Below are positions 1 to 64,000 of a DNA stretch of 64,000 nucleotides, one piece after another. Where the stretch lies: NCBI RefSeq assembly GCF_007197995.1, contig NZ_VKKH01000004.1, positions 186,001 to 250,000 of the forward strand. The letters are read 5' to 3'. The translations under genes were made by a program, and so were the position numbers. The number at the start of each line of letters is the position of its first letter. Position 1 is the first letter of the stretch. This DNA comes from Aliiglaciecola sp. M165 (lineage in GTDB: Bacteria; Pseudomonadota; Gammaproteobacteria; Enterobacterales; Alteromonadaceae). The notes below the pieces were generated by a model. The model was not told the DNA's origin and did not search any database. It saw only the letters and a program-made list of their open reading frames with translations.

Positions 1-142
1 CCTCGCCTTTCTGCAAAATTAACCATTTATCTTCAATTCCTCCGCACTCTTCATGTGTCACAAAGCCAAGATCTTCGTAGAATGCTTTCGATTTAACGAT
101 ATCCTTAACGGCTAAGCTGACAGAAAATTGTCCTAATTCCAT
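1..142 (-). CDS. VOC (glyoxalase/bleomycin-resistance) family protein, 5'-terminal part
   Basis: Only the first 47 codons lie in the window; the gene runs off the left edge. The N-terminus reads MELGQFSVSLAVKDIVKSKA and continues with FYEDLGF, the usual opening beta strand and helix of a vicinal-oxygen-chelate domain. The start is supported by an AGAGGA ribosome site just upstream. VOC proteins include metal-dependent lyases, dioxygenases and antibiotic-binding proteins, and with only the first third visible the substrate cannot be guessed. It is followed 13 bases upstream by the end of the DUF4199 gene on the same strand, so the two are probably co-transcribed. Confidence 0.75.
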   Translation of the reverse strand, partial: MELGQFSVSLAVKDIVKSKAFYEDLGFVTHEECGGIEDKWLILQKGE

Positions 143-155
143 ATTAATTCCTCTT

Positions 156-680
156 TCAATTGTTTGGTTGGTCTTTCATCGCGATGGCTGTCACTAAAGT
201 GAACAAAACGCCTATCAAAAACACCGTCATAAACATCACGAACAAATAAAATAGCTGACTGTTCATCAAATCAGAGTAACTTGCTAGCTCTTGAAGTTGC
301 CTGTCAATTGTTGCAGCGTCTTCGCCACTTTCACGGATCTGTTGTTCTGAATACTGTAAATAAGTTTGAAGAAAACCTGGCTCGAGCACGTTGACATAAA
401 GCCAATTGTAAAGAGCAAAAAAGAGTCCGCCAATTGCACTCACACCTAACCCAACTTTAAGCCCATCTGAAAACAGCATGGGTTGCCCTTCTTTATTGAC
501 CTTATATTGTTTCGTAGCAAAATAAATACTGATTGAACTGAGCACCATGACACTGTAGCCAGCAATCTCACTTTTGGTGAAATTTTCAGGAGATGTGCCG
601 ATCAGAATATAGGACAAGCCAAATCCAACCATCAGTGCGAGACCATAATAACACCCATAGCGAACAACGAGATTGCCCAT
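156..680 (-). CDS. DUF4199-type integral membrane protein
   Basis: A 174-residue protein with four predicted membrane helices (about residues 9-27, 38-54, 75-93 and 143-165) and a Gln/Glu-rich soluble stretch (about 103-135) between helices 3 and 4. This layout and the N-terminal VVRYGCYYGLALM pattern fit the DUF4199 family, whose function is not known. The start follows an AAGGAA ribosome site. It lies on the same strand between a VOC-family gene and a membrane-tethered LuxR-type regulator; DUF4199 genes are often next to small LuxR-type regulators, so a regulator-target relationship is possible (inference). Confidence 0.7.
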   Translation of the reverse strand: MGNLVVRYGCYYGLALMVGFGLSYILIGTSPENFTKSEIAGYSVMVLSSISIYFATKQYKVNKEGQPMLFSDGLKVGLGVSAIGGLFFALYNWLYVNVLEPGFLQTYLQYSEQQIRESGEDAATIDRQLQELASYSDLMNSQLFYLFVMFMTVFLIGVLFTLVTAIAMKDQPNN

Positions 681-776
681 CTTGTTTTCCTTACAGATAC
701 GATTTTAAGTTGTGCTAACTATAGCTAATTGTTTTGAAAATGTAGGAGTGAATTTAGGGTGAAAAACGGGTGGTTT

Positions 777-1274
777 TCATTTCACCTGAACGGGTCGATT
801 TTCAAATCCCAAATCTTGAGCTTTAGCGACCGCCTCGGCACGGTTTGCCACAGATAGCTTTCGATAAAGGTTTTTAAGGTGTGTTTTGATGGTGTTCACA
901 GAAACATGTTGTGAATCCGCTATTTGCTGATTACTCATGCCGGCGAGCAACCCTTGCAATATTGTTCTTTCTTTGGCCGTCAAAGGTTCTTCAATTACCG
1001 TTTCGCTGGAGCGCTTGATGTCCGGTTTATCCATCTTTACTTTTCTGGTTTGCAACCATCCAAGACCTGTCGCTATCCCAACAAGAAGGAAAAATACCGC
1101 CAACAATCCAGTGTATAACTCCATACTGAAACGATAGGAAAACAATTGATATTCAAGGGTTTTAACTAACACTAGACCTAAACTGAGGATAAGACCGTAA
1201 CGCAAGATCAAAGGAATGTTACGTATTCGCTGCAAGATTTCTTGCCAGATCGATGCTTTAGCTTCTTTATTCAT
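777..1274 (-). CDS. Membrane-anchored LuxR-type HTH transcriptional regulator
   Basis: A 165-residue protein with two N-terminal membrane helices (about residues 23-42 and 53-74) followed by a C-terminal LuxR/GerE DNA-binding domain (about 96-158). The HTH is recognisable from LTAKERTILQGLLAGMSNQQ and VSVNTIKTHLKNLYRKL. There is no receiver domain, so the protein is probably a membrane-bound one-component regulator. I chose the ATG at 1274; an in-frame TTG two codons earlier is possible. It is transcribed towards the DUF4199 and VOC genes and probably belongs to the same unit, although about 96 bases separate it from the DUF4199 gene. Confidence 0.72.
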   Translation of the reverse strand: MNKEAKASIWQEILQRIRNIPLILRYGLILSLGLVLVKTLEYQLFSYRFSMELYTGLLAVFFLLVGIATGLGWLQTRKVKMDKPDIKRSSETVIEEPLTAKERTILQGLLAGMSNQQIADSQHVSVNTIKTHLKNLYRKLSVANRAEAVAKAQDLGFENRPVQVK

Positions 1275-1508
1275 GAACAAGGTTTACCATTTGCGAATAG
1301 ATTTCACCTCTGATGCTATCAACGAGCGGTAGAATGATCAAAGTTGTTGTCCGTCAATTCAATCATTTAGAAATTGTAAAAACAAATCCAAGTTTGTCTA
1401 TGGCAAATCTTACCCTAGCTTTTATAATGCTCTGCATTAAAATAACAACTTGGCAAAAAACACCCATATCAAGGTGTGCTTGCTGTAATCAAAGAGCCCA
1501 CTTTTTCG

Positions 1509-4082
1509 ATGACTCAAAACGCGCTCCCTAGCGAACTCGATAACCATACGCCTATGATGCGTCAATACCTGACAATCAAAGCTGAACACCCAGATATTTT
1601 GTTGTTTTATCGTATGGGTGACTTTTACGAACTGTTTTTTGATGATGCTAAGAAGGCCGCAGAGTTATTGGATATTTCGTTAACAGCCCGGGGGAAGTCC
1701 GGGGGCAATGCTATTCCAATGGCGGGTGTTCCTTACCATGCTGTTGAGAATTATTTGGCGCGCCTAGTTAAGATGGGCCAATCGGTTGCAATCTGTGAGC
1801 AGGTCGGTGACCCGGCCACCAGCAAAGGGCCGGTCGAGCGTAAAGTTCAGCGTATTGTTACCCCAGGCACAGTCACTGATGAAGCCCTGCTGGAAGACAA
1901 ACACGACAACTTGTTGGCGGCAGTGTTTGAGCGTAAATTACGGTTTGGTTATGCGACATTGGATCTGACCAGCGGCCGTTTTTGTGTCGTAGAGTTGGCG
2001 GAAGAAGAATCTTTATTAGCAGAATTGCAGCGTACCAATCCTGCCGAGCTGCTTTATCCAGAGAATTTTGCCTTTTCACATTTGATTGATAATCGTGAAG
2101 GACTCAGACGCAGACCAGAATGGGAATTTGATTTTCAAACGGCCACCACACAATTGAACCAGCAGTTTGGCACACAAACCTTGGATGGATTTGGTGTGCA
2201 AAATGCGCCCCTTGCCATCTGCGCCGCTGGCTGCGTGATGCAATACGTTAAAGACACTCAGCGCGCTGCACTGCCCCATGTGCGCCAGATTAAAATGGAA
2301 AACACCACAGATTCAGTATTAATGGATGCCGCCACAAGGCGCAATCTGGAGCTGACTATTAACCTATCTGGCTCAACTGAAAATACCTTAGCCAGTGTGA
2401 TGGATCACACCAAAACGGCAATGGGAAGTCGACTTTTGAAACGTTGGATACAAAGCCCAATTCGCGATATTGACTGTTTGAAAAACCGTCAGGAAAGGAT
2501 CCAATCCCTGATCGAATCCGATTACGATGCGCTTCAATCCAATCTTAAACAGGTTGGCGACATGGAACGGGCGCTCGCTCGATTAGCGCTACGTTCTGCC
2601 CGCCCCAGAGATTTTTCGCGCATCAACAGCGCCTTAGCGCAACTTCCCGACATCCAAGCTCAACTCAAAGCGTTATCACCCGCTTTCGCAAACATGCGTA
2701 AGGATATATCTGAATTCCCTCAATTCTTGGATTTGTTGGAACGAGCCATTATTGATAATCCGCCGGTCCTGATCCGTGACGGCGGTGTCATCGCACATGG
2801 CTATAACGAAGAATTAGATGAATTAAGAAACCTCGCCAAAGGCGCAACCGACTACCTGGATGAACTAGAACAACGAGAGAAACAAAGAACCGGCATCCCA
2901 ACGCTCAAGGTCAGTTATAACAAAGTTCACGGCTATTATATTGAAGTGAGCCGCAGTTACGCTGATCAAGTGCCGGCGGATTATGTGCGCAGACAAACCT
3001 TAAAAAATAATGAACGCTATATCATCACTGAGCTAAAAGAACACGAAGACAAAGTGTTAACCAGCCAAGGCCGTGCGTTAGCCTTAGAGAAGCAGCTTTA
3101 CGAGCAATTATTCGATCAATTACTTCCTCATTTAAACGAGTTGATGGCATGTGCTTTGGGTTTAGCGGAATTAGATGTTTTGTGTAATTTGGCGGAGCGT
3201 GCTGAGTCCCTGGATTGGCATCGTCCAACGCTTAGTGATAATACGGGCATTTTCTACGAACAAGGTCGCCACCCTGTTGTTGAACAGGTGATGCAAAACC
3301 CTTTCATTGCCAATCCACTTGCCCTGTCTAGCTCCCGACGTATGCTCGTGATTACTGGTCCCAATATGGGAGGAAAATCTACGTATATGCGGCAAAGTGC
3401 GTTGATTGTGTTGATGGCCTATATCGGCAGCTTTGTCCCTGCTCAAGAGGCTGTCATTGGACCAATTGATCGCATTTTCACCAGAATTGGGGCATCGGAT
3501 GATTTAGCTTCAGGTCGTTCGACGTTTATGGTTGAAATGACTGAGACAGCTAACATTTTAAATAACGCTAGCGCTAATAGTCTGGTGTTAATGGACGAAA
3601 TTGGTCGAGGCACCAGCACTTATGATGGACTATCGTTAGCTTGGGCGTGTGCAGAGTATTTAGGCAATAAAATTAAAGCGTTTACCTTGTTTGCGACGCA
3701 TTATTTTGAATTAACCCAATTAGCAAATGATAAATCGCATATGGCAAATGTGCATCTTGACGCAGTGGAACACCAAGATACGATTCGTTTTATGCACGCC
3801 GTACAGGAAGGACCAGCAAACCGCAGCTATGGATTACAAGTTGCACAATTGGCTGGCGTGCCCCGCGGTGTGATCCAATCAGCCAAGAAAAAACTGCAGT
3901 TATTGGAATCTGAGCCAGTCGTCGAAAAAGATTTAAGTGAAGTGAGTGATCACTTACACCAAATGGATTTACTGGATGAAATTGACCCGCTAAAAGAAAA
4001 GCTGCGCAATACTGATCCCGATGAACTAACACCTAAACAAGCACTCGAACTGCTCTACATCCTAAAGAAGCTTAGCGATTGA
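1509..4082 (+). CDS. mutS: DNA mismatch repair protein MutS
   Basis: MutS binds base-base mismatches and small loops and recruits MutL for repair. The protein is 857 residues from the ATG at 1509, close to the 853 of E. coli. The mismatch-contacting Phe-x-Glu lies in GDFYEL at about residues 37-42. The C-terminal ATPase has Walker A (GPNMGGKST, about 616-624) and the signature/Walker B stretch [16 protein letters not shown] near 690. The open frame extends 11 codons further upstream to 1476, but the leading residues do not look like MutS and the 1509 ATG gives the standard N-terminus. It is a stand-alone gene: the LuxR-type gene upstream is divergent and pyrG has its own likely promoter. Confidence 0.97.
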
Positions 4083-4154
4083 GGCCTATTAGCGTTTAGG
4101 TAGGCTCAATAGGTGTAGTGGCTGAGGTGCCAAACCCTATAAAAAAATCAATAA

Positions 4155-5909
<1,755 letters not shown>

Positions 5910-5982
5910 TAGGTAAACATCCCAGTGCGCGCCTAACAATAATTTTTTCAATTAGGGCAATTGGGGAACAAGAATCAATTAA

Positions 5983-7296
<1,314 letters not shown>

Positions 7297-7309
7297 CCAC
7301 CTCGTTTAT

Positions 7310-7340
7310 CAAGTGTCTGGGCTTAGCGCTCAGACACTTG
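7310..7340 (+). terminator. Hairpin downstream of eno
   Basis: A perfect 10-bp inverted repeat, CAAGTGTCTG (7310-7319) and CAGACACTTG (7331-7340), lies 14 bases after the eno stop. No run of T follows it, so it may be a 3'-end stabilising or rho-linked structure rather than a canonical intrinsic terminator. Confidence 0.45.
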
Positions 7341-7377
7341 CTGACAAAACAGGTAGTTGTCTGATATAACTCTGAAG

Positions 7378-8022
7378 ATGTCCGATACCAGTCCTCAACA
7401 GCAAGTTGATATCTTCGCTAACGATAATAGACAGCGCCACTTTGCCGAGCTGTGCAACGCCCTGTACGAACGGGAACTGTATGCGTTAGGTAAAAAAGCC
7501 CCTAATAATATCAAATTGTTACAAAGACGACTTTCTGGTCTCCCCTACCATATAAAAAATGCTGCGGAATATTTACTCGATCATACTGCACCGATTGAAG
7601 TAGATATTCACAATGGCAGTTGGCAGGCGAAACAATCTGCTAAATGCGTTGTACAAAAACATAATAGCGAGAAAAGTCAATCCTGGTTCCATAGCCATGC
7701 GAGCATGGGATTACCCGTACCGGTTTATGTCAACGATATGGGCATTGAATCGATTGAATTGGATTCGATAGACCGTATTGAACAAGATAGCCATCGTTTA
7801 CATGTAAACAAACACGGTTGGTTTCATTTAGACGGCAGCTTTGAAGGCGAACCCTCGCATCCTCACCAAAAGAAGGTTTTGCTGTTGCCGAACAAACTAA
7901 ACCTCACCGCAGCCTGTTGTGGACATACCTGGAATCACAAAGGTAAGTCGGTGCCTCGCGCACTGAGTTTGCGCGAACTTCTGTTGTCGACCAAGATCAA
8001 TTGGAAGACGTTTAAAGGCTAG
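7378..8022 (+). CDS. Unrecognised conserved-looking protein between eno and leuABCD
   Basis: I do not recognise a family. The protein is about 214 residues from the ATG at 7378; an in-frame TTG at 7357 would add seven residues, and neither start has a convincing ribosome site. It is soluble, without a signal peptide or membrane helix, and rich in His (for example HSHASMG, HPHQKK and CCGHTWNHKG near the C-terminus), so metal binding is possible but not shown. The N-terminal half is helical and basic (IKLLQRRLSGLPYHIKNAAE). Base composition matches its neighbours, so it looks like a resident gene. It is probably transcribed separately from leuABCD, which has its own promoter. Confidence 0.6.
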   Translation: MSDTSPQQQVDIFANDNRQRHFAELCNALYERELYALGKKAPNNIKLLQRRLSGLPYHIKNAAEYLLDHTAPIEVDIHNGSWQAKQSAKCVVQKHNSEKSQSWFHSHASMGLPVPVYVNDMGIESIELDSIDRIEQDSHRLHVNKHGWFHLDGSFEGEPSHPHQKKVLLLPNKLNLTAACCGHTWNHKGKSVPRALSLRELLLSTKINWKTFKG

Positions 8023-8115
8023 CGAAAGTGGTTCTGTAATCTGCCGATGGGATTACTTAATCTCTTATAAGGGTTACTTATTCCAAAGCGATATATACGA
8101 AGATGTTAACTTTGG

Positions 8116-8144
8116 TTGACGCTTTACGCGAATGACGATACAAA
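8116..8144 (+). promoter_or_regulatory. Promoter of the leu operon
   Basis: TTGACG (8116-8121) and TACAAA (8139-8144) are separated by exactly 17 bases, giving 5 of 6 and 4 of 6 matches to the sigma-70 consensus. Transcription would start near 8151, about 65 bases before the leader peptide start codon. Its position relative to the attenuator supports the assignment. Confidence 0.6.
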
Positions 8145-8215
8145 TACGCATAGTGACAAAGTGCTTTAGAAATCAACTAAGCACTAAAGAGAATAAACGT
8201 ACTAAGAGAACAAAA

Positions 8216-8281
8216 GTGAACAAACCTTTTGCTATTTTACTCAACATCCTACTCCTTCTGGCAGCGAGACTGCACGGGTAG
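8216..8281 (+). CDS. leuL: leu operon leader peptide
   Basis: A 21-residue open frame starting with GTG and ending TAG: MNKPFAILLNILLLLAARLHG. Seven of its 21 codons are leucine, including a run of four (CTA CTC CTT CTG, 8249-8260). A purine-rich AAGAGAACA precedes the start. It sits between the leu promoter and an intrinsic terminator, the arrangement of a transcription attenuator. Ribosome stalling at the leucine codons when Leu-tRNA is scarce would leave the segment at 8271-8279 free to form the antiterminator. The peptide itself probably has no other role. Confidence 0.87.
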   Translation: MNKPFAILLNILLLLAARLHG

Positions 8282-8334
8282 GTTGTATTAGTCACAACCA
8301 ATTTTCAAAACCCGTGCATCGCACGGGTTTTTTT
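8271..8334 (+). terminator. leu attenuator: intrinsic terminator with competing antiterminator
   Basis: Terminator stem: CCCGTGC (8311-8317), loop ATC, GCACGGG (8321-8327), then seven T (8328-8334); an AAAA run before the stem extends the pairing. The same nine bases that close the terminator, GCACGGGT preceded by T, also occur at 8271-8279 across the end of the leader peptide and can pair with ACCCGTGCA (8310-8318). That alternative stem would enclose a small hairpin, GGTTGT (8281-8286) with ACAACC (8294-8299). A ribosome that reaches the stop codon at 8279-8281 would mask the upstream copy and let the terminator form. Confidence 0.88.
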
Positions 8335-8380
8335 GTATGGGCAATCCTCAATTGGAATCGAGGATAACAGGAGAAAGATG

Positions 8381-9940
8381 ATGTCAAATCAAGTAAAAAT
8401 ATTCGACACAACCTTGCGCGACGGTGAACAAGCCTTGCCTGCAAGCCTCACTGTTAAGGAAAAACTACAAATTGCCCTGGCCCTCGAACGATTAGGTGTA
8501 GATATTATCGAAGCCGGCTTCCCTGTCTCTTCGCCAGGAGATTTCGCCTCAGTGCAAAGCATTGCCCGAGAAGTGAAAAACTCTATCGTGTGCGGATTGT
8601 CCCGAGCATTGGAAAAAGATATCGATGCCTGCGGAGAATCTTTGCGCGTCGCTGAGCAATTCCGGATCCATACGTTTATTGCCACTTCAGACATTCACGT
8701 CGACGCCAAGCTAAAAAAATCACAAGAACAGGTTGTTGAGATGGCTGTTCACGCCATTAAACACGCTCGAAGATATACCGATGATGTCGAGTTTTCCTGT
8801 GAAGATGCGGGGCGTACACATATTGATTATTTGTGTCGAATGGTAGAAGCCGCTATTGACGCTGGGGCAAGCACAGTTAATATTCCCGACACCGTTGGCT
8901 ATACTACACCAACAGAATTTGGTGGTATTATTCAGTCCTTATTCAACCGTGTACCAAATATTGATAAAGCGACTATTTCAGTGCACTGTCACAACGATTT
9001 GGGCCTAGCGGTAGCCAATTCATTGGCCGCAGTAGAACAAGGTGCTCGTCAGGTTGAAGCGACAATAAATGGCATAGGGGAGCGTGCCGGAAACTGCTCG
9101 TTAGAAGAAATTGCGATGATTTTGCAAACCCGTCAGGCAATGTTAGGCATGCAAACTAACATCAAATCACAAGAAATTTCTCGCACATCAAAACTTGTCA
9201 GTCAGTTGTGTAACATGCCGGTGCAATCCAATAAAGCGATTGTCGGTGCGAATGCGTTTAGTCACTCATCAGGTATTCACCAAGACGGCGTGCTTAAAGC
9301 GCAAAACACCTATGAAATTATGACACCCGAAAGTGTCGGCATTAACAAGAACAACCTTAATTTGACCTCTCGCTCAGGTCGCCATGTGATTAAACATCGG
9401 TTGAGTGAATTGGGCTATCAGAACAGCGACTATAATCTGGAAGATATTTATTCAGCCTTTGTTCGATTGGCTGACAAAAAAGGCCAGGTATTTGACTACG
9501 ATTTGGAAGCGTTACTGTTTTTTAATCAACAAAAACAAGAAGAAGCGCACTACGAATTACTTTATTTACAAGCAAATTCCGGACGGGAAATTATCCCTAG
9601 CGCAACGGTTAAAATGCGTATCGGAGACACAGAAGTCACTGAATCTGCGATAGGAAATGGACCCGTTGACGCAGCTTATAATGCCATTACCAAAGCCATC
9701 GGCCACAACAAAGTTGAAGTGGTTGACTTCAAATTGGATTCAAAAGGTAAAGGCGCCGACGCGCTGGCACAAGTGAGTGTGGTGGCAGAATATAATGGTC
9801 GACGTTTTAATGGTATTGGTCTGGCAACAGACATCGTAGAAAGTGGTGTTAAGGCATTAATATATGTATTAAATAACACTCATTTAGCTGACCAAATTGA
9901 TCAACAGAAAAAACAACAAGTTAAAATTGCAGGGGTATAA
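8381..9940 (+). CDS. leuA: 2-isopropylmalate synthase
   Basis: LeuA condenses acetyl-CoA with 2-ketoisovalerate, the first committed step of leucine synthesis. The protein is 519 residues (E. coli 523). The catalytic TIM barrel carries [10 protein letters not shown] near the N-terminus and [11 protein letters not shown] with the metal-binding histidines. The C-terminal part is the LeuA regulatory domain that binds leucine. Two ATGs are adjacent (8378 and 8381); GGAG at 8370-8373 is better spaced for the second. The frame is open back to 8333, inside the attenuator, and that extension is not used. It is the first gene of leuABCD, with leuB directly abutting its stop codon. Confidence 0.96.
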
Positions 9941-11041
<1,101 letters not shown>

Positions 11042-11058
11042 TATCACGGGACAAACCA

Positions 11059-12453
11059 ATGGCTAAATCTTTATACGACAAAATCTGGCAAGCACATATT
11101 GTGGATGAATTGGGAGACGACTCGTTAGTTTATATCGATCGTCACTTGATCCACGAAGTGACTTCACCTCAAGCCTTTGCAGGATTAAATGACAAACAAC
11201 GCAAAGTACGGTGTCCTGAAAAAACCATCGCCACCATGGATCACAGTATTTCTACACGTTCGTTGGCACTGGATGCTTGTGGTCCAGACAATCAATTACA
11301 GCTGCAGACGCTGGTAAAGAATTGCGACGAACATGGCATTGAGCTGTTTCCTGTTGGTCATCAAAAACAAGGTATTGTGCATGTCATAGGTCCTGAGTTA
11401 GGGATTATCCAACCTGGTATGACTGTGGTCTGTGGTGATTCACATACTGCTACCCATGGCGCGTTTGGTGCTTTGGCGTTTGGTATAGGCACATCACAAG
11501 TTGAGCATGTACTTGCCACGCAAACGTTAAAACAATCCAAAGCAAAAAGCATGTTGGTTAGAGTGGATGGTCAACTCCACGAAGGGATCACTGCCAAGGA
11601 TGTTATTTTAGCCATCATCGGCAAAATCGGTCATGCAGGAGCGACCGGCCACGTCATCGAATACGCCGGAGAAGCTATTACTGCACTGTCCATGGAAGAA
11701 CGCATGACGGTATGCAATATGAGCATTGAAGCCGGGGCCAAAGCAGGTTTTATCGCACCCGACGACACGACATTCGACTATTTAAAAGACAAAGAATATG
11801 CCCCCAAAGGCGAATTATGGGACAAAGCCCTGGCGTATTGGCAAACACTGCATTCAGATGAAGGCGCAACCTTTGACACCCTGGTTGAGCTCAATGCTCA
11901 AGACATTCTTCCACAGGTTACGTGGGGAACTAACCCAGGTCAGGTAATCGGCGTAAATGTGCCGATTCCCTCACCGGACGATTTTACCAATCCTATCGAT
12001 CGCGAATCAGCGATTAAAGCCCTTAAGTATATGGATTTACAACCCGGCACCAAGTTGGTTGATGTAGAAATTAATAATGTTTTTATTGGATCCTGTACAA
12101 ATAGCCGAATCGAAGATTTACGGGCAGCAGCAAAAGTCGCTCAGAAAGGCAAGGTTGCACAAGGGGTTACCGCAATTGTGGTGCCCGGGTCGGTGTCGGT
12201 GAAAAAGCAAGCTGAACAGGAAAACCTGGATAAAATATTTATCGACGCCGGTTTTGAATGGCGATTGCCAGGTTGTTCCATGTGTCTTGGTATGAACGAT
12301 GATGTATTAACTCAAGGTGATCGCTGTGCATCAACCAGTAACCGTAACTTTGAAGGTAGGCAAGGTAGAGGAGCTAGAACTCACTTAGTCTCTCCAGCAA
12401 TGGCTGCAGCTGCAGCCATTAAAGGCCGTTTCGCAGACGTTCGGGAATTATAG
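11059..12453 (+). CDS. leuC: 3-isopropylmalate dehydratase, large subunit
   Basis: LeuC and LeuD form the iron-sulfur enzyme that isomerises 2-isopropylmalate to 3-isopropylmalate. The protein is 464 residues from the ATG at 11059 (E. coli 466). The three cluster-ligating cysteines lie in GSCTNSR and [10 protein letters not shown]. An in-frame start inside leuB (11011) exists, but [15 protein letters not shown] is the standard N-terminus. leuD begins 9 bases after the stop. Confidence 0.96.
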
Positions 12454-12462
12454 GAGCAATTT

Positions 12463-13065
12463 ATGCCAGGTTTTACTACTCACATCGGTAACGCTGTCCC
12501 CCTTGATCAAGCCAATGTTGATACGGACCAGATTATCCCAAAACAATTTTTAACCGGTGTTACCCGCAGCGGCTATGGTAAACACCTTTTTCACGATTGG
12601 CGCTACCTAGACCTTCACGAAAAAGAACCCAATCCAGAATTTGTTTTAAATAAGCCTGAGCATCAAGGTGCCAGTATTTTATTAGCAAGAGAAAATTTTG
12701 GCTGCGGTTCAAGCCGAGAACATGCCCCTTGGGCGCTTGATGATTACGGATTTAAGGTAATTATTGCCCCAAGTTTTGCAGACATTTTTTATGGTAATTG
12801 TATCAATAATCAACTGCTCCCGATTGCGCTTAGCAGCCAACATATGGATAGTATTTTCGACGCCGTCAAGGCTCAAGCAAGCACTCTAATTTTGGTTGAT
12901 TTACCGGCGCAAACTGTCAAAGTTAATGAACACACATTTTCTTTTGAGATTGCAGAGCACCATAAAAACAACCTGATTAAAGGTTTGGATGCGATTGGTC
13001 AAACGCTAGAATTGGACGACAAAATTCTTCAATATGAAGAAAATGCACTGACCTGGATGAGATAG
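12463..13065 (+). CDS. leuD: 3-isopropylmalate dehydratase, small subunit
   Basis: LeuD is the small (swivelling) domain partner of LeuC. The protein is 200 residues, normal for the family, with the conserved DQIIPKQFL near residue 22 and [15 protein letters not shown] near residues 68-82. It is the last gene of leuABCD. An AGGAG ribosome site precedes the ATG. Confidence 0.97.
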
Positions 13066-13084
13066 TTTATTATCGTCAAGTTTC

Positions 13085-13133
13085 GCTTAACAAAGTGACT
13101 TAAAATCGTGATTTTAAGGAAGATTTGTTAGGC
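13085..13133 (+). terminator. Long imperfect hairpin after leuD
   Basis: Two nested arms: GCTTAACAAA (13085-13094) pairs with TTTGTTAGGC (13124-13133), with one G-T wobble; inside it CTTAAAATC (13099-13107) pairs with GATTTTAAG (13110-13118). It lies 20 bases after the leuD stop. No clear T run follows, so termination is likely but not certain. Confidence 0.45.
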
Positions 13134-13184
13134 GCTTTGATTTAGTATACGGTTTTTATCAACAAGCAACGAGATGAGTGGTAA

Positions 13185-14369
13185 ATGCTGCAGGCAATTG
13201 ACATTGATGATCTAAAGCCAGGGATGTTCGTCAACAACGTGATCGAACAAACCGGCACTTTGAAAATCAAAACAAAGGGATTGGTCAAAACTGAAAAATC
13301 GGTCGCTTTGTTAAAGGCCAAAGGCGTTGTTAAGTTGGAAATCGATTTAACACGTGGTGACGGTTTAGAACAGCCTGCAGATCAACCTACTAAAAACAGT
13401 GCTGGTGCCTCATCCTCGCCCCGCGAGATGACAGATCAAGAACAGATTGAAGCGGCTATCAAGCTGTATGATCAAGCCCTTACTATTCAGAGCAAATTTT
13501 TCAAACGTTTGGAAGTAAATGACACTCCCTCTTTGGAAGCAGTCAAAGATCTCAGTTTAGGGATCATTGATGCCGTTTTTGAGATGCCTAATGGTTTATG
13601 TTGCTTGTCGTTGCTCAACAAAACCGGTCGATATTTGTTAGAACATTCGGTTAATTGTTCCATTTTAATGACCATGTTTGGCCAACATAAGGGTATGTCT
13701 AAGACTGAAATCGAAGATTTGAGTTTAGCCGGTTTACTGATGGATGTCGGTATGACAAACATGCCAAAAGACATCACACAATCCAGCAAAAAGCTCACTG
13801 ACGCTGAAAAAGAAGTGGTTACCACTCACGTCGACATAGGGTTGGATTTGGTTGAACGCTGCGGTTCAATTTCTGACAATGTTCGCGACGTCATCTATAA
13901 CCATCACGAGCGTTTCGACGGTTCGGGTTATCCAGATGCTCAAAGTGATGTAGATGTTAGTCAGTATGCTCGTATGGCAGCCATTGTGGACAGCTACGAT
14001 GCGATGATCAGTGAACGCTTGTTCAAAAAAGCCATCACGCCATCCAGAGCACTTCGCCGACTATTGCAGGATAACGGATACGATCAAACACTGGTCGCAG
14101 AATTTATCCAATGCATTGGTGTCCACCCGGTTGGTTCCTTGGTAAAACTTAATAATGATCGTTTAGGAATTGTCGTCAGGGGTAACAAAGACGTCCCTCT
14201 CCAACCCGTCGTTGCAACCTTTTACCACCTGAAAACGGGTAACTATTCTGAAGTGAAAAAGATCGACTTGAGCCAATCAAAAGTGCAAATCGAGGGTGCG
14301 GTTCGACCAGAAGAATTTGGTTTAAACCTGACGAAATTCTTCCGAGAAATATTTGCCAGCACGATTTAA
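13185..14369 (+). CDS. DUF3391 + HD-GYP domain protein with a degenerate HD motif
   Basis: HD-GYP proteins hydrolyse the second messenger c-di-GMP. This 394-residue cytoplasmic protein has an N-terminal DUF3391 domain (about residues 1-65), a polar linker, and an HD-GYP domain (about 135-310). Several expected residues are present: His in LEHSVN, His in TTHVDIG, HH and the GYP part in NHHERFDGSGYP, and Asp in VDSYDAM. However, the name-giving HD pair, normally LLHDIGK, reads LLMDVGM: the metal-binding His is Met and the following Lys is also Met. Hydrolytic activity is therefore doubtful, and it may act as a c-di-GMP sensor (inference). The gene converges on a GspB gene that carries a similar N-terminal domain. 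Confidence 0.88.
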   Translation: MLQAIDIDDLKPGMFVNNVIEQTGTLKIKTKGLVKTEKSVALLKAKGVVKLEIDLTRGDGLEQPADQPTKNSAGASSSPREMTDQEQIEAAIKLYDQALTIQSKFFKRLEVNDTPSLEAVKDLSLGIIDAVFEMPNGLCCLSLLNKTGRYLLEHSVNCSILMTMFGQHKGMSKTEIEDLSLAGLLMDVGMTNMPKDITQSSKKLTDAEKEVVTTHVDIGLDLVERCGSISDNVRDVIYNHHERFDGSGYPDAQSDVDVSQYARMAAIVDSYDAMISERLFKKAITPSRALRRLLQDNGYDQTLVAEFIQCIGVHPVGSLVKLNNDRLGIVVRGNKDVPLQPVVATFYHLKTGNYSEVKKIDLSQSKVQIEGAVRPEEFGLNLTKFFREIFASTI

Positions 14370-14430
14370 TTGCCCGGAATTTGTGGCCTCAACCTCAATG
14401 ATTCGGAAAATACTGTGATGTCCTTGCCGC

Positions 14431-15483
14431 TTACCAATCAGACAAGGCATCCATACTAAACTCTTGTCCTTTGAACACCATTATAACGTGTTGAGGCTCT
14501 ATCCCTACGACGCGCAGACCCTCTTCTATTTCTTGCCCTTCTGTTATTCTTCGCCCATTCACTCTTACCCAACGTTCCTCTGGCTCCGATGCGTATAAAT
14601 GGGCTGAAAAGGAAATACTAGGAAGCTGAGTTAAAACCCAAGCAGGTAACTCAGTCACCGGTGGCACATTCTTAATCGGTTGAACGTCAACCGCGGGGTC
14701 TTGCGGTTGGGTATCGCCTAATGCCGTCATGGCATCTTGAAAGCGCTTGATGAGATCGGGCGGAATGACAGTTTGTGCTTCTACGTTATCGGCTTGATTG
14801 GCTAAATTGGCCTCTCGTTCTTCTAAGGGCACGCCCAACACTAATTCCTGAGGAGCTTGTTGCTCAGGTAGTGCATCCACCTCTTTTTCATTTGGTGCAC
14901 TAGATACTGGATTTGTAACGAGTGGATTAGATTGAGTAGAAGCTGGAGCACTTGTTTCAGGCGCAGGCGCAATAGTCGAAGAGTTTGATTGACTAGCGGG
15001 CGGCATCGCTGTGTCAGCGGGTGTCTGCTGCGTGACTTCCACTTTTGGTTGAGAGAGTTGTTGCACCCAAGAGGTCAGGTTTGCTCCAACTAACCCTATG
15101 CAAAAACCTCCTACGACAACTGTCACAACGATACCGACTTTCTTGCCATAATACTGCCAAGCTTCAGGAAGCTCCTGAACCGTTGGCAAAAATAAACTAC
15201 GGTTAAATTGTTCAGATATTCCTTGATCGCTTTGTTGAGCGTAGTTGCCGGTGTCTTCTAACCATTGTTGTGTTTTGGATTTGGTAATTTTAGGCTTTTT
15301 AATTTCAACCGTCATATCGGGGTCGACTTCAACTTCTTGTACCCCCATCTCGGTTAACGCATTGATCATATCGCGGCTGTTAACCAAACCAGATTTTTTG
15401 ATCTTCACTGGGCCATTTTGCGCAGTGACTTTGATAATCACCATGCCTTCTTTCAAATCTGAAATATTAATCCGTTTGGTCAT
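14431..15483 (-). CDS. gspB: GspB-like type II secretion assembly protein with an extra N-terminal domain
   Basis: GspB works with the ATPase GspA to pass the type II secretion secretin through the peptidoglycan. The 350-residue protein has one membrane helix (about residues 115-137), a long Pro/Ser/Gln-rich periplasmic linker, and a C-terminal GspB (T2SSB) domain from about 275, recognisable from LPSISFSAHLYASEPEERWV and the closing VFKGQEFSMDALSDW. Unusually, the cytoplasmic N-terminus (1-60) matches the DUF3391-like domain of the convergent HD-GYP protein: both contain I..(D)LK.GM, KIK..GLV and L...GV. The ATG lies one base after the gspA stop, so the two are one operon. Confidence 0.85.
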   Translation of the reverse strand: MTKRINISDLKEGMVIIKVTAQNGPVKIKKSGLVNSRDMINALTEMGVQEVEVDPDMTVEIKKPKITKSKTQQWLEDTGNYAQQSDQGISEQFNRSLFLPTVQELPEAWQYYGKKVGIVVTVVVGGFCIGLVGANLTSWVQQLSQPKVEVTQQTPADTAMPPASQSNSSTIAPAPETSAPASTQSNPLVTNPVSSAPNEKEVDALPEQQAPQELVLGVPLEEREANLANQADNVEAQTVIPPDLIKRFQDAMTALGDTQPQDPAVDVQPIKNVPPVTELPAWVLTQLPSISFSAHLYASEPEERWVRVNGRRITEGQEIEEGLRVVGIEPQHVIMVFKGQEFSMDALSDW

Positions 15484-15484
15484 C

Positions 15485-16387
15485 TCAAGTCCCTACCCAG
15501 AAACCTAACAGTGCCGACAAGACAAAACATGACGCCAGTATTGCTGTCCATTGTCTTCCTTGACGCTGTTTGACAACGTCATCACCCAGTATTTGTCGCG
15601 CAGCAGCGATAAAAATATGCCTATGAACATAAGGATGCTGCTTGGTGAAAGTAAGGGTTAATGCTCGGTCGCATAACAAGTTTATGACGCGAGGGATCCC
15701 ACCGGTAATCTGGTAAATCGCCTGTATCGTCGGTTTGCTAAATATATGTTCATTGCCGTCAGCTACCGACAACCTGTGAGCAATGTAGTTTCTGACTTCG
15801 GCAGGTGACAGAGGCAACAAATGATAGCGAGCGGTAATGCGCTGGGCGAGCTGCCTTAACTCGTTGCGTTTGAGCAGCTGTTGCAACTCCGGTTGACCGA
15901 TGAGTACCACTTTAAGCAGCTTTTCGCGATTAGTTTCTAAATTAGTGAGCAATCGCAATTGCTCCAATACTTCTGGTAACAAATGTTGTGCTTCATCAAC
16001 AATGAGTACGGTATTGATGCCATTATGATGATTGGTGGTCAGTTTGGTGAGAATTTTGTCAGTAAAATATTTAAGACTTGCTTGTTTTTTTAGATAACGA
16101 ATTTTCAATTCATCACAAATAGTGGCTAACAGTTCAATCGCCGATAATGTCGGGTTGAGTATCATCGCCACTTGGGTATTTTCTGGAAGTTGCTGCAAAA
16201 GCTTTCTTGAAACCGTGGTTTTACCTGTACCTACTTCACCGGTCAACATTACAAATCCGCCACTTTCCCTGAGACCGAAAGTCAGGTGAGCAAGCGCTTC
16301 CTGGTGCCGCGGACTCATATATAGATAGTCCGGATTAGGTGCAATGGAAAAAGGATTATCCGATAATCCAAAATAATTCAGATACAT
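15485..16387 (-). CDS. gspA: GspA/ExeA-like AAA ATPase
   Basis: A 300-residue ATPase that, with GspB, helps insert the type II secretion secretin through the cell wall. The N-terminus MYLNYFGLSDNPFSIAPNP is typical of the ExeA family. Walker A is GEVGTGKTTVSRK (about residues 50-62) and Walker B is TVLIVDEAQHL (about 127-137). A membrane helix lies at the very C-terminus (about 281-298). It is much shorter than Aeromonas ExeA (about 550 residues): the periplasmic peptidoglycan-binding part is absent, and the frame ends properly, so this looks like a natural short form. It is the first gene of a gspA-gspB pair. Confidence 0.85.
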   Translation of the reverse strand: MYLNYFGLSDNPFSIAPNPDYLYMSPRHQEALAHLTFGLRESGGFVMLTGEVGTGKTTVSRKLLQQLPENTQVAMILNPTLSAIELLATICDELKIRYLKKQASLKYFTDKILTKLTTNHHNGINTVLIVDEAQHLLPEVLEQLRLLTNLETNREKLLKVVLIGQPELQQLLKRNELRQLAQRITARYHLLPLSPAEVRNYIAHRLSVADGNEHIFSKPTIQAIYQITGGIPRVINLLCDRALTLTFTKQHPYVHRHIFIAAARQILGDDVVKQRQGRQWTAILASCFVLSALLGFWVGT

Positions 16388-16514
16388 GTTGTTTTTTACG
16401 AGCCAGTACAGATTGTCGAACGATAAGGTAACACTTATTGCATTGATGTCAAAGACTGCATTTGCAGGGGTTTTCAGGCATAATAATATGGCAGTTGAGG
16501 AGTAAAGAAATCGA

Positions 16515-17756
16515 ATGAATATCTATCTTGTTGGGGGGGCAGTGCGCGACCAATTATTAGGCCTGACAGTCAGTGATAAAGACTGGGTGGTCGTTGGCGC
16601 AACTGAGCAAGCCATGTTGGACAGAGGTTATATCCAAGTTGGAAATGATTTCCCGGTATTTTTGCACCCCAAAACAAAAGAAGAATATGCCTTAGCTCGC
16701 ACCGAAAGAAAAAACGGTAAAGGTTATACCGGATTTGAAGTCGACAGCAGTCAAACCATAACACTTGAACAAGATCTGTTGCGCAGAGATCTAACGATTA
16801 ATGCTATGGCAATGGATGAAGAAGCACAGCTTATTGACCCCTACAATGGTCAAAAAGATCTGAAAAACAAAATATTACGCCATATTTCCCCTGCTTTTAG
16901 TGAAGATCCATTGCGGGTTCTGCGTGTTGCGCGATTTGCCGCCCGCTATCATCATCTAGGATTCCAGGTAGCAGAAGAAACTATGGAGCTTATGTCGTTG
17001 ATGGTTAGGGATGGCGAACTAGACCATTTGATTGCTGAGCGGGTGTGGAAAGAAACCTCACGGGCGCTGCTAGAACCTGCTCCTCAAGTTTTTTTTGAAT
17101 TGCTCAGGGAATGTGGTGCGCTTCGGGTATGGTTCCCAGAATTAAACAAACTTTGGGGTATCCCTAACCCTGCCAAGTGGCACCCTGAAATCGATACGGG
17201 GGTCCACACAATGATGGTTTTGCAACAAGCTGCAATGTTGTCTGACGATCTGTCAATTCGTTATGCTGCACTTGTGCATGACTTTGGAAAAGGGCTGACT
17301 AATCCAGCACTGTGGCCTTCTCATCGTGGTCATGAAAAACTGGGAATCGAACCCATCAATGCATTGAGTGCAAGATTAAAGGTTCCCAATCATTGCAATG
17401 ACCTTGCGGTGCTTATGAGTGAATTCCACAGTCACGTACATCGCGCCTTCGAGCTTAAGCCGTCGACAATTTTAAACATGCTCAACAGATGTGATGCTTG
17501 GCGCAAACCGCAGCGATACCAAGATATGTTAACCACCTGTAAAGCGGATGCACGTGGAAGAACTGGCTTTGAACATATCGCTTATGAACAGGCAGATTAT
17601 TTACTTGAAACCCTTGATGTGGCGCAACGAGTAGACGTACAAGAGATTGTATCTGATGGATTTAAGGGCAAAGACATCAAGATAAAATTGGACGAAAAAC
17701 GCACCCAAGCTATCGCTGAGCTAAAGCGCAATACGCCGGTGCCTGAAGCAAACTAA
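16515..17756 (+). CDS. cca: CCA-adding tRNA nucleotidyltransferase (multifunctional)
   Basis: Adds and repairs the 3' CCA end of tRNAs. The protein is 413 residues, matching the E. coli-type enzyme that has an extra HD domain with phosphatase/phosphodiesterase activity. Visible are the nucleotidyltransferase signature GGAVRDQLLG (7-16) with the metal-binding SDKDWVV, the RRDLTINAMA template motif, and the HD motif in AALVHDFGKG. It is a plus-strand gene divergent from gspA and followed 82 bases later by srmB. Confidence 0.95.
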   Translation: MNIYLVGGAVRDQLLGLTVSDKDWVVVGATEQAMLDRGYIQVGNDFPVFLHPKTKEEYALARTERKNGKGYTGFEVDSSQTITLEQDLLRRDLTINAMAMDEEAQLIDPYNGQKDLKNKILRHISPAFSEDPLRVLRVARFAARYHHLGFQVAEETMELMSLMVRDGELDHLIAERVWKETSRALLEPAPQVFFELLRECGALRVWFPELNKLWGIPNPAKWHPEIDTGVHTMMVLQQAAMLSDDLSIRYAALVHDFGKGLTNPALWPSHRGHEKLGIEPINALSARLKVPNHCNDLAVLMSEFHSHVHRAFELKPSTILNMLNRCDAWRKPQRYQDMLTTCKADARGRTGFEHIAYEQADYLLETLDVAQRVDVQEIVSDGFKGKDIKIKLDEKRTQAIAELKRNTPVPEAN

Positions 17757-17838
17757 CAAATTAAGTGCCTTCGGTGGCAATAGTCATCTATAATTGCGCC
17801 GATTCCACACAACCCCTTAATCATGAACGCGAGAGACT

Positions 17839-19056
17839 ATGTTTGAACAATTAGATCTGGATGACAAATTATGCAGTGCCGTGGCCCAAATGGGTTATAC
17901 ATCACCCACCAGCATACAGTCTCTTGTCATTCCTCCCGCTATGGAAGGCAAAGATATTCTCGCTAGTGCGCCCACGGGCACGGGTAAAACCGCCGCGTTT
18001 TTACTGCCAGTTTGTCAATTTTTGCTCGATTTTCCTCGACAACAGCCCGGTGCTTGTCGCGTTCTGATCCTCACACCGACACGAGAATTGGCCGTACAGG
18101 TATACGAGCAGGCAGTGCAAATCACCCAATATACAAATTTAGTTTGTGGGGTGATCACAGGTGGTATCAACTATGGAACAGATAGAGATACTCTCGCGCA
18201 AAACCTAGATATTCTCGTCGCTACACCAGGCCGATTGTTTGAACACATAGAAAAAGAAAGTTTTGATTGCCGAGAAATCGAAAGTCTCATTTTGGACGAA
18301 GCTGATCGCATGTTAGACATGGGGTTTAGTGCCATTGTTAATCAAATCGCTGCCGAAGCAAGATGGCGCAAACAAAGTATGCTGTTTTCTGCCACGTTGG
18401 AAGGTGCTGGGATTGCCCGTTTTGCCAAAGACTTATTAAACGAGCCGGTGCTATTAGAAGCCAACCCTAGCCGTAAAGAACACGCCAAAATATTACAGTG
18501 GTTACATTTAGCTGATGACATACATCACAAATATGCGTTGTTAAAACACATATTAGAACATCAAGTCACTTCTGCTGTGGTTTTTGTTAAAACTCGAGAC
18601 CGCCTCAATCAGCTTAAACAGATGCTAGAGCGCGATGGGTTTACCGTTTGTTGGTTGCAAGGCGAAATGCCTCAAGACAAACGTAACGCTGCCTTGGCAA
18701 ACTTTAAAGCCGGCGAAATTAAAATTTTACTCGCTACAGACGTCGCGGCTCGCGGTATCGACGTGGAAAACATCAGCCATGTGATCAACTATGATATGCC
18801 GCGCACTGCAGATATTTACGTTCATCGAATTGGCCGCACAGGAAGAGCTGGCAAAAAGGGGACGGCTATTTCTATCGCAGAAGCTCACGATATGGGGATT
18901 GTCGCAAAAATTGAGCGTTACACGAATCAGCGCTTAAAACGCCGGGTGATAGACGAGCTTAGACCAAAGAACAAAGAAGCTAAGCCGCCGATGAAGAAGA
19001 AAAAGCCCAAAGGTGAAAAGAAAAAAGTGAAAAAGCCTAAGAAGAATAAACGCTAG
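17839..19056 (+). CDS. srmB: ATP-dependent DEAD-box RNA helicase SrmB
   Basis: SrmB helps early assembly of the 50S ribosomal subunit. The 405-residue protein carries all DEAD-box motifs in order: Q motif (TSIQ), I (APTGTGKT), Ia (PTRELA), II (DEAD in LILDEADRMLDMGF), III (SAT) and VI (HRIGRTGRAG). The stretches LLDFPRQQPG and ARWRKQSMLFSATLEG are characteristic of SrmB rather than other DEAD-box paralogues. The C-terminal 35 residues are a Lys-rich basic tail, likely to bind RNA. Confidence 0.93.
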   Translation: MFEQLDLDDKLCSAVAQMGYTSPTSIQSLVIPPAMEGKDILASAPTGTGKTAAFLLPVCQFLLDFPRQQPGACRVLILTPTRELAVQVYEQAVQITQYTNLVCGVITGGINYGTDRDTLAQNLDILVATPGRLFEHIEKESFDCREIESLILDEADRMLDMGFSAIVNQIAAEARWRKQSMLFSATLEGAGIARFAKDLLNEPVLLEANPSRKEHAKILQWLHLADDIHHKYALLKHILEHQVTSAVVFVKTRDRLNQLKQMLERDGFTVCWLQGEMPQDKRNAALANFKAGEIKILLATDVAARGIDVENISHVINYDMPRTADIYVHRIGRTGRAGKKGTAISIAEAHDMGIVAKIERYTNQRLKRRVIDELRPKNKEAKPPMKKKKPKGEKKKVKKPKKNKR

Positions 19057-19072
19057 GCTAGAGCGTGTTTTC

Positions 19073-20236
19073 CTAAACCCAGCCCCTATCCCTAAAAGCC
19101 TTCAACGCCTGAGTGAATTCCTGCATTTCTTCTGGCGTCCCAACGGATATTCGATTCCAACCGTGTTCTTTTGTCATCCGTCTGCCAACACGGATGTTAT
19201 TTTGTTTCATTCGTTCGCTGTAGGTAGCCAAGTCGCTGTTAATCCTATGCAAAACAAAGTTTGTATTGCTAGGAACAAAAGGCAAATGCAGTTTTGAGAG
19301 TGTATCGGTAAGGATTGTTTTGGCTTGTTGGTTTGATGCTAAGCTGTGCTGATAAAAAGCGTCATCCTTGAGGGAGGCACTGGCAGCTGCTACGCCTGCC
19401 GCTGAGAGATTAAAGGTAGTCGCAAATTTCTCAATTTTTTTAGCGGTAGCCGGCGCAGCGATCCCATATCCGACACGCATACCTGCCATGCCATAGATTT
19501 TTGAAAACGTACGTGTGAGCACCAGGTTTTCTTTACCCGATTTAATCAGAGGTAATACGCTGGCGTAATTAGGATTGAGCTGCGCATATTCGAAGTAAGC
19601 TTCATCGATCAAAAACAGATGATTATCAGGCGCGTTTAAGACCCACTCATGTAAAGCCGATTGATCAACAATAGTGCCCGTTGGATTATTTGGGTTACAT
19701 ATGTTGATCAGCAAAGGACCCTTAATTTTTCTGGCCTGCTTCTTGAGTTGAGCTATGTCAGTGACAAATCCCTCACCCACATCAACTCGCTGAACTGCCA
19801 TACCTTGAGCTTGGCTGCGTCGCTTTACATCGCCGAAGGTTGGATTTGGTTCTAACACTGAGGCTTTGTTGTGCGCCGCATAGGTCACCACAGCACCAAT
19901 AACTTCGGTAGACCCATTTCCTAATAAAACCTGCTCTGATTTGACACCATGTTGGGCTGCTAGCTCTGACCTGAGAATATTGACCCCCTTGTCAGCATAT
20001 CTGTTCCCCATAAGCTCAACAGCGTTCTTTGCTGCTTTGAGAGCATTGGCTGACATACCCAGTGAGTTTTCATTGAAGTGAAGCAATAGCTCAGATTTTC
20101 CCTGTCGAGACGCCAGAAAAGAACTTGATTGAGCAAAAGATGCCGGAATTAACAGTCCAGCACCGGCTAACACCATGCCTTGCGAGACAGTCTTTAAAAA
20201 CATTCTGCGAGAAGCGGTCGATAGTCGTTGAGCCAT
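19073..20236 (-). CDS. Tat-exported class I/II aminotransferase, histidinol-phosphate aminotransferase-like
   Basis: A 387-residue PLP enzyme of the HisC-like aminotransferase group. The PLP lysine is in TRTFSKIYGMAGMRVGYG; NICNPNNPTGT and LIDEAYFEY are the cofactor-contacting motifs. Residues 9-15 read SRRMFLK, a textbook twin-arginine motif, followed by a hydrophobic stretch ending near PASFAQ, so the folded enzyme with its cofactor is predicted to be exported to the periplasm. The ATG at 20236 has an AAGGA ribosome site; an upstream in-frame TTG (20251) overlaps that site. The physiological substrate is unknown; histidine synthesis is unlikely because of the export signal. Confidence 0.87.
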   Translation of the reverse strand: MAQRLSTASRRMFLKTVSQGMVLAGAGLLIPASFAQSSSFLASRQGKSELLLHFNENSLGMSANALKAAKNAVELMGNRYADKGVNILRSELAAQHGVKSEQVLLGNGSTEVIGAVVTYAAHNKASVLEPNPTFGDVKRRSQAQGMAVQRVDVGEGFVTDIAQLKKQARKIKGPLLINICNPNNPTGTIVDQSALHEWVLNAPDNHLFLIDEAYFEYAQLNPNYASVLPLIKSGKENLVLTRTFSKIYGMAGMRVGYGIAAPATAKKIEKFATTFNLSAAGVAAASASLKDDAFYQHSLASNQQAKTILTDTLSKLHLPFVPSNTNFVLHRINSDLATYSERMKQNNIRVGRRMTKEHGWNRISVGTPEEMQEFTQALKAFRDRGWV

Positions 20237-20324
20237 AGCGGTTCCTTGCAACCAAATTGTGCTAACAGCCTAAATTAAAACGCTTTCGAACGCTAATTTT
20301 CTAGCGACCGCCAAAATCGTACAA

Positions 20325-20348
20325 GAATGCCCACTTAATTGGGCATTC
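20325..20348 (-). terminator. Hairpin downstream of the serine hydrolase gene
   Basis: A perfect 9-bp stem, GAATGCCCA (20325-20333) and TGGGCATTC (20340-20348), with a 6-base loop. It lies 20 bases past the stop of the minus-strand hydrolase gene. The sequence after it on the minus strand has scattered T only, so it is a weak intrinsic terminator candidate. Confidence 0.4.
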
Positions 20349-20367
20349 ACTACTCATGGTGGGTTAG

Positions 20368-21627
20368 CTAGTCCACAAGTGATTGATAGACCAAGTTTCT
20401 AAAGTCGTCATGATAACGATGAAACCCAATGGGAATAAACTGCGCCATAGATATCATGACCAGATTTTCTTTTGGATCAATTCTAAAGTAGGTAGACGCT
20501 GCGCCCCCCCAACCATAATTCCCTTTTGAGCTCATAAACCTTGATTGGCCTGGATCTACTGTCACTGACATAGCAAGACCATAACCTTCCCCTGTTGACT
20601 CTGCATTAAAAGGAATAAGGTTATCTGGGAGGTGATTACTGCGCATATATTCAACGGTTTTACGTCCCAGGACCCGTACGCCATTGTACTCGCCACCGTT
20701 TAACAACATTTGCGCAAATTTAAGATAATCGGTCATGGTCGAAGTCAAGCCGCCACCGCCATTGTGAACAGCAGGATCACTCATGTAGTCACCTAAAGGC
20801 TCATTTTCCATAACGATTGTTTGGCCTTTGTCGCCAACCGTATAGATTTGTGAAAAACGATCAAGATTTTCCGCAGAAACGCTGAATCCGGTGTCATTCA
20901 TCGCAAGTGGAGTGAAAATATGTTTCTGCATATATTCACCCAATTTCATACCAGAGATGCGCTCAACTAAAAAGCCGATGATGTCGGTATTCACACCATA
21001 ATGCCAAGCAGTTCCAGGTTGGTGATTTAAAGGCAATTTGGCAATGGAACGTAGCGCTTCAGCGGAATCTTTTGCCGGTCCTTCGGCTATCAGGGCTTGA
21101 TAAAGCTTGTCCACTTCACTATTGCTAAATCCGTAGCTAAAACCGGCGGTATGGGTAAATAAGTCGATAATGCGGATCGGAAATTTTGCATCTTCAACTA
21201 CCATATCGTCCCCGGAGCCACTCACATAAACCTTGAGATCTTTCAATTCAGGTAAATATTTGTCGATAGGATCCTGCATATGAAACTTGCCCTGCTCCCA
21301 CAACGTTAGCGCTGCCACAGCAGTTACAGGTTTAGTCATTGAATAGATTCGGAAAATGGTATTTTCACTTAGCGGCACCTTGTTTTCCCGATCTTGCATG
21401 CCCTGAGTTGCCCAGTGCACTACTTGGCCGTTTCTAGCAACCAAAGTCATTACGCCAGCCAACTTCTCGTCATCAATATATTGCTGCATTACCGGAGCAA
21501 TACGAGCAAGCCTTTGTTCAGAAAACCCTTGATTTGATTGTTGGGCAGCAAAGTCTAAATCGACAGATGAAGTGGCCTGACACGCGAATAGCGTCAAAGC
21601 CAAGATTAGGGCAAAAGTGTGTTTCAT
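20368..21627 (-). CDS. Serine hydrolase, beta-lactamase class C / esterase family, probable lipoprotein
   Basis: A 419-residue member of the class C beta-lactamase-like family, which mostly contains esterases and D-aminopeptidases. The SxxK motif is SMTK (in FRIYSMTKPVTAV), the YxN motif is YGVN (in WHYGVNTDIIG), and a Gly-rich stretch, HNGGGGLTS, lies further on. The signal peptide ends LALTLFACQ, so Cys16 could be lipidated, although Phe at -2 is not ideal for a lipobox. Substrate cannot be told from sequence; antibiotic hydrolysis should not be assumed. It is a single minus-strand gene. Confidence 0.85.
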   Translation of the reverse strand: MKHTFALILALTLFACQATSSVDLDFAAQQSNQGFSEQRLARIAPVMQQYIDDEKLAGVMTLVARNGQVVHWATQGMQDRENKVPLSENTIFRIYSMTKPVTAVAALTLWEQGKFHMQDPIDKYLPELKDLKVYVSGSGDDMVVEDAKFPIRIIDLFTHTAGFSYGFSNSEVDKLYQALIAEGPAKDSAEALRSIAKLPLNHQPGTAWHYGVNTDIIGFLVERISGMKLGEYMQKHIFTPLAMNDTGFSVSAENLDRFSQIYTVGDKGQTIVMENEPLGDYMSDPAVHNGGGGLTSTMTDYLKFAQMLLNGGEYNGVRVLGRKTVEYMRSNHLPDNLIPFNAESTGEGYGLAMSVTVDPGQSRFMSSKGNYGWGGAASTYFRIDPKENLVMISMAQFIPIGFHRYHDDFRNLVYQSLVD

Positions 21628-21826
21628 TAGCGCTTCCGTTTATTTTTGTTAATCACAGTCTAGCTAGCTAATCGTCACAGGCAAGGTCGCAGTGTATGAT
21701 AAATCTGAATAGCCAAATATAAATAATCACAATAGTGGATTTAACTGGTTATTCAGCACCTTGGCTGAGATTATTGATGAATCAGTTTTACCTATCAGAT
21801 TTTTTACCTGTTTGCTAAAAGTGTAT

Positions 21827-21864
21827 TATAATCGTCCTTCAGCACTTCGCATTTAGTGCTTTTT
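21827..21864 (+). promoter_or_regulatory. Consensus -10 followed at once by a hairpin with a T run
   Basis: In the 313-base gap between the divergent serine hydrolase and GGDEF-EAL genes there is a perfect TATAAT (21827-21832). Eight bases later comes AGCACT (21841-21846), an 8-base loop, AGTGCT (21855-21860), then TTTT. A transcript starting near 21839 would begin with this hairpin. It could be a 5'-end attenuator, the end of a tiny RNA, or a terminator protecting the downstream gene. The rest of the gap shows nothing further. Confidence 0.4.
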
Positions 21865-21940
21865 CTCTGGGCTGCCAAGAGTTTGAATTATTAATACTAC
21901 AAAAATTATCGAAGATAATCTGCGCGATAAAGCCAGCGTC

Positions 21941-23923
21941 ATGTATAAAAACGTCATTCCCGGAATGCTTGGCAGTATCGTGGCGGCTGCAGTGTTAGTA
22001 TTTGGGTTTGCCGAGCCAACCACACACAGTCTAAAAGTTCTTTGGTTCAGTGCAATTTGCGTGCTTATGGTAGTAAGAATTGTCGACGGCTTATATTGGT
22101 ATTACCGTCTTAAAGATACCAATTTTGAAGGCAGAGCTGCGATCACTCGTTTTATCACCGGTGCTGTAGCAACCGCGTTGTTATGGAGTGTATTTGCGGT
22201 AGGATTTTTTGACACTATGTCAGAAACTGAGTTTGCCGTAACCATGGCTATTTTATGTAGCATCGCCGCAGGTTCAAACAGTGTATTGTCTGGCCACAAA
22301 CAAACAGCGATTTTATTTGTTTTGCTTATGCTGGTACCTATCTCATCAATGGCCGTCATAGCGGGGACCCAAATTCATTTTTATTTGGGAATTTTAGGTT
22401 TGATGTTTAGTGTTGCGCTAAGTATGTCAGGGGTCAAGACAGCTAGACTAACCAGCGAAACCGTTGCTTTGCGCAATGAGAATAAGCAATTAGTCGACAA
22501 AATGCATAGTGAAATCGCACAAGTAGACGATGTTCACAAACAACTTTCAGATGCCTACGAGCGTCTAAACGAAGCAAATTCCTCGCTTGAAAAAGAAGTA
22601 GAGAGGCGAACAGAGGAAATCCGTGAACTGTCCAACCTCGACCCATTGACACAACTCTATAATCGTTCAGCATTCATTGCACAACTGAAAGCGACAGTTG
22701 ATGCAAGCGTAGAAAGGGGCCACTCGATCGCCTTGCTTTTTATTGATTTGAATGGATTTAAAAAGATAAATGATACTTTGGGTCATCAGGTGGGTGATGC
22801 CGTGTTAGTTGAAATAGCCAACCGTTTAGGTGCCTTCGCGAATGATTACCAAGCGGGTCGATGGGGTGGTGATGAATTTTTAATGTTACTGCCCTATGCC
22901 GATAGCGACACCGCTATGTCTGTCGCCAACGCACTGCAGGCTAGAATTTCTCAACCGTTGGATGTGATGTCGAATCAACTGCACCTTGATGCCACTATTG
23001 GTATCGCAATGCTACCAGAGCATACAGCCGATGAACTCGAACTGATCCAACTAGCCGACTTCGCCATGTTTGAACAGAAAAAGTTGCAACTAAGCACACC
23101 TCGCATGTTTACCCATGATCTGTTCCAAAGTCTAAAGAATGTCGAAGCGTTACGAGATGGACTTCAGGAAGCTATTAATAAAAAGCAACTCTACCTGTGT
23201 TACCAGCCGATTATATGCTGTAAATCAAAAGAACCCTGGTCATTTGAAGCCTTGCTACGTTGGAACTTTGACAACACATTAATCCGTCCTGATATCTTTA
23301 TTCCATTAGCTGAACAATCGGGATTTATTCACGATATTGGCGCTTGGGTGCTTAATAGAGCTTGTATCGATGCAAGTCAATGGCAACATAGTCCAGATGC
23401 ATCGGTATCGGTTAACGTATCGATCATTCAATTAATGGATGAAGATTTCATTAAAATTCTCGATAAAGCACTCGAAACCAGTAAATTACCCCCGGAAAGA
23501 CTGCATCTTGAAATTACTGAATCCATGTTTGCTGACAATAAACAGCGTGTCAGGGACCAACTTGACGCCATCAAGTCCCGTAAGGTTCAGGTTTCCATTG
23601 ATGATTTTGGCACCGGTTACTCCTCTTTGAGCCAGCTGCAAATGTTGAATTTTGACGTGATTAAAATTGACCGTTCATTTGTTCAAAATATGCAATCTGG
23701 CGGTGAAGCGATTATCAGAGCAACCTTATTTATCGCCAACGAATTTGGTAGCCAAACTGTTGCTGAAGGTATTGAATCAGAGCACGAGGCGATCAAGTTG
23801 TCTGAAATGGGCGTGGATTTCCTTCAAGGATTTATGTTTGCCAAACCTATGACCAATGATGATTTGCGTCTGTGGGTGGAAAAACAGGAAACCGCGCACC
23901 TAACCACAAACTCCGCATTTTAA
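21941..23923 (+). CDS. Membrane-bound GGDEF-EAL protein (c-di-GMP turnover)
   Basis: The 660-residue protein has about five to six N-terminal membrane helices (roughly residues 7-160), a coiled-coil segment (about 170-230), a GGDEF diguanylate cyclase domain (about 230-390) and an EAL phosphodiesterase domain (about 405-645). The cyclase signature GGDEF is intact in GRWGGDEFLML. The EAL side is also complete: EAL in SFEALLRW, Asn in VNVS, Glu in ITESMF, DDFGTGYSS, Lys in VIKID and Glu in VAEGIE. Either activity is therefore possible; in such hybrids one often dominates. It is a single gene with its own promoter region. The signal sensed by the membrane part is unknown. Confidence 0.9.
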   Translation: MYKNVIPGMLGSIVAAAVLVFGFAEPTTHSLKVLWFSAICVLMVVRIVDGLYWYYRLKDTNFEGRAAITRFITGAVATALLWSVFAVGFFDTMSETEFAVTMAILCSIAAGSNSVLSGHKQTAILFVLLMLVPISSMAVIAGTQIHFYLGILGLMFSVALSMSGVKTARLTSETVALRNENKQLVDKMHSEIAQVDDVHKQLSDAYERLNEANSSLEKEVERRTEEIRELSNLDPLTQLYNRSAFIAQLKATVDASVERGHSIALLFIDLNGFKKINDTLGHQVGDAVLVEIANRLGAFANDYQAGRWGGDEFLMLLPYADSDTAMSVANALQARISQPLDVMSNQLHLDATIGIAMLPEHTADELELIQLADFAMFEQKKLQLSTPRMFTHDLFQSLKNVEALRDGLQEAINKKQLYLCYQPIICCKSKEPWSFEALLRWNFDNTLIRPDIFIPLAEQSGFIHDIGAWVLNRACIDASQWQHSPDASVSVNVSIIQLMDEDFIKILDKALETSKLPPERLHLEITESMFADNKQRVRDQLDAIKSRKVQVSIDDFGTGYSSLSQLQMLNFDVIKIDRSFVQNMQSGGEAIIRATLFIANEFGSQTVAEGIESEHEAIKLSEMGVDFLQGFMFAKPMTNDDLRLWVEKQETAHLTTNSAF

Positions 23924-24008
23924 AAAATCCTGATTAACTTCCAATATCCGAATTGAAAGTTTACCGCGCCACGGGCACAATACTGCGTTTCGAATTTGAG
24001 AAGCTCCT

Positions 24009-24584
24009 ATGGCCCAGCTTTATTTCTATTACTCTGCTATGAATGCAGGTAAGTCGACCTCGTTGTTGCAATCAGCCTATAATTATCAAGAAAGAGGGAT
24101 GCGTGCTGAGATCTTTACAGCGGCTTTGGATGACCGTTATGGTCAGGGCAAGGTCTCTTCGAGAATCGGTTTGCATGCAACAGCCAACTTGTTTAGTGCT
24201 CAAAGCAATATGTTTGAGGACATCAAACAACTTTCCGAACAAGGCAAGATTGATTGCGTGTTTATTGATGAATCTCAGTTTTTATCGAAAGAACAGGTCA
24301 AACAACTAACTCAAGTTGTGGATTCACTGCGCATTCCGGTGCTGGCTTATGGGTTGCGTACCGACTTTTTGGGCGAAACCTTTGAAGGCAGCCATTACTT
24401 ACTCGCCTGGGCAGACAAAATGATAGAGCTAAAAACTGTCTGTCACTGCGGTCGCAAAGCAAATTTTGTGGTGCGGCGCGACGACAAAGGCGTTGCGGTT
24501 AAAGAAGGGGCGCAAGTACAGGTGGGCGGAAATGATTCCTACGAATCTATGTGTCGTAAACACTTTACAGAACTAGTTTGGTAA
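24009..24584 (+). CDS. tdk: Thymidine kinase
   Basis: Phosphorylates thymidine (salvage) using ATP. The protein is 191 residues, normal for the type II family. The P-loop is NAGKST (about residues 13-18), the DESQFL stretch contains the catalytic Glu, and paired zinc cysteines are seen in CHCGRKA and SMCRKHF. A strongly degenerated, internally deleted copy of this gene lies 4.3 kb downstream at 28341-28464. Confidence 0.95.
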
Positions 24585-24811
24585 AAGCCTCTTTTCTAAT
24601 AGAGATCCCCGCTTCGTGGTGCACGCAAAATAAGCCGTTAGGGAACTTTTAAGTAGTAAGGTACATTAAGTGTATTGGTGAGATTAGCCTACGGAATGTT
24701 TCGGTCTAAATAACGAGTGACTTTATCGCAAGGACAATACCAGCTAGTGCAATTTTAGAGTATGTCAAAATCCAAATGGAATTAATTCCCTTTTAAAGCT
24801 GCTTAGGAGTT

Positions 24812-25390
24812 CTAACGGACGCAGCGTACTGAAAATCCATATTCAAGGTGTTGCGAAGCCTGGCGTATATCCTCTGAATTGAGCTCCAGTATGAAAGTCC
24901 ATCCAAATTCCTTGTCTTCCATATCCTTAGACCAAAAAATTGCTACTTTAGTAAACTTATTGGGATGTTCGCCATTATTACCGTATCCCGCAGGGAGAGC
25001 AGAGAATCCGCTTGTATCCTTGTTTACCTCTACCCCCCAGGCATTTTTTGCTTTGTAGTTACCCGCATTTGACTGCAACTCACCCTCGAACAGCTCTAGC
25101 CAGTCAAAATTTCCTGGAAGGCGCCAGCCAAGGGGGCAGGCTTGTGTGGCGCTGTTGAAATCATAAAGTAATCCATACTTCTCCGTTTTATCCTGTTGTT
25201 GATTTGGGGGATAGATGTTTAGTTGCCTGCCTTCTGATGACTTTGTGACTCGAAGGTTTGATGCCATCCATTCCAGGTTGCCAATTTCGATGGTTTGGTA
25301 TTGATTACCATCTATATCTGTTACCTGACTATAAGCATCGACTGTCAACAACATAGAAAGACTTAGGAGGAGAAGTTTATTCGAGAGCAT
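24812..25390 (-). CDS. Secreted FISUMP-domain protein
   Basis: A 192-residue protein with a clear signal peptide (MLSNKLLLLSLSMLLTVDAY, cleavage around residue 20). The rest is a Fibrobacter succinogenes major paralogous (FISUMP) domain: it opens with DIDGNQYQTIEIGNLEWMAS, contains CPLGWRLPGNFDWLEL, a Gly-rich FSALPAGYGNNGE segment and ends GFSVRCVR. The family is extracellular with no established function; it is commoner in Bacteroidetes and Fibrobacteres than in this group. The frame opens at a GTG (25441), but the ATG at 25390 gives the signal peptide. It lies inside the stretch bounded by tdk and the tdk relic, so acquisition by transfer is plausible (inference). Confidence 0.82.
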   Translation of the reverse strand: MLSNKLLLLSLSMLLTVDAYSQVTDIDGNQYQTIEIGNLEWMASNLRVTKSSEGRQLNIYPPNQQQDKTEKYGLLYDFNSATQACPLGWRLPGNFDWLELFEGELQSNAGNYKAKNAWGVEVNKDTSGFSALPAGYGNNGEHPNKFTKVAIFWSKDMEDKEFGWTFILELNSEDIRQASQHLEYGFSVRCVR

Positions 25391-25541
25391 GCGGATTACT
25401 TTCTGCAACAGAGAATATAAAGCGATACTGACACCTTTCACTCGTCAGTGAAACTCTCTTAATCTTGTTTTTTGGTGTATTTGACTTAACGGTTGTTTTC
25501 TTGAGACTGGGCAGGAATCATGCGAATAGGGTTACTGCAAA

Positions 25542-26459
25542 ATGTATCTGAACGAAACGCCTGATGAAATTTCACGTCCCCTCAAACTAATTTGGACAGT
25601 CGAAAATATTCAGTTACAGTCATACAATTCCAAGATAACGGTCAATAAATCTATTATGGAATCAATTTTTCACAAAGGTCAAAAATACACTCTACACATT
25701 GGTTTTAGGGATGACGACTCGCTTCGAATCCCCTTTAATCGACTAACCAAGAGAGTATATGGATTCGATTTTGAGAATTGGCACCAGCACGGATACTGGG
25801 GTGAGAAATACATCCCATATGCATTGATGCAAGGCGATGAGATGGTATCCAATGTATCGATAAGCATTATTGATTTTCTGGTTGATGAAAAAAAGCGCAC
25901 ATTTATTCAAATTGGCTCCGTCATGACCAATCCGGACAAAAGACATCAAGGGTTAAACAAGCTTCTGCTTGAAAAAGTGCTGCAAGATTGGCGTGATAAT
26001 TGCGATTTAATCTACCTATTTGCAAATAATACCGTTCTCGATTTCTATCCAAAATTTGGTTTTAGACAAATAGACCAGTGGCAATACGCTAGACAAATTA
26101 TTGCTAAAGGCAACAATCATAACGTCACTAAACTTGATATGTCATTGCCTGAAAACAAGCAACTCCTGCACGATAAAATCAATTGCTCGATTCCTGTATC
26201 TAAACTTTCTATGATCCAGAATGCTTCACTTGTTCTGTTTTACTACACCGTTTTTTTGGCACAAAACGTTTATCAGATTGATGAACTTAATGCCTTAGCG
26301 ATAGCAGACTTTGAAGATGGCGTCATGTATTTACACGATGTTTATTCTCAGAGTGATGTGGCATTAGATGAAGTGGTATCTGCGCTCGCAAACGATGCCG
26401 TTAATAATACCAATCCACACAAAGAAGTGGTCAGGCAGCGAGAAAGTAAATGGGCGTAA
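25542..26459 (+). pseudogene. GNAT-family N-acetyltransferase, truncated by a MITE-like insertion
   Basis: The open frame encodes 305 residues. The GNAT fold is seen in TFIQIGSVMTNPDKRHQG with the acetyl-CoA loop, followed by VLDFYPKFGF. Only the first 289 codons, ending at 26408, are native. The last 16 (beginning TNPHKEVVRQ) are read from the left end of the inserted element. Joining 26408 to 26672 restores the frame (AAT AAT ACG GTA GTG) and adds 48 codons ending FPVMSHA before a TGA at 26816. The ancestral protein was therefore about 337 residues. The start is uncertain: family members usually begin near the ATG at 25656 (MESIFHKGQK), and the 25542 ATG has only a distant AGGG. Because the N-terminal acetyltransferase fold is intact, some activity may remain. 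Confidence 0.85.
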
Positions 26460-26527
26460 TCAAGGCGCTTGAATGAAGGAAGAGTGGGGCTCTTTTAAGT
26501 TCAAGCAACGCTGAGTACGCCCATTTA
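26447..26527. repeat. Internal hairpin 1 of the MITE-like element
   Basis: TAAATGGGCGTA (26447-26458) is the exact reverse complement of TACGCCCATTTA (26516-26527). Further in, GCTTGAA (26467-26473) pairs with TTCAAGC (26500-26506), and AAGAG pairs with CTCTT around a G-rich loop. The whole 81 bases could fold as one long stem. Confidence 0.75.
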
Positions 26528-26543
26528 AATCTCGCCCGAAGGG

Positions 26544-26640
26544 AATGTCCCAGCGGCTTTTGACCTGCATTGTCGCTATTTGAAAGGGAACCACCCTTCG
26601 GGCATAGCGACGCTTTGTTCAAAAACCGCTGGGCGCATTC
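26544..26640. repeat. Internal hairpin 2 of the MITE-like element
   Basis: GAATG and CCCAGCGG (26549-26556) pair with CCGCTGGG (26626-26633) and CATTC (26636-26640). GTCGCTAT (26572-26579) pairs with ATAGCGAC (26604-26611), and AAGGG with CCCTT at the tip. An additional copy of CCCGAAGGG (26535-26543) is the reverse complement of most of CCCTTCGGG (26594-26602), giving an alternative pairing. Confidence 0.72.
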
Positions 26641-26671
26641 TGACTGATCACTTCTTTATGTGGATTGGTAT

Positions 26672-26818
26672 ACGGTAGTGCTAGGCTTTACCCCGCTTGA
26701 TAGCGGTGCATTTGACATACATAAACTGATTCCTGACGATGTTCTATTTGTACTCGACGACAAACACGGAATTTTTGAGAACAACAAACTCATGTTCCCC
26801 GTGATGTCTCATGCCTGA
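26672..26818 (+). pseudogene. Severed 3' end of the GNAT acetyltransferase gene
   Basis: Reading from ACG at 26672 gives 48 codons without interruption, beginning TVVLGFTPLDSGAFDIHKL and ending NNKLMFPVMSHA with TGA at 26816-26818. This tail resembles the C-terminus of this GNAT subgroup, as I remember it, and is in register with codon 289 of the upstream part. The reading frame is still intact, so the insertion may be fairly recent. The 111 bases after the stop show no feature. Confidence 0.82.
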
Positions 26819-26929
26819 TTGTATAGGCAGCTTGAATCGCTCTGTAACGCTTAACCTTACAAATCAGATAATTCCTTACATCGGACCTGATTTTTCTATT
26901 CCCACTTGAATTGAGGCTCAGTGTTGATA

Positions 26930-28201
26930 CTAATCTGAGCGGTTACTTCTTCGAGCAATAAAGAACAAGAATGTGCCAACCAACACGAAGCCACCGAGGG
27001 TCTGCCATTGCGTCACATTAGTCTGTGTCGTTAACCAGATGCTAAGTAACAGCGCAATGGGCGCTGCAATCAAAATAGTTGGGTTAAATGCCGGATAGCC
27101 AGCGCGTTGACGAAGAGTCGGCAGCGCAATGATCGATAAGATATAAGCGAGCAATCGAGCCAGTGTGCTTACAGCTGCTAGCGCTAGGAAATCGTCCCAT
27201 AACGAAAACAAGATCGCTCCAATCCCAAAAAAAATAATGGAGTTAGCAGGTGTGCCCCAACGCGATACCTTACCGAACCAGGCAGGTAACAGTGCATCAT
27301 CCGCAAGTGCCGGTGGCATTCGGCTCGCCGAAGTATGGCCTGCTGTGAGGTTAGCCAATACACTCACAACAATAGTCGCAGCGACCAGCAACGCGCCAAT
27401 ATCGCCGCCATACTCACCAGCTAACGACGTCAATGGAGCCTCGGGCCCTGTTCCCGCTATTACACTGTGACTGTATGCCCATTGCAGTCCAAAATAAATC
27501 AGCGTGACGACTGCGAGGCCAATCATCAACGCGCGCGGCATAGCGAATCTGGGATCTTTTGTTTCACCCGCCGGAATGGTTGCATTCTCAAAGCCTACAA
27601 AGGCATAAAGGGCGGCTAAAGCAATACCTTCAACAGCACTAAATTGCGGTAGCACCACTTCACCATCGTTTGAGGCTGCACCAATGCCAATGACCATCAA
27701 AATCAACAAGGGCAAAAGCTTAAATAGAGTCATAGTACCTAGTACGGCGACGACTCTCTTTATGCCGATAACGTTAATAATAGTAAGTCCACCCAATACA
27801 CAGATGATCAGTGCAATTTTTGCCGTTCCCTCGCCAACAGCCGGCCAAAGAGCTGCCGCATAAGCGACCATCACCAGTACATTGGCGCCTTGGCTGATCA
27901 GTCGTGCGGCAAAGAATGTCCAGCCAACGACAAACCCCGGATAGGCACCGAACGCATCGCCTACGTAACGCTGTGGTCCGCCCGAGCGATCGGTGAGTTT
28001 GGTGAGCTCGGCGAAGCAAAGTACGATAGTCATGACCAATACCCCACCTAAGAGTAACAACCAGGGTGCAAAAGTGCCGACGGCAGCATGAAGCGCTTCG
28101 GGGAGTCCAAAAATGCCTGCGCCAATCAGACCATTCACCACAATGAAAAAGACACCGAGCATTCCCATGTCACGACGATACTTTGAGATAGTGTTCTTCA
28201 A
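26930..28201 (-). CDS. APC-family amino acid permease
   Basis: A 423-residue inner-membrane transporter with about 12 membrane helices. The first helix contains GLIGAGIFGLP, the substrate-binding signature of the amino acid-polyamine-organocation family, and ALYAFVGFENATIPAGETKDP is the conserved helix 6-loop region. It probably imports or exchanges an amino acid; the substrate is not evident. The start appears to be TTG at 28201, preceded at about five bases by a strong GGAGGGG ribosome site. Its codons look more GC-rich than those of its neighbours (GCG, GCC and GGC are frequent), which fits acquisition by transfer. It lies between the interrupted acetyltransferase and the tdk relic. Confidence 0.87.
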   Translation of the reverse strand: MKNTISKYRRDMGMLGVFFIVVNGLIGAGIFGLPEALHAAVGTFAPWLLLLGGVLVMTIVLCFAELTKLTDRSGGPQRYVGDAFGAYPGFVVGWTFFAARLISQGANVLVMVAYAAALWPAVGEGTAKIALIICVLGGLTIINVIGIKRVVAVLGTMTLFKLLPLLILMVIGIGAASNDGEVVLPQFSAVEGIALAALYAFVGFENATIPAGETKDPRFAMPRALMIGLAVVTLIYFGLQWAYSHSVIAGTGPEAPLTSLAGEYGGDIGALLVAATIVVSVLANLTAGHTSASRMPPALADDALLPAWFGKVSRWGTPANSIIFFGIGAILFSLWDDFLALAAVSTLARLLAYILSIIALPTLRQRAGYPAFNPTILIAAPIALLLSIWLTTQTNVTQWQTLGGFVLVGTFLFFIARRSNRSD

Positions 28202-28340
28202 ACAGCCCCTCCAGGATATATTAATATAATAATCAGCAACTTAGTTGCATTGTAGGTGAAAGTAATGTGACTTGATAACGTTAAAACGCAGAAAGCTGAA
28301 ATTTACCAATAGCATCTAAACCTCAGCTACCATAAAACAA

Positions 28341-28464
28341 ATGGCGCACAATCAACTAAAGGTCTTTTTAATCTTATGTACTACTAACAATATGTTTGAC
28401 GAATCTCAGTTTTAATCTAATGAGCAGGAAAACAGTTTACAAAACTAGTTGAGTAAATATCCTG
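28341..28464 (+). pseudogene. Relic of a second tdk (thymidine kinase) copy
   Basis: Short blocks match tdk in the same order and strand: ATGGCGCA (28341-28348; tdk start ATGGCCCA); CAATATGTTTGA (28388-28399; identical to 24206-24217); GAATCTCAGTTTT (28401-28413; identical to 24270-24282, encoding ESQF), followed by a stop where tdk has Leu; and 28432-28457, which matches the last codons and stop of tdk (24560-24585) at 22 of 26 positions. An AGATCCC at 28474 matches the region 19 bases past the tdk stop. Large internal deletions and a stop codon make it non-functional. It lies in the 331-base gap between the permease and prsR. Confidence 0.68.
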
Positions 28465-28473
28465 GTCTTCAAA

Positions 28474-28514
28474 AGATCCCTACTTTGTGCTTTTTGAGAA
28501 GTCTGCAGGGATCT
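28474..28514 (-). terminator. Possible terminator of prsK-prsR
   Basis: AGATCCCT (28474-28481) and AGGGATCT (28507-28514) form an 8-bp stem with a 25-base loop. On the minus strand it follows the prsR stop by 19 bases and is succeeded by a short TTTT, so weak termination is possible. The left arm belongs to the stretch that resembles the region after tdk. Confidence 0.35.
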
Positions 28515-28532
28515 GCTATTCAACAAGACGAA

Positions 28533-29891
28533 CTAAGCCCCAGTTTTAATATCGTCCAAATGATATTTATCGATCAACGAGTACAATGTTGGTCTGGTGA
28601 CTCCCAGTAACTCCGCAGTGCGAGACATATTTTTGTCTGACTGGAAATAAGCACGCCTAATGGCCTTACTTTCCGCTTGCTCACGCACTTCACGCAAATT
28701 CAAGCTTTCACTTTCTTCGCCGTTCTCACGATAAACTAAACCCAAATCATCGGCTTGAATGGTACTACCTTCCGCGAGAATAACCGCCGATTTTAATTTG
28801 TTTTGAAGCTCGCGAATGTTGCCATTCCATTTGTGTTGCAGCATGGCTTTAACTGCGCCATCACTCAAACCTTTAACTTTAGTGCCAAACTCTTCGTTGT
28901 ATTGATTGAGGAAGGTTTTGGCCAACAAAATAACATCGTTTTCACGATCTCTTAGAGGCGGAATGCTGATAATAATTTCACCGACCCGGTAAAACAAATC
29001 TTCACGAAATGTCTGTTCGGAGACCATATCCTGAAGATTCCTATGTGTCGCACAAATGACTCGAATATCGACGGGAATTTCACTGCGTCCGCCAACGCGC
29101 TCTATTATACGCTCCTGCAAAAATCGTAACATTTTTGCCTGCAAACCCAGCGGCATATCACCAATTTCATCTAAAAATACAGTGCCTCCTTGGGCCGTCT
29201 CTATTTTTCCTAACGTCGTTTTATTTGCCCCCGTGAAAGCGCCTTTTTCATAACCAAAAAGTTCACTTTCCAACAGATTTTCAGGGATCGATGCACAGTT
29301 GATGGCCACAAAAGGCTTGTCTTTACGCAAACTGTGATCATGAATACTGCGGGCGAAAACTTCTTTACCTGTACCACTTTCACCAAGTAATAAAGTACTG
29401 ATGTCAGTTTGTGCGATTTTTTCTGCTTTGCGGCTGACCTGTTGAATGCTTTCGCTGTTTCCAATGATTTTACTCATTGAAGAAGAGGTTTTTGCTAGTT
29501 GCCTGTTTTCTTGCTCGAGATCATATAAATTCGCCGCTCGATTGATGAGTATTTGAATGGTGTCTGAATCGATTGGTTTTTGATAAAAGTCATAAGCACC
29601 AAGTGAAATGGCTTTTAACGCATTTTCCTTGTCGTTATTGCCTGTCACCACAATCACTTTTGTTTGTGGCGCTAATGCCAGTATTTCTTCCAGAGCCGCT
29701 AATCCTTCAGATGCATTGGCGGGATCGGGGGGAAGTCCAAGGTCTAACGTAATCACCTTAGGCTCATAACGTCGAAGTTGATTGATTGCAGATTGTCTGT
29801 CCTCTGCAAACACTACCTCATAGTCACTCAAACTCCATTTGAGCTGTTTTTGTATCCCCAAATCATCATCAACAACTAATATTCTGTCCAC
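28533..29891 (-). CDS. prsR: Sigma-54-dependent response regulator PrsR (PEP-CTERM system)
   Basis: A 452-residue NtrC-type regulator: receiver domain (about 1-120, phospho-acceptor Asp in VITLDLGLPPD), AAA+ sigma-54 activator domain (about 145-375) with Walker A GESGTGKE, the sigma-54-contacting GAFTGA loop and Walker B FLDEIGDM, and a C-terminal Fis-type HTH (MSRTAELLGVTRPTLYSLI). The start is GTG with AGGA upstream. The sequence and its pairing with a multi-spanning kinase match the PrsK/PrsR system, which controls genes for PEP-CTERM-sorted surface proteins and exopolysaccharide. No exosortase or PEP-CTERM protein is in this window. Confidence 0.88.
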   Translation of the reverse strand: MDRILVVDDDLGIQKQLKWSLSDYEVVFAEDRQSAINQLRRYEPKVITLDLGLPPDPANASEGLAALEEILALAPQTKVIVVTGNNDKENALKAISLGAYDFYQKPIDSDTIQILINRAANLYDLEQENRQLAKTSSSMSKIIGNSESIQQVSRKAEKIAQTDISTLLLGESGTGKEVFARSIHDHSLRKDKPFVAINCASIPENLLESELFGYEKGAFTGANKTTLGKIETAQGGTVFLDEIGDMPLGLQAKMLRFLQERIIERVGGRSEIPVDIRVICATHRNLQDMVSEQTFREDLFYRVGEIIISIPPLRDRENDVILLAKTFLNQYNEEFGTKVKGLSDGAVKAMLQHKWNGNIRELQNKLKSAVILAEGSTIQADDLGLVYRENGEESESLNLREVREQAESKAIRRAYFQSDKNMSRTAELLGVTRPTLYSLIDKYHLDDIKTGA

Positions 29892-29920
29892 TTAATCCTG
29901 GCTCCACTTCTTTGTAATTA

Positions 29921-31945
29921 TTATTCTGTCGGAAAACTCAACGTAAATACTGAGCCTTTATTTTGCTCACTTTCAACTTTAACGCTACCGCCAATTTTCT
30001 CTACAAAGTTCTTTGCGTCATAGGCACCTATACCCATCCCGGCATTTCCTTTTGTCGTGTCAAAAGGTTTGAATAAGCGGTTTTCGATGAAATCTTTACT
30101 CATTCCCTCACCTGAATCGGTAATGATAACCAACAAGAAACGATGATCGACGGACAAATCAACGGTAATAATTACCTCACCATCGTCTGGCGTAGCTTGC
30201 TGTGCATTACTGATCAGGTGATACATAACATTACAGAATTTTTCTTCATCTATCACCAGTTGTTTTTCCTGCACAACATTTAATTTTGGTATAGGGAGGT
30301 TGCCAGAACACTTTTGATGAATAACGTCATGCAAACGCTCGGAGACGTCGCATAACTTGTGGTGACTTTTTTGCTGTTCATTTTTATCCGTCAGCTGCCT
30401 AAGCATTTTATCCATTCGTGCTTTGGTGTGTTCAAGGGTTTCAAAGGTGTCAGCAATAAATTCTGGATTATCTTTGTGCTGCTCTGCATTCGCAAGGATA
30501 AGGTCAATCTGAGCAAGCACGTTTTTTAGATCGTGCAAGACAAAGGCAGACATTCTATTGAATGCCGCAAACTGCGCGTTCTCAGCAACCTCTTTACCCG
30601 CTTCATTGTGAAAAACATAACTAGACACCTGTGCCGTCACTGCAGACAAATAGTCTCGCAATTCCCAATTTAATTTTCTCGACTCTTGTTGGTTGTTGAG
30701 TAAAGCCAGCCCCCACAGAGATCCTGACTTATAAATCGGTAATACAATTTGGAATGAGCATTCGTTTAATAAAGCATGGTTAAGTTTTAGCCCTTCGTAA
30801 ACGAAGGGCTTGTAACGCAACTCTTCGATATCAATGATCCACTCTTTGTTTTCACAGTATTGACATAACTCCTGAACCAACTGCCATTCTTTGTCAGTCA
30901 ATTCTTGTTGATGAATTGACGCTTTTACGTTGAGCAATTGACCTTCTTTTTTAAGCAACATTCCTTCTTCATATTCGATAGCCTGCATTAACCCATTCAA
31001 CGCGTTTTGGTATACGGCACTGATGTCAGACTCGTTTGAAGGTAATGCTTCGGTCAACTTCAACCATTCAATTCGATAATCGAACTGGTTTGCAAAGAAG
31101 TGTTTGGTGATGAATACACGAATTTTCACCCGCAAACTATTGGATAAAAACAGTGTCATGAGCAAGGCAGTCGAAAGCGCAATAAGCACAATCTGAATTG
31201 TGCCCCCCCACTCGCCACCAATATATTTGACGAAATAGCCGGCTAATGCCATTAAAAACAAATAGCCCCCTGCCACCATCAACAACGAGCTATGTAAGAC
31301 GATTTCACGGGAGATAAAAATATCAACCCCCCAATGTTTGATTCGGCGTATCGCCAAAACCAACAACGGCAACAGCGCTGTATAGATATATCCACGAGCG
31401 GCGATGTAATTCACTTCAATACTGCCGACCATCGCAGCATTAGCAAAGGTAACAAACTCAAATAAATTTGTTGCACCCAGGTATAGAATCAAAGGTTTGT
31501 AGGCCCACTTATGCTCTCCAGCTTGACGATAAATCAACTCAAGCATGACCAATACTTGCAAGGCAATAACGGTTTGGATAACGAAGCTCCAGGACACAGG
31601 CATAACGACCGTGTATGACAATGCGATCGATGCAACAGGTATTGCGATCATTATCAATGAAAACGGGCTGGCAAGAACTTGCTTCAAGCTTCTGAAGTCG
31701 TTTTTTATACACGAAAGCAAAAATACCAACCAAATCAATTGCTTAAATGTATCAAATACCAACAAATTGTGCAGATTAATGGCTCCGAACAACATATTGA
31801 TATGAAACAGTGACCAACACGCAGTGCCTGCAGTAGCTAGTATTAACAAATACTTTGCTAATCCAGATTTACGCACAGTAAATAGCAGTAACAACAGTAA
31901 GCTGTAGCTCACTGCACTCAATGCAAAACCGAGATCAGCAATCAT
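29921..31945 (-). CDS. prsK: Histidine kinase PrsK (PEP-CTERM system)
   Basis: A 674-residue sensor kinase with about eight N-terminal membrane helices (roughly residues 1-285), a GAF-like domain (about 310-440), a phospho-acceptor helix with AFVLHDLKNVLAQ (His about 475) and a C-terminal HATPase with ISNAQQA, DSGEGM and GMGIGAYDAKNFVEKIGG. This arrangement matches the PEP-CTERM-associated kinase PrsK. The gene ends 29 bases before prsR on the same strand, so they are co-transcribed, and it starts 52 bases after a KAS III-like gene. The membrane part presumably senses an envelope signal. Confidence 0.88.
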   Translation of the reverse strand: MIADLGFALSAVSYSLLLLLLFTVRKSGLAKYLLILATAGTACWSLFHINMLFGAINLHNLLVFDTFKQLIWLVFLLSCIKNDFRSLKQVLASPFSLIMIAIPVASIALSYTVVMPVSWSFVIQTVIALQVLVMLELIYRQAGEHKWAYKPLILYLGATNLFEFVTFANAAMVGSIEVNYIAARGYIYTALLPLLVLAIRRIKHWGVDIFISREIVLHSSLLMVAGGYLFLMALAGYFVKYIGGEWGGTIQIVLIALSTALLMTLFLSNSLRVKIRVFITKHFFANQFDYRIEWLKLTEALPSNESDISAVYQNALNGLMQAIEYEEGMLLKKEGQLLNVKASIHQQELTDKEWQLVQELCQYCENKEWIIDIEELRYKPFVYEGLKLNHALLNECSFQIVLPIYKSGSLWGLALLNNQQESRKLNWELRDYLSAVTAQVSSYVFHNEAGKEVAENAQFAAFNRMSAFVLHDLKNVLAQIDLILANAEQHKDNPEFIADTFETLEHTKARMDKMLRQLTDKNEQQKSHHKLCDVSERLHDVIHQKCSGNLPIPKLNVVQEKQLVIDEEKFCNVMYHLISNAQQATPDDGEVIITVDLSVDHRFLLVIITDSGEGMSKDFIENRLFKPFDTTKGNAGMGIGAYDAKNFVEKIGGSVKVESEQNKGSVFTLSFPTE

Positions 31946-31997
31946 GGCAGTAACACGTTAATATTTTCAACAACTAAAACACCTTTCTCATTAACCA

Positions 31998-33122
31998 CTA
32001 GCGTTTTTGCACGACCATACTACCAATTGAATAGCCTGCACCAAACGAGCAAATCAGTCCATAGTCACCAGATTGTAAGTCTCGATGATGCAAATTAAAC
32101 GCAATGATGGAACCAGCAGATGCTGTATTAGCATAACGATCTAGCACGATAGGTGCCTCTTCAGTGCTTGGTTGTCGACCAAGCAATTTTTTAGTAATTA
32201 AGGTGTTCATGTTGATATTGGCCTGATGTAACCACCAACGCTTAACATTCTCTGGGGTCAGGTCGTGACGAAGTAAATGTGCGGCAATATGCTCGGCAGC
32301 CATAGGGCAAACTTCCTTGAACACCTTACGTCCTGCTTGATGGAACAATTTGTCCTCAGTATATGGGGATGACTCATAAGCATGGCTCATGTAGCCAAAA
32401 TTGGATCGAATGTTGTTCGAAAAATCGGTAACGGCTTTAGTACTTAGAATATCAAATTGATGTTCACTGGTTGCAGTTTCCCGATCTTCAATGACCATTG
32501 CCGTGGCGACATCGCCAAAAATAAAGTGACTATCTCTATCTTTATAATTTATCTGTGGAGATACCAACTCAGGATTAATTACCAACACACATTTAGCGGT
32601 TTGCGCCGCAATCATCTCATAAGCTCTGTGTACGCCAAATGTTGCTGCTGAACAGGCGACCAGCATATCGAATGCGAACCCTTTGATCCCCAGTTCACCC
32701 TGAACTTCTATCGCAATTGCTGGATAGGAACGTTGCGTGTAAGCACATGAAACTATCACAGCATCAACATCTGCTGGGGTTTTATTCGCTGCTTTAAGTG
32801 CTTTATGCGCCGCTTCAATCGCAATTTCTGCCTGATGAGAAAGTTCATCGTCAGCACGTTCCGCAATTCTTGGGCGCATTCTATCGACATCGAGCACACC
32901 GTCTTTTTCGTAAATATAACGGCTTTGTATCCCAGATGCTTTTTCAACAAACTCAGCACTCGAAAAAGGTTTTGCTTCAATTTCACCGTTTTCAATCTCG
33001 ATTTTGTACTCTTGATTGAATTTTTCTGCAAAGGCGTTGTAGCTATCCACCAGTTCTTCGTTTGATATGCTGTGTGGAGGCGTCCATAGGCCTGACCCAC
33101 TTATTACGACTTGCTTTGTCAT
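31998..33122 (-). CDS. Beta-ketoacyl-ACP synthase III-like protein
   Basis: A 374-residue thiolase-fold condensing enzyme of the FabH-like group. The catalytic triad is visible: Cys in LVACSAATFG, His in WWLHQANINM and Asn in YANTASAGSI. It is longer than FabH (about 317 residues), with an insertion around residues 25-75 (EKFNQEYKIEIENGEIEA region). It may prime fatty acid synthesis with medium-chain acyl groups or act in a specialised lipid pathway; I do not assign it as the main FabH. It is directly upstream of prsK-prsR on the same strand, so a link to envelope lipid state is possible (inference). Confidence 0.83.
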   Translation of the reverse strand: MTKQVVISGSGLWTPPHSISNEELVDSYNAFAEKFNQEYKIEIENGEIEAKPFSSAEFVEKASGIQSRYIYEKDGVLDVDRMRPRIAERADDELSHQAEIAIEAAHKALKAANKTPADVDAVIVSCAYTQRSYPAIAIEVQGELGIKGFAFDMLVACSAATFGVHRAYEMIAAQTAKCVLVINPELVSPQINYKDRDSHFIFGDVATAMVIEDRETATSEHQFDILSTKAVTDFSNNIRSNFGYMSHAYESSPYTEDKLFHQAGRKVFKEVCPMAAEHIAAHLLRHDLTPENVKRWWLHQANINMNTLITKKLLGRQPSTEEAPIVLDRYANTASAGSIIAFNLHHRDLQSGDYGLICSFGAGYSIGSMVVQKR

Positions 33123-33218
33123 TTATTAGAATCCGATATTTTTAACAACTATTAACCGCATAAGCTTAGCGGTTTCATTGCCAAAAGTCATGACACAAAT
33201 GGTGGTCGGGCCTTGTAC

Positions 33219-33244
33219 AAAAAAGGCTACTCAATTGAGTAGCC
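33219..33244 (-). terminator. Intrinsic terminator of the sigma/anti-sigma operon
   Basis: A perfect 20-base palindrome (33225-33244; GGCTACTCAA and its complement) is followed on the minus strand by six T (33224-33219). It lies about 54 bases past the stop of the coiled-coil protein gene and separates that operon from the ketoacyl synthase gene. Confidence 0.87.
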
Positions 33245-33297
33245 TAAAAGATGACTAGAGTATATTTTATTTCTTCGTATGATGCGTCAGTTCTCCG

Positions 33298-34251
33298 CTA
33301 AAAAACATAGCCTTCGGACCTTTCTATCAATTTTTTAACCGATAGATTATCTTTTACGCATGACTGTACGTCTTTGTTTTTGAAGACATAGATTCGATCC
33401 TGGCGAGTACGCTGCTCGGCAGACCCGAACCTCGACAAAACGAAACTGATGTTTTCAGATTCGGGGAGTGCCTTTAGGCCATTACCATATTTGCATAACG
33501 TAGTGGCAACATTGCTTTCAAACTGCGCGAGAAACTCAGCATATTGCTTTTTCCGCAAGGCGACTTTTTCAGCGTTCCTTTGTCTTTGCTCTTCAGCGAG
33601 TTTTTTACTGAGCTTCTCAACCTCTTCTTGCTGCGATTGCAAGGTGTTAATTTCAGTTTGCAGTTCATTTTTTTCTGCTGTTAATTCTTTTCGGCGCTCG
33701 CCGTCAGCATTACGCATTTGAAATTCAATGTCTCTTAACCGACGCTCGTTGTTCCTGCGTTGCCAAGAGTAATCACGTTCTTCCTGACGCAGATCTCTTA
33801 GCCTTTCTCTGGCTTGTTCCATTGCTTCATGCGCATGTTCCATTGCTGCTTCGACTTCTTCTGACCATTCACTATCATCAATATCAATGAGATAGGTTCC
33901 TTCACCACCAGAAATAGCTGGAAGCGGTGGTACAGGAGGTTTAGGTGCAACAATCATGTCGTGCCCGTCCCAGAATTCGAATGAAAAGCTATTACGACCC
34001 GAACTTGTGCTCACTTCAAACACAACACCTTGATTCGCCAAATAAGTCACTTCAAAATTTCTGACCGTAATCCCTTCTCTTTTATCACCCTGTTTCAGCG
34101 ATGTTTTTAAGATATTGCTCATAATTTCCAGCTCATTGTTAAGCTCGACCAGGTTAGTTTTAGCCATAGCATTTGCGCATAACATACTGGAAACTAGCAT
34201 TGCGATACTGGCGGAAATCAACGTTCGTTTTGTGCTCTTAAAAGTTTTCAT
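33298..34251 (-). CDS. Secreted coiled-coil protein of an ECF sigma operon
   Basis: I do not recognise a named family. The 317-residue protein has a signal peptide (about residues 1-30, ending ANAMA), a beta-rich N-terminal part, a Pro-rich hinge (APKPPVPPLP near 101-110) and a long charged coiled coil (about 125-235, rich in Glu, Arg, Gln and Lys), then a C-terminal domain with two Cys (CKYGNG and SCVKDN) that could form a disulfide. It is the last gene of the operon, 13 bases after the anti-sigma gene, with an AGGAG ribosome site. A periplasmic sensor or effector acting with the anti-sigma factor is plausible (inference). Confidence 0.7.
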   Translation of the reverse strand: MKTFKSTKRTLISASIAMLVSSMLCANAMAKTNLVELNNELEIMSNILKTSLKQGDKREGITVRNFEVTYLANQGVVFEVSTSSGRNSFSFEFWDGHDMIVAPKPPVPPLPAISGGEGTYLIDIDDSEWSEEVEAAMEHAHEAMEQARERLRDLRQEERDYSWQRRNNERRLRDIEFQMRNADGERRKELTAEKNELQTEINTLQSQQEEVEKLSKKLAEEQRQRNAEKVALRKKQYAEFLAQFESNVATTLCKYGNGLKALPESENISFVLSRFGSAEQRTRQDRIYVFKNKDVQSCVKDNLSVKKLIERSEGYVF

Positions 34252-34264
34252 TTTCTACTCCTAA

Positions 34265-34936
34265 TTATTCGTTTGTAACAGGTAACGACGCTTCACCGGA
34301 CCAGGGTTGTGCGTTGGCACTATCGAATATTTCTTGTTGTAATTGATTTAGTTGACGCGCGTAAAAAATTTGATCTTCACTACGCTGCTCATTGATAAAT
34401 TTGATCAGTTCGCCGAAATCTTCTTTACGTTCTTGTCGACTAGAGGCCAGCAAATAGTTGGTCAATTGAGTACTCGCATCCAACTGTTGTTCTCGCAAGG
34501 ACTGGGCATAAGCATTCATTGCAAGTTGTTGATTTTGTTGGAATTCAGCAAGTCGTTGATCGACTATCATTTGCACATCTGAAGAACGATTTTTATTGAA
34601 ACTCACTGTTAATTGGCCGTTTTCAACCTGTGCTTCGAACCCACTAAAAACCAATACAACGGCGAAGATAGATAACGCTGTAGACAACGCTGGAAAGCCT
34701 GACCATTGCCACCATTTTGTTTGCTCACCCTGTTCAAAAGTAGAGGCACGATCCCAATTTGGCACCTCAGCTGCTTGGTAGTCCTGAGCTTTCAACAGTG
34801 TGCTGTTGACCATTTGAACTTGCTGGGCAAATTCTTCATCTTGTGCACAGCGTTGTTCAAACGCCTGACGTTGTTGGTCATCTAACTCGCCTTCCATCCA
34901 AGCGGCAAGTAATTGTTGTTCGTTCAAATTAGGCAT
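34265..34936 (-). CDS. Membrane anti-sigma-factor-like protein
   Basis: A 223-residue single-pass protein: a cytoplasmic N-terminal segment (about 1-75) beginning MPNLNEQQLLAAWMEGELDD, one membrane helix (about 80-98, FPALSTALSIFAVVLVFSGF) and a periplasmic, Gln-rich, probably coiled-coil C-terminus. The N-terminus resembles the short helical domain of anti-sigma factors, but the usual zinc-binding His/Cys pattern is absent. The ATG at 34936 has GGAGG at six bases and overlaps the sigma-factor stop by eight bases, so translation is coupled. Position and topology argue for an anti-sigma factor; sequence similarity alone is weak. Confidence 0.7.
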   Translation of the reverse strand: MPNLNEQQLLAAWMEGELDDQQRQAFEQRCAQDEEFAQQVQMVNSTLLKAQDYQAAEVPNWDRASTFEQGEQTKWWQWSGFPALSTALSIFAVVLVFSGFEAQVENGQLTVSFNKNRSSDVQMIVDQRLAEFQQNQQLAMNAYAQSLREQQLDASTQLTNYLLASSRQERKEDFGELIKFINEQRSEDQIFYARQLNQLQQEIFDSANAQPWSGEASLPVTNE

Positions 34937-35471
34937 ATTCAACCTCCATAAAGGTTTTTAATTTTGCGAGCGCACTGTACAACTGCGATTTTGCAGTATT
35001 TGATGAAATCCCCAGCTGTTCTGCTATTTCATCAAACGTAAACTGACCAAAAAACTTCAGCTCAACAACGGCCTTTTGAGACATCGGCAATCGCTGCATA
35101 GCTTCAACTAATTGATGATTATGCTGAGATTTGGCTAACACTTGTTCCAAACTCGGCTCTGTACTCTCTATTTCAGGGCTATCTTCTAGCCCTTGGTGCG
35201 GTTTTTTACGCCGATAAAACTCAATACAGCGGTAGTGTGCAATCTTAAACAACCAGCCTCTGAAGCTACCGTCTCCGCGATAGTTTGCTAGATTTCGAAA
35301 CACAGAAATAAAAACTTCTTGCATCAAATCCAACGCATCGTGGTTGTTCCCTGTCATGCGAATACCATAATTGTATATTTGGGCTTCATAGCGTTTGATT
35401 AAATTCAACCAGGCACGTTTGTTTCCGCTTAATGCCTTTTGAATGAGGTGTTCATCGCTCTTCTCAAACAC
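34929..35471 (-). CDS. ECF-type RNA polymerase sigma factor
   Basis: A 180-residue sigma-70-family protein with region 2 (about 20-90: DALDLMQEVFISVFRNLANY, GSFRGWLFKIAHYRCIEFYRR) and region 4 (about 120-172: LPMSQKAVVELKFFGQFTFDEIAEQLGIS). It lacks regions 1 and 3, as expected for the extracytoplasmic-function group. The start is a GTG at 35471 with only a weak ribosome site. It is the first gene of a three-gene operon with an anti-sigma-like membrane protein and a secreted coiled-coil protein, so it probably responds to an envelope signal. Confidence 0.9.
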   Translation of the reverse strand: MFEKSDEHLIQKALSGNKRAWLNLIKRYEAQIYNYGIRMTGNNHDALDLMQEVFISVFRNLANYRGDGSFRGWLFKIAHYRCIEFYRRKKPHQGLEDSPEIESTEPSLEQVLAKSQHNHQLVEAMQRLPMSQKAVVELKFFGQFTFDEIAEQLGISSNTAKSQLYSALAKLKTFMEVEYA

Positions 35472-35545
35472 TTATTAGTAATCCTTTGTTTTAGTTATTG
35501 ATAAAGTCGACACGCTTTTTAAAAAAGTTTGGATATCAACAATAA

Positions 35546-36457
35546 TTATTTAGTTAAGGTAGGAATAGGCATTAGTGGCGACAATAATTCGGCTAATAAT
35601 CTGAATAGTCGGATACGTGTAGTACCCGCTCTCCAAACTAAGCCAATTTCGCGAAACGCATTGTTTTCGGCAGGCATCGAGATCAGCGGTGAAGTACTAA
35701 GAATATGATGTTTGATAGCTAATTCAGGCATAAAGGTATAACCCAATTTGCTATTCGCAATCTGAACCAGCGTATATAAACTTGAAGCGGCTAGATTGTT
35801 AACCTGTTCTGCATGTTGCAACCCACATGCGCTAACCGCATGTCCTGTCATGCAGTGTTCTTTTTGCAGTAAAAATACACTTTGTTTTGGCAATGCCGAG
35901 ACATCCATGGGTTGTGGCAATGTGCTGACGAGATCACTGTGGGCGATTAAATGAAAAGGATCATGACCAATAACCAGCTGTTTACATCCAGGCGTATCCA
36001 TTGGTAAAGCAAGGATCAATATGTCGAGTTCGCCATCGCCCAACTGTTTTAACAAATTCTCAGTAGTATCTTCTTGCAACTGCAAATTGATATCCGGCAG
36101 CTCGCTATTCACAGTGTTAATAACATCTTCAAATACAAAAGGCGCAATGGTTGGAATAACCCCGAGCTTTAGATTTCCTGCCTGCCAATTGCCGGCAGTT
36201 TGCGCAAAATCAACCAATTCATTTGCATCATTTAGCAGTTTTCTACTTTTCTCAACAAGCTCCAACCCAAACGGTGTAAACACAAAGGTTTTGTGATCCC
36301 TTTCTAACAGTTGACAACCAAACTGTTCCTCCAAGTTTTGGATAGCGGTGCTCAGCGTCGACTGGCTAACGTGACACTGTTGTGCTGCCTTATTAAAATG
36401 CTGCACTTGATGCAAGGTGACAAGATACTGAAGGTGTTTAAGGTTTGGCCATTTCAT
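35546..36457 (-). CDS. oxyR: LysR-family peroxide regulator OxyR
   Basis: The 303-residue protein has an N-terminal LysR winged HTH (about 5-62, FNKAAQQCHVSQSTLSTAIQ) and a periplasmic-binding-protein-like effector domain. In that domain the sequence EHCMTGHAVSAC places two cysteines nine residues apart, exactly as the redox-active Cys199 and Cys208 of E. coli OxyR; VFLLQKEHC and NSKLGYTFMPELA also follow OxyR. Oxidation by hydrogen peroxide would form a disulfide and switch on defence genes. No catalase or peroxiredoxin gene is adjacent. Confidence 0.88.
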   Translation of the reverse strand: MKWPNLKHLQYLVTLHQVQHFNKAAQQCHVSQSTLSTAIQNLEEQFGCQLLERDHKTFVFTPFGLELVEKSRKLLNDANELVDFAQTAGNWQAGNLKLGVIPTIAPFVFEDVINTVNSELPDINLQLQEDTTENLLKQLGDGELDILILALPMDTPGCKQLVIGHDPFHLIAHSDLVSTLPQPMDVSALPKQSVFLLQKEHCMTGHAVSACGLQHAEQVNNLAASSLYTLVQIANSKLGYTFMPELAIKHHILSTSPLISMPAENNAFREIGLVWRAGTTRIRLFRLLAELLSPLMPIPTLTK

Positions 36458-36655
36458 ACAAACGCGATTCTGAAAAACTGATTAGTATCACTAGTTTAAA
36501 TCAATTTTTTAAATATTGTTACTTACCTGTTCGTTCCAGCCAAAAATTCGCACAGTTAGCGAATCGGAATTGGGATGCGGCAATCAGGCGAAAGCTTGAT
36601 TTACAATCTCTTCCGACAATTGATATGCATTAATACTTTGTGAGTTAAAGGTCAC

Positions 36656-36681
36656 AAAAAAAGGCGCTAACGCGCCTTTTT
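36656..36681 (-). terminator. Bidirectional intrinsic terminator after the phosphate transporter gene
   Basis: GGCGC (36663-36667) and GCGCC (36672-36676) enclose a TAAC loop and are flanked by seven A on the left and five T on the right, so the stem works as a terminator in both directions. It lies just past the stop of the minus-strand pit gene. Confidence 0.85.
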
Positions 36682-36697
36682 ACAAAATTGTAATACG

Positions 36698-37966
36698 TTA
36701 AACCGTAAATATGGCCTTTAACATATAGAAGAAAACAACTGACAGCGCTGCCCCCGCCGGTAAAGTAATAACCCAGGAAACAACAATATTTCTGACCACG
36801 CCAAGATTCAATGCCGCAATTCCTCTTGCCATGCCCACACCCAGCACAGCCCCAACAAGTGTCTGTGTGGTTGATATGGGTAGGCCTGTACCAGAAGCTA
36901 TTACGACAGTAGACGCAGCTGCTAATTCGGCAGCAAAACCTCGGCTTGGCGTAAGATGTGTAATTCCCTTGCCGATAGTACGGATAACGCGGTGACCAAA
37001 CAATGCTAAGCCCGCTACAATACCGAAGGCTCCCAGGGGTAAAATCCACCATTCAAGAGGGGTCTTTGCAACAATCTCACCACCGTTGTTTACTACTGAC
37101 ACAACTGCAGCCAATGGCCCGATAGCATTGGCAACGTCATTGGAACCATGCGCAAATGCCATACAACAAGCTGTGACGATCATTAATATCGCAAAGACTT
37201 TTTCAACATTGGTGTAGTGCATGGATTTGTCTAAACTTTCATCAAATTTAATTCGGTTGATGTAAAACCGCCCAACCAAACCGATGGCTATCGCTATGCC
37301 AATTGCCCATGAGTACCCTTCAATTTGGCTAAGGTTTAGACCAACATGTTTTAATCCTTTTTTGATGGTAACCAACGCCATTACAAAACCGGCAAGCGCC
37401 ATATAAAACGGCACATATCGTTTAGCACTTTTGAATGGATTATCAGTGTCAAAAATAAGCCGTTGAGCACTAATAAAGATCAAGTAAGCGATGAATCCCG
37501 AAATCGCCGGTGTGATCACCCAGCTAGCAACGATACCCCCTACTTTCGACCATACAACGGCATCAGCACTCACTCCCACGGCGGCAAAGCCAACGATTGC
37601 GCCAATAATTGAGTGCGTTGTTGAGACCGGCCAACCCAAATAGGATGCCACAGCTAGCCATATTCCAGCTGAGAGCAGCGCAGATATCATGCCGAATACC
37701 AATAACTCCGGAGTATCGACAAAATAGGCTGCATCGATGATACCTTTTCGGATAGTCGCTGTAACTTCTCCGCCCGCCAAATAGGCGCCGGCGAATTCAA
37801 ATATCATGGCAATAAAGATTGCTTGTTTAATCGTAAGCGCTTTTGAACCTACGGATGTGCCCATGGCATTGGCCACGTCGTTCGCACCAACCCCCCATGC
37901 CATTAAAAAGCCGACCGCAGCCGCGATTACTATCAGGATAATCCCGTAACTATTTATAATTTCCAT
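36698..37966 (-). CDS. pit: Low-affinity inorganic phosphate transporter (Pit family)
   Basis: A 422-residue inner-membrane protein with about ten helices in two inverted halves. Each half has the Pit signature: GVGANDVANAMGTSVG near residue 25 and FAHGSNDVANAIGPLAA near residue 280. It takes up phosphate as a metal-phosphate complex driven by the proton gradient. The gene follows a DUF47 protein by 11 bases on the same strand, the standard pairing in which the DUF47 protein modulates the transporter. Confidence 0.92.
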   Translation of the reverse strand: MEIINSYGIILIVIAAAVGFLMAWGVGANDVANAMGTSVGSKALTIKQAIFIAMIFEFAGAYLAGGEVTATIRKGIIDAAYFVDTPELLVFGMISALLSAGIWLAVASYLGWPVSTTHSIIGAIVGFAAVGVSADAVVWSKVGGIVASWVITPAISGFIAYLIFISAQRLIFDTDNPFKSAKRYVPFYMALAGFVMALVTIKKGLKHVGLNLSQIEGYSWAIGIAIAIGLVGRFYINRIKFDESLDKSMHYTNVEKVFAILMIVTACCMAFAHGSNDVANAIGPLAAVVSVVNNGGEIVAKTPLEWWILPLGAFGIVAGLALFGHRVIRTIGKGITHLTPSRGFAAELAAASTVVIASGTGLPISTTQTLVGAVLGVGMARGIAALNLGVVRNIVVSWVITLPAGAALSVVFFYMLKAIFTV

Positions 37967-37977
37967 TGCGAAAAACC

Positions 37978-38655
37978 TTAACCTGCCAACATCAATTCGA
38001 GTCTAGCGCCAACGCGCTCCGCTACATCAGCCAACTCGCCAACCCATTCAATGATGTTATATAAAAACATCACTTCCACTGGGTTTAAGTCTGCTTCAAG
38101 TTCTAACAACGTTCTTCGTAATCCGACTTGCATGAAGTCTGTGTCATCTTCGATGAGGTCTAATTTTTTGATCATGGTTTCAACCAAATCAACTTCGCGC
38201 CCTTTAAAACCTGCCTCTAGTAGCTCATCAAGCTCATTGATAACATTTTTTGCTTGTGAAGTGGCATCCAGACAACGTTCTAAATATTGGGCAAACCCAT
38301 CTTTAATTTGCGCTGGAATTTGCAGTTTCCGGCCGAGCACACGACCCGATATGTCTTTTGCTTTGTTGGCAATTTTATCTTGCTGAGTGAGCAATCCCAG
38401 AATGTCCGAACGCTGAATTGGCATGAACAGTCCGCTAGGTAAATTGGTTCGCAATTCTCGTTTAATCTTATCTGCTTCTTTCTCAAGCTTTGAGATTTGT
38501 TGTTGAACCTGTTCTGCAGCGTCCCAATCGTTTTGATAAACGTGCTGAAAAAAAGATGTAAGTAGCTGACTACATTGGTCGACCTTATTGATGTGGTCTT
38601 CCAATGGCTTTAGGGGCGATTTAGCAAACACTCCCAAAAAGGAATTTGTAGGCAT
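37978..38655 (-). CDS. DUF47/PhoU-like phosphate transport regulator
   Basis: A 225-residue, all-helical cytoplasmic protein of the DUF47 (TIGR00153) family, distantly related to PhoU. It opens MPTNSFLGVFAKSPLKPLED and has FMPIQRSDILGLLTQQDKIA, with acidic residues expected to bind metal. Proteins of this family are encoded next to Pit transporters and are thought to adjust their activity. It is the first gene of the pair; a TATGAT (38703-38698 on the minus strand) is a possible -10. Confidence 0.9.
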   Translation of the reverse strand: MPTNSFLGVFAKSPLKPLEDHINKVDQCSQLLTSFFQHVYQNDWDAAEQVQQQISKLEKEADKIKRELRTNLPSGLFMPIQRSDILGLLTQQDKIANKAKDISGRVLGRKLQIPAQIKDGFAQYLERCLDATSQAKNVINELDELLEAGFKGREVDLVETMIKKLDLIEDDTDFMQVGLRRTLLELEADLNPVEVMFLYNIIEWVGELADVAERVGARLELMLAG

Positions 38656-38991
38656 AAGATTTCTCTTTTAACTTTCGTTTGGCCATTACTGCGACGCATC
38701 ATACTTGAAACTTTCTTAGCTTTACATGACTTTTACGCACAAAAGTCGAGCCGGGTAAATTTCAATCCAATGATAATTTAAGCTCACTAACGCAGAAAAA
38801 CCGAGTAAAAGTTAACGACAAACAACAACAAAGCGATGTCAAAGTAAGCTAACAATTGCATCGACATTGCGATATCGCTTAACAAATCATATCTGAGCTT
38901 AACTTATCTCAAAAAATCAAATAATTAAGCTTATTTAACCGCGCCTTTAGGCTATGCTAAAAGGCATAGTTTTAAAATTAAGGAAGCTGAA
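38656..38991. other. Divergent intergenic region between the pit operon and the GcvR-like gene
   Basis: This 336-base AT-rich gap must carry promoters for both directions. I can point only to a possible -10 for the minus strand at 38703-38698, and to a short dyad, TATGC and GCATA, near 38952-38967 just before the plus-strand gene. I looked for tandem pho-box repeats and did not find a convincing one. No small gene is evident. Confidence 0.4.
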
Positions 38992-39495
38992 ATGAAACCG
39001 ATTATTTTAACCTTGATAGGAAACGACAAGCCAGGGCTGATCGAGTCTCTAGCACAAAAGGTTTATTCAATAGAAGGGAATTGGTTATCGAGTAATTTTT
39101 CTCATATGGCTGGTCAGTTTGCTGGATTTGTGGAGTTGAACATTCCCGCAGACAAGCATCAAGGATTTGTTGAATACCTAAATAGTCACCCTGACCTAAC
39201 CATTCATTCAGTGAGCACAGAATCTGCTGACGAATCATCCGATAATGTCGCACAAATTGAAATTATTGGAAACGATAAACCTGGAATAGTCCAAGAGCTA
39301 ACCTCAGTATTGCATGGCTTCAATATAAATATCGTCAAGTTCACTTCTGGTTGTGAAAGCGCCCCCAATTGGGGAAGTTTATTGTTTAAAGCCCAGGCAA
39401 CCGTAACAATACCCGAGGGGTTTGATACGGACCAACTGACCGGCGCATTAGAGGGGGTCGCCAATGATCTCGTCGTTGATGTCACTATCAAGTAG
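38992..39495 (+). CDS. GcvR-like double ACT-domain protein
   Basis: A 167-residue protein made of two ACT domains: the first begins IILTLIGNDKPGLIESLAQK and the second IEIIGNDKPGIVQELTSVLH (about residue 88). This matches the glycine cleavage system repressor GcvR and its relatives. E. coli GcvR acts by binding GcvA. Whether this one regulates glycine metabolism is not shown by the context, since no gcv gene is near. An AAGGA ribosome site precedes the ATG. It is followed 91 bases later by ppk. Confidence 0.8.
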   Translation: MKPIILTLIGNDKPGLIESLAQKVYSIEGNWLSSNFSHMAGQFAGFVELNIPADKHQGFVEYLNSHPDLTIHSVSTESADESSDNVAQIEIIGNDKPGIVQELTSVLHGFNINIVKFTSGCESAPNWGSLLFKAQATVTIPEGFDTDQLTGALEGVANDLVVDVTIK

Positions 39496-39586
39496 TCTGG
39501 AGTAAACGACCTATTGTCATACTAAGTTCATCTAATTTGTGGATTATGGATTGTTTGTGTCATAAAAGAGGCCCAACGTATAAGCT

Positions 39587-41650
39587 ATGTCAGTAACAGA
39601 ATTGTATTATCCTAAAGAACTCAGTTGGTTGTCTTTCAACGAAAGAGTGTTACAAGAAGCCGCTGATAAAAATAATCCCATCATAGAACGTATACGCTTT
39701 CTTGGTATTTTTTCCAGTAATATGGATGAGTTCTATCGTGTTCGTGTCGCAGAGGTTAAACGTCAGATTTATATCCATATGGACGAAGATGACGAGGTGG
39801 CTGCCGCATCAAAAAAAGAATTGATGGTAAAGATTCAGCATAAAGTTTTAATCATGACTGAACAATTTGAGAAGCTTTACGAAGACATAATCAAGGGGTT
39901 GAGTAAGTACAACATTCATATTATTCAAAAAGATCAGCTCAGTGACTTTCAAAAAAGTTGGCTAATTGATTATTTTCGTAACAAAATCTTAAGACATATC
40001 GCGCCAATTCTGTTGCATAAAAAAGTTGATCTTGTAAAGCGGCTTAATGATGTTGGTACCTTTCTTTATGTGGCCATCGTCAGAGAAGGAAAGGCCACTA
40101 AGTATGCCACTATTGAACTGCCGACCGAGGCCATGTCGCGCTTTATATTAATTCCACCTGAAAACAGTCGCAAAAAGAAGCACATAATTTTAATCGATGA
40201 TGTTATCCAACTTTGTTTAGATATCATTTTCAAAGGCTTTGTAGAATTTGACGAGCTTTACGCATACTCCTTTAAGGTCACTAGAGATTCTGAATATTCA
40301 ATCAACGATGAGATTGATGAAAGTTTCGTCGAGAAGATGTCAGAAAGTATGAAACAGCGTCTCATTGCTGAACCTGTGCGTGTTATCTACGATGGTGATA
40401 TGCCAGAAGATATGCTTAAAAACCTTAAGAAGCGTTTAAAGATTTCATCTTATGACAGCCTTATTCCTGGCGGGTCCTATCGTAATTTTAAGGACTTCAT
40501 TGGCTTCCCTAACGTTGGCAGAAGCTATTTAGAAAATCCAAAACTACCAGCAATTAATAGCAAGGTATTTTCCGAATTTGATACCGTTTTTGATGCTATT
40601 ACTCACAAGGACATCTTACTTTATTACCCCTACCATCGGTTTTTGCATTTTACTGAATTTGTGCGGCAGGCTGCCTTTGACCCGAGCGTAAAAAACATTC
40701 GATTAAACATTTATCGAGTTGCCAACAAATCACGGATCGTCAGTTCACTGATTGATGCCGTGGACAACGGAAAAACGGTTACTGTGGTGGTGGAACTTAG
40801 GGCCAGATTTGACGAAGAAGCCAATATAGAATGGTCAAAAACCATGACTGACGCGGGCATTCGTGTTGTTCTGGGTTCTCCGTCATTTAAAATACACAGC
40901 AAATTATGTGTGGTCAGTCGCGAAGAAAATGGACAGCTGGTGAATTACGCGCATTTTGGTACGGGAAATTTCAATGAAAAAACCGCCAAAATTTATACCG
41001 ACTTTAGTTTGTTTACGCGTAATCAAGAATTAGCTCAGGAAGCTTTATTGGTGTTTGACCTGATTCAACTTCCGTACAGGCGCACAAAGTTCCAGCATTT
41101 GCAGGTGTCGCCCTTGAATGCTCGAACTAAAATTCAAATTCTTGTCAGACAAGAAATTCAAAACGCGATAGAAGGTCTACCAAACGGTATTACACTAAAA
41201 GTAAACAATCTGGTTGATCAGGAGCTGATTGATGATTTGTATCGGGCGAGCCAGGCGGGAGTGAAGGTTCAAATTATCCTCCGAGGCATGTGTGGTTTGC
41301 TACCAAACGTAAAAGGATTAAGTGAAAATATCAGCATAATTAGTATTGTTGACCGCTTTTTGGAGCACCCGAGGGTTATGGTGTTTAAAAATGCAGGTCA
41401 ACCCAAAGTGTTTATTTCTTCCGCTGATTGGATGGGCAGAAATATGGATAACCGTATCGAAGTCGGCTGCCCAATCTACGATGAAGAATTAAAACAACGA
41501 ATTATTGATATTTTAGATATACAGTTAAAAGATACGCTTAAAGCAAGAGTGATTGACGCAAAACAAAGCAACAAATACGTCAAGCGGGGGAATCGCCGCA
41601 AATTGCGATCTCAAGTGGAAATCTACCACTATCTAAAAAACTTGGAATAA
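39587..41650 (+). CDS. ppk1: Polyphosphate kinase 1
   Basis: Makes inorganic polyphosphate from ATP. The 687-residue protein (E. coli 688) has the four PPK1 domains. Visible are the N-terminal ELSWLSFNERVLQEA, the two phospholipase-D-like halves, FHSK-type catalytic context SFKIHSKLCVVSREENG with the phosphorylated His, and the C-terminal MVFKNAGQPKVFISSADWMG. ppx follows 39 bases downstream, so synthesis and degradation of polyphosphate are co-transcribed. The pit/DUF47 phosphate uptake pair lies close by on the opposite strand. Confidence 0.96.
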   Translation: MSVTELYYPKELSWLSFNERVLQEAADKNNPIIERIRFLGIFSSNMDEFYRVRVAEVKRQIYIHMDEDDEVAAASKKELMVKIQHKVLIMTEQFEKLYEDIIKGLSKYNIHIIQKDQLSDFQKSWLIDYFRNKILRHIAPILLHKKVDLVKRLNDVGTFLYVAIVREGKATKYATIELPTEAMSRFILIPPENSRKKKHIILIDDVIQLCLDIIFKGFVEFDELYAYSFKVTRDSEYSINDEIDESFVEKMSESMKQRLIAEPVRVIYDGDMPEDMLKNLKKRLKISSYDSLIPGGSYRNFKDFIGFPNVGRSYLENPKLPAINSKVFSEFDTVFDAITHKDILLYYPYHRFLHFTEFVRQAAFDPSVKNIRLNIYRVANKSRIVSSLIDAVDNGKTVTVVVELRARFDEEANIEWSKTMTDAGIRVVLGSPSFKIHSKLCVVSREENGQLVNYAHFGTGNFNEKTAKIYTDFSLFTRNQELAQEALLVFDLIQLPYRRTKFQHLQVSPLNARTKIQILVRQEIQNAIEGLPNGITLKVNNLVDQELIDDLYRASQAGVKVQIILRGMCGLLPNVKGLSENISIISIVDRFLEHPRVMVFKNAGQPKVFISSADWMGRNMDNRIEVGCPIYDEELKQRIIDILDIQLKDTLKARVIDAKQSNKYVKRGNRRKLRSQVEIYHYLKNLE

Positions 41651-41689
41651 CGTGAAATATCTTTCATCAACATTAAGTGGTGACCCAAC

Positions 41690-43219
41690 GTGCCTGACGT
41701 AAGTGAAGTATTTGATAATATAGAGTCAAGACCAACGACTCAGGTCGCGGCGCTAGATTTAGGCTCGAACAGTTTCCACCTGGTCGTCGCTCGTATTGTT
41801 GCTGACAACGTACAGATACTGCATCGCATCAAACAAAAAGTGCGACTTGCCAATGGTTTAGATCAACACAACATACTTTCGCAAGAAGCCATCGACAGAG
41901 GTATAGATACCTTGAAGGTCATTGCCGAAAGCCTGAAAGGATTCGAACCCGACACGGTAAGAATCGTAGCCACCTATACATTGCGAAAAGCGAAAAACGC
42001 CAAGGAGTTTATTCGTGCAGCTAAAAAGGTTTTCCCCTACCCTATTGAAGTGATCTCTGGTATCGAAGAAGCGCGTCTGATTTATTCCGGTGTGGCGCAC
42101 ACAAATCAGGATACAGGACAACGCTTGGTTGTAGACATTGGTGGTGGGTCTACTGAATTCATTATTGGCGAAGGTTTCGACGCCAAGTTGCTTCGCAGTC
42201 TGCAGATGGGTTGTGTTAGCTATACTAAAAGGTTTTTTAGTGGTGGCGAACTCACTCGCCAGGCATTTAAAAAAGCAACAACTGCCGCGCAGCAAGAATT
42301 AGAATTGATTGACGACAAGTACTTAAAAACGGGTTGGCAAACTTGTATTGGAACCTCAGGAACCATCAAAGCGATAGTATTATTGGCACAGTCGCTTGAT
42401 GAATCCAACCCCGAAGGATTCGTTGCGCTAGATGATTTGGAAATTCTTCGCAACCAGTGTATAGACGCTGGACACATCGAAAACCTTCAATTTGAACAAA
42501 TCACACCCGATCGACGCCCCGTATTGGCCGCGGGGATCGCTGTTCTCATAGGCGTATTCAAAAGTCTAAAGATATTAACTATGGAGTACTCACCTGCTGC
42601 ACTTCGCGAGGGTGTACTTTATGAAATGGAAGAACAACTTTCTCATCGCGATATTCGAGAGCGCACTGCGCAAAGTTTAGCAACTCGATATGACGTCGAC
42701 ACTGAACAAGCAAAAAGAGTTCATAACACCGCACTTTCAATTTACGACCAATGCAGAAAGGGTTGGAAAATTGGTGGGCAGGAAAATAACAATATGCTCG
42801 GGTGGGCTGCGCTTTTACATGAAATAGGACTGCAAATTAATACCCGTGGGGTCCAGCGTCATTCTGCGTATATCATACAAAATGTTGATTTACATGGTTT
42901 TAATCAAGAACAGCAAAGTTTACTGTCGATATTAATCAGGTTCCATCGCAAAAAAGTTCGCCCCGAAGAAATCCCCGAGTTCTGGCAATTTGACGCGCAA
43001 GTCGTGTTTAAGTTGCTGGCATTACTGAGGATTAGTGTGCTGCTGAATATCAAACGTCAAGATGACATTATTCCAGAGTTTGACGTAGATGCTTCAGAAA
43101 ACAAAATAGTGCTGACATTTCCTCCGCATTGGTTAGAACAAAAGCCAATTTTCATGGCAGATTTGAGTCGTGAACAGCAATATTTGAACGCGCTGGGGTT
43201 GGAATTAAAATTTGCTTAA
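41690..43219 (+). CDS. ppx: Exopolyphosphatase (Ppx/GppA family)
   Basis: Removes phosphate from the ends of polyphosphate chains. The 509-residue protein starts with GTG. It has the actin-like ATPase fold with VAALDLGSNSFHLVVARI near residue 18, a second phosphate loop in LVVDIGGGSTEFIIGEG (about 146) and the C-terminal HD-like helical domain with LGWAALLHEIGL. Its position directly after ppk1 supports Ppx rather than GppA. It converges on a small minus-strand gene 10 bases away. Confidence 0.93.
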   Translation: MPDVSEVFDNIESRPTTQVAALDLGSNSFHLVVARIVADNVQILHRIKQKVRLANGLDQHNILSQEAIDRGIDTLKVIAESLKGFEPDTVRIVATYTLRKAKNAKEFIRAAKKVFPYPIEVISGIEEARLIYSGVAHTNQDTGQRLVVDIGGGSTEFIIGEGFDAKLLRSLQMGCVSYTKRFFSGGELTRQAFKKATTAAQQELELIDDKYLKTGWQTCIGTSGTIKAIVLLAQSLDESNPEGFVALDDLEILRNQCIDAGHIENLQFEQITPDRRPVLAAGIAVLIGVFKSLKILTMEYSPAALREGVLYEMEEQLSHRDIRERTAQSLATRYDVDTEQAKRVHNTALSIYDQCRKGWKIGGQENNNMLGWAALLHEIGLQINTRGVQRHSAYIIQNVDLHGFNQEQQSLLSILIRFHRKKVRPEEIPEFWQFDAQVVFKLLALLRISVLLNIKRQDDIIPEFDVDASENKIVLTFPPHWLEQKPIFMADLSREQQYLNALGLELKFA

Positions 43220-43228
43220 TAGACGCAA

Positions 43229-43567
43229 CTAGCGTCCAAGATATTCGTCGATGAGTTCAGACAATTTCTCATCCAAATGTTCTTCAAATTCATCCAAGTC
43301 TTTTGAAAATACATTCAAATAGGCTGATGCTTTGGCGTGGTCTAGTTTTTTACCATTGGTTCGATACTCTGTTTCGGGCAACGCTTTATCATAGCGAGGA
43401 GTGATAACCCAACGGACAAAATCAGAGTCTAAATTAGCGACTGCTTTTTTTGCGTGTTTGCAAAAGCCTTCAATATGCTCAGCACCATCCGGCCCCAGAC
43501 ATCCAGGTTCAACTCGGAAAGTCACCGTTAATTTTTTGTATAGTGGTAGCGGAAGTTCGTAGTCCAT
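43229..43567 (-). CDS. Small conserved-looking acidic protein, unrecognised
   Basis: A 112-residue soluble protein with no signal peptide. It begins MDYELPLPLYKKLTVTFRVE and has an acidic helical C-terminus (VFSKDLDEFEEHLDEKLSEL). I do not recognise a characterised family, though it looks like a genuine gene from its composition and complete frame. It is a single minus-strand gene convergent with ppx, with only ten bases between the stops, and is separated by a terminator from the glycolytic operon upstream. Confidence 0.6.
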   Translation of the reverse strand: MDYELPLPLYKKLTVTFRVEPGCLGPDGAEHIEGFCKHAKKAVANLDSDFVRWVITPRYDKALPETEYRTNGKKLDHAKASAYLNVFSKDLDEFEEHLDEKLSELIDEYLGR

Positions 43568-43634
43568 TGCGTCGTTTTTCTCGTTAGATGTATTTCAATA
43601 TAGACGAGCAAATTGTCTGTGCAAATAGGAAATT

Positions 43635-43666
43635 AAAAAAGCCGAGCAATTGCTCGGCTAATTTTT
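43635..43666 (-). terminator. Intrinsic terminator of the tkt-epd-pgk-fda gene cluster
   Basis: The perfect palindrome GCCGAGCAATTGCTCGGC (43641-43658) is followed on the minus strand by six T (43640-43635), and on the plus strand by TAATTTTT. It lies 34 bases past the aldolase stop. Confidence 0.87.
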
Positions 43667-43699
43667 ACAGCATTACCCCATTAACTCGCGTTGAGTGAA

Positions 43700-44599
43700 T
43701 TAGGTAATTGATGCATCGTAAATGGATTGAATGGATAGATCTAAGGTCCCTTCAAATTCTTCATCAGTGAGTTGATATAGCAGTCCTTCCGATAACGCAC
43801 GAGAAAAGCTGGCTATCATGCCTTTATTTTCGCTTAATCGGCGGTTTGCTTCCTCTCTGCTGTATCCACCAGATAACGCTACCACTTTTAACACTCTAGG
43901 GTGAGCAACAAGGCTGTCATAGAATCCAGCGATTTCAGGTAAGGTCAATTTTAACATGACAGATTGTGTTGTTGGTAATGCATCCAAGTGTTTGAGCAAT
44001 TCGCCTTTCAACAATAATTCGGCAGCAGATTTCTCTGGGCTATTAATATCGACTTCTGGCTCGATAATAGGCACCAAACCTTTGGCAAGAATTTGGGCAC
44101 CGACGACAAATTGCTGCTCCACAATATCATGCACACCTTTCTCATTCGCGAGTTTGATCACTGAGCGCATTTTAGTACCAAACACATCCTTGGCATTTGC
44201 TTTATCCAACAGTTCATCTAGCCCTGGAATGGGTTTCATTAACTGAACACCGTTGGCCTCGTCTTCCAGACCTTTATCAACTTTCAGAAAAGGGACGACA
44301 TTTTTTTCTTGCCATAAGTAACGTGAGCTGGCTTTACCCTCGATGTCTCTGTCTAAGGTATTTTCGAATAAAATTGCACCTAACACCCGTTTACCATTGA
44401 ATGCTTTACTTGTGACGATACGAGTGCGCATTGCGTGAACTTGGGCAAACATTTCCTCGTCATTTGTATAGGCACTTTCATCAACACCATAAAGTTTTAA
44501 GGCTTTTGGTGTGCTTCCTCCACTTTGGTCAAGTGCGGCGATAAACCCATTCTCAGTTTCAATCTTTTTCAGCATGTCTAATTGTGCTTGTGATGCCAT
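43700..44599 (-). CDS. fda: Fructose-bisphosphate aldolase, class I
   Basis: Cleaves fructose 1,6-bisphosphate to two triose phosphates through a Schiff base. The 299-residue protein starts MASQAQLDMLKKIETENGF, then FIAALDQSGGSTPKALKLYG; VMLKLTLPEIAGFYDSL and LSGGYSREEANRRL follow. It belongs to the short class I type rather than the metal-dependent class II enzyme usually found after pgk in enterobacteria. The ATG at 44599 has AAGGAG at eight bases; an in-frame upstream codon at 44608 overlaps that site. It is downstream of pgk by about 90 bases on the same strand. Confidence 0.92.
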   Translation of the reverse strand: MASQAQLDMLKKIETENGFIAALDQSGGSTPKALKLYGVDESAYTNDEEMFAQVHAMRTRIVTSKAFNGKRVLGAILFENTLDRDIEGKASSRYLWQEKNVVPFLKVDKGLEDEANGVQLMKPIPGLDELLDKANAKDVFGTKMRSVIKLANEKGVHDIVEQQFVVGAQILAKGLVPIIEPEVDINSPEKSAAELLLKGELLKHLDALPTTQSVMLKLTLPEIAGFYDSLVAHPRVLKVVALSGGYSREEANRRLSENKGMIASFSRALSEGLLYQLTDEEFEGTLDLSIQSIYDASIT

Positions 44600-44690
44600 T
44601 CGCAACACTCCTTTTTAAAGCTTGGTAGAATACAAAGGTTGTTTAGAACGCTTCTGCGTTTCTTGTTTTTTTCAATCGTTTCGTAAAAGG

Positions 44691-45872
44691 CTAGGCTTGC
44701 CCTCGTTTTTCCAACATGGCTACAGCGGGTAACACTTTTCCTTCCAGAAACTCCAGAAAAGCGCCCCCTCCTGTAGAGATGTAAGAGACTTTATCAGCAA
44801 TATCGTACTTATCAACAGCGGCAAGCGTATCACCACCACCGGCAATTGAAAATGCTTCGCTGTTGGCAATTGCTTGGGCGAGTCGTTTAGTACCTTCACC
44901 AAATTGATCAAATTCAAATACCCCGACTGGGCCATTCCATACGATGGTACCCGCTTTTTCAATCATCTGCGCCAAGGATTCAGCTGTTTTTGGCCCAATA
45001 TCGAATATCATGTCTTCGGGTCCAACGTTTTCAACAGATTTGAGTGTCGCCTCTGCGGTTTCAGAAAATTCTTGCCCCACAACAACATCTTCTGGTACTG
45101 GAATTTGACCACCCGCCTTTTTGGCTGCGTCAATCAATCGATTGGCTTCTGGGATCAAATCTTCTTCATACAATGATTTGCCAACGCCATGACCTTGCGC
45201 CGCAATAAAGGTATTGGCAATTCCGCCACCAACAATGAGTTGATCGACGATCGAAGAAAGGGAATCAAGTACAGTCAATTTGGTCGATACTTTTGAGCCT
45301 CCGACAATGGCCAACATTGGACGTGCGGGGTTATCGAGGGCTTTTCCCAATGCGCTTAGTTCACCGGATAACAGTGGTCCAGAACAAGCAACTGGAGCAA
45401 ATTTAGCAACACCATGGGTCGATGCTTGTGCTCTATGTGCAGTCCCAAATGCATCCATTACAAATACATCGCATAGGGCAGCATATTGTTGGGCGAGTGC
45501 TTCATCATCTTTCTTTTCGCCAACATTGAAACGAACATTTTCAAGAATGACCAACTCACCAACGTTAACGTCGACCTCTGTACCTAGATAATTTTTTTCC
45601 AGTCTGACGGAACAATCCAGTGCATCATTGAGATAATCCACAATAGGGGCAAGCGAGTATTGCTGCTCAAACTGGCCTTCTGTTGGTCTACCTAAATGTG
45701 ACATGACCAACACTTTGGCTCCGGCATTAAGCGCATGCTCAATAGTGGGTATAGCAGCCTTTAGCCGCGCATCGGAGGCAACGTTACCGTCTTTGATCGG
45801 CACATTTAAATCTTCTCTGATCAGTACTCGCTTACCTGACAGTTCAAGATCAGTCATGTTGATAATTGTCAT
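44691..45872 (-). CDS. pgk: Phosphoglycerate kinase
   Basis: Transfers phosphate between 1,3-bisphosphoglycerate and ADP in glycolysis. The protein is 393 residues. Diagnostic features are [15 protein letters not shown] at residues 14-28, [11 protein letters not shown] near 57, [12 protein letters not shown] with the nucleotide-binding Lys, and [11 protein letters not shown] near the C-terminus. It lies between epd and the class I aldolase gene on the same strand; an AGGAACA ribosome site precedes the ATG. Confidence 0.97.
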
Positions 45873-45925
45873 TTTTGTTCCTCAAAACTTTTTAAAATGT
45901 TTATTCAATGGTTTTTTCAGACCAC

Positions 45926-46933
45926 TTATTCTAAAAACATCGCTGCCGCTGTATCAATCATCCTATTCGCAAATCCCCACTCGTTGTCACACCAGACCAA
46001 GGTTTTGACTAGCTGTTTGTGACTGACTCGTGTTTGTGTACCATCAACAATGCAAGAATGGGGATCGTGGTTAAAATCCACCGACACTAAAGGCTCTTCA
46101 GTGTAACCTAAAATTCCTTGTAATCTGCCCAGACCTGCACTTCTGAGCACCTGATTAACTTGCGCAATAGAAACCTCTTTTGCCAAGGTCACGCTAAGAT
46201 CCATAGCGGTCACATTAATCGTGGGCACGCGAACAGCGATCGCTTCGAATTTTCCAGCAAACTTAGGCAAAATGCGTTCAATTCCGACCGCTAGTTTAGT
46301 ATCAACGGGAATGATCGACTGACTGGCTGCTCGAGTCCTGCGTAAATCTGGATGGTAGGCATCAATAACCTGCTGATCATGCATTGAAGAATGAATTGTT
46401 GTAATAGTGCCACTCAACACTTCAAAGGCGTCGTCTAGCACTTGTATCACTGGCACAATACAGTTTGTGGTGCATGAACCATTCGATACGATGCGATCTT
46501 CCGGTTTAAGCAGGTGGTCGTTGATGCCGTAAATGACCGTTGCATCCATATCCGGTGTTGATGGATGAGAAAAAAGGACTTTTCTTGCACCCTGCGCAAT
46601 ATGAAACTCAGCATCTGCTCTATCGTTATGAACGCCTGTGCATTCCATGACCAAATCGATATCCAGTTCCGCCCATGGCAGCTCATGTAAGTGTTCACAT
46701 TGCAATAATGTGATGGTGTCTTGGTCAACTTTTAGTTTGCCACTTTCAAGGCTTACAGAATGACCGAAGCGGCCATGGGAAGTGTCGTATTTGAGCAGGT
46801 GCGCAATGCCTTCAGGATCGGCGATTTCGTTTATTGCAACGACTTTGATATCTTCGTTTCGATGCGTCTCATACAGGGCACGCAATACATTGCGGCCAAT
46901 TCGACCAAACCCATTGATAGCTATTTTTATCAT
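45926..46933 (-). CDS. epd: Erythrose-4-phosphate dehydrogenase
   Basis: Oxidises erythrose 4-phosphate to 4-phosphoerythronate, the entry to pyridoxal phosphate synthesis. The 335-residue GAPDH-fold protein has the Rossmann motif [17 protein letters not shown] and catalytic Cys in [32 protein letters not shown] and [20 protein letters not shown] identify Epd rather than glycolytic GapA. It sits between tkt and pgk, the standard epd-pgk cluster. Confidence 0.93.
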
Positions 46934-46994
46934 TTAATGCTCAATGCTAAGCAGGTGCCGTTCCCGGCACCTGTCTGGATGCACATAGACTTAA

Positions 46995-48989
46995 TTACAA
47001 TAAGCGTTTTGCTGCTTCAACAATCGCATCAGGTGTAAAACCGAAGTGCTTCATTAAGGCGCCACCTGGGGCAGATTCTCCGAAGGTAGACATGCCGATT
47101 ATTTCGCCTCCCAAGCCAACATACTTGAACCAGAAGTCAACATGGGCAGCTTCAACGGCAATGCGCTTAGTCACAGATTTTGGTAAAACCGCTTCTTGGT
47201 AAGCTGCATCTTGCTTGTCAAATACATTGGTACTAGGCATGGAAACCACTCTGACCTTGGTCCCATCATCAGCTAATTGTTTGGCAGCTTCTAAGGTAAT
47301 ATTTACTTCAGAACCTGTGGCAATCAAGATGACTTCTGGTGAAGAGTCGTTTTCAAACAATACATAACCGCCTTTTGCAATATTGGCCAGCTGCGCATCA
47401 TCACGTTGCTGTGCTTGCAATCCCTGACGACTAAATACGAGAGATGTTGGACCTTGTGTCCTTTCAATCGCTGCTTTCCATGCAACGGCTGTTTCAGCGC
47501 CATCACAAGGACGCCAGGTTTCCATATTGGGTGTCATTCTCAGATTAGCAACTTGCTCAACAGGCTGGTGCGTAGGGCCGTCCTCCCCCTGACCAATCGA
47601 GTCATGTGTGTAGACAAATATATTCGGAATTCCCATTAATGCCGACATTCTCACCGCATTGCGAGCATATTCCATAAACATTAAGAAAGTTGCACCATAA
47701 GCTCTGAAGCCACCGTGCAACCCCAGTCCATTCATGATTGCGCTCATACCAAACTCACGGACACCATAAAATATATAGTTTCCGCTGGCATCATCAGCTG
47801 TGATCCCTTTGGAACCCGACCACAACGTTAGGTTCGAGCCAGCAAGATCCGCTGATCCCCCAACAACCTCGGGAAGCATACCTGCAAAGGCTTCAATCGC
47901 GTTTTGAGACGCTTTTCTGCTCGCAATATTTTCGGCTTTTTGTTGGGTTTCTTTGATAAATGCGGTCGCTTTGCTTTCAAAATCAGCTGGTAACTCACCT
48001 GCTAACCGGCGCTTCAATTCAGCAGCTAACTCTGGGAAAGACTTTGCATAGGCGTCAAATGCTGTATTCCAGCTTTCTTCTCTTTGAGCACCTTGTTGTT
48101 TGGCATCCCAGTTAGCATAAATGTCTTCTGGGACAACAAAAGGTTCATGGCTCCACGATAGTGCCTTACGGGTTTCTTGCACCTCGTCAAGGCCCAAGGG
48201 TGAACCATGGCTGTCATGACTTCCAGATTTATTGGGTGAGCCAAAACCGATGACAGTTTTACAACAAATCATCGTTGGACGAGCAGTTTCTGCTTTTGCT
48301 TGTTCAATAGCAGCTTTAATCGCTTCAGGATCGTGACCATCTACATCAGCAATAACATGCCAACCGTAAGACTCGAATCTTGCAGGCGTATCATCGGTGA
48401 ACCAGCCTTCTACTTCGCCATCGATAGAGATGCCGTTGTCATCCCAAAATGCTACCAGCTTGCCAAGACCCAAGGTGCCCGCGAGCGAACATGCCTCGTG
48501 AGACACGCCTTCCATTAAACAACCATCACCTAAAAAACAATAAGTAAAGTGATCGATGATGTCATGACCAGGTTGATTAAATTGGGCACCGAGCATTTTT
48601 TCAGCGATTGCCATACCAACAGCGTTAGTGATGCCCTGCCCCAGAGGACCCGTTGTAGTCTCGACACCCGGTGCATAACCGTATTCAGGATGCCCAGGTG
48701 TTTTAGAATGAAGTTGTCTGAAGTTTTTTAACTCTTCTATTGGTAGATCGTAACCACTTAAATGCAATAAAGAATAAATAAGCATCGAGCCGTGACCATT
48801 AGAGAGAACAAATCGATCACGGTTAGCCCATCCAGGGTTAGTTGGATTGTGCTGTAAAAAATCACTCCATAAAACCTGGGCAATATCTGCCATTCCCATA
48901 GGTGCGCCTGGGTGACCAGAGTTAGCTTGTTGCACTGCATCCATGGACAAAGCGCGAATGGCGTTGGCGAGTTCTCGACGTGACGGCAT
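46995..48989 (-). CDS. tkt: Transketolase
   Basis: Thiamine-diphosphate enzyme of the pentose phosphate pathway; it also produces erythrose 4-phosphate, the substrate of the Epd enzyme encoded next to it. From the ATG at 48989 the protein is 664 residues (E. coli TktA 663). It has [18 protein letters not shown] near the N-terminus, the thiamine motif GDGCLMEG...N, and [17 protein letters not shown] in the pyrimidine-binding domain. The frame extends to 49034, but GGAG lies just before 48989 and that start gives the standard N-terminus. It is the first gene of the minus-strand tkt-epd-pgk-fda cluster, divergent from metK. Confidence 0.96.
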
Positions 48990-49181
48990 AGAGTCTCCTG
49001 CTATTTGATTGCCTAAAGCGTGATCAAAGCCCATAAAATAAACGTAAGACTCTGACTGTTATCACTTTGATACTAATGAGGCTGGCCATTTTCTATCAGC
49101 CACAGTCGAACTGCAACGCTTATTCATTATTGATTATGCTTTTCTGATGACTTTTTTGTCTGGAAAGCTTTTTGAACATTT

Positions 49182-49213
49182 AGACATTTGGACGTCTAGA
49201 TGTAAAGACTGGT
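49182..49213 (+). promoter_or_regulatory. Tandem MetJ operator (met boxes) upstream of metK
   Basis: Four adjacent 8-base units resemble the met box AGACGTCT: AGACATTT (49182, 6 of 8), GGACGTCT (49190, 7 of 8), AGATGTAA (49198, 5 of 8) and AGACTGGT (49206, 5 of 8). They end 18 bases before a possible -10, TAAAAT (49232-49237), so a bound MetJ-SAM repressor would block the promoter. The rest of the 306-base tkt-metK gap shows nothing else clear. MetJ itself is not in the window. Confidence 0.75.
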
Positions 49214-49295
49214 ATTTTTGTTATTTGTGGTTAAAATAGAAAAATCGCCGATGAACTATAGCCAAGGCATAAAAAATTAACTGTAGGACTTTTAC

Positions 49296-50444
49296 ATGAC
49301 ATCACACCTATTCACCTCAGAATCTGTGTCCGAAGGGCATCCGGATAAAATCGCCGACCAGATTTCAGACGCCGTATTGGATGCAATCCTAGAGCAGGAT
49401 CCAAAAGCCAGGGTTGCCTGCGAAACTTTTGTTAAGACAGGTATGGTCTTAGTAGGAGGTGAGGTGACCACATCCGCATGGGTAGACATTGAAGAACTGA
49501 CCCGAAAAACAGTCAGAGAAATAGGCTATACCCACTCAGATATGGGATTTGACGCTGATTCGTGTGCGGTGCTCAATGCCATAGGCAAGCAGTCGCCAGA
49601 CATTAACCAAGGAGTCGACCGCAAACGACCTGAAGAACAAGGAGCTGGAGACCAAGGGCTGATGTTTGGTTATGCCAGTGACGAAACAGACGTATTAATG
49701 CCAGCCCCGGTAACTTATTCCCACCGGTTGGTTAAGCGTCAAGCCGAGGTGCGGAAAAACGGCACCTTGAACTGGTTGAGACCAGATGCCAAGAGTCAAG
49801 TGACCTTTGTTTACGAAAACAATCAGCCCGTTGGTATTGATGCGGTTGTGCTTTCAACCCAACATTGTGACTCGATCAGTACAGCAGATCTACAAGAAGC
49901 AGTCATGGAAGAAATTATCAAACCTGTATTGCCTGAAAAATGGTTAACCGCGAATACAAAGTTTTTTATCAACCCGACAGGTCGCTTTGTGATTGGTGGT
50001 CCTATGGGTGATTGTGGCTTAACAGGTCGCAAAATAATTGTAGACACCTACGGCGGAATGGCTCGCCACGGTGGCGGAGCCTTCTCTGGCAAAGATCCTT
50101 CTAAAGTTGATCGTTCGGCGGCTTACGCTGGCCGTTATGTTGCTAAAAATATTGTTGCTGCAGGCTTGGCCAAACGCTGTGAAATACAGGTGTCTTATGC
50201 CATTGGCGTGGCTGAGCCGACTTCTATCAGCATCGAAACCTTTGGCACAGGAAGCGTATCCGATGAAAAGCTAACGGAGTTAGTGCGTAATCATTTCGAT
50301 CTTCGCCCCTACGGCCTGATTCAAATGCTAGATTTAGAACGTCCAATTTACCAGCAAACAGCAGCTTACGGACATTTTGGCAGAGAAGAGTTTCCTTGGG
50401 AAAAAACCGATAAAGCGTTAGAACTTAAGAACGCAATCAAATAA
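49296..50444 (+). CDS. metK: S-adenosylmethionine synthetase
   Basis: Makes SAM from methionine and ATP. The protein is 382 residues (E. coli 384). It begins [20 protein letters not shown] with the ATP-binding His/Asp, has [12 protein letters not shown] in the middle and [19 protein letters not shown], the phosphate-binding loop. AGGA precedes the ATG at eight bases. It is divergent from tkt and preceded by a tandem met-box operator. Confidence 0.97.
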
Positions 50445-50496
50445 CGCTTAAAAGTGCAGTTGACGTAAAATTTCATACAGCAAAGATCAAAGTGCC

Positions 50497-50958
50497 CTAA
50501 TATTCAGAAAGATCTTGTTCACAATGATAATGGCTTGTCGCGTAAACTTTGACGTTACGCGACATTCTTACTCGCACACACTCTCCCGCATCGGCTGGAA
50601 AGTGATCAAGTACGACAATGACCTGATCACCATCTACAGCGCGCAAATAGTATTCATATCCCTGATTTGACCCTTCAAACAAAGACGTAATTGCACCGCC
50701 AAGCAATGCGCCGACAATTGCGCCACCTAAAATATCACCGCGATCACCGTGAGAATTCTCCAACGCACCCCATAATCCCCAAGCGACAGCGGCTTCTCCC
50801 ACTTCAGAATCAAATTTGATCGGGTAAACTTGTTCAACCTGAGCATAAAATTCGGTGACATATTGATTGCGGTCTCCATGCTCATAATCGTATGAAGCAC
50901 AACCGGCCAGGAAAAACACCGAGATCAATGTGCTGACTACAAAGTTAAATGGTTTCAT
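50497..50958 (-). CDS. SlyB-like glycine-zipper outer-membrane lipoprotein
   Basis: A 153-residue lipoprotein: the signal peptide ends FFLAGC, giving a lipobox at about residue 19. The middle has a glycine zipper, GGAIVGALLGGAITSLFEG (about 80-98), as in SlyB/Pcp-type outer-membrane lipoproteins, and the C-terminal part (GDQVIVVLDHFPADAGECVR) is also typical. Such proteins are thought to sit in or stabilise the outer membrane. I use the ATG at 50958; a longer frame to 50979 lacks a proper signal start. It converges on metK. Confidence 0.78.
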   Translation of the reverse strand: MKPFNFVVSTLISVFFLAGCASYDYEHGDRNQYVTEFYAQVEQVYPIKFDSEVGEAAVAWGLWGALENSHGDRGDILGGAIVGALLGGAITSLFEGSNQGYEYYLRAVDGDQVIVVLDHFPADAGECVRVRMSRNVKVYATSHYHCEQDLSEY

Positions 50959-51113
50959 TGTTCTGTACCCAATTTGCAATGATAATGGTCAATATAGCGT
51001 CACGAAATTGAACCTAACCTTAACAACATCAGATGTGATATAACATTTATCACGTGTGCGAATTTGTACAGCACCTTAAACACTTTTAAACATCTAGCTT
51101 ACGGACAACAGGA

Positions 51114-51917
51114 ATGACATCAGTCACCAAACACATCATATTAGCAGCAACTTTCGCTTTTTTACTCACGGCTTGTGCTACGTCACCTACGGGACGTTCA
51201 CAATTGAAACTTTATTCCAAAGGGCAATTGGCGAATATGGGCGCTCAAGCTTTTGACAGCATGAAGTCGAATCAAAAAGTATCTAAACAAGCGGTAGATA
51301 ACCAATATGTTTCTTGCATCACATCCTATATAACTAAACATGTGCCTAAAAGTGTGTATGACGGCGAATGGGAATTGGTGGTGTTTGACGAACCCCAAAT
51401 TAACGCATTCGCTCTACCTGGTGGTAAAATTGGCGTTTATACAGGTCTAATGGAAGTCGCTGAGAACCAGCATCAGCTTGCCGCCGTCATTGGTCACGAA
51501 GTGGGTCACGTTATCGCCGAACATGGTAACGAAAGAATGTCCAACTCAACACTGATAGGTATGGGTATGGAAGTGACCAATCAGTTGCTACAAAGCAATC
51601 AAATAGCTAACAGCAATATGATCATGGCAGCGATTGGCATGGGTGTGCAGGTTGGTGTTCAATTACCTTTTAGTCGTACTCATGAAACTGAAGCTGATTT
51701 AATTGGCCTAGAGCTAATGGCTCGAGCTGGTTTTGACCCCAAGGAATCCGTCAATTTATGGGTTAATATGGATAAAGCAAGTGGCGGTAAGCGCCCTGCT
51801 GAGTTTATGTCCACCCACCCCTCTCCAGCGACTCGCATTGAAACTTTGCAAAGCAATATGGCCGCGGCTTCTCACCTTGCCAACCAAGCGACAGACAGGC
51901 CAAACTGTCAAAAATAA
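51114..51917 (+). CDS. M48-family metalloprotease lipoprotein
   Basis: A 267-residue periplasmic zinc peptidase related to LoiP/YcaL. The signal peptide ends FLLTAC, a lipobox at about residue 21. The zinc site is HEVGH (in VIGHEVGHVIAEHG, about 129-133) with the third ligand Glu in HETEADLIGLELMARAG. Family members degrade misfolded outer-membrane proteins. The gene stands alone and ends in a strong bidirectional terminator shared with mscS. Confidence 0.87.
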   Translation: MTSVTKHIILAATFAFLLTACATSPTGRSQLKLYSKGQLANMGAQAFDSMKSNQKVSKQAVDNQYVSCITSYITKHVPKSVYDGEWELVVFDEPQINAFALPGGKIGVYTGLMEVAENQHQLAAVIGHEVGHVIAEHGNERMSNSTLIGMGMEVTNQLLQSNQIANSNMIMAAIGMGVQVGVQLPFSRTHETEADLIGLELMARAGFDPKESVNLWVNMDKASGGKRPAEFMSTHPSPATRIETLQSNMAAASHLANQATDRPNCQK

Positions 51918-51924
51918 TCGACAT

Positions 51925-51951
51925 AAAAAATGCCGCAATTGCGGCATTTTT
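51925..51951 (+). terminator. Bidirectional intrinsic terminator between the M48 protease and mscS genes
   Basis: A palindrome of ATGCCGCAA and TTGCGGCAT with no spacer (51930-51947) is flanked by A and T runs on either side. It serves the plus-strand protease gene and the converging minus-strand mscS gene. Confidence 0.92.
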
Positions 51952-51965
51952 CATATAGAAAGTAG

Positions 51966-52787
51966 TTAACTCTCTGTTTTGTGAACGTGCACATCCATTT
52001 GCGGGAACGGGATACCGATACCTTCTTGGTCGAAACGAAGCTTGACTGCTTCGGTAAAATCAAATTTCACCGCCCAAAAATCGGCTGACTTGACCCAAGG
52101 GCGAACCACAAAATTAACGCTGCTATCGGCTAATTCAGAAACCGCCACTGTAGGCTCAGGGTCTTTTAAAATGCGCTCATCAGCAGCAACCATCTCGAGC
52201 AAAATCTCTTTTGCTTTTTTCAAGTCTGCATCATAGGCAATACCTACAACCATATCGACTCTGCGCGTTTCTTTAGCGGAGAAATTGACAATGTTGCCAC
52301 CATAAATTGCACCATTGGGAACAATAATCTCTTTATTGTCTGGTGTCGTCATCAGTGTGGTGAAGATGGTGATGTCTTTCACTACACCAGCCGTACCGCC
52401 CGCTTCGACAAAATCACCACGTGCAAACGGGCGAAAAACCAGCAACATCACACCGGCAGCGAAGTTTTGCAATGACCCTTGCAAGGACAAGCCTATCGCT
52501 AAACCTGCAGCACCTAAAATCGCCACAAGTGACGTTGTATTGACGCCAAGTTCATTCAATGAGGCAATAATAACAAACAGCATCAATATGGCAGTCAGGA
52601 TAGACTTCAGGAAGTCTACCAACATGTCGTCATATTTCGAACGTGCCATGACTTTGCCAAATACACCGATCAGTATACCGACGACAATTTTACCGATAAC
52701 GTAAATTAAAATCGCAAACAATATGTTTAATCCGTAAGGGATCACATAGGTTTCAACGAGCTGCGATACGTCTATATCTTCAAACAT
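51966..52787 (-). CDS. mscS: Small-conductance mechanosensitive channel MscS
   Basis: A 273-residue channel that opens under membrane tension to release solutes in hypo-osmotic shock. Three membrane helices lie at about 15-40, 60-80 and 88-118. The pore helix shows the Gly/Ala-rich pattern AILGAAGLAIGLSLQGSLQNFAAG. The MscS beta domain follows (FVEAGGTAGVVKDITIFTT) and an alpha/beta C-terminal domain. Length is close to E. coli MscS (286). It converges on the M48 protease gene. Confidence 0.92.
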   Translation of the reverse strand: MFEDIDVSQLVETYVIPYGLNILFAILIYVIGKIVVGILIGVFGKVMARSKYDDMLVDFLKSILTAILMLFVIIASLNELGVNTTSLVAILGAAGLAIGLSLQGSLQNFAAGVMLLVFRPFARGDFVEAGGTAGVVKDITIFTTLMTTPDNKEIIVPNGAIYGGNIVNFSAKETRRVDMVVGIAYDADLKKAKEILLEMVAADERILKDPEPTVAVSELADSSVNFVVRPWVKSADFWAVKFDFTEAVKLRFDQEGIGIPFPQMDVHVHKTES

Positions 52788-53151
52788 TCACTTTCTCCCG
52801 AGCTTTATTATTTATTTAGGTTGCGAAAGAATTCTATCCAAATACCTAAAAGCTAAAGCTGTTTGGTCCGGTACAACTAAATTCTACATCGACTTGAGAA
52901 ATAATAGATGAATCAGATAGATATGCACTATATTTTTGTACTTTGTGGAACAAAATTGTGTTGCAAATTGGCGTCAATTGAATACCCGATTGACGCCAAA
53001 TGTATTGAACCTTGTAACACGAATGTCAAATTAATCCGTTACAGTGGGCTCGATTGGTCGCTGAACAATAAATAAGCATATGAAATAACTCAGCTTTTAA
53101 AAATTATCTGGTGTTAAGCGCTTTTTTGAGTAACCAATACGCGTAATTAAC
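52788..53151. other. Long intergenic region upstream of a small ORF
   Basis: No gene is evident between the mscS start and the promoter of the small ORF at 53229. The only clear structure is the nested inverted repeat at 52958-53020, listed separately. The rest is AT-rich and would include the mscS promoter on the minus strand. Confidence 0.4.
52958..53020. repeat. Nested inverted repeats, possible structured RNA
   Basis: Inner arms: TTGGCGTCAAT (52968-52978) and ATTGACGCCAA (52989-52999), a perfect 11-bp stem with a 10-base loop. Outer arms: GTGTTGCAA (52958-52966) and TTGTAACAC (53012-53020), one mismatch. Only one unpaired base on the left and twelve on the right separate the two stems. 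No T run follows, so it is not a standard terminator. Confidence 0.6.
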
Positions 53152-53160
53152 TGCTATACT
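53152..53160 (+). promoter_or_regulatory. Extended -10 promoter for the small ORF
   Basis: TGCTATACT is an extended -10 element (TG-n-TATACT). Transcription would start near 53167, about 60 bases before the ATG of the small membrane protein. No good -35 is seen at the right distance, as is common for extended -10 promoters. Confidence 0.5.
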
Positions 53161-53228
53161 TACGCTCCGTTTTAAAAAGTGTCAGCTTTTAAAAAACGAT
53201 TTGCGTAATATTTTTAAAGGAATTGAAA

Positions 53229-53408
53229 ATGTTAATACTCTCAATTATCTTCGTTAGCTTAGTAGTTCTCTTGATATTTTGTTTATCAAAAGATACCGGC
53301 GAGCACACTGTGCATGCTCGAAAAGGCCTTACCTCGAGAAGGTCAGATACTAAAAAGCCTGCTGAGCAACGAACAATTGATACATCAGATACAATCGGTG
53401 CTAACTGA
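53229..53408 (+). CDS. Small single-pass membrane protein (59 residues)
   Basis: The frame begins MLILSIIFVSLVVLLIFCLS, a clear N-terminal membrane helix, followed by a polar, positively then negatively charged tail (HARKGLTSRRSDTKKPAEQR). AAAGG lies at about eight bases before the ATG, and an extended -10 promoter lies 70 bases upstream, with a GC-rich hairpin after the stop. These signals together argue for a real small gene; I know of no homologue. With the ribosome site at 53216-53220, an in-frame TTG at 53223 is too close to be the start. Confidence 0.6.
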   Translation: MLILSIIFVSLVVLLIFCLSKDTGEHTVHARKGLTSRRSDTKKPAEQRTIDTSDTIGAN

Positions 53409-53416
53409 TTGATCGA

Positions 53417-53439
53417 GCTGCTGGGCAAAGCCCAGCGGC
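53417..53439 (+). terminator. GC-rich hairpin after the small ORF
   Basis: GCTGCTGGGC (53417-53426), AAA loop, GCCCAGCGGC (53430-53439), one mismatch. It begins nine bases after the stop codon of the small ORF. A T run is lacking, so it is either a weak terminator or an RNA-stabilising structure. Confidence 0.48.
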
Positions 53440-53568
53440 GTATCTAACTCCGGATTTATCCTCGATTTAATCAACTCAGATCGTTTTACGGTTCTCAATA
53501 AACTGCGTAAACTAGAGCCTGTTAATTTTCGTTTTTCATTTTAATCAGACCTCTGGACAATTTTTGAC

Positions 53569-54297
53569 ATGCGTATACCCAGAATTTTTCATCCCGATGT
53601 GCTTAAAGTTGACCAAGTAATAGCATTATCTGCTGACGCCTCAAATCATTTAGCAAATGTGCTTAGACTTGATTCTGGGCATCCTATTGTTTTGTTCAAT
53701 GGCGATGGAACCGAATACAGTGGAGAGTTGACCGAGGTAAAAAAAAGACAGGTGTTTGCCAGTGTTGATGCCAAACTTTCCATTAACGTCGAGTCTCCAC
53801 TATTGATTCATCTGGGCCAAGGTGTCTCTCGAGGTGATCGCATGGACTTTGCCATTCAAAAGGCAGTTGAGTTGGGTGTAAGTGAAATTACACCTATTTT
53901 GACTGAACGATGTGCGGTGAAGTTATCTCCAGAGCGCTGGCAAAAAAAGCACCAGCAGTGGCTCAAACTAATTCAATCTGCCTGTGAACAGTGTGGCCGC
54001 AACACCCTCCCTACTCTCCACAAACCAATATCACTTAGTGAGTGGTTACGCCAATCTACAAATCAAGCCCGGGTCACGCTTGATCCCAAAGCAACAAAAA
54101 GCATTAAGCATTTGGCGTTGTCACCCCAAGGAGTCAGGTTGTTGATTGGACCAGAAGGTGGTCTCACTGACAATGAAATATATAGTACTGAGCAAGTGGG
54201 ATTTGACGCAGTACAAATGGGTCCCAGAGTGCTTAGAACAGAAACTGCCGCTATCGCTGCAATAAGCGCCCTTCAAGCGATACATGGGGATTTATAG
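53569..54297 (+). CDS. rsmE: 16S rRNA m3U1498 methyltransferase RsmE
   Basis: Methylates N3 of U1498 in 16S rRNA, at the decoding site. The 242-residue SPOUT-fold protein opens MRIPRIFHP, has the N-terminal PUA-like domain and the C-terminal knot with LLIGPEGGLTDNEI and MGPRVLRTETAAIAAI, which binds SAM. E. coli RsmE is 243 residues. It is followed 98 bases later by a histidine kinase gene. Confidence 0.94.
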   Translation: MRIPRIFHPDVLKVDQVIALSADASNHLANVLRLDSGHPIVLFNGDGTEYSGELTEVKKRQVFASVDAKLSINVESPLLIHLGQGVSRGDRMDFAIQKAVELGVSEITPILTERCAVKLSPERWQKKHQQWLKLIQSACEQCGRNTLPTLHKPISLSEWLRQSTNQARVTLDPKATKSIKHLALSPQGVRLLIGPEGGLTDNEIYSTEQVGFDAVQMGPRVLRTETAAIAAISALQAIHGDL

Positions 54298-54395
54298 GTA
54301 AAAATATTGCCGTTTACAGAATCTTTCAGTGTGATAGATTGGTGTTTGTTTTTTAAACAGAGCAATCTAAAATACTCAACTATAATTAGAAGATA

Positions 54396-55859
54396 ATGAG
54401 TTCACTGAAAGTCGTAGATATCAACGAATCGCGTAGGTTCACACATCTTAAACGTCACAACGCTATCGAGCACGGAAGAGCAAATGCGCTCGATTCTCTT
54501 GTTAAAGGCAAGCCGCTTCATGATGTCCTCAGTCAAATAATTTACAGCCTTGAATCAGCGACTGAAGGTCTAAAGTGCTGCATAAGTTTACTTGATGAAT
54601 CTAAGACAGTTTTGTCTCCTTTTGCTGGTCCAAGTTTGTCGCCTGAATTTTTGCAAGCGCTGGAAAACCTGCGTATTTACCCTGCTAACAGTACCTGTGC
54701 AAAAGCGCTAGCAAGCAAGGAGCTAGAAGTTTGCGAAAATATTTTTGACGATCCGGATTGGGCAGGGTTTACCGATGCGGCCGAAGAACATCAATTGAGT
54801 TCCTGTTGGTCCCAACCAATTATCTCTCCAAATGGTGAGCCCTTTGGTACCTTCTGTATGTATTTTTCTAAACCTAGCTCGCCAGATCAAGATGATATAG
54901 ATTCACTGCTGTATGAAGCCCAAATCGTTTCGATTATTTTAGAGCGAGCGAGCAACATTGAACAACTCAAAAACGCCAACATCAGTTTAGAGCGGCGGGT
55001 TGAAGAGCGAACAAAAGAACTCACCGAAGCAAACTTACTTCTCAAAAAGGCACTCGAACAGCGAAATGAAGTACAGCTACAGTTAGTTGAAATGGAAAAT
55101 ATGGCAGCGCTTGGCACAATGATGTCTAGTTTGACCCATGAGATCAACACGCCTATTGGTGTCGCAATTACCGCTATATCGCATTTAAGATCGATTCAGG
55201 AACAGTCATACGAATTGTTTAAACAAGAGAAGTTAAAACGCTCAACTCTCCAACGTTTTTTTGAAGAATCTGAAGAAAGCGCAGAAATCATTGAGCGCAA
55301 TTTAATGCGCTCGACAAACTTGATCAAAACGTTTAAACAATTATCGATTGATCAACACAGCCAAGATGCAAGAAAAATTAATGTGTGTGGTTATTTGGAT
55401 GAAATCTTGCTCAGCCTTAAGCCTCGTTTAAAACGCACTAAGCATAAATTCTGCATAGATGTGGATCCGGAACTGGAAATAATTAGCAATCCTGGCGCGA
55501 TCAGTCAGCTGTTGATCAATCTGATCATGAATTCTGCTCAACATGCTTTTGATCAAGACACTATTGGTCATATTTTTTTCAAGGTAAGAGAGTTTGAAGG
55601 AGCAACCGGCGAAAAAAGCATTAAAGTAATCTACAAAGACAATGGATGCGGCATGTCAGAAAATACCATTGAAAATATTTACAAACCCTTTTTTACAAGC
55701 GCTCGCAACGCAGGTGGCAGCGGTTTGGGTATGCACATTTGTTACAATATTGTCGTCAAAGTGCTAGGTGGACGCATTGATTGCCGCTCAAAATTAGGTA
55801 AAGGTGTGGAATTTACAATCACGTTCCCTGAAGCGAAATTAGGGTTAGGCGCTAAATAA
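54396..55859 (+). CDS. Soluble sensor histidine kinase with GAF domain
   Basis: A 487-residue kinase with no membrane helix. A GAF domain (about residues 40-190; CCISLLDESKTVLSPFAGPS, FGTFCMYFS) is followed by a coiled coil (about 185-245), an unusual HisKA region (TMMSSLTHEINTPIGVAITA, His about 251) and an HATPase domain (about 360-485; NLIMNSAQHAF, KDNGCGM, GGSGLGMHICYNIV). The LTHEINTPIG motif resembles kinases of redox or light-sensing systems. There is no adjacent response regulator on the same strand, so it is an orphan; the neighbouring NarL-type regulator is convergent and has its own kinase. Confidence 0.86.
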   Translation: MSSLKVVDINESRRFTHLKRHNAIEHGRANALDSLVKGKPLHDVLSQIIYSLESATEGLKCCISLLDESKTVLSPFAGPSLSPEFLQALENLRIYPANSTCAKALASKELEVCENIFDDPDWAGFTDAAEEHQLSSCWSQPIISPNGEPFGTFCMYFSKPSSPDQDDIDSLLYEAQIVSIILERASNIEQLKNANISLERRVEERTKELTEANLLLKKALEQRNEVQLQLVEMENMAALGTMMSSLTHEINTPIGVAITAISHLRSIQEQSYELFKQEKLKRSTLQRFFEESEESAEIIERNLMRSTNLIKTFKQLSIDQHSQDARKINVCGYLDEILLSLKPRLKRTKHKFCIDVDPELEIISNPGAISQLLINLIMNSAQHAFDQDTIGHIFFKVREFEGATGEKSIKVIYKDNGCGMSENTIENIYKPFFTSARNAGGSGLGMHICYNIVVKVLGGRIDCRSKLGKGVEFTITFPEAKLGLGAK

Positions 55860-55942
55860 CCCCAATCCCGGATTGGGGTTAAAAAACACCAGCTAGATAT
55901 AAAGGAACCCACTTAAAATCGTCGTTCTCTCTACTAAATAAG

Positions 55943-56593
55943 TTAGATAATTCCCTGCTCTATCGCTTTTAAAACCGCTCGAGTGCGATCTCTTACCCCT
56001 AGTTTAGCCAACACATTAGACACTTGATTTTTCACAGTGCCTTCGGATTTAAACATTGCTTGAGATATCTCCCGGTTGCTACAACCTGCGGCCATCAACC
56101 TTAAAATTTCAACTTCTTTTGTACTAAGTGGTTCCGGGGTTTCGATACTATCAAATTCATTTTGTTTACCCTGCAAACCTTGCAGCACCCGCTCGGTGAT
56201 TGCTGGTTGAATAAGTGTTTCGCCCGCATGCACAGTTTCAATCGCTTCGACCAGTGTTTCCAAAGACACATCTTTAAGAAGATATCCTTTAGCTCCTGCT
56301 TGCATAGCCTGCATAACCAATTGGTGATCATCAAACGTCGTGAGCATGATTACCGGGGGTTGAGAATCTGGCTCCCACTGATTGATAAGAGCCACAGCTT
56401 CGATACCGGTTTTAATGGGCATACGAATATCCATCAGCACGACATCGGGATTCTGCAAACAAATTTCATCGAGTGCTTGCTGTCCATCAGCAGCTTCAGC
56501 CACGACCTGAATTTTGTCTGAAAGCGACAATAAACTTTTAATCCCCTCTCGAACCAAGGTTTGGTCGTCGACCACCATGACTTTAATACTCAT
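55943..56593 (-). CDS. NarL/DesR-type response regulator
   Basis: A 216-residue regulator: receiver domain (about 1-120, phospho-acceptor Asp in VVLMDIRMP) and a LuxR-type HTH (about 150-212; LSTKEVEILRLMAAGCSNREI, EGTVKNQVSNVLAKLGV). The ATG overlaps the stop of the upstream kinase gene by four bases (ATGA), so the two form a translationally coupled two-component pair. Target genes are unknown; the divergent DUF2306-like membrane protein gene is the nearest candidate (inference). Confidence 0.92.
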   Translation of the reverse strand: MSIKVMVVDDQTLVREGIKSLLSLSDKIQVVAEAADGQQALDEICLQNPDVVLMDIRMPIKTGIEAVALINQWEPDSQPPVIMLTTFDDHQLVMQAMQAGAKGYLLKDVSLETLVEAIETVHAGETLIQPAITERVLQGLQGKQNEFDSIETPEPLSTKEVEILRLMAAGCSNREISQAMFKSEGTVKNQVSNVLAKLGVRDRTRAVLKAIEQGII

Positions 56594-57738
56594 AGCACCT
56601 CCGGAAGTTCGATAACCGTCTTAAACCCGTTTGGAGAAAGGTTGGCAATGAAATTCCCCCCCAATTCCTTGATTCTCTCTCTCATACCTTTTAATCCATT
56701 TCCTTCGGTAAGTGTTTTAGATTTTTTATGATGCCCGTCATCGCTCATTTCAACCAAAAGATTATTATCAATTTGATCAATGCTGATAGAAAAATGTTTT
56801 GCGTCACTGTGTTTTAAGGTATTCGTCAAGCACTCCTGAACACACTTCAAAATGGCATCAGCAGTATGCATATCGCTGATCTGGATACTGCGTTTAATAT
56901 CTAGATCGATGGTAAGGTTTGGCACATTTTCGATAAGCTGTCTCAATGCAAATTGCCATTCAATCGCTGATTTTTCGCGAATTTCAGAGACCGCTTCCCG
57001 CACATCACTCAAAAGCAATTTGGATAGATCGTGGCATTGCTGGATGTTTTTTTGTGCCTCGCCATCGGTGATCCGTGCCGCTACCTGCAATTTTATTGTC
57101 AATGCCGTCAAATGGTGCCCAAGCAGGTCATGAATATTACGGGAAATCCTTACTCTTTCAGCTTGTTTTGCAGCTTCCCCTAACAAGGCTTGAGTGGCCA
57201 ACAGCTCTCTATTTATTTCATTAGCTGCTTCCCGCGCCCTTTTTTCCCTAATGGTGGCGTTTACCATCACCAGAGCAAACATATTGAAGGTCCAAAACAG
57301 AAGCGCAGATAATCCATTAAACTCTCTTCCCCAAGCGACAGAGAAAACAATCCAAAGGGGGGCTGACCACAATGGAGAAGAGATTACAGCAGTTCGAAAT
57401 GAGACAAAATAGGGTAGCTGTGCACTCCATATAGTCACCAGGATTGCGATGTAGGTGAAAGGAACAACTGCTGCTGCTGCCATTATTGCAATATATTGAA
57501 CAACAAGTAACGAAATGCTTACTTGGATGTTTTCTAACGCGTCATGCTCAACAATCGAAGCCAAAAAACTCAACTTAAAAATCACAAAGAAGGTCACCGC
57601 CGCAGCGATTGATGTCCAAGAGTAATCATTTGAGTCATACATCAACCAAACAGCCGATATGCTAACAACAGCCCAAGCCATAACGGCCGTAAGGCTTTCA
57701 ATACTTATATATTTATTAACGAGATGCTTAACGTCCAT
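56590..57738 (-). CDS. DesK-type sensor histidine kinase
   Basis: A 382-residue kinase with about five to six N-terminal membrane helices (roughly residues 13-165), a HisKA_3 dimerisation domain with RISRNIHDLLGHHLTAL (His about 204) and a C-terminal HATPase domain (VQECLTNTLKHSDA, EMSDDGHH, GNGLKGMRERI). The architecture is like DesK, which senses membrane fluidity, but the signal here is not known. The gene is upstream of its response regulator with a four-base overlap. Confidence 0.9.
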   Translation of the reverse strand: MDVKHLVNKYISIESLTAVMAWAVVSISAVWLMYDSNDYSWTSIAAAVTFFVIFKLSFLASIVEHDALENIQVSISLLVVQYIAIMAAAAVVPFTYIAILVTIWSAQLPYFVSFRTAVISSPLWSAPLWIVFSVAWGREFNGLSALLFWTFNMFALVMVNATIREKRAREAANEINRELLATQALLGEAAKQAERVRISRNIHDLLGHHLTALTIKLQVAARITDGEAQKNIQQCHDLSKLLLSDVREAVSEIREKSAIEWQFALRQLIENVPNLTIDLDIKRSIQISDMHTADAILKCVQECLTNTLKHSDAKHFSISIDQIDNNLLVEMSDDGHHKKSKTLTEGNGLKGMRERIKELGGNFIANLSPNGFKTVIELPEVL

Positions 57739-57900
57739 TCATTCAGGGTTCATGAGCTGATGTGATATCGTCTAGTATGCGACATAACCCCCGCTGAACT
57801 CCATAGGTATAAAGTCACTTTTAAAAAAATGACTTTTGGCACTGCATTCATTTTGGCCGGCAATTTAAAGTGTAGTCATACTTGATTTAGGAGAGTTTGC

Positions 57901-58671
57901 ATGAATGCATTACATGGTTTTTTATTTTCGAGTCATATAGTCGTTGGAACCTTGGCCTTAATATTGTTTTGGATCCCGATTGTGGCGCGCAAAGGCGGGA
58001 TAAATCATATTAAATTTGGCAGATTCTATGGCTGGACGATGTATACCGTAGCCGCTACAGGTGCGTTAATGGCAATTTTAGTGTTGTACGATCCCCTGCA
58101 AATTAAAGGACACCTCATGAATGCCGGCACAGATCCAGAGAAATTTAGCGCTACAATTAGAATATTCTGGGGATTTTTATTGTTTTTGAGCCTGATCACC
58201 TACGTCAGCGTTCGTCAGGGATTCGCAGTATTGTTGCATAAACAAAACACTCAAGCTTTGCGCACGTTTTGGCATATATCACCACTGGTATTAACAGCAA
58301 TAGGTGGTGCAATAATATTAACCCTTGGCATCATGCACTCGCGAATTTTGCATATTGTATTTGGTTTGCTCGGGATAAGTTTGGCGACGGGTATGTTGCG
58401 CTATTGCCTAAATAAAACACCTAATCCCAACCAGTGGCTGTTAGAGCACTTTGGCGGCATGATAGGCTCTGGGATTGGCGCGTATACCGCATTTATTGCC
58501 TTTGGTGGTCGTCAACTTTTTGCTCAAGCAGGATCACTGCAACTTATTTTTTGGATAGCACCGGGCGTCATTGGCAGTATCGCAATTTTCTATTTATCAC
58601 GTAAATACCAACCTAAAGCGGCAAATAATGCTAATGCCAAATTATCCAGTTCGCCGGACAATAAGACTTAA
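57901..58671 (+). CDS. DUF2306-like integral membrane protein
   Basis: A 256-residue protein with about seven membrane helices. The pattern of helix-embedded His residues (MNALHGFLFSSHIVVGTLAL, FGRFYGW, FWHISPLV, HFGGMIGSGIGAYTAF) resembles DUF2306 and related predicted membrane proteins; haem or metal binding is conceivable but unproven. AGGAG precedes the ATG. It is divergent from the DesK-type pair and followed 97 bases later by another small membrane protein on the same strand. Confidence 0.7.
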   Translation: MNALHGFLFSSHIVVGTLALILFWIPIVARKGGINHIKFGRFYGWTMYTVAATGALMAILVLYDPLQIKGHLMNAGTDPEKFSATIRIFWGFLLFLSLITYVSVRQGFAVLLHKQNTQALRTFWHISPLVLTAIGGAIILTLGIMHSRILHIVFGLLGISLATGMLRYCLNKTPNPNQWLLEHFGGMIGSGIGAYTAFIAFGGRQLFAQAGSLQLIFWIAPGVIGSIAIFYLSRKYQPKAANNANAKLSSSPDNKT

Positions 58672-58768
58672 TTTTGAAAGGCTGGCAGCCATTACTTGCG
58701 AGGTTATTGATTAATTTATTGGGACAATTACTCTGACTGCACCTATTCAACAAATCGAGTTCCAGAGT

Positions 58769-59152
58769 ATGAATAAAGTGTTATCAGCAATTCTGTTATT
58801 GGTCGGGTTAATTCATATCCTGCCAATAACAGGCGCATTTGGGATGCAACAATTATCCAACCTCTACGCACTCGACAAACTGAGCGCTAGCGCTGAATTG
58901 CTGATGCGGCATAGAGCCATTTTACTCTCATTAATTGGATTGATTCTTATCATGTCAGCATTTTTGCAAGCATTACAGGTGTCAGCCTTAATATTGGCCA
59001 TGATCTCAGTGTCTAGTTTTTTGTTGCTGTGGTTTTTAATGGAAGCACCTAATGCAAAATTATCCGTCGTAGCAATCGTAGATGCATTCGCCTTGGTGCT
59101 TTTGTTGATCGCTTCGGGATTTTATTGGCGTTTGCATTCTACAATCCACTGA
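58769..59152 (+). CDS. Small four-helix membrane protein, unrecognised
   Basis: A 127-residue hydrophobic protein with four predicted membrane helices (about 5-27, 49-66, 70-90 and 97-118). The start MNKVLSAILLLVGLIHILPI is shared in style with small membrane proteins of unknown function. I cannot assign a family. It may form a transcription unit with the DUF2306-like gene upstream. The two genes could be targets of the divergent two-component system (inference). Confidence 0.65.
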   Translation: MNKVLSAILLLVGLIHILPITGAFGMQQLSNLYALDKLSASAELLMRHRAILLSLIGLILIMSAFLQALQVSALILAMISVSSFLLLWFLMEAPNAKLSVVAIVDAFALVLLLIASGFYWRLHSTIH

Positions 59153-59179
59153 ACTCATGAATGTTGGTCTCTGTATGGT

Positions 59180-59638
59180 TCAATGAACGGGTAACACTGT
59201 GGTGTATTTAATTTGTTCCATCGCAAAACTTGATGTGACATCAGACAAATCCACGCCAGAGACTAGATTTTTATAAAATCGATCAAAAGCTTTTAAATCC
59301 TGTACTACAACTTTTAACATGTAATCGTACTCTCCACTCATGCGATAAAATTCAACCACTTCGTCAAAACTACTGGCATGTTTGGCAAATGCTTTTAACC
59401 ACTTGTCATCGTGTTTTGCCGCTTTTACTTGCACAAAAGCCGTGGTTCCAAGACCCATCGCTTCAGCGTTTAACAGTGCTACACGCTTTTGAATGACCCC
59501 AGACGCTTCGAGTTTTTGAATGCGACGCCAGCAGGGTGTTGTGCTTAAACCTACTTGCTCAGCTATGTCATTGACCGAGACTGTCACGTCGTTTTGTAAT
59601 ATTCGCAGAATTTGCGCATCTATAGCATCAACTTTCAC
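59180..59638 (-). CDS. Lrp/AsnC-family transcriptional regulator
   Basis: A 152-residue regulator with an N-terminal HTH (about 2-52; VDAIDAQILRILQND, VNDIAEQVGLSTTPCWRRIQ) and a C-terminal RAM/ACT ligand-binding domain (about 65-140; EFYRMSGEYDYMLKVVVQDL). The frame opens at a TTG (59668), but the GTG at 59638 has GGTGA a few bases upstream and gives the family's usual N-terminus, so I use it. It is divergent from a cysteine-synthase-like gene 156 bases away, and the gap contains repeated ATATCA motifs, so it probably regulates that gene. The relation to DecR-type cysteine-responsive regulators is a guess. Confidence 0.88.
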   Translation of the reverse strand: MKVDAIDAQILRILQNDVTVSVNDIAEQVGLSTTPCWRRIQKLEASGVIQKRVALLNAEAMGLGTTAFVQVKAAKHDDKWLKAFAKHASSFDEVVEFYRMSGEYDYMLKVVVQDLKAFDRFYKNLVSGVDLSDVTSSFAMEQIKYTTVLPVH

Positions 59639-59669
59639 ATAATCACCATTATTAGAATTTAATTCCAAT

Positions 59670-59735
59670 ATATCAGTGATTATTGATATTTATTAGCATT
59701 TTATTCCTAAATTGCGTGTCACTATATCAATATCA
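59670..59735. promoter_or_regulatory. Repeated ATATCA motifs between the Lrp-type and cysteine synthase genes
   Basis: ATATCA occurs at 59670-59675, as its reverse complement TGATAT at 59684-59689, and as two adjacent copies at 59724-59729 and 59730-59735. The first pair is a dyad with an 8-base spacer; the tandem pair lies about five helical turns from it. Arrays of this sort suit binding of an Lrp-type octamer, but the assignment is an inference. Confidence 0.4.
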
Positions 59736-59793
59736 AAAAGTAAAAATTAACACCAAGCCCAAATTAGGGTTAATTTCCTAGAGGAAAAAGCCA

Positions 59794-60774
59794 ATGTTAG
59801 CCAGACCCACCGCAATTCAATCTTCACAGTTAAAGCCCCGTGGAATTTATGCCGACATTACCCAAACGATTGGTAATACTCCTATGGTGGCACTCAACCG
59901 GATCGTACAGAATTTACAACTCAAAAATGAAATTGTTGCCAAAATCGAGTATTTCAATCCAGCTGGCTCGGTCAAAGACCGACCAGCACTGGCTATGATT
60001 GATAGTTTAATGGCGTCAGAGTCGTTCAATGAAAAAACGCAGATCATCGAAGCCACGTCTGGCAATAATGGAGTTGCCTGTGCTTGGATATGTGCAATTA
60101 GGAAAATCCCACTTACCGTTGTGATCCCCGAACACATGTCGATTGAGCGCAGAAAATTGATGAGGCTTTATGGGGCTAATGTCATCACCACACCTAAAGC
60201 GCTTGGCACAAAAGGCGCCATCGATCACGCACATCAGTTGGTATCCAATACTCCACATGCCGTTTCGCTCAATCAATTTTCAAATCCGGCCAACCCGGAA
60301 ATGCACGGCCAAACTACTGCGCAGGAGATATGGCGTGATTGCGATGGAAAAGTCGATATATTTGTCGCTGGCGTGGGCACTGGCGGCACCATCACGGGTA
60401 TCGCAAAATCGTTAAAACTGTTGAATCCTGAACTGCAAGTGATTGCCGTAGAACCAACTGCCTGTCCGGTTTTAAGCCAGGGCCGCTCAGGGGTTCACAA
60501 GATCCAGGGACTGAGCTCTGGTCATGTGCCCGATGTGTTGGAGTTGTCTTTGCTTGATGGCATTGAAACTGTCACCGATGATGATGCCATTGAACACGCT
60601 CGGTTATTGGCTCGAGATGAAGGATTGCCTGTTGGGATATCCTCAGGTGCTGCGCTGTGTGCCTGCTTGCGACTTGCTCGAAACCCGCAAAATGAAGGTA
60701 AACGCATTGTAACGCTGTTTGCCGACACAGCAGAGCGCTATTACAGTACCGACCTGTTTGAGGAAGCGGAGTGA
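59794..60774 (+). CDS. Cysteine synthase family PLP enzyme (CysK/CysM-like)
   Basis: A 326-residue fold-type II PLP enzyme that resembles cysteine synthase, which makes cysteine from O-acetylserine and sulfide. The PLP lysine is in NPAGSVKDRPA (about residue 57) and the phosphate-binding loop in GVGTGGTITGIAKSL. The substrate loop reads TSGNNGVA where cysteine synthases normally have TSGNTGI: Thr is replaced by Asn, so a different substrate or altered activity is possible. HKIQGLSSGHVPDVL follows the CysK pattern. AGAGGA precedes the ATG. It is divergent from an Lrp-type regulator. Confidence 0.85.
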   Translation: MLARPTAIQSSQLKPRGIYADITQTIGNTPMVALNRIVQNLQLKNEIVAKIEYFNPAGSVKDRPALAMIDSLMASESFNEKTQIIEATSGNNGVACAWICAIRKIPLTVVIPEHMSIERRKLMRLYGANVITTPKALGTKGAIDHAHQLVSNTPHAVSLNQFSNPANPEMHGQTTAQEIWRDCDGKVDIFVAGVGTGGTITGIAKSLKLLNPELQVIAVEPTACPVLSQGRSGVHKIQGLSSGHVPDVLELSLLDGIETVTDDDAIEHARLLARDEGLPVGISSGAALCACLRLARNPQNEGKRIVTLFADTAERYYSTDLFEEAE

Positions 60775-60802
60775 TAAAGCACCGCAAACTGCACCTAATT
60801 GG

Positions 60803-63316
60803 CTAAAGCGTACAATTTGCCGCGCTTGGATTGGACACCACTTTCACTTCTTTCAATTGCAGGATAAGGCCTCGGCTTGAAGAGATTGAAAAAGGTGTCT
60901 GCACTGCCCCCAAGTTCGCACCTGATGCTGCAAAACAACTTAGTTTGACCTGTGCAGTTTGCCAACCTTTGCCGGCCGCCGCCTGCAACGAGCTGCTGAT
61001 ATCCATGCTCACAGAACAACCTTCGCCACAGCCTAAAATCAAATTTGATTTAGCACTACTGGATTGGATCACCTTGTAGACAATTTGAAACGTCATGTCG
61101 CCAACGACCTGTTGAGTTAAATCAATAGGTTTACCTTCGATAGCTAAAGTCGCGTCCCCAGTCCACGTCAACATCACTGTGTCTTCTTGCGCTTTGTCAT
61201 CAGTCGCCACTGCAGTCAAGGTACCATTTGCATTGGTCTGCATCTTTGAGGTCACCTGAGTCTGACTGTAGCGGTCCTTCAACATCATTCGCCATGGCAC
61301 AACTGGATCACCGGCATAAACGAATCGCGTCACGTGCTCTATCTCACCATTGATATCCTCGCTCAGTGGGCCTAAAGCAGCATTGTCTTGCAAAGAGAGT
61401 CCGTAACCAATGGGAAACAAAGGTGAATAGATAGTGTTTCCTTCATTCAACACATCATCGCTAGGTTTAGCAGGCCAAGAAAATGAAAGCCGTCCGGTGA
61501 AATCAAATCGAGCTTTTCCGGCTGCATCAGTAAACATCAAATCGGCAATACCGCCCCCTTCAGAGCCAGGCAACCAGGCTGCAACAAAGGCGTCAGATTG
61601 ATTAATTTCTGGATTAACCCACAATGGACGACCTGACAAAAACACCGCTACCGTGGGGATATTCTGTTGCTTGAAGCGTTTCAACAACCTTAAGCCATTG
61701 TTAGACACATAATCCAAATGTTGCAGATCCCCCTGAAATTCCGCATAAGGCTGCTCTCCAAAGACCACGATAGCGACATCAGGGCGAACATTGAAACTAC
61801 TATCTTGACTCAATTCAGCATGCCCTCCGGCTTCGCTAACGACTTGCTGAATTCCTTGGAATATCGATTGTGCATTGGGAAAATGTTCGGGATTGTTGTT
61901 GTTTCCCTGCCAGGTAAGCGTCCACCCACCCGCTTGTTGAGCGATATTGTTAGCGCCTTCACCCGTGACCAACACATTGATGTTGGGCCGCAACGGCAAC
62001 AACTGGTTATTGTTTTTTAGCAAAACTAAAGATTTACGAACGGCTTCTCGTGCTACTGCTCTGTGCTCTTGGTGTCCCAAGAGTTCAAATTCACCCGCCA
62101 TTGGACGATTGGAAGGAAGACCTGCGTCAAAGACCCCTGCGCGTAATTTCACTCGTAAAATTCTTGCTACCGCCTCATCAAGCCTTTGTTGGCTGACCAC
62201 ACCGCTTTTTACTTGCTTTAAAAGATTTTTATATAACCCTTTCCAACTGTCTGGCGCCATGAACATATCTAGCCCAGCATTGAACGCCTGCGCACAAGAC
62301 ACTTTTGAGCAACCTTTCACTTGAGCGTGCCCGTTCCAATCACCAACAACAAATCCATCAAACCCCAGGCGGCCAACCAAAATGTCAGAAAGCATCACCT
62401 TGGAGCCGTGCATTTTGGCCCCGTTCCAACTATTGAATGAAGCCATTACTACCTGTACGCCTGATTGAATCGCCGGGACATAGCCAGCAGCATGTAAGTC
62501 GCGCATAACCTCTTCATCGATCAGCACGTCTCCCTGATCAATTCCCTCTTCGGTTGCACCATCGCCAACAAAGTGTTTTGCCGTAGCGATGATGCGAGAG
62601 TGGTCAAGAAAGGTCGAATGGTGCAAGTCTCCTTGCAAACCAGAAACAATATGCGGCGTATAACTAGCGACCAAATTGGGGTCTTCAGAGTAGCTTTCAT
62701 AGGTGCGACCCCAGCGATCGTTTCTGGCCACCGCTAAAGTCGGTGCAAAGGTCCAATCTAAACCCGTTACTCGGGTTTCCAGAGCAGTAATTTGACCAAT
62801 TTTATGCAACAGTTGCGGGTCATTAGTTGCGCCCAAACCAATGTTATGGGGAAACAACGTTGCACCAACAACATTACTATTACCGTGAACTGCATCGGTT
62901 CCCCACATGATTGGGACTCCAGTTCTTCCATTTTTGGTGTCGATAGAGGCTTTCCAGAATTCATCCGCGAGTGCCAGCCATCTTTCTGCCGAAGCGTGGT
63001 TGTCGTTGCCGGGGCCCGAATTTCCGCCGTTCAAGATTGAACCTAAGTGGTATTCTGCGGCTTGCTCAGGTGTAATGTAGTTAATATCAGCCTGAATTAC
63101 TTGCCCCACTTTTTCTTCAAGCGTCATTTTGGCTAGCAAATCGCTGATCCTTGATTCAACCAATGCATCTCGCTTCAATGGAGAAGTGTGTAACGGCCAA
63201 TTTTCAGGATTAACGAAAGGCTTGTTTTGTTGTCTAGTTTCAACGATGTTGTTTGTTTGATTACTACAGCCCCATAGCATTAACAATGAAGCAAAAAAAC
63301 AGCTCAAACTGCGCAT
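60803..63316 (-). CDS. Family 3 glycoside hydrolase (exo-beta-glucosidase) lipoprotein
   Basis: An 837-residue secreted enzyme. The signal peptide ends LLMLWGC, a lipobox at about residue 17. The N-terminal GH3 barrel includes MTLEEKVGQVIQAD, VPIMWGTDAVHGN and KHFVGDGATEEG, with the nucleophile Asp in GFVVGDWNGHAQV; the C-terminal GH3 domain has RPLWVNPEINQSDAFVAAW. After about residue 660 a further beta-rich domain resembles the carbohydrate-binding ExoP-like module of marine exo-1,3/1,4-beta-glucanases. It probably releases glucose from beta-glucans such as laminarin or cellulose-derived oligosaccharides outside the inner membrane. No transporter or TonB receptor is adjacent. Confidence 0.92.
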   Translation of the reverse strand: MRSLSCFFASLLMLWGCSNQTNNIVETRQQNKPFVNPENWPLHTSPLKRDALVESRISDLLAKMTLEEKVGQVIQADINYITPEQAAEYHLGSILNGGNSGPGNDNHASAERWLALADEFWKASIDTKNGRTGVPIMWGTDAVHGNSNVVGATLFPHNIGLGATNDPQLLHKIGQITALETRVTGLDWTFAPTLAVARNDRWGRTYESYSEDPNLVASYTPHIVSGLQGDLHHSTFLDHSRIIATAKHFVGDGATEEGIDQGDVLIDEEVMRDLHAAGYVPAIQSGVQVVMASFNSWNGAKMHGSKVMLSDILVGRLGFDGFVVGDWNGHAQVKGCSKVSCAQAFNAGLDMFMAPDSWKGLYKNLLKQVKSGVVSQQRLDEAVARILRVKLRAGVFDAGLPSNRPMAGEFELLGHQEHRAVAREAVRKSLVLLKNNNQLLPLRPNINVLVTGEGANNIAQQAGGWTLTWQGNNNNPEHFPNAQSIFQGIQQVVSEAGGHAELSQDSSFNVRPDVAIVVFGEQPYAEFQGDLQHLDYVSNNGLRLLKRFKQQNIPTVAVFLSGRPLWVNPEINQSDAFVAAWLPGSEGGGIADLMFTDAAGKARFDFTGRLSFSWPAKPSDDVLNEGNTIYSPLFPIGYGLSLQDNAALGPLSEDINGEIEHVTRFVYAGDPVVPWRMMLKDRYSQTQVTSKMQTNANGTLTAVATDDKAQEDTVMLTWTGDATLAIEGKPIDLTQQVVGDMTFQIVYKVIQSSSAKSNLILGCGEGCSVSMDISSSLQAAAGKGWQTAQVKLSCFAASGANLGAVQTPFSISSSRGLILQLKEVKVVSNPSAANCTL

Positions 63317-63447
63317 GTTGTTTCCTTTTTAGTATTTCGCAGACAGGTTCCAAAACCGCTTGTCATCACACGTATTAGTTTAGGCATAGCTTGATAACAA
63401 TTTCACCACATTTCTACTAGGGCGTGCTGATCTTTGCAGGATGAAAT

Positions 63448-63921
63448 TTAGCGCAGCGTTTTTAGCATCAAAGGCAACGTTCTACCTGAGATAGAACCAG
63501 AAGCCCGTTCACCAATAATTTCGCAGCCCATTTTCCGATAAAACCCCACTGCATTGGGATCACTTTGAATGAGTAAAGCGTTAGCCTGCATATTTACGCT
63601 CAACTGGCATGCATGTTCAAATAGTTGCTGCCCAACTCCCTTCCCCATCCAATTAGGGTGGGTAAACAATGCCTCCAATTCGACTGTATTGTTATCCGCT
63701 TCGCCCGACGTATCTAAACAATAAAATGCCAATATTTCATCGTGACAACTTTTCAAGCAGTAATAGAATAAATTGGAAGCTTCGATTTTTTTCGCGGAAA
63801 CTGACAGTTCTTCGCGGGCAGCATTCATAAAAGATTCGTCATACCCCCAATAGCCTTTTGCAAGCATGGCAATATCTGTAAGGGTATCTGAATCATCTGG
63901 CTTAGCTAGTGTTATATTCAT
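63448..63921 (-). CDS. GNAT-family N-acetyltransferase
   Basis: A 157-residue stand-alone acetyltransferase. The acetyl-CoA-binding motif A is ELEALFTHPNWMGKGVGQQL (about 82-101), followed by LLIQSDPNAVGFYRKMGCEI, the typical motif B. Substrate is unknown. It is a single minus-strand gene beyond the GH3 gene, separated from it by 131 bases. The final 79 bases of the window show no feature. Confidence 0.87.
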   Translation of the reverse strand: MNITLAKPDDSDTLTDIAMLAKGYWGYDESFMNAAREELSVSAKKIEASNLFYYCLKSCHDEILAFYCLDTSGEADNNTVELEALFTHPNWMGKGVGQQLFEHACQLSVNMQANALLIQSDPNAVGFYRKMGCEIIGERASGSISGRTLPLMLKTLR

Positions 63922-64000
63922 AATTGCAAAGATTTGTCATAGCCTTGAAATTTTTATTGTCATCACTAAATCTTGTGTATCATATAAACACAATTCAGTG

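Follow-up and report, generated by a model that had tools for sequence, protein, structure and literature searches.

The stretch of Aliiglaciecola sp. M165 DNA analysed here (64,000 nucleotides, hereafter the window) carries an open, complete-looking frame of 305 aa at positions 25542-26459 in the window ORF list, which encodes a GNAT-type acetyltransferase and whose 3' end lies in an inverted repeat. The locus raises the question of whether this gene is naturally short or represents a truncated allele that has taken its end from elsewhere. The first-pass annotation of the window, made from the letters alone, had proposed the latter, and the 305-codon frame and inverted repeat it described were both confirmed. 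The GNAT domain was recognised by Pfam (PF13527, 38.4 bits versus a cut-off of 25), together with related GNAT domains, and it ends before the insertion point defined below. An NCBIfam search of the GNAT proteins gave no family above its cut-off, while a PDB search with the protein of the closest homologue (locus L032) gave weak matches to known N-acetyltransferases; many low-scoring matches of the same protein to an unrelated viral glycoprotein were treated as chance. A promoter and terminator scan gave no excess over shuffled sequences. The host bacterium is probably marine, judging by the habitat of its family, Alteromonadaceae.

To examine the integrity of the gene, its head (288 residues) and the frame found downstream of the repeat (tail, 48 residues) were searched apart, and both matched the same continuous frames in other genomes, which means that the GNAT gene was once one piece. 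In L032 (genome G023) the head match was 69% over 251 aa and the tail match 62% over 47 aa; in the more distant L033 (genome G193) the values were 37% over 235 aa and 48% over 46 aa. The collinear full-length homologues that the first-pass annotation had asked for therefore exist, and they continue through the junction in one frame. In the reverse search, the intact G023 protein aligns to the home genome in two parts, residues 2-252 falling at C24:211656-212408 and residues 252-299 at C24:212672-212815; the gap between these is exactly 263 bp, as is expected of a truncated allele with a donated C-terminus. The severed tail (47 codons and a stop on the + strand, 26675-26818) matches the C-termini of L032 and L033 and residues 252-299 of the G023 protein; it ends FPVMSHA, with the stop at 26816-26818, and the GNAT frame no longer reaches it. 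The two natural ends that were read, FPVMSHA in L032 and FPLLAHA in L033, differ from the TNPHKEV end of the called ORF, which had been named as the ending that would speak for a naturally short protein. In a plasmid collection, ten records contain a more distant GNAT; in eight of them the alignment extends to query residue 296 or farther, and in two Priestia records it ends at residues 259 and 278.

The GNAT gene is rare: matches were found in 5 of 196 and in 6 of 394 genomes, the home genome being counted in both, and several of these matches are weak and cover the GNAT domain only. It is absent from all eight same-genus genomes listed in the 196-genome search, so that no empty site can be demonstrated in a close relative, and a scan of named genomes did not reveal any that encodes the GNAT.

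The start of the gene appears to differ from that of the called ORF. The G023 protein starts where codon 38/39 of the called ORF aligns, the first 38 codons have no counterpart in this closest homologue, and the DNA alignment upstream of the G023 start position contains gaps that are not multiples of three. Most likely, the gene starts at the ATG at 25656 (codon 39), which places the GNAT head at 25656-26407 on the + strand, as delimited by the Pfam domain, by the homologues L032 and L033 and, for its start, by L032. The position of the homologue's start and the non-triplet gaps upstream of it point to an ancestral protein of about 300 residues (299 in G023). Thus, the reconstruction of the first-pass annotation holds in that the FPVMSHA tail joins the GNAT frame, but its length of about 337 codons has to be reduced to about 300.

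The sequence separating head and tail is a mobile element of 263 bp (26408-26670), delimited by its terminal inverted repeats, by genomic and related copies and by its fold. The inverted repeat spans 32 nt with 91% complementarity (26407-26438 with 26640-26671), of which the left 31-bp terminal repeat (26408-26438, + strand) and the right one (26640-26670, - strand) belong to the element, whose ends read TACCAATCC...GGATTGGTA. On the left it is flanked by the trinucleotide TAA (26405-26407) and on the right by TAC (26671-26673), so the window copy's own target duplication is imperfect, one base having decayed. When the element is removed together with one target copy (266 bp), the flanks align with L032 codon for codon, without an indel. 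The excision suggested earlier (26409-26671) produces the same string as removal of the element itself, but it leaves both target copies and hence one codon too many. The last 16 codons of the called ORF and their TAA stop (26409-26459, + strand) lie inside the element, as had been claimed. Its longest internal ORF (63 aa, minus strand, 26431-26622) has no Pfam match, nor has the downstream frame ending FPVMSHA, and there is no transposase gene inside. A frame at the equivalent place occurs in four of five near-full home copies (L001, L003, L004 and L005, not L002) and is not found there in the divergent copies examined; for this reason the minus-strand ORF is treated as spurious, in agreement with the initial suggestion.

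The target duplication was established across the element family. Full-size copies were defined as 255-284 bp in length with TAC...GTA ends and matching arms, copies with damaged ends being left out. Among 80 such rows from the loci retrieved, 61 had identical 3-bp flanks (TTA/TTA in 35, TAA/TAA in 26); one row (L128) re-used an already paired end, and its removal gives 60 of 79. Random re-pairing of left and right flanks yielded a mean of 32 and a maximum of 43 identical pairs of 80 in 2000 trials, and identical flanks of 2, 4 and 5 bp were found in 1, 0 and 0 rows. These counts indicate that the element makes a 3-bp duplication of TWA targets. Together with the dispersed copies and the terminal repeats, this duplication bears out the earlier description of the element as MITE-like.

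We consider it very probable that a 263-bp MITE inserted at the TAA near the 3' end of the GNAT gene, duplicated these 3 bp and left a truncated product. According to this scenario, a non-autonomous DNA transposon would have entered the TAA trinucleotide, translation of the gene would now run into the left terminal repeat and stop after 16 foreign codons, and the product would thus lack its last 47-48 residues; it is probably inactive or altered, with a presumed loss of GNAT function. The end repeats and the fixed 3-bp TWA duplication suggest that the element was moved by a cut-and-paste reaction, presumably supplied in trans by a DDE transposase preferring TWA targets. Such a preference is characteristic of some IS5-like and PIF/Harbinger-like enzymes.

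Two other readings of the gene should be weighed against this insertion. One starts from the open, complete-looking state of the called CDS: the GNAT would be short by nature, with an inverted repeat lying by chance in its own C-terminus, and the downstream frame would be unrelated. Against this reading, the homologues run on into the downstream tail and the repeat is a dispersed element; the match of the G023 protein in two pieces 263 bp apart refutes it, and we regard it as practically without probability. It is also conceivable that the element has donated a gene end and that the truncated GNAT is still a working, perhaps altered, enzyme. The head contains no further stop along its entire length, its GNAT domain lies before the insertion, and its dN/dS against L032 is 0.116 over 249 codons. 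Yet the severed tail is equally constrained (0.119 over 47 codons) and is conserved in distant relatives. Because the constraint on the tail equals that on the head, most of the dN/dS signal predates the insertion and is uninformative on the truncated form; moreover, with synonymous sites near saturation, these ratios mainly indicate selection on the tail during the greater part of the period since the split. We regard a functional truncated enzyme as unlikely and retain probable inactivation, or alteration, by the MITE insertion.

The home genome contains, besides the window copy, four near-full copies of the element with 92-97% identity, one with 74% and many shorter matches. The element end sequence was found there 40 times with no more than three mismatches, versus 0 for a reversed control. 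Shortened copies with both ends present measure 161, 145, 84, 79 and 46 bp. The 263-bp copies are mutually 95-97% identical, and a 278-bp variant is 89-92% identical to them; the latter lies with the 84-bp copy within 1164 bp (L005:616-1779), both being TAA-flanked. When seven near-full home copies were compared with ORFs of at least 90 aa, the window copy alone cut a long ORF, although a 102-aa ORF in L004 also overlaps an element end. A fairly recent insertion into the GNAT gene fits these data, with a duplication that is no longer pristine. The disruption of the gene as such is an ordinary event, and the more interesting part of this locus is the element family.

This family is widespread and structurally conserved. 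Matches were found in 10 of the 196 genomes, the home genome included, and the named copies among the matches listed belong to Paraglaciecola, Shewanella, Colwellia, Alteromonas and Pseudoalteromonas. In genome G095, which appears to be Paraglaciecola chathamensis S18K6 (Alteromonadaceae), the end motif occurs 168 times. Copies closely resembling those of the home genome are present in P. chathamensis and P. mesophila. Shewanella copies from four named species (L147, L161, L165, L172, L180, L192, L205 and L219) are 92-95% identical to the P. chathamensis copy L102, and Colwellia copies are 61-65% identical to the same copy. The simplest reading of these values is that the element may have been exchanged between families, as represented by Shewanella and Paraglaciecola. 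A Psychromonas stretch, at 54% identity to the window copy, is a doubtful member of the family. Two contigs with a Planctomycetota-type metagenome-bin label (L171 and L206) also show the end pattern, which reflects either a binning error or a wider spread. Several P. chathamensis contigs (G095 contigs C2 and C61; loci L144, L151, L182 and L218) break off within about 7 bp of the inward edge of the 22-bp terminal repeat, a pattern to be expected if the assembler could not resolve this repeat, or a longer element that has the same ends and was left unassembled.

The length of the element is nearly fixed: 71 of the 79 full-size copies measure 261-264 bp, while identity to the window copy drops to about 60%. 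The window element folds far more stably than its shuffled versions (z = -13.6; none of 200 shuffles as stable), and this value and the copies elsewhere in the genome show that the inverted repeat is not due to chance. An RNAalifold consensus of 16 copies contains 78 pairs and forms two hairpins between the end repeats, hairpin 1 (GCGAG...CTCGC) at 26438-26535 and hairpin 2 at 26542-26641, both delimited by the consensus fold and by covariation in the 16 copies. In this alignment 91.8% of cells are paired and 55 of the 78 pairs have changed on both sides; the cells with two-sided change number 281, where shuffling gives 89.0 +/- 7.5 and sliding of the partners gives 36-64. The consensus fold was derived from the same alignment that was used for covariation. 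In Rfam, the window segment 26000-27200 had no match at E up to 1, and four other loci had matches below the gathering score only.

Such data can be read as evidence that the interior of the element is kept by selection, as hairpins of single-stranded DNA or RNA which matter for its movement or for its hosts, and is not decayed filler. The fixed length at about 60% identity and the excess of two-sided changes favour this reading. On the other side stands the origin of the fold from the very alignment scored, as well as the fact that correction between the arms of a palindrome can keep them matched without selection. Since such correction is able to mimic covariation, wobble pairs (G-U versus A-C) were counted in 17 non-redundant copies chosen from 111 element sequences, some places having been fetched twice and one sequence of ambiguous orientation being skipped. 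The G-U/A-C counts were 15/0 in hairpin 1, 22/31 in hairpin 2 and 24/17 in the end repeats, that is, one-sided in hairpin 1 with the opposite lean in hairpin 2, where 17 of the 22 G-U come from one invariant pair and where 12 pairs have more A-C and two have more G-U. The asymmetry shifts with sampling and ignores relatedness: the counts were 17/8, 25/15 and 18/18, respectively, in the 16-copy alignment, and 24/3, 36/44 and 43/29 in a set of 28 copies at 96%. These counts hint at selection on the + strand for hairpin 1 and on the opposite strand for hairpin 2, in a manner that depends on sampling and leaves kinship out of account, and the asymmetry is suggestive, not conclusive, as evidence on whether the selected molecule would be RNA or DNA. 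In addition, the copies shortened to 46-161 bp indicate that the interior is not needed for persistence. We consider selection on the interior a tentative possibility.

The transposase moving the family was sought in several ways. In ten genomes, the inspected loci with PF01609 and PF13586 domains did not have the element ends as their own ends, and PF13359 gave no match. Pairs of TACCAATC-type ends located 320-5000 bp apart with equal flanks were sought in 252 loci, and looser rules were applied at 700-3500 bp; the pairs looked into (L214, L005 and, in part, L213) enclosed nothing recognisable as a transposase. The end pair of L214 proved to be two separate MITEs around ordinary genes and that of L005 two neighbouring home copies, and both were rejected as parents. 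In the Colwellia contig L213 (960-3445), perfect 30-bp inverted ends (TACCAATTTGATTAAATTTC...), each bordered by TAA, lie 2486 bp apart and enclose a 616-aa frame, which, judged from its start only, does not look transposase-like. Further candidate end pairs are present in L228, L239 and L249. Similar interiors beside unpaired ends, among the matches listed, consist of MITE-length matches, overlaps within a locus and copies of an IS4-family element of genome G072; the longer interior matches among those listed cover 1019 bp in Shewanella (L159/L217) and 398 bp (L039/L102).

By its 3-bp duplication, here TTA or TAA, the window family resembles Tourist-like MITEs and the PIF/Harbinger or IS5-like transposons; it differs from these transposons, its own ends being TACCAATCC, in that no related transposase was found in the three families searched. 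For PIF/Harbinger, a 3-bp duplication is given in an excerpt of PMC2213677. The family also resembles prokaryotic MITEs such as QMITE2 of Coxiella, as far as an excerpt of PMC10969869 describes it, in being short, devoid of a transposase gene and bounded by terminal inverted and direct repeats, with many dispersed copies, truncated variants and strong stem-loop folding. Unlike QMITE2, for which the same excerpt (PMC10969869) gives direct repeats of 7-9 bp, the window family has direct repeats of 3 bp, a length nearly fixed across several genera, a covarying interior and no parent insertion sequence found. Shewanella oneidensis MR-1, a bacterium of the same order, also has described MITEs (Romine et al. 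2008, as cited in the excerpt of PMC10969869), and the window family, whose novelty is provisional, occurs in four named Shewanella species. The window element family is not named in the literature searched, which comprised titles and the starts of abstracts and covered few subscription journals.

For genome annotation, the locus illustrates clearly how a CDS that looks intact can be a truncated allele whose end is borrowed. The family itself, an orphan MITE with near-fixed length and a covarying fold, offers material for studying the constraints on MITE interiors and the transposase which moves them.

Genome G072 carries an IS4-family element that mostly lies within MITE-like palindromes. It encodes a 392-aa transposase (NF033591, 291 bits), has a shared core of 1295 bp with one or both target copies included, and is flanked by 9-bp copies that follow the pattern CCCNNNGGG, with CCCGAAGGT in a single case. 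Of its 20 matches in G072, 16 loci were read (L257, L261, L264 and L268-L280), and in 15 of them the 9-bp copies are identical. Fifteen of the 16 copies sit in the middle of a MITE-like palindrome, with flanks read by eye, eight having TACCAATTC-type ends (two damaged) and seven GTTGATCTTT-type ends; the sixteenth adjoins a tRNA-Arg cluster, in a hairpin which by eye resembles a terminator. Having its own ends and its own 9-bp duplication, with the TACCAATTC ends outside it, this element is a separate one and was rejected as the parent of the family. The central CCCGAAGGG site of the window element (26535-26543) has the form of the 9-bp sites duplicated by the G072 element, and the CCCNNNGGG site is kept in 12 of the 16 aligned copies of the window family. 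It looks as if the IS4-family element uses palindromic elements as landing sites, which suggests that MITEs can be harmless docking places for larger elements.

On a broader view, the window family might form an independent class of structured mobile DNA within the Alteromonadales, as opposed to a decayed insertion sequence: selection would hold its length and its two-hairpin fold even as sequence drift lowers identity to about 60%, the element would pass between families (Shewanella, Paraglaciecola), a TWA-specific transposase would move it in trans, and its central CCCNNNGGG would serve as a landing pad for an IS4-family element. Taken as a whole, we regard this model as doubtful. The seven G072 palindromes with ends around GTTGATCTTT (L257, L261, L264, L269, L271, L273 and L279) form a second MITE-like family, which has the central CCCNNNGGG layout in common with the window family and differs from it in the ends.
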